A stretch of 45,087 nt of DNA from an uncultured Clostridia bacterium (GTDB lineage Bacteria > Bacillota > Clostridia > Oscillospirales > CAG-272): the NCBI GenBank assembly GCA_947586625.1, contig CANPXS010000004.1, positions 1 through 45,087 on the forward strand. Direction: 5' to 3'. The notes under the pieces were generated by a model. That model was given only the letters and a program-made list of their open reading frames with translations. It had not been told where the DNA came from and ran no database searches. How positions within the stretch are numbered: position 1 is the first letter of the stretch; the number at the start of each line of letters is the position of its first letter. The position numbers and the translations under genes are program-made. Shown piece by piece: positions 1-45,087 of this stretch.

Positions 1-17
1 TTTATCCTTTCTGAGAA

Positions 18-1211
18 TTAAGCAGCGAACAGTGAGAGCAGAACGCCCGCGGCGACGGCGGAGCCGATAACGCCGGCAACGTTAGGTCCCATTGCATGCA
101 TGAGCAGGAAGTTGGAGGGGTCCTCCTTCTGTCCGACTGTCTGCGAAACGCGCGCAGCCATAGGAACTGCGGAAACGCCCGCCGAACCGATCAGCGGATT
201 GATCTTGCCGTGCGTGAGGAAGCAGAGCAGCTTGCCCGTCAGAAGTCCGCCTACTGTCGAGAAGCAGAACGCGATGAGTCCGAGAGCGATGATGAACAGC
301 GTCTGCGGCTTTAAGAAGTCTGCGGCGTTAGCCGTCGCGCCGACGGAGACGCCGAGGAATATCGTGCAGATGTTGATGAGCTCGTTCTGCGTCGTCTTGG
401 AAAGACGGTCTGTCACGCCGGTGACCTTAAAGAGGTTGCCGAGCATGAGGAAGCCGATCAGCGGAGCCGCGTCGGGAACGACCATCGTCACAACGAGCGT
501 AACGACTATCGGGAATACGACGAGCTCGACCTTCGAGACGGGACGGAGCGTAGACATCTTTATCGCGCGCTCTTTTTTCGTCGTCAAGAGCTTCATGAAT
601 GGCGGCTGGATAAACGGTATCAGCGCCATGTAGCTGTACGCGGCGATCGCGATAGCGCCGAGCAGAGCGGGGGCGAGCGTCTTTGTGACGAGTATCGCCG
701 TCGGTCCGTCCGCGCCGCCGATAATGCCGATAGCTGCGGCCTCCGCCGGCAAAAAGCCGAGGAACAGCGCACCGAAGAACGCGAAGAACACGCCGAACTG
801 CGCACCCGCGCCCATCATCAGCGATATCGGGTTCGAGATCAGGGGCGAGAAGTCGGTCATTGCGCCGACGCCCATGAAGATGAGCGACGGGTAAATGCCG
901 AGCTTGACGCCGAGATACAGGATATCGACAAGACCTCCCTCGTTGACGACTTCCTTGAGCGTGTCAACGAGAGTGTGGTTCGGGTCCTGGTTGACGAAAA
1001 ATTCCATGTGCATGAGGTTTGCGCCGGGCAGATTTGCAAGGAGCATACCGAATGCGATAGGAATGAGCAGAAGCGGCTCGAACTGCTTTACGACGCCGAG
1101 ATAGAACAGCACGCCGACGATCACGTACATTATCAGCGTTTTATAGAATTCGGGGTCGGATATCAGCTTCGAAAATCCCGTTTCATTCAGAAAGTTTGTT
1201 ACAAATTCCAA
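18..1211 (-). CDS. Na+-translocating decarboxylase beta subunit (OadB/GcdB/MmdB family)
   Basis: 397 aa polytopic membrane protein with GIIGGADGPTAILVTKTLAP and FLMLGNLFKVTGVTDRL, typical of the beta subunit; last gene of a decarboxylase operon. Confidence 0.93.
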   Translation of the reverse strand: MEFVTNFLNETGFSKLISDPEFYKTLIMYVIVGVLFYLGVVKQFEPLLLIPIAFGMLLANLPGANLMHMEFFVNQDPNHTLVDTLKEVVNEGGLVDILYLGVKLGIYPSLIFMGVGAMTDFSPLISNPISLMMGAGAQFGVFFAFFGALFLGFLPAEAAAIGIIGGADGPTAILVTKTLAPALLGAIAIAAYSYMALIPFIQPPFMKLLTTKKERAIKMSTLRPVSKVELVVFPIVVTLVVTMVVPDAAPLIGFLMLGNLFKVTGVTDRLSKTTQNELINICTIFLGVSVGATANAADFLKPQTLFIIALGLIAFCFSTVGGLLTGKLLCFLTHGKINPLIGSAGVSAVPMAARVSQTVGQKEDPSNFLLMHAMGPNVAGVIGSAVAAGVLLSLFAA

Positions 1212-1264
1212 GTCGTGGTCACACTCCTTTCATAATACTGTACTGAGCCTATACGACCGTAAGA

Positions 1265-1666
1265 TTACGAAAGGGCTACGAGCAGGTCGCCTGTCGATAC
1301 GGATGCGCCGTTCGATACGCTGACAGCCGCGACGGTGCCGTCGACGGGAGCGAGTATCTCGTTTTCCATCTTCATAGCTTCGAGCACGCAGAGGCATGCG
1401 CCCTTCTTGACTGCGTCGCCGTTTTTGACGTTGACCTTGAGGATCGTTCCGGGCATCGGTGCCTTGACCTCGGTCGAGCCTGCGGGAGCGGACGCTGCTG
1501 CGGGTTTCGCGGGAGCTGCGGGCGCGGGAGCCGACGTCTGTGCGGGAGCGGGTGTAGGAGCCGCTGCCGGCGTCGGTGCGGCTGCTGCGGGAGCGGACGC
1601 GCCGCCGACTTCTTCTACGACTACTTCGTAAACTGTTCCGTTTACCGTTACGTTATACTTTTTCAT
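1265..1666 (-). CDS. biotin carboxyl carrier subunit of Na+-translocating decarboxylase
   Basis: 133 aa; Ala/Pro-rich linker followed by a biotinyl domain with EAMKMEN. Confidence 0.93.
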   Translation of the reverse strand: MKKYNVTVNGTVYEVVVEEVGGASAPAAAAPTPAAAPTPAPAQTSAPAPAAPAKPAAASAPAGSTEVKAPMPGTILKVNVKNGDAVKKGACLCVLEAMKMENEILAPVDGTVAAVSVSNGASVSTGDLLVALS

Positions 1667-1687
1667 GATGGAGTTTTGTCCTTTCGA

Positions 1688-2092
1688 TTATTTGGATTTG
1701 TTCCACGGGGAGGAATGCTCCGCGCGTCTGAATGATACGACTCTGAAGCCGGAGGCGAACGCTTCGTCGCCGGATGTATATGCGGCAATAGCCGCCGTGA
1801 TCGCCGCTATGAGCGCACCGTCGTCGGACTTAGGTGTTTCCGGCTCCGCTTTCACGGGCGCAGGCGCTTCGATGTGCTTCGGTGCGGGAGCGGGCGTTGT
1901 TTTCGGTTCTGGCTTCTTTTCGCGGTAGAAAATGATACGGAAAAGATACAGCACGATCATGAGCAGCGCCAGCACCGCGAAGACGGTCGCAAGACCGAGC
2001 GCCATCACGGTAAAGCCCGTCGAGAGCTTTTCGCCTACCGTCGTAAGCTCGCGAAGCCCGTCGGGGTTTGCGTCAAGGAAAAATCTGTACAT
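1688..2092 (-). CDS. OadG-family decarboxylase gamma/delta subunit
   Basis: 134 aa; one N-terminal TM (GFTVMALGLATVFAVLALLMIVLYLF), Pro-rich linker, AAITAAIAAY and C-terminal FRVVSFRR; operon position. Confidence 0.82.
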   Translation of the reverse strand: MYRFFLDANPDGLRELTTVGEKLSTGFTVMALGLATVFAVLALLMIVLYLFRIIFYREKKPEPKTTPAPAPKHIEAPAPVKAEPETPKSDDGALIAAITAAIAAYTSGDEAFASGFRVVSFRRAEHSSPWNKSK

Positions 2093-2107
2093 ATATTCTC
2101 CTTTCGA

Positions 2108-3601
2108 TCAAAGCGGGAGATTTGCGTGGCGTCTGCCGACCTCGCCCGCGTTCTTCATGGAGAGCATCTCTAGGCAGGACGCGATGCGGGCGCGTGTTTC
2201 AGCCTCGGGAATGACGTCGTCGATCTCGCCCTTGTACGCGGCCTCGACGGCGGAGCCGAGCGTTGTGTTCCACTCGGAGACGAGCTCGGCGCGGCGTTCA
2301 GCGGGGTCTTTCGCACCCGCGAATTTGTCGTCCCACAGAAGCGCGACTGCGGACTCGGCGTTCATAGCGCCGATTTTTGCCGTCGTCAGTGCGAGCACGA
2401 CATCGACGCCGACGGACTTGCTGCCGAGCACCGTATATGCGGCGCCGTATGCCTGACCCGTCACGACAGTGACCTTAGGGCACGACGCGGACGCGTAAGC
2501 GGCGGCGAGCTTCGCGAGCTCGGATGCATACTGAGCGTCGCCGCAGTCGGAGGTCGGAAGACCGACAGTGTCGACGAGCGTGACGACGGGGATATTGAAG
2601 CTGTCGGCGAACGAGATATAGTGCGCGGCCTTGCGGGCAGCGGCGGGCGTAAGAGCGCCGCCGTTCACGCTCGGGTCGGAGGCGACGACGAGCGATATGA
2701 TGCCGCCTATCGGGGCGAGCGTCACGACGATCTCGTCTCCGTAGCCGCATGACAGCGCCTGATAGTAATTGCTGTCGATGACTTCTCCTATGACGTTGCC
2801 GGCAGTATAGCCGCCGTCCTCGATGAAGGAGAGGTCGCAGATGAGCCTCGACGGCACGTCGACGCGCACGGTGCCTTCGCAGTTGTTGGAGGGAAGGATA
2901 GAGAGAAGCTCCTTAGTCTTGGCTATCGCGGTAATTTCGTCCTCTGCCGTGAGCGACGCGACGGGCGTTTCTTTATTGTCGGAGTTTACATAATATTTGC
3001 CCTCCGCCTCGGATACGATCGTGAAGTCGAACATTGATGCGATCACAGCCGAGCTGCCCGCGCATGTGCCGGCGATGACAGCGATCTGCGGCACGACGCC
3101 GGACGCTGCGGAAGCGGCAGACATAACGCGTCCGTAGCCCGAAAGGGCGGTAACGCCTTCCATCACGTATGCGCCGCAGCTGTCGAATATGCCGACGACG
3201 GGCGCGCCGTTCTTTATCGCCATATCGTAGAGCGCGCATATCTTCTTCGCGTGTGCCTCGCCCATAGCGCCGTGAGAGCGGTAAAAGTCCTCGGCGAACG
3301 CGAATACGAGCTTGCCGCCGACAGCGCCGTAACCGGTGACGACGCCTTCGAAGTCGTCGACTGCAACGGCGTCACGGTCGAATTCCGTCGGACGGCGCTT
3401 TATGAACGCGCCTGTTTCAACGAACGTGCCCTCATCAAAGAGCGCTGCGATCCGCGCTCTCGCGGTCAGGCGCTTTCCTTTGAGCGCCGACAGTTCGTTT
3501 TTTTCGTCGAGCTCGGAAAGAAAGTCTTTGATCGCGGCGGTTGTCTTGTGCTGCGCGTGTTTCAGCGCTTCAAGAACCGTCTCGAAATCTTTTTTCTGCA
3601 T
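2108..3601 (-). CDS. acyl-CoA carboxyltransferase subunit (MmdA/PccB superfamily)
   Basis: Crotonase-fold carboxyltransferase motifs (GEAHAKKICALYDMAIKNGAPVVGIFDSCGAYVMEG); start set at MQKKDF with GGAGG upstream rather than at the longer ORF start (3676). Confidence 0.87.
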   Translation of the reverse strand: MQKKDFETVLEALKHAQHKTTAAIKDFLSELDEKNELSALKGKRLTARARIAALFDEGTFVETGAFIKRRPTEFDRDAVAVDDFEGVVTGYGAVGGKLVFAFAEDFYRSHGAMGEAHAKKICALYDMAIKNGAPVVGIFDSCGAYVMEGVTALSGYGRVMSAASAASGVVPQIAVIAGTCAGSSAVIASMFDFTIVSEAEGKYYVNSDNKETPVASLTAEDEITAIAKTKELLSILPSNNCEGTVRVDVPSRLICDLSFIEDGGYTAGNVIGEVIDSNYYQALSCGYGDEIVVTLAPIGGIISLVVASDPSVNGGALTPAAARKAAHYISFADSFNIPVVTLVDTVGLPTSDCGDAQYASELAKLAAAYASASCPKVTVVTGQAYGAAYTVLGSKSVGVDVVLALTTAKIGAMNAESAVALLWDDKFAGAKDPAERRAELVSEWNTTLGSAVEAAYKGEIDDVIPEAETRARIASCLEMLSMKNAGEVGRRHANLPL

Positions 3602-3825
3602 AACAAACCTCCGGTTTCGTGTAGGAAATAAGCGGCGTTTTAGCAGTTTGCACCGCTCCGTCCCATTTTGACCCATTGTAAAATATTATACCTATTTTAA
3701 CTAAATATTTCAAGTGGATTTTCAATGTTTCGCGCGCCGTATCGAAATTTCGTCAAATGTGATAATGGCGCGCGTCATGAAACTTGATTTTTTTAATTCC
3801 GCAAAAAGCGCGGGATAAAGACGCA

Positions 3826-3856
3826 AAAAAGAGAAGGCGCGCGCCTTCTCTTTTTA
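3826..3856 (-). terminator. rho-independent terminator downstream of spo0A
   Basis: Perfect palindrome aaaaagagaaggcgc/gcgccttctcttttt just after the spo0A stop. Confidence 0.8.
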
Positions 3857-3879
3857 TCGTCGTATTTTTCATTTTGACG

Positions 3880-4656
3880 TTAATTGTACATTTTGTACTT
3901 AAGTCGCAGATTGTCCGCTATCATCGCAATGAATTCGGAGTTCGTCGGCTTGCCGCGCGAGTTCTGTATCGTGTAACCGAAATATGAGTTGAGCGTGTCG
4001 ACGTCGCCGCGGTCCCACGCGACCTCTATCGCGTGGCGTATCGCGCGCTCGACGCGCGACGTTGTCGTGGAGTATTTCTTCGCCACAGACGGATAGAGCA
4101 CCTTCGTCACGGAGTTGATGATGTCGCTGTCCGCTATCGTCATGAGTATCGCCGTGCGCAGATATTGATATCCTTTAATGTGCGCCGGTACGCCTATCTG
4201 ATGTATGATCTTTGTGACCTGCGTCTCGATATCGGGCGCGGCGGCGTTTTCGGAAGCTTGCTGCGGCGACGCGATATCGCCGGTGAGCGCTTCTATATGG
4301 CTGACGAGACTGCCGTAGTCGAGCGGCTTTAGCAGGCAAAGCGACGCGCCGGCGTTCATCGCGTCGAGAAGTATGTTCTGATTCGACACGAGCGACAGTA
4401 TGATGAATACGGGACGCTTGTCCTGACCGAAATTCATCGTGCGGCAGCTTCGCAAAAGTCCTATGCCGTCGAGCTTCGACAGCCATATGTCCGCGATGAC
4501 GACGTCGGGGTGCATGCGGCTGATCTTCATCAGCGCGTCCTCGCCGTTGTAGGCTTCGTCTACGTTATGATATCCGGCTCTCGTGAGCGCGTCTCTGCAT
4601 TTCTTTCTCGAATCGCCGTTTTCGTCCGCGATCAGTATTTTTTTATTCTGTTCCAT
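3880..4656 (-). CDS. spo0A: sporulation transcription factor Spo0A
   Basis: Receiver domain ([42 protein letters not shown]) plus Spo0A C-terminal domain ([60 protein letters not shown]). Start set at MEQNKK; the upstream ORF extension is not expected to be coding. Confidence 0.96.
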
Positions 4657-4890
4657 TTCATTTATCTCCGTCCTTCGTTTTGGCTGTGAAAATATGATAC
4701 CACATTCTTCCATAAATAGCAATATTCTATCTTCCAAAAATTTCCACAAACATTTCCGCGTCGATTTGGTTGAAACAGCAAAAGTTGAACGCGAAAAAAA
4801 TCGCCGTAAACGGAAGAGGATAGATGCGAATCGAATATGTGCGAAAACGATTCGACCGGCGCGTATTTGTTCAGAAACATCGCTTTTTTG

Positions 4891-4920
4891 TTGACATATG
4901 ACGATACTGTGTGATAAAAT
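4891..4920 (+). promoter_or_regulatory. sigma-A-type promoter for the 4964 ORF
   Basis: TTGACA-N18-TAAAAT. Confidence 0.55.
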
Positions 4921-4963
4921 GAACGAAAACAATGTAAAATGTCAGATTCGGCGGTGACAAAAA

Positions 4964-5383
4964 ATGCTCAATTATTATACCGACAGGCACCCGGCGCTGT
5001 CCGCGCTAATAATCGCCGCGCTGTTTACGGTCATACCGTCTGCGGCGATGCTTTTTTTGGGCGGTTTTGTCAATATGCCTGTCGTTATATTCATTTATGC
5101 GCTCGTGATACAGGTCGTAATGTGGATGACGATCGAGCGTCCGATACTCGTGTTCATGCCGTTCATCTTGGCGCTCGTCGGCTTCATTGTAGCCGAGATC
5201 ATATATACGGTGTCCGAAAGCGCGGCGGCACCCGGCGCGGGCGTCGGACAGACGGCGTTTGTCGTTTCGTCTCTGATCGTCACCGTATTCGGTGCGGAAT
5301 CGGCGGCGAGCGTCGGCGCGATAGTCTGCTACGGGATAATATCGCTCGTGCGCAAGATATGGGACGCGATAGCGCACAGATAA
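4964..5383 (+). CDS. hypothetical membrane protein
   Basis: 139 aa, multiple hydrophobic segments; promoter upstream and terminator downstream. Confidence 0.65.
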   Translation: MLNYYTDRHPALSALIIAALFTVIPSAAMLFLGGFVNMPVVIFIYALVIQVVMWMTIERPILVFMPFILALVGFIVAEIIYTVSESAAAPGAGVGQTAFVVSSLIVTVFGAESAASVGAIVCYGIISLVRKIWDAIAHR

Positions 5384-5394
5384 AAAACGGACGC

Positions 5395-5428
5395 AAAAGA
5401 GGCGTGACAAACTGTCACGCCTCTTTTT
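5395..5428. terminator. bidirectional intrinsic terminator
   Basis: aaaagaggcgtgaca-aac-tgtcacgcctctttt, perfect 15-bp stem between convergent genes. Confidence 0.88.
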
Positions 5429-5455
5429 CTGCGCTTATAATGTAGTGTGCGCCGC

Positions 5456-6073
5456 TCACTCGGCGATTATTATTTCCTTTGCGTAAGGCAGCGTCTTTAT
5501 CCAGTCGCAGAATACGTGCCACTCGTCGAGCTTGTGGTCCTTGCGCGCGAAATAGATGTTGACGAGATTTTCATAGTTCATCGTCACCGTGCGCATCTGA
5601 TTGTACGACGACGGCAGAAGCTGTATCAAATCGTACCAAAGCGATTTGTCCTTCGTTTCGACGTAGGCAAGACGCGTCTTTTCCATATACGCGATGAGCG
5701 CGTCGAGCGCGTCGAGCGCGCCGGGCGAGCATTTGTCGCACGAGAAATCGTCGCGCGAGAAAGGCTTCGAGTGTATCTTGTGCATAGTCGAGGTCGAGTT
5801 GGCGACGGTGCCGACCTTGTACGTGTCGAACTCCTTCCACCAGTAAAGCGGCGCGGTTATGTCGACAGAGACGAATATCTGACGTATGAATTTGCGGTGA
5901 TCGGAACCGGCGCGTCGAAGCTGCTGCGCGAGCTTCATGTCGTTTTCGCCGAGGATGTATTCGCCGTCCTCGTTGTAGCGGCTGTCGGAGCGCGCCCAGC
6001 TGTTGTAGGGATTGCGCGCGCCGCGCATCGCGCCCTCTAAATTCATCACGTTCGTTCTTTCGAGCTTTATCAT
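5456..6073 (-). CDS. ThyX-like (flavin-dependent thymidylate synthase superfamily) protein of uncertain function
   Basis: Architecture resembles ThyX (HRKFIRQIFVSVDITAPLYWWKEF then LLPSSYNQMRTVTMNYENLVNIYFARKDHKLDEW) but the RHRxxSxNExSxRY signature is replaced by YKVGTVANSTSTMHK; start set at MIKLER. Confidence 0.6.
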   Translation of the reverse strand: MIKLERTNVMNLEGAMRGARNPYNSWARSDSRYNEDGEYILGENDMKLAQQLRRAGSDHRKFIRQIFVSVDITAPLYWWKEFDTYKVGTVANSTSTMHKIHSKPFSRDDFSCDKCSPGALDALDALIAYMEKTRLAYVETKDKSLWYDLIQLLPSSYNQMRTVTMNYENLVNIYFARKDHKLDEWHVFCDWIKTLPYAKEIIIAE

Positions 6074-6234
6074 ACCGCACCTCATATCATAATTTTCTAT
6101 AATGATTATACATTTGCCGCGCCGCCGTGTCAAGAAAAATATAATATGGCAAATATCGAATCGGCGAAGCCGAGCACCGAAAGATACGTACAGTCAAAAT
6201 ATATCCGCACACATAAACGACAAATATAAAAAAG

Positions 6235-6316
6235 TCAGGAAAAAGTTTTGAAGGGGGTAGGGAGCGTTTCCGTAGGAAACGCCAACTTTTTTCAAAAGTT
6301 CCCCCTAATGTCCTGA
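6235..6316. repeat. intergenic hairpin element with nested inverted repeats
   Basis: Outer TCAGGA...TCCTGA; inner GCGTTTCC-gta-GGAAACGC; GGGGG/CCCCC and GTTTTGAA/TTCAAAAG flanks. Confidence 0.5.
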
Positions 6317-6382
6317 ATAAAAACCACTCATAATGGCAAATATAAGCATGCACAGCAAAAAATAAGCGAGGAGCATTACATT

Positions 6383-7150
6383 ATGGAAAACAGAAAGTAC
6401 GAAAACAGGATAGTGTACGCGGCGCTGATACTTGTGCTGGCGGTGCTTGCCGCGCTCGTCATCGTGACGGGGATAACGGCAAGACGCGCGCGTCGTCTGC
6501 CCGACAGCGATACGAGCGCAGACACACAGGCGATGGCGCCGCGCGATACTGCCGAGCATGAGCCGTTGCCGCGTGATACGGAGAAGCCCGCGGGCATATT
6601 CGGTAAAAAGGACGACAAAAAGGACGAAACGACAGCCGCGCTAGAAACGGAGCCGCCCGTGACCGAGACGCCTAAGCCGCCGACAGTCGACGTAGACGTG
6701 CAGCCGACGCTGCCGCAGTTCATGCAGCCCGCAGACGGCGTCGTCTCAAAGTCGCACAGCGAAACGGCGCTCGTATACTCGATGACGATGGACGATTACA
6801 GAACGCATACGGGCGTCGATATAGCGACGTCCGCCGGAGCGGACGTCAGAGCGGCTGCGGCAGGCGTTGTGACAGAGGTGTGGGACGACCCGTTCTGGGG
6901 CGTATGCGCGAACGTGTCGCATGAGGGCGACGCCGTCAGCACCTACCGCAATCTGTCTGCCGAGACGCTGGGGAGCCTCACCGTGGGACGCACGGTCGCC
7001 GCAGGCGAGGTCATAGGCACTGTCGGCGAGAGCGCGCTTTACGAGATAGCGGACGAACCGCACCTGCACTTTGAGCTGAAAATATCGGGCGCGTCCGTCG
7101 ACCCGTGCGATTATATCGCGTTCGCGGGCGCAGACAGTCTTGAAGGATAA
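6383..7150 (+). CDS. M23-family (LytM) peptidase, SpoIIQ-like membrane protein
   Basis: N-terminal TM, low-complexity linker, LytM domain with HxxxD (RTHTGVDI) and HxH (HLHFEL). Confidence 0.85.
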   Translation: MENRKYENRIVYAALILVLAVLAALVIVTGITARRARRLPDSDTSADTQAMAPRDTAEHEPLPRDTEKPAGIFGKKDDKKDETTAALETEPPVTETPKPPTVDVDVQPTLPQFMQPADGVVSKSHSETALVYSMTMDDYRTHTGVDIATSAGADVRAAAAGVVTEVWDDPFWGVCANVSHEGDAVSTYRNLSAETLGSLTVGRTVAAGEVIGTVGESALYEIADEPHLHFELKISGASVDPCDYIAFAGADSLEG

Positions 7151-7156
7151 CCTGGC

Positions 7157-7186
7157 GATGGGGGCGTTTGCCCCCATCTGTTTTTT
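7157..7186 (+). terminator. intrinsic terminator after the M23 gene
   Basis: gatgggggc-gttt-gcccccatc followed by tgtttttt. Confidence 0.85.
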
Positions 7187-7238
7187 ACCGATAACGTCCG
7201 ACTGCTGTAATAATATTTCAAAAAAATCACACATAATA

Positions 7239-7267
7239 TTGCCTTTGATATAAAAATATGCTACAAT
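7239..7267 (+). promoter_or_regulatory. sigma-A-type promoter
   Basis: TTGCCT-N17-TACAAT upstream of the 7298 ORF. Confidence 0.45.
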
Positions 7268-7297
7268 AGTACCATACAGAATCTTGACCGCGGAGGA

Positions 7298-7645
7298 GTG
7301 ACGATGCGCAGTACGCAGATCTGGACAGCGGAAGAGGACGCGCTGTGGGAGCGCATCGAAAAACATGCGGGCGAGGAATTCACGACGGCAAAAGGCCTCA
7401 CGTTCACATATGCGATACGCGGCAGCGAAATGTTCGTCTCGCGCAAGGAGAAGTCGATAACGCGCGCGACAGTCAACGTCGCATATCATCGCGCAATGGA
7501 GCTTCTCGACATAGGCGAGGAAGTCGACGGTCCGAAAAAGCTCGGCACGTTCGGTGCGAGTTACATTTACCCGGTATTCGTCAAGATAGGGATAATCACC
7601 GTGTGGGGCGACCTCGGCGACGCACAGCTCAAAATCGAGACGTAA
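7298..7645 (+). CDS. conserved-looking hypothetical protein
   Basis: 115 aa ORF with upstream promoter; no family recognised. Confidence 0.6.
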   Translation: MTMRSTQIWTAEEDALWERIEKHAGEEFTTAKGLTFTYAIRGSEMFVSRKEKSITRATVNVAYHRAMELLDIGEEVDGPKKLGTFGASYIYPVFVKIGIITVWGDLGDAQLKIET

Positions 7646-7687
7646 CAGAGAATGGTTTATAATTTTTATATATAAAAGGAGAAGATC

Positions 7688-8836
7688 ATGGCACAGAGAT
7701 TTGTTTTGAACGAAACATCGTATCACGGCGCGGGAGCCGTCGCGGAGATACCCGCGCAGGTAAAGGCGCGCGAGCTTCATCATGCGCTTTTATGCTCCGA
7801 CCCCGACCTCATCCGCTTTGGCGTGACGAAGAAGGTAACGGACGTACTCGACGCGGCGAAAATTCCGTACGACGTATTCTCCGACATTAAGCCGAATCCG
7901 ACGATTGAAAACGTCAAGGCGGGCGTCGAGGCTTATAAAAAGTCCGGCGCAGACTTCATCATCGCCGTCGGCGGCGGCTCGTCGATGGACACGGCGAAGG
8001 CTATTGGCATCATAGTGAACAATCCCGAGCACGAGGACGTTCGCTCGCTCGAGGGAGCGGTCGAGACTAAAAAGCCGTCGGCTCCGATAATCGCAGTACC
8101 GACGACGGCTGGTACAGCGGCGGAGGTCACGATCAACTACGTCATCACCGACGTCGAGAAAAAGCGCAAATTCGTCTGCGTCGACCCGCACGATATACCT
8201 GTCGTCGCTATTGTTGACCCGGATATGATGTCGACGATGCCGAAGTCGCTGACGGCGTACACGGGTATGGATGCGCTGACGCATGCGATCGAGGGCTACA
8301 TCACGCTCGGTGCATGGGAGCTATCCGACATGTTCCATCTCAAGGCAATCGAGATAATCTCGCGCAGTCTGCGCGACGCTGTCGCAGGAAAGCCTGAAGG
8401 ACGCGAAGGCATGGCGCTCGGTCAGTATGTGGCTGGCATGGGATTCTCCAACGTCGGACTCGGCGTCGACCATTCGATGGCGCATACGCTGTCGGCATAC
8501 TACGATATGCCGCACGGTCAGGCGTGCGCGACGCTTCTGCCGACCGTAATGGCGTATAACGCGCCGGCGACAGGCGAGAAGTATCGCGAGATCGCACGCG
8601 CTATGGGAGTAAAGGGTGTAGACGATATGACGCAGGACGAGTATCGCCGTGCGGCTGTCGACGCAGTAAAGAAGCTGGCGGAGGACGTCGGCGTCGTGTG
8701 CTCGCTCAAGGGCGTCGTTAAGGAAGAGGACATACCGGCGCTGTCGCGCGACGCATACAACGACGCGTGCCGTCCCGGCAATCCGCGCGACGTCTCCGTC
8801 GAGGACATCGCCGAACTCTACCGTTCGCTGATGTAA
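7688..8836 (+). CDS. iron-containing alcohol dehydrogenase, FucO-like
   Basis: AVGGGSSMDTAKAIG, TTAGTAAEVT, GMDALTHAIEGY, GLGVDHSMAHTLSAYYDMPHGQACA. Confidence 0.93.
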   Translation: MAQRFVLNETSYHGAGAVAEIPAQVKARELHHALLCSDPDLIRFGVTKKVTDVLDAAKIPYDVFSDIKPNPTIENVKAGVEAYKKSGADFIIAVGGGSSMDTAKAIGIIVNNPEHEDVRSLEGAVETKKPSAPIIAVPTTAGTAAEVTINYVITDVEKKRKFVCVDPHDIPVVAIVDPDMMSTMPKSLTAYTGMDALTHAIEGYITLGAWELSDMFHLKAIEIISRSLRDAVAGKPEGREGMALGQYVAGMGFSNVGLGVDHSMAHTLSAYYDMPHGQACATLLPTVMAYNAPATGEKYREIARAMGVKGVDDMTQDEYRRAAVDAVKKLAEDVGVVCSLKGVVKEEDIPALSRDAYNDACRPGNPRDVSVEDIAELYRSLM

Positions 8837-8858
8837 AAACGCATTGAAAAGTCAAAAT

Positions 8859-8886
8859 AAAAGAAGGGGCGCGAGCCCCTTCTTTT
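8859..8886. terminator. bidirectional intrinsic terminator
   Basis: aaaagaaggggc-gcga-gccccttctttt between convergent genes. Confidence 0.88.
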
Positions 8887-8898
8887 GATGTATGGCAG

Positions 8899-10185
8899 TT
8901 ACTTCAAGCTGTGCGCCTTCGGCGGCTTGTTCTTGACACGCGCGCTCGTTCTGCCCTCGGGCGATATCTCGCCTGCGGACGTGAGCGCCATTTTTGTCAG
9001 CGTCGGTCCGACGAGCTCGTACACGAGCACGGAGAAGAGCACGACGCTGCGCACGGCTGCGCCGTCCGAGAGCTGCGCCGCCGTCATTGCCATGCCGAGC
9101 GCGACGCCTGCCTGCGGCAGAAGCGTTATGCCGAGATTATTGCGTATAGTCTTGGAGCATGACGTCATGGCGCAGCTTGAGAACGCGCCGAAATATTTGC
9201 CGAGCGAACGCGATACGATGTAGAGCGCTCCGACGAGCAGCACGAGCGGATTTGACAGTATCTCGAGGTCGAGTTCCGCGCCTGACAAAACGAAGAACAA
9301 CACGAACAGCGGCGCCGTCCATCCGTCGACACGTTCCATCAACTCCTCTGAAAAGTCGCAGATGTTGCAGAACACGGTCCCGCACATCATGGCGACGAGC
9401 AGAAGCGAGAAGCCGATATGTATGCCGCCGATGTCGAACTCCATCATCGAGATGCCGATAGTCAGAAGCACGAACGCTATAGAGAGCGACAGACGCTTGC
9501 TGCGCGAATGGAAGAATTTTTCAAGCGCGAACAGGCAGAAGCCGACGAGTCCGCCGAGAAGTATCGACAAAACGACCTCGATTATCGGTTCGAGTACGAC
9601 GCTCGCGACGTTGATGTGGCCGCTTTCAAGCACGCGCGCGATGCCGAACGAAACGGAGAAGAGCACGAGTCCCACGGCGTCGTCGATAGCGACGACGAGC
9701 AGCAGCAGCTTCGTCATCGGTCCGTCGGCTTTGTACTGGCGAACGACCATAAGCGTTGCGGCGGGAGCCGTCGCGGCGGCTATCGCGCCGAGCGTTATCG
9801 CGGACGATATCGAGATCGTCGACGGTGCGATAAAATGGAGCGATACGAGCACGATATCGACGACGGCGGTCGTTATAACCGCCTGCAATATGCCGATGAC
9901 GATCGCCTTCGCGCCCATTTGGCGTATCTGTCCGATGCGGAATTCGTTGCCTATCGTAAACGCGATGAAGCCGAGCGCCGCCTGAGAGAAAAGCGAAAGC
10001 GACTCTACCTCGTCAAGCGTGTGGAACCCGAAATAGGGAATATCGAGCGCGCCGATAAGAAACGGTCCGAGCAAAAGTCCGGCTACAAGGTAAGCGGTCA
10101 CGGCGGGAAGGTTCAGCACCTTCGCGATACGCGACATTAAAAGTCCCGCGATAAGAGCCGCTGCGGTCCATAAAAGAATTTGCAT
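8899..10185 (-). CDS. cation:proton antiporter (Kef/NhaP-type, CPA family)
   Basis: 428 aa, about 12 TM; LPAVTAYLVAGLLLGP, AAATAPAATLMVV, VAIDDAVGLVLF. Confidence 0.88.
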   Translation of the reverse strand: MQILLWTAAALIAGLLMSRIAKVLNLPAVTAYLVAGLLLGPFLIGALDIPYFGFHTLDEVESLSLFSQAALGFIAFTIGNEFRIGQIRQMGAKAIVIGILQAVITTAVVDIVLVSLHFIAPSTISISSAITLGAIAAATAPAATLMVVRQYKADGPMTKLLLLVVAIDDAVGLVLFSVSFGIARVLESGHINVASVVLEPIIEVVLSILLGGLVGFCLFALEKFFHSRSKRLSLSIAFVLLTIGISMMEFDIGGIHIGFSLLLVAMMCGTVFCNICDFSEELMERVDGWTAPLFVLFFVLSGAELDLEILSNPLVLLVGALYIVSRSLGKYFGAFSSCAMTSCSKTIRNNLGITLLPQAGVALGMAMTAAQLSDGAAVRSVVLFSVLVYELVGPTLTKMALTSAGEISPEGRTSARVKNKPPKAHSLK

Positions 10186-10215
10186 ATGACACCCCCGTGT
10201 TGTCAGTCGTTAATA

Positions 10216-10749
10216 TTATATCGTGAATTTCTGTATCTGACAGTTGTCGTAGTAGAGAGAGAAGAACTCGTCGTTCGTGACGTCGCGCATGTATGTTATT
10301 ATTGCGCGACAGACGACGCCGTGCGCGACGATCATGACGTTTTGGTTCGCGTATATGTCGCGGATATCGTCAAGGCAGTTGTAGACGCGCTGGACTACCT
10401 GAAAGAACGATTCTCCATCCGGATAGCGGTATCCGAAGTTGTGCCAGTAAAGCGCTTCGCCGCCGTCGATGTCGAAATATTTGCCCTCGTACTGCCCGAA
10501 ATCGCGCTCGATCAATCGGTCGTCGGTCTTGACGGTCAGCCCGCACGCGTCGGCGACGGCTTTCGCCGTTGTGACGGCGCGCAAAAGCGGCGACGATATG
10601 ACGGCGTCGAGGCGCAGCTCCTTTGATTCTTCGGCGAGGGCGGGGAGCTGCGACAGTCCGCTTTCGGAAAGCGGCGCGTCGACGCGCCCGCAGTAAAGAT
10701 GTTTTTCGTTGTATTCTGTCTGCCCGTGGCGGACGATGTAAAGGTTCAT
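10216..10749 (-). CDS. histidine phosphatase family protein (phosphoglycerate mutase-like)
   Basis: LYIVRHGQTEYN, RDFGQYEG, VMIVAHGVVCRAI. Confidence 0.92.
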   Translation of the reverse strand: MNLYIVRHGQTEYNEKHLYCGRVDAPLSESGLSQLPALAEESKELRLDAVISSPLLRAVTTAKAVADACGLTVKTDDRLIERDFGQYEGKYFDIDGGEALYWHNFGYRYPDGESFFQVVQRVYNCLDDIRDIYANQNVMIVAHGVVCRAIITYMRDVTNDEFFSLYYDNCQIQKFTI

Positions 10750-10909
10750 GAAAGCCTCGTATAATTATTTGTTGCCGCACAAAATTATACATAACGGCGC
10801 GCGAGTTGTCAATGCGGACGGGACGTCGAAAATGCACGAAATACGGTGTGAAAATATTGAAAATATCATAAAACTTTTTCACTTTTGCGAAAAACGCATG
10901 CAAAGCGCC

Positions 10910-10938
10910 AAAAAGTCCCGCTGTAAGCGGGACTTTTT
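10910..10938 (-). terminator. intrinsic terminator downstream of the XRE genes
   Basis: aaaaagtcccgct-gta-agcgggacttttt. Confidence 0.85.
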
Positions 10939-10955
10939 ACGTCGGAGAGCAGTCG

Positions 10956-11597
10956 TTATTCGGACAGTTCGGCCGATTCGAACGAATATGTTTCCGCACG
11001 GATGTCGATGTGGGCATCTTCGGAGACAGTGTTCATTCCGAACAGTCCGTATAAAAGCAATGATAATAACAGTATGCCCGAAATGATCGCGGAAATTATA
11101 ACGGATATGATGCACACAACAGCCGTGTTGCGTTTGACCGTCAGGCATACGACGGCACCAACGAGTGCGGGGACTGCGGGCAGAAATACGAAAACGCTGA
11201 GACGGTAACCTATAAAAATCGACACTCCCGCTGCAGCGGCTATGATAAGTAATGATACTACGAGAAACAGTATGCCGAACGCGCGCCTTTTGCGCCGTGT
11301 CGACTCTGAATCGTCAAAGTAAGGCGGTGCATTTGAATATGGCGGAGGCGATATGTTTGCGACGTTTGTTTCGGGTACGTTCTGCGCGTCGTCTGTATTC
11401 TCGGTTCGTCCAGTCAGCTCGTCGAGGCTCACGGAGAAAATGTTACACATCTTTATGAGCTTGTCGAGGTCCGGTACTGATGTGCCTGTCTCCCATTTCG
11501 ACACGGATTGACGCGATACCTCGAGTAGGTCCGCGAGCTGCTCCTGCGACATCGAGTTTTCTGTGCGCAGACGGTAGATTTTTTCTGAGAGCGTCAT
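10956..11597 (-). CDS. XRE-family HTH regulator with C-terminal TM segments
   Basis: N-terminal HTH (MTLSEKIYRLRTENSMSQEQLADLLEVSRQSVSKWETG) plus hydrophobic segments; start set at MTLSEK. Confidence 0.87.
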   Translation of the reverse strand: MTLSEKIYRLRTENSMSQEQLADLLEVSRQSVSKWETGTSVPDLDKLIKMCNIFSVSLDELTGRTENTDDAQNVPETNVANISPPPYSNAPPYFDDSESTRRKRRAFGILFLVVSLLIIAAAAGVSIFIGYRLSVFVFLPAVPALVGAVVCLTVKRNTAVVCIISVIISAIISGILLLSLLLYGLFGMNTVSEDAHIDIRAETYSFESAELSE

Positions 11598-11630
11598 TTC
11601 GTATGCTCCTTTCATGTGAGGCAATCATAT

Positions 11631-12275
11631 TTAATCAAGCAGCGGACCGGCTAACTCGCGAAAGATCGGCAAAAAAGCGATCAGGAATGCTATCATGATA
11701 AACGAGGCGATAATACATTTGACAAAAGCCGCTCGTTTTGCACTAAGGCATATTATCGACCATGTCAGGCACACAGGCAGTAAGAAGTAGAGAAGAATAA
11801 AATTTACAAGAGAAACGGTGTTTACATATGAATATGAAACATCGTCCGACGCCTGCGGTATGAGCAGTATTACGGGTATCAGAACAAGCGCTAATGAAAA
11901 GATGAGCAGCACGATGCCGACAGTGTGCTGAGTTCGGCGCTCATATCGCGCTGTTTCGGTTTCCGCACTTTCGATCTGATGCACCTCCGACGACATTTCA
12001 ACATCATTTATCATGACCGTCACATCGTCCGAGGCAGGTGCAGCCGACGATTCGGGATTATTTTTTTCAACATTTTTAGCGGTACGTCCCGTGATCTCGT
12101 CGAGGCTCACGGAGAAAATGTCGCATATCTTTATGAGCTTGTCGAGGTCGGGCACCGATGTGCCTGTCTCCCATTTCGACACGGACTGACGCGAGACCTC
12201 GAGTCGGTCCGCGAGCTGTTCCTGCGACATAGAGTGTTCTGTGCGCAGACGGTAGATTTTTTCCGAGAGCGTCAT
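11631..12275 (-). CDS. XRE-family HTH regulator with C-terminal TM segments (tandem paralogue)
   Basis: HTH nearly identical to the neighbouring gene; start set at MTLSEK. Confidence 0.87.
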   Translation of the reverse strand: MTLSEKIYRLRTEHSMSQEQLADRLEVSRQSVSKWETGTSVPDLDKLIKICDIFSVSLDEITGRTAKNVEKNNPESSAAPASDDVTVMINDVEMSSEVHQIESAETETARYERRTQHTVGIVLLIFSLALVLIPVILLIPQASDDVSYSYVNTVSLVNFILLYFLLPVCLTWSIICLSAKRAAFVKCIIASFIMIAFLIAFLPIFRELAGPLLD

Positions 12276-12384
12276 TTGTATGCTCCTTTCGAGTTTTATG
12301 CCTAAATAATACACCGCGATCGGCGAAATGTCCATCAACTGCGCTTTGAAATTGCGCAACCGGCGCGCGCAACAGTCAAAAATC

Positions 12385-13038
12385 TCACTTATATGCGACG
12401 ATAGTGTGCGTCGAGCCCCATGATGCGTCGATTTTGACAGATGAGAATCCAGCGAGCGTCAGCGCCTCGGTTTCGTGCGGGACAGTAAGCGGCGTGTCGT
12501 AGTGATAGAACTCGCCGTCCGCGAGTCCCTGCTCGGATTTGAGACGCAGCAGTTCACGGCGGAAAAATGATTCCTGCTCGTCAGTGTCGCAGAAATAATC
12601 GGTCAGTACAAAATAACCGCCGTCGCGGAGCGCGAGATAAATCTTTCTATAAAGCGGCAGTTTTTCAGCCTGTGTAAAATGATGCAGCGACTCGACGGAT
12701 ACGGCGGCGTCGAAATTGTTTTCTCCGAGCGGCACGTCGAAGTAAGAGCCTTCGACCAGCTTAAGCGACTTGCCGCCGTGCTTATCGTGCAGCCGCGCAA
12801 GCATCTCGTGCGCCAAGTCGATGCCGGTGACATGCGCCGTTTTGTTGAGTGAAAAGTAAAAATCGAGTTCGAGTCCGGTGCCGCATCCGAGATCGAGCAC
12901 TCGCGCATTTGCATCACGCGGCAGAAGCTCTGCCGTATATGGATAAAACTCACGCGCCGAGTCTATCTCTCCGAGCTGATGCGCCTCGTATTCGTCGAGC
13001 CGACGGCCGAAAAAATCGCCCATTTTTTCCAGTATCAT
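12385..13038 (-). CDS. class I SAM-dependent methyltransferase
   Basis: RVLDLGCGTGLELDFYF, VTGIDLAHEML, FDAAVSVESLHHF. Confidence 0.9.
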   Translation of the reverse strand: MILEKMGDFFGRRLDEYEAHQLGEIDSAREFYPYTAELLPRDANARVLDLGCGTGLELDFYFSLNKTAHVTGIDLAHEMLARLHDKHGGKSLKLVEGSYFDVPLGENNFDAAVSVESLHHFTQAEKLPLYRKIYLALRDGGYFVLTDYFCDTDEQESFFRRELLRLKSEQGLADGEFYHYDTPLTVPHETEALTLAGFSSVKIDASWGSTHTIVAYK

Positions 13039-13076
13039 GCGGTTTCCTCCGAAAAAATAACTGTGGGAATATATAA

Positions 13077-13107
13077 CGAGGGAGAGAAAACTTTTCTCCC
13101 CCTCGTA
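13077..13107 (-). terminator. probable terminator downstream of ppdK
   Basis: cgaggg...ccctcg imperfect stem immediately after the ppdK stop. Confidence 0.5.
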
Positions 13108-13125
13108 AAACTTTATTGATTCGGT

Positions 13126-15756
13126 TTACCTGAGCGCTGCCTGCGCTGCTGCGAGACGTGCTATCGGTACTCTGAACGGTGAGCAGGACACGTAGTCGAG
13201 ACCGATGGAGTGGCAGAATTCGACGGACGTCGGGTCGCCGCCGTGCTCGCCGCATATGCCGACGTGCAGCTTCTTATTTGAGCCGCGGCCGAGCTCGATA
13301 GCGAGCTTCATAAGCTTGCCTACGCCGACCTGATCGAGCTTCGCAAACGGGTCGCTCTCGAGTATCTTCGCGTCGTAGTACGCGGAGAGAAACTTGCCGG
13401 AGTCGTCGCGCGAGAAGCCGAACGTCATCTGCGTGAGGTCGTTGGTGCCGAAGCAGAAGAAGTCAGCCTCCTTCGCGATCTCGTCAGCGGTGAGAGCCGC
13501 GCGCGGGATCTCGATCATCGTACCGACCTCGTACCCGAGCTCGACGCCTGCGGATGCGATCTCCTCGTCGGCGGTCTTAACGACGATGTTCTTGACGTAC
13601 TTGAGCTCCTTGACCTCTCCGACGAGCGGGATCATGATCTCGGGCTTGACGTCCCAGTCGGGATGATTCTTCTTCGTATTGATAGCGGCGCGGATAACGG
13701 CGGAAGTCTGCATCTTTGCGATCTCGGGATACGTGACTGCGAGACGGCATCCGCGGTGACCCATCATCGGGTTGAACTCGTGCAGGGAAGAGATGAGAGC
13801 CTTTATAGTCTCGACGGACTTGCCCTGTGCGGCAGCGAGTGCTTCGATGTCGGCTTCTTCGGTCGGCACGAACTCGTGCAGCGGCGGGTCGAGGAAGCGG
13901 ATGCAAACCGGCGTGCCCTCGAGCGCTTCGTAGAGCGCCTCAAAGTCTGCCTGCTGCATCGGGAGTATCTTTTCAAGCGCGCGCTCGCGCTCTTCAACTG
14001 TTTCGGAGCATATCATCTCGCGGAACGGCTCGATGCGGCCCTCGCCGAAGAACATGTGCTCGGTACGGCAGAGACCGATGCCCTCGGCGCCGAGTTCGCG
14101 CGCCTTCTTAGCATCGCGAGGAGTATCGGCGTTCGTGCGGACCTTCAGGCGGCGATATTTGTCCGCCCAGTTCATGATGCGCTGGAACTCGCCGACGATG
14201 GAGGCGTCGACGGTCGGGATGATGCCGTCGTAGATATAACCGGTGGAGCCGTCGATGGAGATCGTGTCGCCCTCGTGATATTCCTTGCCCGCGAGAGTGA
14301 AGCGCTTGTTTTCCTCATCCATCGTGATAGCGGAGCATCCGGATACGCAGCATGTGCCCATGCCGCGCGCAACGACCGCCGCGTGCGACGTCATACCGCC
14401 GCGAACGGTCAGGATGCCCTGAGATGCCTTCATGCCTTCGATGTCCTCGGGAGACGTTTCGAGACGGACGAGCACGACTTTCTCGCCGCGCTTCTTCCAT
14501 GCCTTAGCGTCCTCGGCGGAGAACACGATCTTGCCGGCAGCTGCTCCGGGCGATGCTGCGAGAGCCTTAGCTATCGGCTCGGCCGCTTTGAGCGCAGCCG
14601 CGTCGAACTGCGGATGGAGGAGAGTGTCGAGGTTGCGCGGGTCTATCATGAGAACGGCTTCCTGCTCGGTGCGCATGCCCTCGTCAACGAGGTCGCACGC
14701 GATCTTGAGCGCCGCCTTAGCGGTGCGCTTGCCGTTACGGGTCTGGAGCATGTAGAGCTTGCCGTTCTCGACGGTGAACTCCATGTCCTGCATATCGCGG
14801 TAGTGGTCCTCGAGCGTCTTGCAGACGTTCTTGAACTGCTCGTATGCCTCCGGGAATTTCTCAGCCATCTGCGTTATCGGCATAGGCGTGCGGATGCCCG
14901 CGACGACGTCCTCGCCCTGTGCGTTGACGAGGAACTCGCCCATCAGCTTCTTCTCGCCGGTAGCGGGGTCGCGCGTGAACGCGACGCCTGTTCCGGAGTT
15001 GTCGTTGAGGTTGCCGAATACCATCGGCATGACGTTGACGGCGGTGCCCCAGCTGTACGGGATATCGTTGTCGCGTCTGTACACGTTTGCGCGGGGGTTA
15101 TCCCATGAGCGGAACACGGCCTTTATTGCTTCATAGAGCTGAACCTTCGGGTCGGAGGGGAAGTCCTGACCGATCTTTTCCTTGTACTCGGCCTTGAACT
15201 CGGCAGCGAGCTCCTTGAGGTCAGCGGCTGTGAGGTCGACGTCGTACTTGACGCCTTTCTTCTCTTTCATCTCGTCGATGAGCTGCTCGAAGTACTTCTT
15301 GCCGACTTCCATAACGACGTCGGAGAACATCTGAATGAAGCGTCTGTATGAGTCGTAGACGAATCTTTCGAACTTGGGGTCGGGGTTGCCCTTGATCATT
15401 GCCTCGACGACGTCGTCGTTGAGACCGAGGTTGAGTATCGTGTCCATCATGCCGGGCATGGATGCGCGTGCGCCGGAACGAACGGAAACGAGGAGCGGAT
15501 TTTCGAGGTCGCCGAACTTCTTGCCGTTGATCTCCTCCATCTTTCCGACGTACTGCATGATCTCGTCCATGATCTCGTCGTTGATGCGGCGTCCGTCCTC
15601 ATAATACTGAGTGCACGCCTCCGTCGTGATCGTGAAGCCCTGGGGCACGGGAAGTCCGATGTGCGTCATCTCCGCAAGGTTAGCGCCCTTGCCGCCGAGA
15701 AGCTCGCGCATGTCGGCATTTCCTTCGCTGAAAAGGTAAACATACTTCTTGCTCAT
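13126..15756 (-). CDS. ppdK: pyruvate, phosphate dikinase
   Basis: 876 aa; YLFSEGNADMRELLGGKGANLAEM, GGMTSHAAVVARGMGTCCVSG, HVGICGEHGGDPTSVEF. Confidence 0.97.
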   Translation of the reverse strand: MSKKYVYLFSEGNADMRELLGGKGANLAEMTHIGLPVPQGFTITTEACTQYYEDGRRINDEIMDEIMQYVGKMEEINGKKFGDLENPLLVSVRSGARASMPGMMDTILNLGLNDDVVEAMIKGNPDPKFERFVYDSYRRFIQMFSDVVMEVGKKYFEQLIDEMKEKKGVKYDVDLTAADLKELAAEFKAEYKEKIGQDFPSDPKVQLYEAIKAVFRSWDNPRANVYRRDNDIPYSWGTAVNVMPMVFGNLNDNSGTGVAFTRDPATGEKKLMGEFLVNAQGEDVVAGIRTPMPITQMAEKFPEAYEQFKNVCKTLEDHYRDMQDMEFTVENGKLYMLQTRNGKRTAKAALKIACDLVDEGMRTEQEAVLMIDPRNLDTLLHPQFDAAALKAAEPIAKALAASPGAAAGKIVFSAEDAKAWKKRGEKVVLVRLETSPEDIEGMKASQGILTVRGGMTSHAAVVARGMGTCCVSGCSAITMDEENKRFTLAGKEYHEGDTISIDGSTGYIYDGIIPTVDASIVGEFQRIMNWADKYRRLKVRTNADTPRDAKKARELGAEGIGLCRTEHMFFGEGRIEPFREMICSETVEERERALEKILPMQQADFEALYEALEGTPVCIRFLDPPLHEFVPTEEADIEALAAAQGKSVETIKALISSLHEFNPMMGHRGCRLAVTYPEIAKMQTSAVIRAAINTKKNHPDWDVKPEIMIPLVGEVKELKYVKNIVVKTADEEIASAGVELGYEVGTMIEIPRAALTADEIAKEADFFCFGTNDLTQMTFGFSRDDSGKFLSAYYDAKILESDPFAKLDQVGVGKLMKLAIELGRGSNKKLHVGICGEHGGDPTSVEFCHSIGLDYVSCSPFRVPIARLAAAQAALR

Positions 15757-16085
15757 GTGATTCCTCCGTGTTATGGTGAATATAGTGTGAAATCGTCTGC
15801 ATATGCGGCTCTACTGCCGCACATGGTATTATAAAGGCACGTGATATTATAACATAAATTTCTACCATAATTTGACATCGACGCACAGTGGCGATATTAA
15901 ACCTATGAAATTTATGTTCAATAAACGTTTCCTTAGAGTGTCGCCGCCGCACAGCGGCGGCTTTGACATCTGTGCGTTTATTATAACATAAATTTTTCCT
16001 TTTGACTACCCCTTTTTTTACATTTTCTATGATTTTACGAAATATGATACAAGTTTGAAGCAAATATATGATACAGAATTGAAAA

Positions 16086-16105
16086 GGGGCCCGTTACCGA
16101 GCCCC
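16086..16105 (-). terminator. possible terminator overlapping the spoIVB stop
   Basis: Minus strand GGGGC-tcggtaacgg-GCCCC then TTTT. Confidence 0.45.
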
Positions 16106-17137
16106 GTGAGATGATGCGCCGTCTATCATGTTTTCGATGAATATACCGAATCCGCGCGTTGGGTCGTTTATCATGACGTGTGTCACGGCCCCTATCAGCT
16201 TTCCGTTTTGCAGTATCGGCGAGCCCGACATGCCCTGCACGATGCCGCCCGTGCGCGCTATCAGCTCTTCGTCGGTCACTGTGATGATGAAGCTTTTGTT
16301 GTCGCGCGACGAGCGGTTTATATCGGATATGACTGCCGAATAGTCGTGGGTGTCGCCGTCGGCGAGCGTACACCGTATCACGACGTCGCCGCTCCTGACC
16401 TCGTCTCGTGATGCGATATCGGCATGTTCGCCGCCGTTCGGTATCTTCTCGAACGTACCGTAGACGCCGGTCTCGGTGTTCTTGTCGACGCTGCCCGTGT
16501 CGTTCGTGCCGAAGCAGCCCTTTAATTCACCGGGAGTGCCGGCTTCGCCCTTTTCGATGCCGAGTATCCTGACGTCGGTCACGCGTCCCGACGAAAGCGG
16601 TATGAGCTCGCCCGTATCAGCGTCGCAGATGCCGTGTCCGAGTCCTGCGAAGAATCCGCTGTTTTCATCGTAAAACGTCACCGTGCCGATGCCGGCGGCG
16701 CTGTCGCGCACCCACATTCCCGCGCGCGGGACGCCGTTTTTATCCGGCGCGGGAGTCAGCGTTGCCGTCATACGTTTGCCGCCGCGCTCGAATACGATCT
16801 CGACAGCTTTGCCGCCGCTCTTTGAGATAATGTCGACGAGCTCGTCAGAGCCGTCGACAGGTTCGCCGTCGACGGTGATTATTACATCGCGCGGCAAAAG
16901 TCCCGCGTCCTTGGCGGGGCAGACGGCGCCGTCCTTCGTTTCGACGTCGCCGAGTCCGGCGACTGTCAGTCCCTCCGTTTTGAATCTGACGCCGAACGGC
17001 ATGCCGCCGACGCACAGTCCGTCGTCACCGATGTCCGCCGCCGATACGCCTGCGGCAAGTGTCAACGCTGCCGCCGCCGTCAGCAGTATCGATACGGCGC
17101 GCGCCGCCGCTACGCGCCATTTATTATTAGTCCGCAT
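16094..17137 (-). CDS. spoIVB: SpoIVB serine peptidase (PDZ plus S55)
   Basis: PDZ (GLLPRDVIITVDGEPVDGSDELVDIISKSGGKAVEIVFERGG); AGIGTVTFYDENSGFFAGLGHGICDADTGELIPLSSG; GIVQGMSGSPILQNGKLIGAVTHV; start set at MRTNNK. Confidence 0.93.
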   Translation of the reverse strand: MRTNNKWRVAAARAVSILLTAAAALTLAAGVSAADIGDDGLCVGGMPFGVRFKTEGLTVAGLGDVETKDGAVCPAKDAGLLPRDVIITVDGEPVDGSDELVDIISKSGGKAVEIVFERGGKRMTATLTPAPDKNGVPRAGMWVRDSAAGIGTVTFYDENSGFFAGLGHGICDADTGELIPLSSGRVTDVRILGIEKGEAGTPGELKGCFGTNDTGSVDKNTETGVYGTFEKIPNGGEHADIASRDEVRSGDVVIRCTLADGDTHDYSAVISDINRSSRDNKSFIITVTDEELIARTGGIVQGMSGSPILQNGKLIGAVTHVMINDPTRGFGIFIENMIDGASSHGAR

Positions 17138-17175
17138 AATATATTGAATATCCTTAAAAGCCACCGATTTGTAAA

Positions 17176-17197
17176 ACCGCCGCGTGTGCGGCGGCAA
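17176..17197 (-). terminator. terminator downstream of sigG
   Basis: Minus strand gccgccgc-acac-gcggcggtttt. Confidence 0.6.
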
Positions 17198-17271
17198 TTA
17201 TAATCTTCCCGCACGCGCGCCGCATTATGATATGAAAATATTTTGCGCGGTTGAAACAGAGGTAATTTTTG

Positions 17272-18045
17272 TCAGATATATTTCCTTATCGTGTCGAGAG
17301 CGCCCTTTTCGAGGCGCGACACCTGCGCCTGCGATATGCCTATCTCGGCGGCTATCTCCATCTGTGTCTTGCCTCTGTAATAGCGCGCCTCGATTATGGC
17401 GCGTTCACGGTCGCCGAGCTTACGCAGAGCTTCGCGCAGCGCTATATCCTCGAGCCACGACTCGTCTGAGCCGGATTCGTCCGATATTTGGTCCATCACA
17501 TATACGCAGTCGCCGCCGTCCTGGTAAAGCGGCTCGTAGAGCGAAACCGGGTCGACGATAGCCTCGAGCGCCTCGGACACGTCCTCGACCTTTTCGCCGA
17601 GCGAGTCCGCGATCTCCTCGACCGTCGGTTCGCGTCCGCGTTCGCGCGTCAGCCGCTCCTTTTCGCCGAGCGCCTTGTACGCGAGATCGCGCAGCGAACG
17701 GCTGACGCGTATCATCGCGTTGTCGCGCAGATAGCGCCGTATCTCGCCGATTATCATCGGAACCGCATACGTCGACAACTCGACCTCCTTCGTCACGTCG
17801 AAGTTGTCGATTGCCTTGAGAAGTCCTATGCAACCGACCTGGAACAGATCGTCCATGTTCTCGCGTCTGCCCGAGAACCGCTGTATTATCGACAGCACAA
17901 GACGAAGATTCCCCGAAAACAGCTCGTCCCGCGCACTCTCGTCGCCCTCCTTCATTTTAAGTAACAGCTCACGCTTTTCCTCCCCCGTCAGCGTTTTGAG
18001 CTTCGACGTGTTCACGCCGCATATCTCGACCTTGCCGTAATACAT
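17272..18045 (-). CDS. sigG: RNA polymerase sporulation sigma factor SigG
   Basis: KVEICGVNTSKL N-terminus, LFQVGCIGLLKAIDNFD, STYAVPMIIGEIRRYLRDN, EIGISQAQVSRLEKGAL. Confidence 0.95.
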   Translation of the reverse strand: MYYGKVEICGVNTSKLKTLTGEEKRELLLKMKEGDESARDELFSGNLRLVLSIIQRFSGRRENMDDLFQVGCIGLLKAIDNFDVTKEVELSTYAVPMIIGEIRRYLRDNAMIRVSRSLRDLAYKALGEKERLTRERGREPTVEEIADSLGEKVEDVSEALEAIVDPVSLYEPLYQDGGDCVYVMDQISDESGSDESWLEDIALREALRKLGDRERAIIEARYYRGKTQMEIAAEIGISQAQVSRLEKGALDTIRKYI

Positions 18046-18128
18046 TGCCCACCCCGATTTTCAAATATTTTTCTTTCGATAAAAGTATTGCCCCGAGCGG
18101 CGTTCGTTAATACAAAAAGACGGGCGGG

Positions 18129-18159
18129 TAATTTTACCTTTTGCGTCGGTTCATATTCA
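18129..18159 (-). promoter_or_regulatory. candidate SigF/SigG-type promoter for sigG
   Basis: Minus strand TGAATA-N17-TAAAATTA about 84 nt upstream of the sigG start. Confidence 0.35.
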
Positions 18160-18209
18160 GTTCACAAAATCGCAAAATGTAAACAATTTATGAATAAAGC
18201 GTTTAGTAC

Positions 18210-18238
18210 TTGAAAAAAGTGGGATTCAATGATATACT
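18210..18238 (+). promoter_or_regulatory. sigma-A-type promoter of the MarR-ABC operon
   Basis: TTGAAA-N17-TATACT. Confidence 0.65.
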
Positions 18239-18242
18239 CATT

Positions 18243-18264
18243 GATAATTCGAGAACGAATTATC
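18243..18264 (+). promoter_or_regulatory. perfect inverted repeat, probable MarR operator
   Basis: GATAATTCG-agaa-CGAATTATC just downstream of the -10 box and upstream of the marR-like gene. Confidence 0.75.
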
Positions 18265-18297
18265 TCACATTCCACAGTGACGAAAGGAACAAACGAA

Positions 18298-18819
18298 ATG
18301 GCAGAGAGAAGAGCAAACTACACGGGCAAGGAGCACAATGAGCTCATTCGCCGTACGATGAGAAAAGAAGAGGACCGTCCGACGCCGGAGGTCACGCCGA
18401 TGATGCTGTTGCAGGAGATCACGCGCATCACGAGATGCATGACGGAAAAAGACGTCCCGACGCAGTCCATGCAGAACAGCAGCAGGCAGATACTGCGCGC
18501 GCTCGGTCATAAGGGCGGCATGTGCCAGCTCGACCTTGCGAAGATGACGCACCTCAAGCCTCCGACGATAAGCGTCGCGCTCCAGAAGATGGAGAGCGAG
18601 GGTCTTGTCACACGCGTCATCGACGAAAAGGACGGCAGAGCGACGCGAGTATATCTGACGGAGGCCGGAAACAGCATAAACGAAAAGGTCGTCGACCGCA
18701 TACGCGAGATAGACGCTGCGGCGATGCAGGGGGTGACGGAGGAGGAGAGCGCGGCTCTCGCCTCGGCGCTCATAAAGATACGCGACAATCTTAGGGCTTT
18801 CGCCGAATCCGAAAAGTAA
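18298..18819 (+). CDS. MarR-family transcriptional regulator
   Basis: wHTH with LDLAKMTHLKPPTISVALQKMESEGLVTRVIDEKDGRATRVYLTEAG; start set at MAERRANY because the ORF-track start lies inside the promoter. Confidence 0.92.
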   Translation: MAERRANYTGKEHNELIRRTMRKEEDRPTPEVTPMMLLQEITRITRCMTEKDVPTQSMQNSSRQILRALGHKGGMCQLDLAKMTHLKPPTISVALQKMESEGLVTRVIDEKDGRATRVYLTEAGNSINEKVVDRIREIDAAAMQGVTEEESAALASALIKIRDNLRAFAESEK

Positions 18820-18841
18820 AGATAGGGCATGGTGATTCGAG

Positions 18842-20629
18842 TTGAGACACAAGACACTTAAAGGATATCTCAAACCGTATTGGCTGCCGTCGATAATATC
18901 GCCGATCTTTATGCTCGGCGAGGTCTTCTGCGACCTGCTTTTGGCGCGGCTTATGGGACAGATTGTCAACGAGGGCGTACTCGCGCGTAACCAGGACGTC
19001 ATACTGCATTACGGTATGCTGATGCTGCTCGTCGCCGCGTGCGGCGGATTCATGGGCATATCGTGCGCGTGGACGGCGAGCGTTGCGTCGCAGGGCTTCG
19101 GCCACGATCTGCGGTGCGACATATTCCACCGCGTGATGTATCTGTCCGAGCAGCAGACGGACAAATTCACGACGGGTTCGCTCGTGACGCGTTTGACGAA
19201 CGATATAACGGTGCTTCAGGATATGGTGAACATGATACTGCGCATGTTTGTGCGCGCGCCCATGTTCTTCATCGGAGGCATAGTCATGACGCTGTCGCTC
19301 AACGTCCGCTTCGGATACGTTGTGCTCGCAGCGCTGCCCGTTTTGGCGGCGTCGGTCGTGGTAATGCTCAAAGTGGTCAATCCGATGTTTTCCAAAATTC
19401 AGACGAAGCTCGACCGCGTCAACGCTGTCGTTCAGGAAAACGTGAGCGGCGCGCGCGTCGTGAAAGCGTATACGCGCGAGGAGCACGAGATCGAGCGCTT
19501 CGACGCCGCGAACACCGACTTCCGCGATACGTCGTACAGAGTTTTCAAGATAATGGCGTACCTGATGCCGGTGATGAGCCTCGTAATGTATGCGGCGACG
19601 ATAGCGATATACTATCTCGGCTCGCAGCTCGTCAATGAGGCGGCGATGGTGGCGGCAGACGTGACGCTCGCATCGTTCCAGGTCGGAAGCGTCATGACGG
19701 CGGCGTCGTACATAACGCGCATACTTTCGTCGATAATGATGGTCAGCATGATGTTCCAGCAGATAGCGAGAGGCAAGGCGTCGGCGGACCGTGTGCGCGA
19801 GGTGCTTTTGTCTGCGCCCGTCATAGTCGGCGGCGACGCGGAGAATGGAAAGAGCGAATCCGGCGGAGAGGCGGAGACGGGGACAGTGGAGCTTCGCCAC
19901 GTATCGTTCCGCTATCCCGGTGCGTCCGGCGACTATGTACTCCACGACATCAATCTCAAGGTGAACAAGGGCGAAACTGTCGCCATAATCGGCGCGACGG
20001 GTTCGGGCAAGTCGTCGCTCGTGCAGCTTTTGCCGCGCTTCTACGACGCCGACGAAGGCGAGGTCTTGGTCGACGGCAGAAACGTAAAGGAATACGACCT
20101 CGACGCGTTGCGCCATAAGTTCGGATATGTGCTCCAGAAAGCGGAGCTGTTCTCGGGCTCGATCGCGGACAATATCCGTTGGGGCAACGACGAGGCGACC
20201 GACGACGAGGTAGTCGAGGCGGCGAAGATAGCGCAGGCAGACGATTTCATAATGTCGTTCAACGACGGCTACGGCGCTTACGTCGCCGAGAAGGGAACGT
20301 CCCTCTCCGGCGGTCAGAAGCAGCGAGTCTCGATAGCGCGCGCGATAGTGCGTCACCCGGAAATACTCGTGTTTGACGACAGCACGTCGGCGCTCGACTT
20401 AACGACGGAGGCAAAGCTGCAAAAGGCTCTCCGCGAGGGGCTCAAAGGTTCGACGGTCATAATGATAGCGCAGCGCATCGCGTCGGTCAAAAACGCGGAC
20501 AGGATAGCGGTGCTCGACCACGGCTCCGTCGTCGCGTTCGCGCCGCATGAGGAGCTGTTGCGCACGAGTCCCACATATCGTGACATTTACAGCTCGCAGA
20601 TGAAGAATTCGGACGGAGGTGCGGCGTGA
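18842..20629 (+). CDS. ABC exporter half-transporter (permease-ATPase), degenerate-site subunit
   Basis: GATGSGKSSLV, LSGGQKQRVSIARAI, ILVFDDSTSALD (catalytic Glu replaced by Asp), AQRI (H-loop His replaced by Gln); TTG start. Confidence 0.93.
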   Translation: MRHKTLKGYLKPYWLPSIISPIFMLGEVFCDLLLARLMGQIVNEGVLARNQDVILHYGMLMLLVAACGGFMGISCAWTASVASQGFGHDLRCDIFHRVMYLSEQQTDKFTTGSLVTRLTNDITVLQDMVNMILRMFVRAPMFFIGGIVMTLSLNVRFGYVVLAALPVLAASVVVMLKVVNPMFSKIQTKLDRVNAVVQENVSGARVVKAYTREEHEIERFDAANTDFRDTSYRVFKIMAYLMPVMSLVMYAATIAIYYLGSQLVNEAAMVAADVTLASFQVGSVMTAASYITRILSSIMMVSMMFQQIARGKASADRVREVLLSAPVIVGGDAENGKSESGGEAETGTVELRHVSFRYPGASGDYVLHDINLKVNKGETVAIIGATGSGKSSLVQLLPRFYDADEGEVLVDGRNVKEYDLDALRHKFGYVLQKAELFSGSIADNIRWGNDEATDDEVVEAAKIAQADDFIMSFNDGYGAYVAEKGTSLSGGQKQRVSIARAIVRHPEILVFDDSTSALDLTTEAKLQKALREGLKGSTVIMIAQRIASVKNADRIAVLDHGSVVAFAPHEELLRTSPTYRDIYSSQMKNSDGGAA

Positions 20630-22602
20630 TGAACGACAATGAAAAAAAGCCCGGCGCGGAAAAGTCCGAGACGGGTAAAAAGAATTTGTATCACGCGGAA
20701 AGACGCGAAATGAGTCTTGACGAGCTGAGGGAAGCGCAGAACAGTCAGAACCGCAACCGCGGTCCCGGTCCCGGAGGCGGCGGTCCGCGCGGCAGAGGCG
20801 GCATGATACGCGAAAAGCCGAAGGACACAAAGGGCACGATGCTGAAGCTCGTCCGCTACATAGGCAAGAGCGGCGGCGGACTTATCGCGATACTTCTCGT
20901 GATAATGCTGTTCACGACTGCGACGACGCTTATAACGCCCCGCATCGAGGGCAACCTCATCAACTGCATGACGCTCGGCGAGCTCGAGGACGGCACGGTC
21001 CGTCTACTCGTCGACTTTGACGGCGTTATTCTGTGGCTCGGCGTCATGGCGGTCATATATGTGCTCAACTGTATTCTTTCGCTCGTGCAGACGCTCGTAT
21101 CGGCGCGGCTGTCGCAGTGGACGGTATACAAGATGCGTTCGGACCTGTTCCGCCATATCGAATATCTTCCTATAAGGTACACGGACACGCACCCGCACGG
21201 CGACCTTATGAGCCGCATGACGAACGACGTCGACAACGTGTCGAACGCGATATCGCAGTCGATAACGTCGCTCATCTCGAGCGTGCTCACGCTTATCGGC
21301 GCGCTCGTTATGATAATCTGGTCGTGCCGCAAGGCGCCGGTCATGATAATTATCGCGATATGCACGATACCGATAACGTTCCTTTTGTCGGCGCTCCTTT
21401 CTAAGCTGATGCGCAAATACTTCGTCAAGCGTCAGGTGCTTCTCGGCAGCCTTAACGCGCAGGTCGAGGAGATGGTGACGGGTCACAAAACCGTCATGGC
21501 GTACGGCAAAGAAGACATGGCGATAGACGCGTTTGTCGAGACGAGCGAGGATTTCCGCAAGTGCTCGATAAAGGCTAACGTCTGGGGCGGCATCATGGGC
21601 CCCGTGATGAACGTCATAAACAACCTCAACTATCTGCTCGTAGCGGCGTTCGGCGGTTACTTCTGTATCAAGGGCGCGCTGCTCGTCGGCGACATCAACG
21701 CGATACTCAAATATTCGCAGCAGTTCTCGTTCCCGATATCGCAGATAGCGAACCAGTACGCGACGATCCTCACGGCTGTCGCGGGCGCGGAGCGCATATT
21801 CGCGATACTCGAATCGAAAAACGAGCCTGACGAGGGCAAGAGCAGTATCACCGTCGACGACATAAAGGGCAACATCGAGCTGAAAAACGTCGACTTCTCG
21901 TATAACGAAGGCGAGCCTGTGCTCAAAGGACTCGATCTGTCGGTCAAGCACGGTCAGAAGATAGCGATAGTCGGGGCGACGGGCTCGGGCAAGACGACGA
22001 TAGTCAATCTGATAACGCGGTTTTACGATATCGACGGCGGCTCGATAACGCTCGACGGCGTCGACCTTTACGACATACCGAAAAAGACGCTGCGCTCGGC
22101 AATAGCGATAGTTTTGCAGGACACGGTGCTGTTCTCCGACACTATCGGCGCCAATATCCGCTACGGCAAGCTCGACGCGACGGATGAGGAAGTCGTCGCG
22201 GCGGCGAGAACGGCGAACGCGGACGCGTTTGTGTCGCGTCTGCCGGATGGGTATAATACGATGCTGGCCGAGTCGGGTTCGAACATAAGCCAGGGGCAGC
22301 GTCAGCTTTTGTCGATAGCGAGAGCGGTGCTCGCCGACCCGAAGATACTGATACTCGACGAGGCGACGTCGTCGGTCGATACGCGCACCGAGATGCATAT
22401 CCAAGAGGCGATGTACAAGCTGATGGAGGGGCGCACGTCGCTCATCATCGCGCACCGACTGTCGACGATACGAGACGCGGACGTTATAGTCGTTATCGCG
22501 AACGGCAAGGTCGCGGAGGCGGGAAGTCACGAGGAGCTTCTCGAAGCGAAGGGCGAATATTACAAGCTCTATCAGTCCCAGTTCGCAGGCTTTGCGACGT
22601 GA
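20626..22602 (+). CDS. ABC exporter half-transporter (permease-ATPase), canonical-site subunit
   Basis: GATGSGKTTIV, ISQGQRQLLSIARAVL, ILILDEATSSVD, IIAHRLSTI; overlaps the upstream gene by 4 nt. Confidence 0.95.
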   Translation: MMNDNEKKPGAEKSETGKKNLYHAERREMSLDELREAQNSQNRNRGPGPGGGGPRGRGGMIREKPKDTKGTMLKLVRYIGKSGGGLIAILLVIMLFTTATTLITPRIEGNLINCMTLGELEDGTVRLLVDFDGVILWLGVMAVIYVLNCILSLVQTLVSARLSQWTVYKMRSDLFRHIEYLPIRYTDTHPHGDLMSRMTNDVDNVSNAISQSITSLISSVLTLIGALVMIIWSCRKAPVMIIIAICTIPITFLLSALLSKLMRKYFVKRQVLLGSLNAQVEEMVTGHKTVMAYGKEDMAIDAFVETSEDFRKCSIKANVWGGIMGPVMNVINNLNYLLVAAFGGYFCIKGALLVGDINAILKYSQQFSFPISQIANQYATILTAVAGAERIFAILESKNEPDEGKSSITVDDIKGNIELKNVDFSYNEGEPVLKGLDLSVKHGQKIAIVGATGSGKTTIVNLITRFYDIDGGSITLDGVDLYDIPKKTLRSAIAIVLQDTVLFSDTIGANIRYGKLDATDEEVVAAARTANADAFVSRLPDGYNTMLAESGSNISQGQRQLLSIARAVLADPKILILDEATSSVDTRTEMHIQEAMYKLMEGRTSLIIAHRLSTIRDADVIVVIANGKVAEAGSHEELLEAKGEYYKLYQSQFAGFAT

Positions 22603-22637
22603 TATGTAGTTTTACAGGGAAAAAACTTTTCGTAAAA

Positions 22638-22671
22638 AACAGAAGAAGGGGCGTACGCCCCTTCTTCTGTT
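22638..22671. terminator. bidirectional intrinsic terminator
   Basis: Perfect palindrome aacagaagaaggggcgt/acgccccttcttctgtt between convergent genes. Confidence 0.78.
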
Positions 22672-22689
22672 CCAAACTGCAAGTATATT

Positions 22690-23337
22690 TTACCACACAA
22701 AATTCGACCGCGCTGCCTCGCCGTTGTCGATGAGAATGTCCTGCGCCGTCATCGACTTATTCGTGACGGTGACGAAGTATGCCCACTCGGCGATCTCCTC
22801 GGGCGACGCCCATTTGCGCAGAGGCGTTTCGTCCATTATCTGTGCCCATAGCTCCGGTGTGTTTATGACGTGGTCGTTCAACTCCGTGTATACGCCGCCT
22901 GGCGACAGACTGTTCGACGTCGCACCGTATGCGGCGAGCCGCAGCGCGGTATTCTTCATATACGCGACGACACCGCCCTTCGACGCGGCGTATTCGGGAA
23001 ATTCTGCGCCCGTCGACGCACTCGCGGACGCAATAAAGAGCACGCTTTTTATCCCGTCGTGAAACGCGAATTTTTCGGTCACGCGCATCGTGCCTTTGAG
23101 ATTGACGTCGATATCGTGCCCCGTGTTCTGCACGCCGGCGTTATTGATGAGAATGTCGACGCTGCCTATATCGGGAAGATCGCCAGTGAGGACGTCGGCG
23201 GTATAGTGCGTGTAGGCGGGATGCGTAATCGTCGGCAGAAGCACGTCGATGCCTGCGACGGTGTGACCGTAGGCGAGAAATTTCTCGGCGACGGCGCGTC
23301 CGATGCCGCGGCTCGTGCCTGTTATGAGCGTGAGCAT
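22690..23337 (-). CDS. SDR-family oxidoreductase
   Basis: TGTSRGIGRAVAEKF, ILINNAGVQ, YAASKGGVVAYMKN. Confidence 0.92.
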   Translation of the reverse strand: MLTLITGTSRGIGRAVAEKFLAYGHTVAGIDVLLPTITHPAYTHYTADVLTGDLPDIGSVDILINNAGVQNTGHDIDVNLKGTMRVTEKFAFHDGIKSVLFIASASASTGAEFPEYAASKGGVVAYMKNTALRLAAYGATSNSLSPGGVYTELNDHVINTPELWAQIMDETPLRKWASPEEIAEWAYFVTVTNKSMTAQDILIDNGEAARSNFVW

Positions 23338-24074
23338 TGTTTTTTCTCCGTTATGTAATCAAAATATTCCTTGCCGACGCCGGCATTTTTCCATTTTTTG
23401 CATACGGTATAGCCGAGGTGCGAGAAGATGACCTCGCACAAAAGCTCGACCACCATGCCTGTCGCGGCGCATGTGACGCATTGAAGGAGCGACCAGCCGA
23501 AGAAAAAGTGGCTGACGATGAGGGCGAACGTAATATTGTCGGTGAACTGACCGACGGCGGTCGAGATGTATGTGCGGCACGCGTAAGCGGCGAATCCGTC
23601 CGTTTTCATCATTTTGCCGACGGCGAAATTGACGAAGTTGTTGACGAACGCGGACACGATGAACGCTATCGTGCTGCCGAGCAGCACGTACCACGTGCCG
23701 CCGACTGTCGCGTCGAGCGCATGGTTTATGACGTCCTCGCTGCCGTCGACGAACGATTCGCCCCAGACACCCGGCACTTTGCTCGATATGAAGAATATCG
23801 CGCATATGAGCAGGTTTACGGCGGAAGCAAACAGCGACGCTTCGGTCGCCGCCTTCGGTCCGAAATGTTTTGTGATGATGTCCATTGACAGAAAAGCGAT
23901 CCATGAGACGACTATTCCGCAGTCGAGGGCGAGCCAGTCGAAGGGGAGAGAAACGCTCTTGTTGGCGAGCAGATTCATCACGACGACGGACACGACGAAT
24001 ACCGACATAATAGACGACGGTATAGAGCGGAATAAGAGCGTGAGTTCACGGACCGTTGATTTGTTATTCGACAT
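23322..24074 (-). CDS. queuosine precursor transporter (VUT/YhhQ family)
   Basis: 250 aa polytopic; NLLANKSVSLPFDWLALDCGIVVSWIAFLSMDIITKHFGPKAATEASLFAS, YISTAVGQFTDN; preceded by a preQ1-I riboswitch-like leader. Confidence 0.88.
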   Translation of the reverse strand: MSNNKSTVRELTLLFRSIPSSIMSVFVVSVVVMNLLANKSVSLPFDWLALDCGIVVSWIAFLSMDIITKHFGPKAATEASLFASAVNLLICAIFFISSKVPGVWGESFVDGSEDVINHALDATVGGTWYVLLGSTIAFIVSAFVNNFVNFAVGKMMKTDGFAAYACRTYISTAVGQFTDNITFALIVSHFFFGWSLLQCVTCAATGMVVELLCEVIFSHLGYTVCKKWKNAGVGKEYFDYITEKKQCSRS

Positions 24075-24084
24075 AATGACACTT

Positions 24085-24120
24085 CCTTGTTTTTGTTTAG
24101 ATGGTTATCAAGCAACATCT
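24085..24120 (-). ncRNA. preQ1-I riboswitch
   Basis: Minus strand AGATGTTGCTTGATAACCATCTAAACAAAAACAAGG: P1 AGATG/CATCT, conserved C after AA before P1 3' strand, A-rich tail, pseudoknot P2 CTTG/CAAG that occludes the AAGGAAG Shine-Dalgarno of the transporter. Confidence 0.85.
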
Positions 24121-24124
24121 TATT

Positions 24125-24144
24125 TGCGGTGATATTCTACCGCA
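24125..24144 (-). other. hairpin in the 5' leader upstream of the riboswitch
   Basis: TGCGGT-agaatatc-ACCGCA (minus strand). Confidence 0.5.
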
Positions 24145-24150
24145 GTGACT

Positions 24151-24179
24151 ATTATAGCAGAATATCCGTAAAAATGCAA
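24151..24179 (-). promoter_or_regulatory. sigma-A-type promoter driving the riboswitch-transporter transcript
   Basis: Minus strand TTGCAT-N17-TATAAT. Confidence 0.7.
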
Positions 24180-24246
24180 TAGCGCGGGACGACATTTTTC
24201 AGTATAACAGCCGAAGATACAGATGTCTGCTTGTGCATATTGCAAA

Positions 24247-24275
24247 TTGACTTTTTTCGTGAAATGTGGTATAAT
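24247..24275 (+). promoter_or_regulatory. sigma-A-type promoter for ruvC
   Basis: TTGACT-N17-TATAAT. Confidence 0.7.
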
Positions 24276-24318
24276 ATAATGATTTTGGCAAGGATGAAAA
24301 AATGATGCGGAGGCGTGT

Positions 24319-24816
24319 ATGATAATACTCGGCGTCGACCCGGGGCTCGCTATCGCCGGGTGGGGCGTTATACAATATGAGCGGACGCGCTTTCGCGTGC
24401 TCGGATACGGTTCGGCGACGACAAAAGCGGGGATGAAGCTCGAAGACAGGCTTTTGTCGCTGCACCGCGATTTCTGCGATATAATCGAGCATTATCACCC
24501 CGACGCGTTCGCGGCGGAGGAGCTTTTTTGGAACACGAATCAGAAAACAGGCATCGCGGTCGCCGAGGCGAGGGGCGTTATAGTCATGACGGCGCGAAAG
24601 TACGGACTTGAACTTAACGAATATACGCCGCTTCAGATAAAGCAGTCGGTGACCGGCTACGGGCGCGCGACGAAGCAACAGATAATCACGATGGTGACGT
24701 CGCTGTTATGCTTGCCCGAGCCGCCGAAGCCTGACGACACTGCCGACGCGCTCGCGGCGGCTATATGCCATGCGAACACGTCGGGCTCGCCGCTGGCACG
24801 TTTTTACAATAACTGA
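24319..24816 (+). CDS. ruvC: crossover junction endodeoxyribonuclease RuvC
   Basis: ILGVDPGLAIAGWGVI, AAEELFWNTNQKTGIAVAEARGVI, QIKQSVTGYGRATKQQI, DDTADALAAAICH. Confidence 0.96.
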   Translation: MIILGVDPGLAIAGWGVIQYERTRFRVLGYGSATTKAGMKLEDRLLSLHRDFCDIIEHYHPDAFAAEELFWNTNQKTGIAVAEARGVIVMTARKYGLELNEYTPLQIKQSVTGYGRATKQQIITMVTSLLCLPEPPKPDDTADALAAAICHANTSGSPLARFYNN

Positions 24817-24840
24817 TACAGAGGATCAAGCTGTAAATAT

Positions 24841-25683
24841 ATGTGGATATCGGATAAATGGAAGGACTATGAGCTGCTCGACTGTTCGGACGGCGAGCGG
24901 CTCGAGAGGTGGGGAAAGTACGTGCTCGTGCGTCCCGACCCGCAGGTGATATGGAAAACGGAGCGCAGACGGCGCGAGTGGACGCACGCAGACGGCGTGT
25001 ATATGCGTTCGGAGCGCGGCGGGGGGAGCTGGCGCGGCAATCTGCCCGACGGATGGGAAATCGGCTACGGAAATCTTCGATTCGGACTTCACCCGATGGG
25101 ATTCAAGCATACGGGACTTTTCCCAGAGCAGGCTGTCAACTGGGACAGGATGCGCGAGCTAATAAGCGGCAGGAGCCGAAAGGTGTCGGTACTCAATCTG
25201 TTCGCGTACACGGGCGGCGCGACGGCGGTGTGCGCGGACGCGGGCGCGTCCGTATGCCACGTTGACGCGTCGCGCGGCATGGTCGCGCAGGCAAAGGAAA
25301 ATCTGCGTCTGTCGGGACTTGAAAACGCACATGTGCGATATATCGTCGACGACTGCAAGAAGTTCGTACAGCGCGAGATTAGGCGCGGCAGCAGATACGA
25401 CGCGATAATCATGGACCCGCCGTCGTACGGACGCGGACCGTCGGGCGAGGTGTGGAAGCTTGAGGACAGCATACATGAGTTTATCGCGCTGTCGTCAAAG
25501 CTTTTGTCGGACACGCCGCTCTTTTTCCTCGTAAATTCGTATACGACGGGACTGTCGCCGCTCTCGATGGAGTATATATTGCGCGTTGAGATAGGGAACG
25601 AGCGCGGCGGTCATCTCGAGTCGGGCGAGCTCGAAACGAAAGGGGCGCTGCCGTGCGGAGCGTCAGCGTGGTGGACGATATGA
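24841..25683 (+). CDS. class I SAM-dependent rRNA methyltransferase (RlmI/COG1092-like)
   Basis: VLNLFAYTGGATAVCADAGASVCHVDASRGMV, YDAIIMDPPSYGRGPSGEVWKLED. Confidence 0.88.
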   Translation: MWISDKWKDYELLDCSDGERLERWGKYVLVRPDPQVIWKTERRRREWTHADGVYMRSERGGGSWRGNLPDGWEIGYGNLRFGLHPMGFKHTGLFPEQAVNWDRMRELISGRSRKVSVLNLFAYTGGATAVCADAGASVCHVDASRGMVAQAKENLRLSGLENAHVRYIVDDCKKFVQREIRRGSRYDAIIMDPPSYGRGPSGEVWKLEDSIHEFIALSSKLLSDTPLFFLVNSYTTGLSPLSMEYILRVEIGNERGGHLESGELETKGALPCGASAWWTI

Positions 25684-26597
25684 TTGAAAATAATGAGAAC
25701 AGCGTTGATATAAAAACTCCGTTTATCGAGGTGCGCGACCTCGCGTTCGCGTATGAGGACGCGGACGGGAGGCGTCACGAGGCGCTTCGCGGCGTATCGC
25801 TGTCGATACCGAAGGGGCAGTTCGTCGCCGTGCTCGGTCACAACGGGAGCGGAAAGTCGACGTTTGCGAAGCTGCTCAATATGATACTTCTGCCAGACAA
25901 GGGCGAGATATACGTTGACGGCGAGCTCGTGTCCTCTCCCGTCGAGCCCGACGAGGACACGATATTCGCGGTCAGGCGCAGGATAGGAATGGTGCATCAG
26001 AATCCCGACAATCAAATTGTTGCATCGGTCGTGGAGGAGGATGTGGCGTTCGGGCCCGAAAATCTCGGCGTTGCGCCGGACGAGATTCGCAGGCGCGTGG
26101 ACGCGTCGCTCGACGCTGTCGGTATGCGCGAGTATGCGCTCGCGACGACGTCGCATCTGTCGGGAGGGCAGAAGCAGCGCGTCGCGGTCGCCGGCGTTAT
26201 AGCGATGCTGCCCGAGTGCATAATATTTGACGAGTCGACGTCGATGCTCGATCCGTCGGGGCGGCGCGACGTGATGAAGACGATACAGTATCTCAACCGT
26301 GAGCGCGGCATCACGATAATACACATAACGCACGATATGTCCGAGGCGGCGCTCGCCGACAGAGTCGTCGTTCTGTCGGACGGAGAGCTGTATCTCGACG
26401 GCACGCCGGATGAGATATTCTCGCGTCCCGACAAGCTGCGCGCTGTCGCGCTCGATGTGCCGCAGAGCGTCTCGCTGCTTCATGAGCTCGCGAAGTCCGT
26501 CGAAGGGTTCCGCGTACCCGACTGCATCAAGGACGCCGAGGAGTGTGCGGAGTATATATCTATGGAATTTGACAGGCTCGGGATTTCGGCTCGGTAA
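25653..26597 (+). CDS. ecfA1: ECF transporter ATPase EcfA1
   Basis: CbiO-type ABC ATPase: GHNGSGKSTFAKLLN, MVHQNPDNQIVASVVEEDVAFGPENLG, LSGGQKQRVAVAGVIAM; coding start may be internal to the ORF. Confidence 0.92.
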   Translation: MRSVSVVDDMIENNENSVDIKTPFIEVRDLAFAYEDADGRRHEALRGVSLSIPKGQFVAVLGHNGSGKSTFAKLLNMILLPDKGEIYVDGELVSSPVEPDEDTIFAVRRRIGMVHQNPDNQIVASVVEEDVAFGPENLGVAPDEIRRRVDASLDAVGMREYALATTSHLSGGQKQRVAVAGVIAMLPECIIFDESTSMLDPSGRRDVMKTIQYLNRERGITIIHITHDMSEAALADRVVVLSDGELYLDGTPDEIFSRPDKLRAVALDVPQSVSLLHELAKSVEGFRVPDCIKDAEECAEYISMEFDRLGISAR

Positions 26598-26658
26598 ATG
26601 TAAGGCTTTTGAAAGGAAACAAGTTGGCTTCTCTTTTCGGGAAGCGTTCGCATACGGA

Positions 26659-27513
26659 ATGTTACAGCTCGAGAACATAACATACACATACGGAGCAAAG
26701 ACGCCGTTTGAAAAACGCGCCGTCGACGGCGTCAGTCTGACGTTCGAGGACGGAAAGATAACGGGGCTTATAGGTCACACGGGATCGGGCAAATCGACGC
26801 TCGTGCAGATGCTGAACGGACTTATAAAGCCCGACAGCGGTCACATATATCTCGACGGGCGCGACATTTGGTCGGAGCCGAAGAAGATGCGGGACGTGAG
26901 GTTTCGCGTCGGACTCGTGATGCAGTACCCGGAGTATCAGCTTTTCGACGAGACGGTGCGCGCCGATATATCGTTCGGTCCGAAAAATATGGGATTGACG
27001 GAGAGCGAAATAGCCGAGAGAGTAGCGGAGGCGGCGACGTTTGCGGGAGTCGACGAGTCGCTGCTCGACAAGTCACCGTTCGACCTGTCGGGCGGGCAGA
27101 AGCGGCGCGCCGCCGTTGCCGGAGTCATGGCGATGCGTCCGAGCACGCTCGTGCTCGACGAGCCTGCCGCCGGTCTTGACCCGGCGGGGCGCGATTCGAT
27201 CTTGTCCGGCATACGCGGTTACTGCGAAAGCACGGGCGCGACGGTTATAATCGTGTCGCACAGCATGGAGGATATGGCGGTGTGGTGCGACAACGTAGCC
27301 GTTTTAGCTGACGGAAAGCTTTGCATGACGGGCACGCGCGAGGAGGTATTCATGCGCCGTGACGAGCTCGTTGCGGTCGGTCTCGGCGTACCGATGATAA
27401 CGGACATCGCGTATGCGCTCATGCGCCGCGGCTTTACGCTCGGCGGCGACATTTACACTGTCGCGGGAGTTGCAAAGTCACTCTCTGCTGCGGGAGGTGG
27501 ACGCCATGCGTGA
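26659..27513 (+). CDS. ecfA2: ECF transporter ATPase EcfA2
   Basis: GHTGSGKSTLVQMLNGLIKP, LVMQYPEYQLFDETVRADISFGPKNMGL, LVLDEPAAGLDPAGR; start set at MLQLEN. Confidence 0.93.
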   Translation: MLQLENITYTYGAKTPFEKRAVDGVSLTFEDGKITGLIGHTGSGKSTLVQMLNGLIKPDSGHIYLDGRDIWSEPKKMRDVRFRVGLVMQYPEYQLFDETVRADISFGPKNMGLTESEIAERVAEAATFAGVDESLLDKSPFDLSGGQKRRAAVAGVMAMRPSTLVLDEPAAGLDPAGRDSILSGIRGYCESTGATVIIVSHSMEDMAVWCDNVAVLADGKLCMTGTREEVFMRRDELVAVGLGVPMITDIAYALMRRGFTLGGDIYTVAGVAKSLSAAGGGRHA

Positions 27514-28327
27514 CATAACGCTCGGACAATATTTCCCCGGCAATTCGGCGCTTCACAAGATGGACCCGCGCGCAAAGCTGATTTTGACTGTGATTTTCAT
27601 CGTTGTGATATTTGTCGCAAGGTCCGTGTCGGCGCTGCTGCTCCTTTCCGCAGTTACGATAGGGATGATGTGCTCGACGGGAATATCGCCGCGCGTGTAT
27701 CTGCGCGGCATAAAGCCGATAATGTTCGTCATCGTATTCACGACGATACTGAATCTGTTCATGACGCGGGGCGACGAACTGCTTTTCGAATGGGGAATAA
27801 TACACATATACCGCGATGGCGTCAACAACGCGATACTGATGGTCGTGCGTATAACGCTTCTCGTGCTCGGAAGCTGTGTGTTTTTGTCGTATACGACATC
27901 TCCCATATCGCTGACGGACGGACTCGAGTCGCTGCTTCGTCCGCTCTCGAAGATACACGTTCCCGTACATGAGTTTTCGATGATAATGACGATCGCGCTT
28001 CGTTTCATACCGACTTTGATAGAGGAAACGGACAAGATAATGTCGGCGCAGAAGGCGAGGGGCGCGGACTTTTCGTCGGGCGGGCTCATCAAGCGCGCGA
28101 AGGCGCTCCTGCCCGTTCTGATACCGCTGTTCGTTTCCGCGTTCAAGCGCGCCGACGAGCTCGCTGTCGCGATGGAGTGCAGATGCTATCGCGGCGGAGA
28201 GGGCAGGACGCGTATGAAGGTGCTGCGATATCACGCCCGCGACGGCGTGATGCTCGGCATAATGGCGCTGACTGTCGCGGCGGTCGTCATAGCGAACATA
28301 TACGTGCCGATATACAGGCTCAGATGA
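27506..28327 (+). CDS. ecfT: ECF transporter transmembrane protein EcfT
   Basis: QYFPGNSALHKMDPRAKL, SAQKARGADF, AMECRCYRGGEGRTRM; start set at MRDITL. Confidence 0.94.
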   Translation: MRDITLGQYFPGNSALHKMDPRAKLILTVIFIVVIFVARSVSALLLLSAVTIGMMCSTGISPRVYLRGIKPIMFVIVFTTILNLFMTRGDELLFEWGIIHIYRDGVNNAILMVVRITLLVLGSCVFLSYTTSPISLTDGLESLLRPLSKIHVPVHEFSMIMTIALRFIPTLIEETDKIMSAQKARGADFSSGGLIKRAKALLPVLIPLFVSAFKRADELAVAMECRCYRGGEGRTRMKVLRYHARDGVMLGIMALTVAAVVIANIYVPIYRLR

Positions 28328-28328
28328 T

Positions 28329-29081
28329 ATGAAGCTTCAGCTTATACTCGCATATGACGGCGCGCGGTACTGCGGCTGGCAGTCGCAGAGGCGCGGAGAC
28401 AGCGTGCAGGAGGCGGTCACGTCCGCATCGTCGGAGCTTTACGGCAGGCAGTGCCTCGTCACGGGGTGCAGCCGCACCGACAGCGGCGTTCATGCACGCG
28501 CGTATTCGTGTACGGTAGAGTTTACGGACGGCGATATATGCGGCGTCATACCGACTGAGTCGGTGCCGCGCGCGCTCAATGCGCGTCTGCCCGACGATAT
28601 TGCCGTGTCGTCGGCGTTTGCGGTCAGCGACGGATTCCATCCGCGCTACGACGTCAAATCAAAGACATACGAGTATGTCATGTACGACTCGCCGGAGCGT
28701 TCGCCGTTTTATGCAGGCAGAGCGTATCACATACGCAGTCTCGACGGTGATACGCTCGCGCGCATGTTGGCGGCAGCCGGTGCCATGACGGGCAGACGCG
28801 ATTTTGCCGTGTTCATGGCGAGCGGGTCGAAGATAAAGGATACGGTGCGCGAGGTCTATGAATGTGACGTGCGGCGCGAGAGTGATCTTGTGATATTCCG
28901 CGTTTCCGCGGACGGGTTTTTATATAAAATGGTGCGTACGATGGCGGGTACGGCGCTCGCCGCCGCGTACGGGCGAATCGAGCCCGGCGATATCGGCGAT
29001 ATCATTGAGTCGGGGAACAGAGGACGCGTCGGCGCGACGCTGCCGCCCGAGGGGCTTTATCTGTGCCGCGTAGATTATTGA
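28329..29081 (+). CDS. truA: tRNA pseudouridine(38-40) synthase TruA
   Basis: LAYDGARYCGWQSQRRGDSVQEAV, GCSRTDSGVHARAY, FLYKMVRTMAGT. Confidence 0.96.
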   Translation: MKLQLILAYDGARYCGWQSQRRGDSVQEAVTSASSELYGRQCLVTGCSRTDSGVHARAYSCTVEFTDGDICGVIPTESVPRALNARLPDDIAVSSAFAVSDGFHPRYDVKSKTYEYVMYDSPERSPFYAGRAYHIRSLDGDTLARMLAAAGAMTGRRDFAVFMASGSKIKDTVREVYECDVRRESDLVIFRVSADGFLYKMVRTMAGTALAAAYGRIEPGDIGDIIESGNRGRVGATLPPEGLYLCRVDY

Positions 29082-29149
29082 GTTTTAGATACGGTTTTCC
29101 ATTGAAAAAAATAAAATAGCGCTCGGATTTCTGACGGGAGGAGGACGCG

Positions 29150-30433
29150 ATGGCAAAAAAGCTGAATAATGCAAACAGTCAAAACGCGATGCGCGTCCGT
29201 CGGGAGGAGTATTCCGATATCCCGGTCGAGATTCCTGCGGACGGCGTCGCCGAAAAGAACAAATATTATATTGCCGTGTCTCGCAGGTACAAGCTCGCGA
29301 GGCTGTCGGCGCTTGCGCTGTTTCTGCTCTATGTGCTTTTTATGCTCGCGACCCGAAGCGAGGATTTGACCGTTGCCAATTTCCAGTATCTGATGCGTGA
29401 CATAAATCTCAGCTCGGAGGGCGGCGAGGCGTTTTCGGGCGTGTCGTATTCGGCGGAGCCGATACAGAGGTTTGCGTTTTACCGCGATGAGCTTGCATAT
29501 GTCACGGGGCGCGGCGTAAGTTTCTACGCGCCGACGGGCAGCGTCGGTCTTGCGGCGGAGCTTTCGTATGAGAATCCGGCGGTCGTTGTGACAGAGCAGT
29601 ATATTATGATATACGATATCGGCGGGGAATCGTTCTCGGTCTACAACTCGTTTTCGGAGCTTTGCCGCGGCGAGACGGAGTTCCCAATAGTGGCGGGCGA
29701 CATATCTAAGACGGGTTCGCTCGTATTTGTCGCGCAGGGACGCGAGTACCGCTCTACGGTGTATCTCTACAACAAGGATTTCGAGCTTCAGACGAAGTAC
29801 AGCAAGAGCGATTACGTTTCGGATGCGGCGATATCGGCGGACGGCAAGCGTCTTGCGATGACGTCGTTCGGCGCGGAGGGCGGCGAGTTTTACACCGATT
29901 TGTATATTTACGAGCCGGGGACGGACGATCCGCTGTCGGTAAAACGGTTCCCCGGTGAGTATCCGCTGCTTATAGAAGATATGGGCGACGGCTTCTGCAT
30001 AATGACGACTGAAAACGTATACTGCCTCGATGCGAATGGCGCGGAGTTCGGCAGGTACGCGCACGGCGGCACTGTCGACACGGCGGCGATATCGGACGAT
30101 CATATCGCGCTCTTGTTGCCGGAAAATACTCTCGGGAGCGAAAACCGCGTCATAATACTTGACGGGAGCGCCGCTGTTTGTTACAATGCAGTTATAGAGG
30201 AAAAAACGGTCGATATGACGCTGTCGCATGACGGTCACTGCGCGATACTGACGTCGGGACACGGGATACTGATCGACATAGGCGCGGGGACGTCGTCGTC
30301 GCGTGTGATCGAATCGTCGGCGAAGAAGCTTTTCGCCACAGGCGGGAGCACGGTGCTGCTCTGCACGTCGTCGTCGGCGAGGACGATAGATTTTTTCGAG
30401 GCTCATTCGGTTGATACGGAGGAAAATAAATGA
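29150..30433 (+). CDS. DUF5711-like membrane-anchored beta-propeller-type protein
   Basis: 427 aa; one N-terminal TM followed by a repetitive beta-rich ectodomain; DUF assignment from memory of this gene neighbourhood. Confidence 0.65.
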   Translation: MAKKLNNANSQNAMRVRREEYSDIPVEIPADGVAEKNKYYIAVSRRYKLARLSALALFLLYVLFMLATRSEDLTVANFQYLMRDINLSSEGGEAFSGVSYSAEPIQRFAFYRDELAYVTGRGVSFYAPTGSVGLAAELSYENPAVVVTEQYIMIYDIGGESFSVYNSFSELCRGETEFPIVAGDISKTGSLVFVAQGREYRSTVYLYNKDFELQTKYSKSDYVSDAAISADGKRLAMTSFGAEGGEFYTDLYIYEPGTDDPLSVKRFPGEYPLLIEDMGDGFCIMTTENVYCLDANGAEFGRYAHGGTVDTAAISDDHIALLLPENTLGSENRVIILDGSAAVCYNAVIEEKTVDMTLSHDGHCAILTSGHGILIDIGAGTSSSRVIESSAKKLFATGGSTVLLCTSSSARTIDFFEAHSVDTEENK

Positions 30434-31164
30434 GCGCGTTTTTTGATTTATTTATACTTGTCGTTATTGCGATATCGGTCATAAGCGGCTGGCGGCGCGG
30501 TTTTGTTAAGTCGATCATGGGGCTTGCGTCGTCCGTTCTCTCGTATTTTGCCGCGATATATTTTACGCCGTATCTGAGCTCGTTCATATGCGAACACTAT
30601 GTACTCGGAGCGCTGTCGAGCGAGGTCGGCGAGACGCTGTCGTCGCTGTTGTGGATACCGAGCGGCGAGGCGCGCTCGACGATGCAGCTCTTCGGCGATA
30701 TGCCGGACGCGCTCTCGTCGATACTTGAGCGTTTCGGTACGGATGCAGGCGAGTTTACGTCGCGATTCATGTCCGACCTTCCTGCGACGGACGAGCTTGT
30801 CGGCAAAATGTCGGACTTCATTGTTCGCTCGACCGCGCAGATGATATCGTCGGCGATATCGTTTGCGGTGATATTCATTACGGCGTCTGTCGCGCTCACG
30901 ATAATCACGGCGATTATCGGCTTTGTGTGTGAGCTGCCGGTGCTTCATCAGCTCGACGAGTTCTTCGGCCTTTTGTTCGGAATCGTGAGCGCGCTCGTGT
31001 ACGCGGTCGTTTTGAGCATCGTGTTTGTGCATCTCGCGTCGGCGCTTTCGGTGTTCGACCCGTCGATGTTCTCGAAGGATATGATAGACAGTACGTATCT
31101 TGTAAAATTCTTCTCCGGCTTCCGATTGGAAATGCTGACGGAGCTTCTGTCATATAAAGGCTGA
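30430..31164 (+). CDS. CvpA-family membrane protein
   Basis: FDLFILVVIAISVISGWRRGFVKSIMGLASSVLSYFAA N-terminus and multiple TMs; overlaps the upstream gene by 4 nt. Confidence 0.85.
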   Translation: MSAFFDLFILVVIAISVISGWRRGFVKSIMGLASSVLSYFAAIYFTPYLSSFICEHYVLGALSSEVGETLSSLLWIPSGEARSTMQLFGDMPDALSSILERFGTDAGEFTSRFMSDLPATDELVGKMSDFIVRSTAQMISSAISFAVIFITASVALTIITAIIGFVCELPVLHQLDEFFGLLFGIVSALVYAVVLSIVFVHLASALSVFDPSMFSKDMIDSTYLVKFFSGFRLEMLTELLSYKG

Positions 31165-31198
31165 ATACGAGGTACAATTAAAAAGAGGTAACTGTTAG

Positions 31199-33511
31199 AT
31201 GGAAATGTGTTCAAGATGCCACAAGCGCATAGCGGTGGTTTTCATAACTAAAATAGAGGGCGGGGAGACTAAAAACGAGGGACTTTGCCTCAAATGTGCG
31301 AAGCAGCTCGGGCTCAAGCCCGTCGACGACATACTGTCCAACATGGGTATATCCGAGGACGACGTTGAGCGGCTGTCGGAGGATATGGAGAATATGCTGC
31401 CCGTAAACAATGACGACACCGAGGACGCGGGCGCGCCGCCCATCGACATTCCGCGTCTGTTCCGCACGAACATGATGATGCAGCGCGACGGCAAGGGCCG
31501 CGACGCGGGAGAGGGCAAGGAAACGCGCGGCAAGTCGGGCAAGGACGAGTCAAAGGGACGTGCGCAGAAGCGCAAGTTCCTCGATGTGTTTACGAAAAAT
31601 CTCACCGCAGAGGCGGCGAACGGTCGTCTTGACAGGATAGTCGGGCGAGACAGGGAGCTTGCGCGCGTCATACAGATACTGTGCCGCAGGCAGAAGAACA
31701 ATCCGTGTCTTATAGGTGAACCGGGAGTCGGCAAGACGGCGATCGCGGAGGCATTGGCGCAGCGGGTCGCCGACGGCGACGTGCCGTACAAGCTGAAGGG
31801 CGTCGAGGTGCAGCTCGTCGATTTGACGGCGCTTGTCGCGGGGACGCAGTTCCGCGGTCAGTTCGAGTCGCGAGTGCTCGGTCTGCTCGGCGAAGTCAAG
31901 GCGGCGGGAAATGTGATACTCGTCATAGACGAGGTACACAATATAGTCGGCGCGGGCGAGGCCGAGGGCAGCATGAACGCGGCTAACATATTAAAGCCTG
32001 CGCTGTCGCGCGGCGAGATACAGGTCATCGGCGCGACGACGATGACGGAGTACCGCAAGTATATAGAAAAGGACACGGCGCTCGAACGCCGCTTCCAGCC
32101 GGTGACGGTCAACGAGCCGTCGGTCGCGGAGTCAATGGAGATACTGCGCGGCATAAAGCATTACTATGAAGAATTCCACGGTATAAAGATACCGGAATAT
32201 ATAGTCGAGCGAGCAGTTTTGATGAGCGAGCGCTACATCACGGACCGTTATCTGCCGGATAAGGCTATCGACCTAATTGACGAGGCGGCGTCGCATGTGT
32301 CGCTGTCGGCGGACGCTATAAACGCGCGTCTTGCAGCCATGGACGAGTTGAAGCGCGTGAACGAAGAGTATGCGCGGCTCGAAAACGAACCGACGCCGGA
32401 CGAGGAGTCCGACAAGCGGTATGCGCAGCTTGCGGAACTCAAAAGCGAGCAGCTCCGTCTCGAGGGCAATATAGCGGCGCTTACGACGAGATGTGAAACG
32501 GTCGAAATGACGGTGTCCGATCTTGCGGAGGTCGTCGAGATATGGACAGGTATACCAGCGACAGATATAAAAGCGGACGAATTTGACCGTCTTGCGACGC
32601 TCGAGGAGCGTCTGCGCTCGCGCATAGTCGGTCAGGATGCTGCAGTCGCCGCCGTGTCGCGCGCGATAAGACGCAGCCGTGCGGGTGTCGGCTATAAGCG
32701 CAAGCCCGTGTCATTCATATTTGCGGGCCCGACGGGCGTCGGAAAGACGGAACTCGTCAAAACGCTTGCGAACGATCTGTTCAGCTCGCCCGAGACGCTG
32801 ATACGTCTCGATATGACCGAGTTCATGGAAAAGCATTCGGTGTCGCGCATAATAGGTTCGCCTCCGGGCTATGTCGGCTACGACGAAGCGGGGCAGCTCA
32901 CGGAGAAGATACGCCGCAGCCCGTATTCGGTCGTGCTGTTTGACGAGATCGAAAAGGCGCATCCCGACGTATTAAACATACTTTTGCAGATACTTGACGA
33001 CGGGCAGATCACGGACGCGCACGGCAAACGCGTCGATTTTGCGAATACAGTTATAATAATGACGACGAACGCGGGCTCCAATTTCTCGTCGAACACGGCG
33101 GGATTCTCGGTCGGAGTCGGCGCTATGTCGGAGGATAAGACGACTAAGGCGCTGTCGGAGTTTTTGCGTCCCGAATTTATCAACCGCGTTGACGAGGTGG
33201 TGACGTTCAGGTCACTGTCGGAGGAAGATTTTGTCGGTATCGCGCGCATTATGACGGGCGACTTGTCGGCGGCGATGGCGGAGCGCGGGATAACGCTCAC
33301 GTTTACGGATGCGGCGCTGGCGGTTATCGCGCACGGTTCGTATTCGCAGAAGTTCGGCGCACGCAGCATGAGGCGTTATATCCAGACGCACGTCGAGGAC
33401 GCGCTCGCGACCGAGATAATAAACGCGAGGGAAAACAGGATTACGAGCGCCGCCGTCGATGCGGACGCGTCCGGCACAGGTCTTTCGCTGTGCGCGGTCG
33501 GCGTACACTGA
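31199..33511 (+). CDS. ClpE-like AAA+ Clp protease ATP-binding subunit with N-terminal zinc finger
   Basis: CSRCHKRI...CLKC finger; two AAA+ modules ([32 protein letters not shown]); [14 protein letters not shown]. Confidence 0.92.
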
Positions 33512-33517
33512 GCATAA

Positions 33518-36205
33518 ATGGCAAAGCGTGAAAGCATCGAGCGCGGCGAGCCGACCGAGATAGTCATAAAGCGTCTGGGCGTCGACGTTTCGTTGGGACT
33601 TGACGAGCGTGAGGCGAAGCGTCGTCTGCGCCGTGACGGTGAGAACCGAATATTCGAGGAAAAGCGTTCCTCAGTCCTGCGCTACGCGGGATATTGCAGC
33701 TCGGACTTACTTCTGGTCCTCCTGCTTTTGACGTCGGTGACTGCCGCCGCGTTCGGTATAAAGACTGCGTATCGCGTGCTTTTGCCGATACTCATATTGA
33801 GCATAGTCATGCGCACGGCGGCGTATATAACGGCGAGACGCAGGCTCGAGGCGCTGTCGTCGGAGCAGACCGTCATGCCGAGCTCCGCCGTAGTGAGGGA
33901 CGGTAAAGTCACGCGAGTCGACGCGAGGACGATAGTGCGCGGCGACGTTATCAAGCTGGCTCCGGGCGATATCGTGCCCGCCGATTGCAGGATATACAGC
34001 GCCGCGGGGCTTGAGGTATATGAAGAATCGGTGACCGGCGTGACGGGAAATGTCAGAAAGTCGGCGTCGGACGATATAACGAAGTCGCCGGTGTCGCGAA
34101 GCGATACGGTTTATGCGGGAAGCGTCGTGCTGTCGGGTTCTGCGACGGCTGTCGTGATTGAGACGGGCGCGGACACGCTCGCGGTTAGGACGAAGGGATA
34201 TTTCAAGTCGACGCGCGGCGGCGTCTTGAAGCTGTCGCGGCTGCTCGAAAAATACAGCCGGGTATGGGGTGCGGTGATGACCGTCGTAGCGTTCGCCGTA
34301 ACCGTCGTCGACATATTCTGGGGCAGACGCGAGCTTTACGATGTGTTTTTTATGGGGTTGTCGCTTGCGGTCGCGTCGATGTGCGAGTATTATTCGGCGC
34401 TCGGCGATATAGCGGCGGCGATGGGACTTTTCGCGCTCGGCAATCGCGAGGGCGTAGCCGTCAGGGGAGTGAAATCAATCGAGACGCTGTCGGAGCTTGA
34501 CGTGATAATCACCGGCGCTGACGGCGTTGTGACGAGCGACGGCATGGAGAGTCAGGGTTGGTTCTTTGACGGCAAGGTCGGCGACGGCGACGTTCCGCCG
34601 GAGCTTTTGCGCCATGCGGCCATGGTGACACGTGCGGGCGACGAGAGCAAGGATAAAAACAAGGACAGACTGACGGGCGAATGCGTCTCGTCGCTGTATG
34701 AATATATTGAGCTTACGGATGTCGGCGCCGTCTACGATGAAGGAGAGGTGCCGGTGCTCGTCGGCGGTATTGCGGACGGGCTGCGGTTCGATACGCGGCT
34801 GCTCGATATAGGCGGCATATACATGTCGGTGTCGGGAGGAGACGCGGGAGCTGTGCTTGATGCGTGCTCGTACGTGTATGCGAACGGCGCAGACGCGACG
34901 ATGTCGCAGTCGGCGCGCGATGGCATCGCAAAGATGATAGCGCACCACGAGCGCAGAGGCGCGACGTCGGTGGCGATCGCGCGCAAGCGCACGCCGTTTC
35001 ATTCGATGGACAAGCTGCCGTTCGCACAAGCGGATATGACGCTGTACGGCATTATATTTCTGTACCGTCCGCTGTCGAAGGACCTTGTAAAGACCGTCGC
35101 CGCTTGCCGCGACGCCGGTATACGCATAGTTATGACGGGCAAGGGCGTCGAATCGGCAAAGCTCGCAGATAGAGCGTGGATAATAAGCGGCAGGGAAGAC
35201 ATAGTGACGGGGCGCGAATTTGCGTCCATGAACGGCGGCGATGCGGCGAGGTGCGCTTTAAATGCGCGTCTTCTCGTCGGATTCGATACGCGTCAGCTTT
35301 TGAAGTTTACGTCGATCTTGCGTGAGAGCGGCAAAAAAGCCGCGTATGCGGCGACGCTCGAGCGCGATATGAAAGATGAAATGGCGCTTTTGACGTCGGT
35401 CGGCGCGGGATTTGCGCTGTCGAGTGAGAACGCGAATTCTGAGGGCGTCGTGCGCGGCATATCGCAGGCGATAAAGATGCGCGCCGACAACATCATCCCG
35501 CGCGCGGGGACGGGGAAAGACGGCGGAGGCGGACTGTCCGCGATAGCGGCGAGCGTCGCTTACTCGAAGCGGATATACAGAAACATCTCAAATATAGCTG
35601 CATATCTTCTGACGTCGCAGGCGGCGCGTATATTCTCTGTCTTATATACGGCTCTTTTCCATAAGAGCGCGCTCGTCGCCGAGCAGATACTTTTGTGGGG
35701 ACTGATATTCGATTTCTTCGCGGTGCTCGTGCTCGCTCGCGAGCGTCCCGATGCACGTTCGCTTTCAGACGTACACGACGTATACGAACGGCTGTCGCAT
35801 CCGCTGTCGAATCTCGGTCTGCCGCTGTCGTACGGGCTGTTTTGGGCTGCGCTGACAATGCTTGCCCCGCACGCATACGCGTCGGGATTTGACGTATACG
35901 GCGCGTCGGTCATATTCGTGTCGGTTCTGCTTTCGATGATAGTCGTTTGCGGCGAGCACAGGGAAGAATATCCCGCTTTCTCGAAGAAGCGCTCGTTCAG
36001 TATGCCGTCGTTCGTGTTCGCGTGCGCTGTCGCGGCGACGATATTGGCAATAACGGTGGTGCCGTCGTTCGCGTCGGCGCTCGAGCTGACGCAGCCCGAC
36101 CCGTATGCGCTGCTCGTGTCGCTCATACCGCCGGCGGCGCTTCTCGCGCTGTACGAATTGCCGAGGATCATACATAGAAATAAACACTCCAAGGAGGACA
36201 CTTAA
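33518..36205 (+). CDS. P-type ATPase-like membrane protein lacking catalytic motifs (putative pseudoenzyme)
   Basis: 895 aa intact ORF with the P2-ATPase layout (actuator VVRDGKVTRVDARTIVRGDVIKLAPGDIVPADCRI, TM blocks, HAD-like GIRIVMTGKG), but DKTGT is GADGV, TGES is TGVT, TGD is TGK and GDGxND is unrecognisable. Confidence 0.85.
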   Translation: MAKRESIERGEPTEIVIKRLGVDVSLGLDEREAKRRLRRDGENRIFEEKRSSVLRYAGYCSSDLLLVLLLLTSVTAAAFGIKTAYRVLLPILILSIVMRTAAYITARRRLEALSSEQTVMPSSAVVRDGKVTRVDARTIVRGDVIKLAPGDIVPADCRIYSAAGLEVYEESVTGVTGNVRKSASDDITKSPVSRSDTVYAGSVVLSGSATAVVIETGADTLAVRTKGYFKSTRGGVLKLSRLLEKYSRVWGAVMTVVAFAVTVVDIFWGRRELYDVFFMGLSLAVASMCEYYSALGDIAAAMGLFALGNREGVAVRGVKSIETLSELDVIITGADGVVTSDGMESQGWFFDGKVGDGDVPPELLRHAAMVTRAGDESKDKNKDRLTGECVSSLYEYIELTDVGAVYDEGEVPVLVGGIADGLRFDTRLLDIGGIYMSVSGGDAGAVLDACSYVYANGADATMSQSARDGIAKMIAHHERRGATSVAIARKRTPFHSMDKLPFAQADMTLYGIIFLYRPLSKDLVKTVAACRDAGIRIVMTGKGVESAKLADRAWIISGREDIVTGREFASMNGGDAARCALNARLLVGFDTRQLLKFTSILRESGKKAAYAATLERDMKDEMALLTSVGAGFALSSENANSEGVVRGISQAIKMRADNIIPRAGTGKDGGGGLSAIAASVAYSKRIYRNISNIAAYLLTSQAARIFSVLYTALFHKSALVAEQILLWGLIFDFFAVLVLARERPDARSLSDVHDVYERLSHPLSNLGLPLSYGLFWAALTMLAPHAYASGFDVYGASVIFVSVLLSMIVVCGEHREEYPAFSKKRSFSMPSFVFACAVAATILAITVVPSFASALELTQPDPYALLVSLIPPAALLALYELPRIIHRNKHSKEDT

Positions 36206-36207
36206 TA

Positions 36208-37059
36208 ATGGCAGAAAATTGTACTCATGACTGCTCGACGTGCGGCGTCGACTGTCCGTCGAGAAACGGCGGGGAGCCCGAGTCGCTTCTGCGTCCCGCA
36301 AACAAGGACAGCAAAATAGGCAAGGTGATAGCCGTCGTATCCGGCAAGGGAGGCGTAGGCAAGAGCATGGTGACGTCGCTGCTCGCTCTGACGTGCAGAC
36401 GCAGAGGGCTTGACGTCGCGGTCATGGACGCGGACGTGACGGGTCCATCAATACCGCGCGCGTTCGGTATGCATGCCGGCGGCGTCGACGGCGATGACAA
36501 CGGCATAATCCCGCCCGAGACGGCGACTGGCATCAAGGTGATGTCTGTCAATCTGCTGCTCGAGGACGAGGGGACGCCCGTAGTCTGGCGCGGTCCCGTC
36601 ATATCGGGAACGGTGCTCCAGTTCTGGGAAGATGTGATATGGGGCAAATGCGATATCATGTTCATAGACATGCCTCCGGGAACGGGAGACGTGCCGCTGA
36701 CGATATTCCAGTCGATACCGCTTGACGGCATCATAATCGTGACGAGCCCGCAGGAGCTCGTGTCGATGATAGTGTCGAAGGCGGTCAACATGGCGAAGAT
36801 GATGGATATTCCCGTGCTCGGGATAGTCGAGAACATGAGCTATGTCGAATGTCCCGACTGCGGCAAAAAGATACCGATATTCGGCGAGGGGTGCACTGAG
36901 GCATATGCGGAAGAGGCTGGAATCAAGCTTCTCGACAAGATGCCGATTTCGCCTGAGCTTGCGCGTATGTGCGACGCGGGGAAGATCGAGCTGACGCCGT
37001 ACGAATGGCTGAACAACACCGCGGACGCAGTCGAAAAGGCGCCGAAGCGCAGCGTTTGA
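36208..37059 (+). CDS. Mrp/NBP35-family ATP-binding (Fe-S carrier) protein
   Basis: N-terminal Cys cluster CTHDCSTCGVDC; deviant Walker A GKGGVGKSMV; CPDCGKK. Confidence 0.94.
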   Translation: MAENCTHDCSTCGVDCPSRNGGEPESLLRPANKDSKIGKVIAVVSGKGGVGKSMVTSLLALTCRRRGLDVAVMDADVTGPSIPRAFGMHAGGVDGDDNGIIPPETATGIKVMSVNLLLEDEGTPVVWRGPVISGTVLQFWEDVIWGKCDIMFIDMPPGTGDVPLTIFQSIPLDGIIIVTSPQELVSMIVSKAVNMAKMMDIPVLGIVENMSYVECPDCGKKIPIFGEGCTEAYAEEAGIKLLDKMPISPELARMCDAGKIELTPYEWLNNTADAVEKAPKRSV

Positions 37060-37184
37060 CGATTTCTTTTGATATTATGGGGCAGGAGCTCTTATGGGCT
37101 TCTGCCCCGATATATCTCGGCAATAAAAATCGGGACAGCGCGCGCTTTCGGAATGTAAAATGATGTCGGTACGGGGGTGAAGGA

Positions 37185-38087
37185 ATGAATTGGGTCACAG
37201 GTCTGCAAAGATCGCTTGATTACATTGAAGATCATATCTGCGACGACATCGACTGCGAGACGCTTGCGGAGCGGTGCTATTCGTCGAGCTATCATTTTCA
37301 GCGCGTGTTCGGACTTCTTTGCGGATATACGGTCGGCGAGTATATCCGCAATCGCCGGTTGTCGCTCGCGGGCGCGGAGCTTGCGTCAGGCACGATAAAA
37401 GTCATAGACGCGGCGCTGAAATACGGGTACGAAAGCCCCGACAGCTTCGCAAAGGCATTCCGCAGGTTTCACGGAGTCCTGCCGTCGCAGGCGATATCGG
37501 GTTGCTGTAATCTGCGTTCGTTTTCGCCTCTTGTGCTGAAAATTTCACTGGAAGGCGGTAGAACGATGGATTACAGGATCGAAGAAAAGGGAGAACTCGT
37601 ATTTACGGGGTATAAGCGCCGCTTTGAAGGCGTTCCCGGCGAGCGGGCGGATCAGGAAAAGGATATGTACATCAGTACAAGACCGTTGCAGTACATTCTC
37701 AGCGGACTCTCGGGACACAGCGATTCGGAGTATAACATTATCACGAATGTCGGCGTCGATGGATACGACTTTTATATCGCGCACCTTTTACCCGATTGGT
37801 GCCGGGACAAGCTCGACCGCAACTATGTGCTCGGCGCTGAGGCGGCGTCGTACTTCGAGCAGATACGCGTTGGCGCTCAGAAATACGCGGTGTTTGAAAC
37901 GGAGCGATGCAGATTTCCGACGATGGTTTATCTTGACCTGCGCCGCCGCATAGCGGAGGAGTGGCTGCCGTGGTCGGGATACAGGCTTGCCGATGCGCCA
38001 GAGATAGTCGTGACGTACTGGTACGACGGCGACATGAAAGACGAGCGCTACCGCGAGCTGTGGATACCGATAGAAAAAGACGAGTGA
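37185..38087 (+). CDS. AraC-family regulator with C-terminal GyrI-like effector domain
   Basis: AraC HTH (CYSSSYHFQRVFGLLCGYTVGEYIRNRRLSLAGAEL, YGYESPDSFAKAFRRFHGVLPSQA) plus YRIEEKGELVFTGYKRRF and YWYDGDMKDERYRELWIPI. Confidence 0.9.
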   Translation: MNWVTGLQRSLDYIEDHICDDIDCETLAERCYSSSYHFQRVFGLLCGYTVGEYIRNRRLSLAGAELASGTIKVIDAALKYGYESPDSFAKAFRRFHGVLPSQAISGCCNLRSFSPLVLKISLEGGRTMDYRIEEKGELVFTGYKRRFEGVPGERADQEKDMYISTRPLQYILSGLSGHSDSEYNIITNVGVDGYDFYIAHLLPDWCRDKLDRNYVLGAEAASYFEQIRVGAQKYAVFETERCRFPTMVYLDLRRRIAEEWLPWSGYRLADAPEIVVTYWYDGDMKDERYRELWIPIEKDE

Positions 38088-38092
38088 CGCGC

Positions 38093-38128
38093 GCAAAAAA
38101 GTCCGGCTTTGAGCCGGACTTTTTTTGC
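38093..38128. terminator. bidirectional intrinsic terminator
   Basis: gcaaaaaagtccggct-ttg-agccggactttttttgc between convergent genes. Confidence 0.88.
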
Positions 38129-38156
38129 GAAAATATTGATGCTTTTGATGCTTTTC

Positions 38157-40166
38157 TCAGAGGTCGGCGGCCGTCATATAGTCGACGCCGTGCTCTACGA
38201 TGAATATTTTGCGCTCTGGCAGGTCGTCGCCGAGAAGAGTCTCGAAGATGTAGGCTGTCGCCTCCGCGTCCGCGGGTGAGACGCGTATGAGACGGCGCGT
38301 CGCGGGGTCCATCGTCGTCTTAGCCATCATCTCGGGCGTGTTCTCGCCGAGTCCTTTGCTCCGCAGGAGCGTATATTTTTTGCCCTTGGCCTCGAGGTCG
38401 GCGACTATCTCGTTTTTCTGCGGCTCGTTGTATGCGTATACGGTCTCGGGATTTTTCTCCTTCGTCGTTATCTCAAACAGCGGCGACTCCGCGATAAAGA
38501 CGCGTCCGCGCTCGATGAGCGTCGGCAAGAGGCGGTAGAACATCGTCAACAGCAGCGTGCGTATCTGGTAGCCGTCCTCGTCCGCATCGGTGCAGATGAT
38601 GATCTTGCTCCATTTGAGTGAGTCGATGTCGAATTCGTTGTTGTGGCGTCCTTTCGTCTTTATCTCGACGCCGCAGCCGATGACCTTCAAAAGGTCGGTG
38701 ATGATCTCGTTTTTGAATATCTTTTCGTACGTGCTTTTTAAGCAGTTGAGCGTTTTGCCGCGCACCGGTATGACAGCCTGAAATTCCGCAGACCTCGCGA
38801 GCTTGACGGACGTGAGAGCCGAGTCGCCCTCGACGATATACAGCTCGCGGACGTTCGGGTCCTTCGAGCGGCAGCCGACGAATTTTTCGACGCGGTTGGC
38901 GGCGTCCATCGTGCCTGTCAGCTTCTTTTTGAGGTTGACGCGCGCCGTCTCCGCCTGTTCGCGGCTGCGCTTGTTGACGAGCACCTGCCCGCAGAACGAT
39001 TCCGCGTACTGTTTGTTCTCGGCGAAGAAGTATTCGAGCTGGCGCTTGATGTAGGACGTCATGGAGTCGGCGATGAACTTGTTGTTTATCGCCTCCTTGG
39101 TCTGGTTCGCGTACGACGCGACTGTCGACGACGTGTTCGTTACGAGCACGAGGCAGTCCTCGATGTCGGAGAACGTAATGTGGGTTTCGTTTTTCGTGTA
39201 TTTGCCGTTATTTTTGAGGTAGTTGTCGACGGCGTATGCAAAGCCGGTGCGGACGGCTTTATCGGGCGAGCCGCCGTGCGGCAGGAAACTTGCGTTGTGA
39301 TAGTATTCGAGCATGTTGACCTGATTCGACACGGCGAAAGCGATGGAGACTTTGATCTTGTAGTCGTCCTTGTCCTCGCGGTCGCGTCCCGTGTCCTCGT
39401 AGCTCCACATGACGGGCGGCACGATGACCTCGCCGTCGCCGACTATCTCAGCGATGTAGTCCTCGATGCCGTGCTCATACATGTATTCTTCGGTCTCGAA
39501 CGTGCCGTCCTCGAGCTGCCACCGCAGTATGAAACGTATTCCGTCGTTTACGACGGCCTGTTTCTTTAGCGTGCGCGAGTAATAGTCGTGGGGAATGTTG
39601 ACGTCGGTGAACACGTCGATGTCGGGACGCCAGCGGACGATGGTGCCGTGCTTTTTTTCCTTGCGTTCGAGCGGGCGGACGGAGAATTCGCCGTCGACCT
39701 CGCCGCGCTTGAAGTGAATCTCGGAAAGCTGTCCGCCGCCGTATGATTTGACGGTCATATATTCGGACGCGTACTGTGTCGACGCGGCGCCGAGTCCGTT
39801 CATGCCGAGCGCGAACTCATAGCTCGAAGATTCGTCGTTGTTGTTGTATTTGCCGCCGGCGTAGAGCTCGCAGTAGACGAGCTCCCAGTTGTAGCGCTGT
39901 TCGTTTTCGTTATATCCGAGGGGAACGCCGCGTCCCGAGTCCTCGACCTCTATCGAGTGGTCGGTGAACGCGGTGACGATTATCTCGTCGCCGAAACCCT
40001 CGCGGGCTTCGTCGACGGCGTTGGCGAGTATTTCAAAGAAAGCGTGCTCGCAGCCTTCGAGTCCGTCTGAGCCGAACATGACGGCGGGACGCTTGCGGAC
40101 GCGGTCGGCGCCTTTAAGCGCCGATATGCTTCTGTCGTCGTAGGATTGTTTTATATTCTTTGCCAC
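38157..40166 (-). CDS. type IIA DNA topoisomerase subunit B (divergent GyrB/ParE)
   Basis: NAVDEAREG, EDSGRGVP, GMNGLGAAS, toprim VEGDSALTSVKLAR and TDADEDGYQIRTLLL; GTG start. Confidence 0.9.
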   Translation of the reverse strand: MAKNIKQSYDDRSISALKGADRVRKRPAVMFGSDGLEGCEHAFFEILANAVDEAREGFGDEIIVTAFTDHSIEVEDSGRGVPLGYNENEQRYNWELVYCELYAGGKYNNNDESSSYEFALGMNGLGAASTQYASEYMTVKSYGGGQLSEIHFKRGEVDGEFSVRPLERKEKKHGTIVRWRPDIDVFTDVNIPHDYYSRTLKKQAVVNDGIRFILRWQLEDGTFETEEYMYEHGIEDYIAEIVGDGEVIVPPVMWSYEDTGRDREDKDDYKIKVSIAFAVSNQVNMLEYYHNASFLPHGGSPDKAVRTGFAYAVDNYLKNNGKYTKNETHITFSDIEDCLVLVTNTSSTVASYANQTKEAINNKFIADSMTSYIKRQLEYFFAENKQYAESFCGQVLVNKRSREQAETARVNLKKKLTGTMDAANRVEKFVGCRSKDPNVRELYIVEGDSALTSVKLARSAEFQAVIPVRGKTLNCLKSTYEKIFKNEIITDLLKVIGCGVEIKTKGRHNNEFDIDSLKWSKIIICTDADEDGYQIRTLLLTMFYRLLPTLIERGRVFIAESPLFEITTKEKNPETVYAYNEPQKNEIVADLEAKGKKYTLLRSKGLGENTPEMMAKTTMDPATRRLIRVSPADAEATAYIFETLLGDDLPERKIFIVEHGVDYMTAADL

Positions 40167-40238
40167 TTTATATGCTCCGTTACAGCAGTGATAATATAAG
40201 TATACAGTATTTTCGGCAAAAATGCAAGATACGGCGCG

Positions 40239-41732
40239 TCACACCTTTTCCGCAAGCTCCGCCGCAGTTTCGACGATTATGCTGCGCTCCGAGAACGGAA
40301 CGTGTTCGCCGTTTATGAGAATGAAGCGCTCGTGTCCTTTTCCTGCGAAAAGCACGATGTCGCCGGGCTCGGCGTGCTCGACCGCGTATCGGACTGCCTC
40401 GCGGCGGTCGGGTATACATACGAACGGCGTGTCGCGGTCGCCGAAGCCCTCGAGTATGTCATGGATTATGTCCATCGGGTCCTCGAAGTCGGGGTCGTCG
40501 GCTGTGAGTATGCAGAAATCGGCGAGCTCCGATATCGCTGCGCCGATAGGAGCGCGGCGCGAGAACGTGCGTCCGCCGACGGAACCGACGAGCACGACGA
40601 GTCTCTGCGGTTTGTATTCGCGCAGAACCGACAGCGCGGAGCGCAGCGACAGCTCGTTGTGGGCGTAGTCGATGACGAACGTCGCATACGGGAGCGATGC
40701 GTCGACGACCTCGAACCGTCCGAGCGGCGTCGTCTGCGACAGAGACGACGCGATGGCGGCGTACGGTACGCCGCAGCGGCGGCATATAGCGACGGCGACG
40801 AGGGCGTTATATACGCTGAAAGCGCCCGGAGTGCGAAGAAGTATGCGCCGCTCGACGTCTCCCGCGTGCAACGTGAAGCTGACGCCGAGGCCGCCTTTTT
40901 CACGCCAGTTGGAGACGTTGTCGGCGTAGTAGTCGGCGGTGGTTTTGACCGACACCGACGCGGTAAGCGCGGTCACGTTTTTCATCATATACGCGGCGTT
41001 TTCGTCGTCGGCGTTGTAGACGACGAACGACGCGCCGTAGTCTGAGAGCAGACGCGCCTTGCAGTCGCGGTAATGCTCGAACGTCGGATGCTCGTTTCCG
41101 CCGATGTGGTCGGGGGACAGATTCGTGAACGCGCATGCGTCGAACGTCAGTCCGTATATGCGGTCCATGTAGACGGCCTGCGACGACACTTCCATCACGA
41201 CAGTTGTGATGCCCGCCTGCTTCATGTTGTAAAAATGTTGGTGAAGGTCGGCGGATTCGGGCGTAGACCGCAGCGTCGAGGTGCGGCGTCCCGCGTACAT
41301 GACGCCGACGGTGCCGATGTAGCCGGTCGGTATGCCGGCGGCGTTGAGTATCGAGTATATGAGAAGACACGTAGTTGTTTTGCCCTTTGTGCCCGTTATG
41401 CCGATGATGCGCATGGAGTCGGCGGGGCGTCCGTACAGCTCCGCCGAGACGAGCGCGAGCATCCGGCGCGTGTTTTCGCATATGATGACGGCGGCGTCGT
41501 CGGGAAGGTCGACGCTTTCTTCGCACAGAAACGCGCGGCAGCCTCGCTCGTATGCGTTTTTGGCGTAAAGATGTCCGTCGGTGACGGCGCCGCGTATGCA
41601 TACGAAAAGCGTGTCGCGCGAGCACATGCGCGAGTCGTAGCAGACTGTATCTATCTGAAGTCCCGCGTATTTGCGCGGGACCTTTATGCCGACGCGCGAT
41701 AGCAGAGTCGACAGCTTCATTCGATTTGTCAT
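40239..41732 (-). CDS. murE: UDP-N-acetylmuramyl-tripeptide synthetase (MurE family)
   Basis: Mur ligase P-loop GITGTKGKTTTCLL, STPESADLH, MEVSSQA, ADDPDFEDP; start set at MTNRMK. Confidence 0.9.
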   Translation of the reverse strand: MTNRMKLSTLLSRVGIKVPRKYAGLQIDTVCYDSRMCSRDTLFVCIRGAVTDGHLYAKNAYERGCRAFLCEESVDLPDDAAVIICENTRRMLALVSAELYGRPADSMRIIGITGTKGKTTTCLLIYSILNAAGIPTGYIGTVGVMYAGRRTSTLRSTPESADLHQHFYNMKQAGITTVVMEVSSQAVYMDRIYGLTFDACAFTNLSPDHIGGNEHPTFEHYRDCKARLLSDYGASFVVYNADDENAAYMMKNVTALTASVSVKTTADYYADNVSNWREKGGLGVSFTLHAGDVERRILLRTPGAFSVYNALVAVAICRRCGVPYAAIASSLSQTTPLGRFEVVDASLPYATFVIDYAHNELSLRSALSVLREYKPQRLVVLVGSVGGRTFSRRAPIGAAISELADFCILTADDPDFEDPMDIIHDILEGFGDRDTPFVCIPDRREAVRYAVEHAEPGDIVLFAGKGHERFILINGEHVPFSERSIIVETAAELAEKV

Positions 41733-41736
41733 GTCG

Positions 41737-42780
41737 TTATCTTTCCTTGAGCTTGTCGATGATGTAAAGCGCATCGTCGAAGCGCGTGTTCGTCTCCTGC
41801 TCGGAGAAGAGTCCGAACGTGTACGTTCTGCCGTTTATATCGGCGGAGACGACGAGTGAATAATTGCCCTCTCCGACGGAGCCCGTCTTGAGCCCCGTTA
41901 CGTACGGAGAATAGTATTCGTCGTCTTTATGTATGAGACGGTTCGTGTTCGTCCATGTATTGAGGTGGCCGCTCGCGTATGTGACGTTGTCCTTTGCGAC
42001 GCAGGAGTATTTCATTATTATCGGGTTATGGACGGCGAGCGAGGCGACTATAGCCATATCCTCGACGGTCGTGTAGTGACCTTCGTTGAAGTAGCCGTCG
42101 GGCGACATGAAGTGACTGCCTTTCATGCCGAGCGACTGCGCATATGAGTTCATGCCCTCGACGAAAACGGCGACTGCGTCAACGCCGCTGACTGCCTCCT
42201 TCTGCGACATCAAACGTCCCGCGGCAGCCGCGAGCACGTATGCGGCGTCGTTGCCGGACGGGAGCAGCATGCCCTCGATGAGCATTTCGACCGACAGCGT
42301 GTGGTTCGGCTTGACGTAGGCGATTGTGGAAAACTCACCGACGAGCGACAGCTCGTCGCCGGGCGTCACAAGCATTTCGGGGTCGAGTACAGTCAGCGCG
42401 TACATTATGGTGAGCAGCTTTGTCGTGCTTGCGGGGTAAAGCTTTTCGCCCTTGCCCTTCATGTAGATGAGCTCGCCCGACTGTGTATCAAACACGAAGC
42501 ACTGCGGCGCTTTAACGTCGAGGTCGAGCGTTTCGTCGGCGAGCGGGAGCACATCGGGCTCTGCGGGCGCTGTCACAGTATCGGTTTCGTCGTCGGTTTC
42601 ATCGGGACGTATGACGACGTCGTCGCCGGGCTGACGCACGTCGGCATCGCTCGTTGACACGGACGCACTGTTAGTATCGCCCGTGCGTCCGCCGCCCGAG
42701 CACGCGGAGCATGACAGTACTGTTGCGGCGCACAGAAGCGACGATATCAGCGTTACGATCTTATCTGTTTTTCTTTTCAT
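41737..42780 (-). CDS. D-alanyl-D-alanine carboxypeptidase (DacA-type PBP)
   Basis: Signal/lipobox-like N-terminus; SxxK (YPASTTKLL), SGN (PSGNDAAYV), KTG (TGLKTGSVGEGNYS). Confidence 0.93.
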   Translation of the reverse strand: MKRKTDKIVTLISSLLCAATVLSCSACSGGGRTGDTNSASVSTSDADVRQPGDDVVIRPDETDDETDTVTAPAEPDVLPLADETLDLDVKAPQCFVFDTQSGELIYMKGKGEKLYPASTTKLLTIMYALTVLDPEMLVTPGDELSLVGEFSTIAYVKPNHTLSVEMLIEGMLLPSGNDAAYVLAAAAGRLMSQKEAVSGVDAVAVFVEGMNSYAQSLGMKGSHFMSPDGYFNEGHYTTVEDMAIVASLAVHNPIIMKYSCVAKDNVTYASGHLNTWTNTNRLIHKDDEYYSPYVTGLKTGSVGEGNYSLVVSADINGRTYTFGLFSEQETNTRFDDALYIIDKLKER

Positions 42781-43498
42781 ATGCAGACAAAAACTCCGTT
42801 TCAAAACGTGTCGGCGTGCCGCCGCAGAGGACTATCGAGCGATAAGCGAGGACTTCGAGCGAGTCGACGAATCTGACGTCCTCGTTCGCCGCGAGCGGCA
42901 GCTCGGTGCAGCCGAGTATGAGGCAGTCGCAGCCGCGCTCAAACATGCGGTGCGCCGCCTCGTCGAATATGCGTTCGCCGCCGGATCGTCCCGCTTTTAC
43001 GTAATCGTATATGACCGACGTTATAAGCGACTGCGTGTCGCCGTCGGGCTCGACGCCTTCGACGCCGAATCCCTCAAGCGCGCGCTTGTATGCGCCGATC
43101 TTTATCGTTCCGACTGTGCCGAGTATCGCCGCGCGTTTGAATCCGCGGAGCATGACGTGCTCCGCCGTTTCGCGGACGATGTCGAGCACGGGTACGCTGA
43201 CGCTCGCCTCAAGCTCCGCGTGGAAATACCGCGCCGTATTGCACGGTATCGCGATGATCTCGGCTCCCGCGTCTGCGAGAGTTTTCGCGTCGGCTATCAT
43301 TTTCGGCAGCGGCGACTCCCAGCTTTGTCCGAGGATATAGTCGGTGCGGTCGGGGATGTCGGCGCGGCTCGTGATTATTATGTTTATGTGATCGGCGTCG
43401 CGGTCGGCGAGCGTGTGGGCGACGACGTTTTTGTAAAACTGCACCGTTGCCATAGGACCCATACCGCCGAGGATGCCGAGCGTTTTCTTAGCGTTCAA
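42761..43498 (-). CDS. aspartate/glutamate racemase family protein
   Basis: LGILGGMGPMATVQFY, IPCNTARYF, ILGCTELPL (both catalytic Cys). Confidence 0.94.
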   Translation of the reverse strand: MNAKKTLGILGGMGPMATVQFYKNVVAHTLADRDADHINIIITSRADIPDRTDYILGQSWESPLPKMIADAKTLADAGAEIIAIPCNTARYFHAELEASVSVPVLDIVRETAEHVMLRGFKRAAILGTVGTIKIGAYKRALEGFGVEGVEPDGDTQSLITSVIYDYVKAGRSGGERIFDEAAHRMFERGCDCLILGCTELPLAANEDVRFVDSLEVLAYRSIVLCGGTPTRFETEFLSAYEKKNR

Positions 43499-43519
43499 TT
43501 TTCGATGCGGCGCTCCTTG

Positions 43520-44746
43520 TCACGTATTTTTAGGCATGTATTTTTTGTATTTCTGCTTCTGCCTGTGCATCATGTACGCAAGCTCGGCGATGCGTACGGG
43601 ACGGCGGCACAGATCGGTCATATAGTAATACGAGTTGACGGCGCGGCCGTCTTTGCGAAGTGACTTTGCCTTTTCCGCAAGGTCGCGGTCGGCGTATTTT
43701 TTTACGACCGAGAAGGGAATAGAATGCCACAGCACCTCGCGGTCCGTCTCGGTAAAGCCGAGATCTTCACCGAACACAAGGTCGCGCACGACGAGACCTG
43801 CGACGTTCGCGCCCGCGGCGGTGACGTAGTAGTTGCTGCGTCCCTGACGCAGATTCATGTCGAGCGCGAGGTAACGTCCGTCGCGGGCGTCATAGCGTAT
43901 ATCGAAATTGCAGAAACCGGTGTATCCGACGTCGTCGAGCATCGCGCGGAACGGCGCCGTTATCGACGGTGCATGGTCGGTGATTATCGCGGCGTGGTTG
44001 CCGAGTCCGTGCGGCGTGTGCTCCTCGAGGAGCACATGACCGAGGCACATCATCTTCACTTTGCCGTCCGCGCCGGAGTACGTAGTAAGCACACGCATAC
44101 TGCCGTCGGTGCCGGGGACGCGCTCCTGAATGATGATGCGTCTATTGTAGCCGGAGCCGTAAATGCGCGAGACGATAGACTCGGCGTCGTTTTGCGAGTC
44201 GGCGAAGAATACCTTATACATATCGGGAAATTCATGTCGCCAGTATTCGGCGGACGACGACGGCTTTATTACGACGGGAAAGTCGAATCCGAGTGCGCCG
44301 AGGTCGCGCGGCAGCTCGTCCACGCTCTTTATTATGACCGTTTTCGGATGCGGTATGCCGTATCTGTCGCAGGCTTCATAAAAGTCGGCTTTTTCGGCGA
44401 ACATTTCGCGCATAGCGAGCGACGGATGCGGCGACTTGTACGAGTCGGGTATGCGTCCCGCCTCGCGCAGCTCGACTATAAGCGACACATAGTCGTCGGT
44501 GCAGCCGAACAGCACGAACGTCGCGCCCTCGTGCTCGCGTGCGAAGCGGTTGAGCGTTTCGGCGAGCACGTCGATATCGTTAAGCTTCGGTTCGACGTGG
44601 GGGATAATGAGCGACGAATATTTTGTCGCGGACAGCGCGTAGCGTCCGAAGACGTGGCATTTTATCGAGTATGCCTCGTGGAACGCCCGCGCGAGGTTAT
44701 ATGTATTGAGGTCGCCGCCGAGAAGGACGGGGATTATTTCAGCCAT
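43520..44746 (-). CDS. ATP-grasp carboxylate-amine ligase (candidate D-aspartate ligase)
   Basis: IPVLLGGDLNTYNLARAFHEAYSIKCHVFG, FDFPVVIKPSSSAEYW, GFCNFDIRYDARDGRYLALDMNLRQGRSNYY. Confidence 0.85.
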   Translation of the reverse strand: MAEIIPVLLGGDLNTYNLARAFHEAYSIKCHVFGRYALSATKYSSLIIPHVEPKLNDIDVLAETLNRFAREHEGATFVLFGCTDDYVSLIVELREAGRIPDSYKSPHPSLAMREMFAEKADFYEACDRYGIPHPKTVIIKSVDELPRDLGALGFDFPVVIKPSSSAEYWRHEFPDMYKVFFADSQNDAESIVSRIYGSGYNRRIIIQERVPGTDGSMRVLTTYSGADGKVKMMCLGHVLLEEHTPHGLGNHAAIITDHAPSITAPFRAMLDDVGYTGFCNFDIRYDARDGRYLALDMNLRQGRSNYYVTAAGANVAGLVVRDLVFGEDLGFTETDREVLWHSIPFSVVKKYADRDLAEKAKSLRKDGRAVNSYYYMTDLCRRPVRIAELAYMMHRQKQKYKKYMPKNT

Positions 44747-44752
44747 AACGGT

Positions 44753-45087
44753 CTACTCCAATGGTTTGCGCTTATATTCGATGAAGAACTGACGGTACCA
44801 CACAAGGAACGTGTAAACGACCCATATGCGCCGCTGATTGTTGGCCTTGCCGGATTTGTGTTCGTCGAGTATGCGGAGAAGCTCGCCGACGTTGAAGAAT
44901 TCGGACACGTGGGGAGCTGTGAATTCCGCTTTCACGAGCTCGTAGAAGCGGTCCTCGTGCAGCCAGTTTTTTATCGGCACGGGAAAGCCCATCTTCGGGC
45001 GCGTCGCCCATTCGTCGGGAAGCGAGCGGTTCGCGGCGCGGCGAAGCACGTACTTCGTGCCGTTTTCGTTCACACGGTAGCGCGACG
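44753..45087 (-). CDS. asparagine synthase (glutamine-hydrolysing)-like, C-terminal part, truncated by window edge
   Basis: YVLRRAANRSLPDEWATRPKMGFPVPIKNWL matches the asparagine synthase C-terminal region; ORF runs off the window. Confidence 0.85.
   Translation of the reverse strand, partial: SRYRVNENGTKYVLRRAANRSLPDEWATRPKMGFPVPIKNWLHEDRFYELVKAEFTAPHVSEFFNVGELLRILDEHKSGKANNQRRIWVVYTFLVWYRQFFIEYKRKPLE

Follow-up and report, generated by a model that had tools for sequence, protein, structure and literature searches.

The window analysed here, 45,087 nucleotides of DNA from an uncultured Clostridia bacterium, carries a gene cluster of the order ecfA-ecfA-ecfT-truA-DUF5711-cvpA-clpE-pseudo(-mrp), and at or near its end lies the gene for a P-type ATPase-like protein, referred to below as the pseudo-ATPase (Table 1). 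The initial annotation had described this gene as intact, and it is indeed a single uninterrupted frame. Outside this genus, only a few other genera have the Mrp/NUBPL-type NTPase next to the pseudo-ATPase. The N-terminus of the ClpE-like protein is of the CxxC type, and Clp_N was not among the Pfam matches listed for it.

Table 1. Genes and motif positions in and around the pseudo-ATPase locus of the window
Feature	Positions	Strand	Remarks
ECF transporter ATPases (2), CbiQ-type T component, truA	25653..29081	+	conserved cluster
DUF5711 protein	29150..30433	+	conserved cluster
CvpA (Colicin_V) family protein	30430..31164	+	conserved cluster
ClpE-like AAA+ unfoldase	31199..33511	+	N-terminal CxxC region and two AAA modules; 6 bp upstream of pseudo-ATPase
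P2A-type pseudo-ATPase, without catalytic motifs	33518..36205	+	895 aa
A-domain core VRGDVIKLAPGDIVPADCR	33935..33991	+	structural; highest conservation in the clade
TGVT replacing TGES	34034..34045	+	alignment
M4 SMCEYYSA replacing IPEGL	34376..34399	+	alignment; Glu E290 (34385-34387) retained
TGADGVVTSDGM replacing SDKTGTLTxNxM	34511..34546	+	alignment
LYRPLS replacing (I)DPPR	35060..35077	+	alignment
TGK replacing TGD	35135..35143	+	alignment; column MTGK vs canonical ITGD
YAATLERDMKDEMALL replacing GDGVND stretch	35345..35392	+	alignment
M5 R704 at canonical Glu position	35627..35629	+	R/K in 39/50
M6 G728 (canonical Asn) to D732 (canonical Asp)	35699..35713	+	Gly 47/50; Asp 39/50
Mrp/NUBPL-type P-loop NTPase	36208..37059	+	2 bp downstream of pseudo-ATPase

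P-type ATPases are defined by a phosphorylated Asp. By descent, the 895-aa protein belongs to this superfamily, as the A domain and the N- and C-terminal cation-ATPase modules are present and in order, with Pfam matches to E1-E2_ATPase (5.5e-28), Cation_ATPase_N, and Cation_ATPase_C that all exceed the cut-offs. As an enzyme it does not, since the DKTGT phospho-Asp, TGES, and GDGxND are all lacking. No NCBIfam P-type model reached its cut-off for this protein, the top one being TIGR01522 with 131.8 bits of the 798 required.

Motif columns were read from an alignment of the protein with canonical pumps. The SDKTGTLT column reads TGADGVVT, which places Gly at the phospho-Asp position, and the GDGVND column reads YAATLERDMKDEM. 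The initial annotation held that every core motif had been lost, which is right for DKTGT, TGES, DPPR, TGD, and GDGxND but goes too far in the membrane, where the M4 Glu (E290) and the M6 Asp (D732) are retained; its motif positions agree with ours except for TGVT, which lies two bases from where it had been placed. None of the six frames of the gene encodes DKTGT, TGES, GDGxND, or PEGL, which rules out a frameshift hiding the motifs, and no functional DKTGT is present elsewhere in the protein. GC3 (0.71) and codon usage are the same as in the neighbouring genes, as had been claimed, and DKTGT is retained in each of the genome's four other P-type ATPases. A structure prediction from two sequences reached a pLDDT of 31 and was set aside.

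With a profile (A1) built from 19 such proteins, about 95 of 196 genomes of the family had a match that clearly outscored canonical pumps. This is a lower bound, as are all presence counts by score threshold. Nearly all genomes are fragmented assemblies. Fifty such family loci were read (486 to 1142 bits, with one exception at 194 bits), and among them DKTGT and GDGxND were found in none and TGE[S/A/T] was kept in two. More motif-less ATPases downstream of clpE occur in two further families of the same order (f17 and f20). When 295 genomes of the order were swept, scores beyond the canonical range came only from f1, f17, and f20. A sweep of 245 genomes of the class gave no clear outlier beyond the order, the 11 best matches apart from the window being canonical pumps with DKTGT, TGES, and GDGVND.

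A maximum-likelihood tree was built from 50 clade proteins, including 10 from f17/f20 and 2 from f1 chosen by their position behind clpE, and 12 canonical proteins. All 50 fall into a single clade with a split support of 100/100, within which f1 (99.9/100), f17 (100/100), and f20 (100/100) are each monophyletic. Canonical P2A pumps form the neighbouring group, a sister placement obtained with a small sample of canonical outgroups. Copies in other families are about 16-26% identical to the window protein. The clade is shared by three families within a single order of Clostridia and covers a large group of uncultured gut bacteria; the pattern fits one ancient loss of catalysis followed by vertical descent and repeated gene loss.

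Across the 50 sequences, the phospho-Asp column holds mainly Pro (n = 26), followed by His (n = 6), Gly (n = 4), Glu (n = 3), and others; Asp is absent in 48, and in the two sequences that have it, it lies outside any DKTGT. None of seven catalytic residues is kept in 14 sequences, one is kept in 19, two in 13, and three, the maximum, in 4. A functional copy at a clpE-adjacent locus was not found. Mean pairwise identity in the GDGxND stretch falls from 70% in canonical pumps to 28% in the clade, while the A-domain core has the highest value in the clade, at 47%. Because the phospho-Asp, the TGE Glu, and the Mg2+-binding GDGxND are missing, the established P-type mechanism predicts that aspartyl-phosphate is neither made nor hydrolysed, and it is almost certain that the pseudo-ATPase forms no phosphoenzyme.

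The membrane ion site is remodelled and not randomised. In M4, Ser or Cys mostly replaces the Pro of PEGL, and the Glu position is Glu in 39 and Asp in 7 of the 50 sequences. The canonical Glu position of M5 is Arg in 35 and Lys in 4, and in M6 Gly takes the place of the canonical Asn in 47 and the canonical Asp position holds Asp in 39 and Asn in 5. Of the residues that make up a P2A Ca2+ site (M4 Glu, M6 Asn and Asp), the Glu and Asp are thus retained and the Asn is lost. The best solved relative is LMCA1 (lmo0841), a P2A Ca2+-ATPase of Listeria (PDB 6ZHF, 9EUQ), with which the clade profile aligns over the full length (418 bits). LMCA1 has DKTGT, TGES, and GDGVND and is reported to use Asn716 as the primary Ca2+-coordinating side chain, with Glu292, the equivalent of SERCA Glu309, as a gate (PMC11977196), whereas the pseudo-ATPase lacks all three motifs and has Gly at the Asn position. 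With the M6 Asn replaced by Gly and the M5 Glu by Arg/Lys, what is left is a Ca2+ site minus its main ligand and with a fixed positive charge, which presumably no longer carries Ca2+, and the pseudo-ATPase is probably not a Ca2+ transporter. The M5 Arg/Lys probably pairs with the retained M4 Glu and M6 Asp, and such a salt bridge would lock the membrane domain in one state. In P3A proton pumps, a TM5 Arg lies near the functional TM6 Asp (PMC10654040).

The pseudo-ATPase gene is under purifying selection. A copy with 97% identity is present in the metagenome assembly “Lapin-014”, and comparison with this copy gave a dN of 0.0155, a dS of 0.212, and a dN/dS of about 0.07, a value from one close pair; the dN/dS ratio of clpE in the same comparison was 0.027. 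Full-length copies with 33-53% identity occur in other genomes of the genus, one of which (G004) has an in-frame TAA near the C-terminal end of the match. Fast divergence within the clade (mean pairwise identity 27%) and the missing gene in about half of the sampled low-scoring genomes might be read as signs of a decaying gene or an assembly error. This is barely credible, given open frames in well over 60 genomes, residues conserved specifically in the clade, constant synteny, and a dN/dS far from 1; the 97% identical copy and the orthologues rule out an assembly error, and the orthologues and the dN/dS rule out recent decay. The initial proposal of a retained pseudoenzyme is well supported, as the orthologues read do not keep DKTGT/TGES, dN/dS is not near 1, and DKTGT occurs neither elsewhere in the protein nor in other frames.

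clpE lies directly upstream of the pseudo-ATPase in all 68 distinct loci with readable upstream sequence, mostly overlapping it or separated by a few tens of bases. These loci were chosen by ATPase similarity and comprise 56 that remained after removal of duplicates and of one clpE-picked locus, the “Lapin-014” locus, and 11 more. Loci without a clpE call are explained by contig ends, fragmentation, or an unreadable gap upstream (G298); G298 is a probable exception, having its own clpE elsewhere with no ATPase behind it. Behind clpE at 27 loci sampled elsewhere in the order, in other families and genera, there was no ATPase, active or inactive. Twenty-five clpE loci were read in genomes without a high-scoring match, and about 12 of them carry a motif-less ATPase-like frame downstream, so the presence of the pseudo-ATPase is underestimated. 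Other low-scoring loci have something else after clpE, which in two cases (L209, L223) is a protein with an Mrp-resembling start, as expected for clean loss of the pseudo-ATPase. Since about half of the sampled low-scoring genomes have no such gene behind clpE, ClpE does not need the pseudo-ATPase. One genome (G021) has two similar clpE-pseudo-ATPase pairs on two contigs (L048, L049), representing either a duplication or mixed strains.

A search for ClpE residues that distinguish genomes carrying the pseudo-ATPase from those lacking it yielded only one weak column (A255). Nor was the pseudo-ATPase associated with McsB (46 carriers with and 53 without it, against 40 and 57 of the rest, p = 0.48), a comparison in which the “absent” class is contaminated by diverged pseudo-ATPase copies. 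Only 86 of the 196 family genomes have the McsB-type ATP-gua_Ptrans domain, which is patchy for a Clp-pathway kinase.

Without the phospho-Asp, the pseudo-ATPase would run no Post-Albers cycle and would not pump, as expected from the established P-type mechanism. The fold and a fixed set of membrane residues are under selection, which argues for a role other than pumping, and a membrane partner of ClpE is favoured as clpE is the only consistent clue. Our preferred reading, which is tentative, is that the pseudo-ATPase is a conserved, catalytically dead descendant of an LMCA1-type P2A Ca2+-ATPase that serves as a membrane partner of ClpE and not as a transporter. Judged by gene order alone, the case for a functional partnership with ClpE is evenly balanced, and neither the ClpE sequence comparison nor the McsB comparison lends it support; the more specific role of an adaptor or tether is conceivable but less probable. 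Such a partner would most likely be an anchor or receptor at the membrane, with the membrane part as the anchor and the A/N/P-like cytosolic head as a docking surface to which the unfoldase is tethered or which offers it clients. Regulatory, scaffold, or channel-like roles had initially been suggested. The constant place behind clpE points to a role linked to clpE, and a channel-like one is less likely, since Gly stands in for the Ca2+-ligating Asn and Arg/Lys for the M5 carboxylate.

Transport without the P-type cycle is a less probable explanation, in which an ion or lipid would be moved by means of a gradient, another ATP site, or a partner. The M4 Glu and M6 Asp are retained under selection, the cluster begins with an ECF transporter, and there is a possible precedent in TMEM94/ERMA, a eukaryotic ER protein with P-type architecture and degenerate motifs, which has DKQGI and GSSANL, lacks TGES, and was reported by one group to transport Mg2+ (PMC13322241). 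However, the pseudo-ATPase has Gly in place of the main Ca2+ ligand and a basic residue within the site, and ERMA itself retains the Asp and its transport is disputed, as another group found neither ATPase activity nor Mg2+ binding (PMC12134183). A passive leak, channel, or ion sensor would agree with the ten-helix layout and the partly retained site carboxylates, but it is hard to reconcile with the basic residue in the site and with P-type folds not being open without gating, and we consider it improbable.

Alternatively, the pseudo-ATPase could regulate an active P-type ATPase in the same cell as its inactive partner, through hetero-dimerisation or competition. Canonical P2-type pumps are present in the same genomes, one pump (G017) is divergently oriented beside the pseudo-ATPase, and MgtA is reported to be a dimeric P-type ATPase (PMC10925321). 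Adjacency to a canonical pump occurs in one genome only, against the constant adjacency to clpE, which makes this explanation rather improbable as well. In the G017 locus (L047), the canonical P2A pump and the pseudo-ATPase (5385-8171 and 8320-11115) form the only such pair seen.

TMEM94/ERMA is the closest known parallel to the clade (PMC13322241, PMC12134183). It is eukaryotic and keeps the Asp, whereas the clade is bacterial, lies beside P2A pumps in the tree, has lost the Asp, and is coupled to clpE by gene order; the window protein has neither the Asp nor the DKQGI of that family. Pump-independent functions have been proposed for the Na,K-ATPase alpha-like CATP-1 of C. elegans (PMC11631496), which retains the Asp (D409) of D-K-S/T-G-T that the pseudo-ATPase lacks. 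If the reading as a ClpE partner is right, the pseudo-ATPase would share its role with Clp adaptors such as MecA and McsB. These adaptors are soluble, and their fold is unrelated to that of P-type ATPases.

New here are a pseudo-ATPase directly downstream of clpE, its place within a conserved ECF-truA-DUF5711-cvpA-clpE cluster, and a remodelled membrane ion site. A literature search gave no paper pairing “P-type ATPase” with “pseudoenzyme”, and a description elsewhere is possible. It is possible, though less likely than not, that the clade is the first bacterial family of P-type pseudo-ATPases to be described, in which a Ca2+ pump lost its engine and became a membrane-embedded docking or quality-control part of a ClpE complex, and that this family is ancestral in three or more families of uncultured Clostridia. 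That a broad clade under selection lacks the phospho-Asp shows that P-type architecture can be worth retaining for its own sake. The clade can be compared in a natural way with the disputed TMEM94/ERMA case, and it connects a pump fold to an AAA+ unfoldase in a manner open to testing. Annotations of a “cation-transporting ATPase” beside clpE in these genomes should be read with caution, as the protein is probably no pump.

Members of several genera have long charged C-terminal extensions. Cytosolic C-terminal extensions of 136-384 aa were seen in L158-L161 (G086, G138, G180, G220) and L162-L164 (G066, G127, G169). N-terminal extensions of 100-190 aa in L165-L168 were rejected as fusions, being read-through of overlapping frames. 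The C-terminal extensions of L162-L164 end in a common segment, ELVxLSV...SSVEVIATVVIASL...CMQCAEQIKENM, which may be a small domain.
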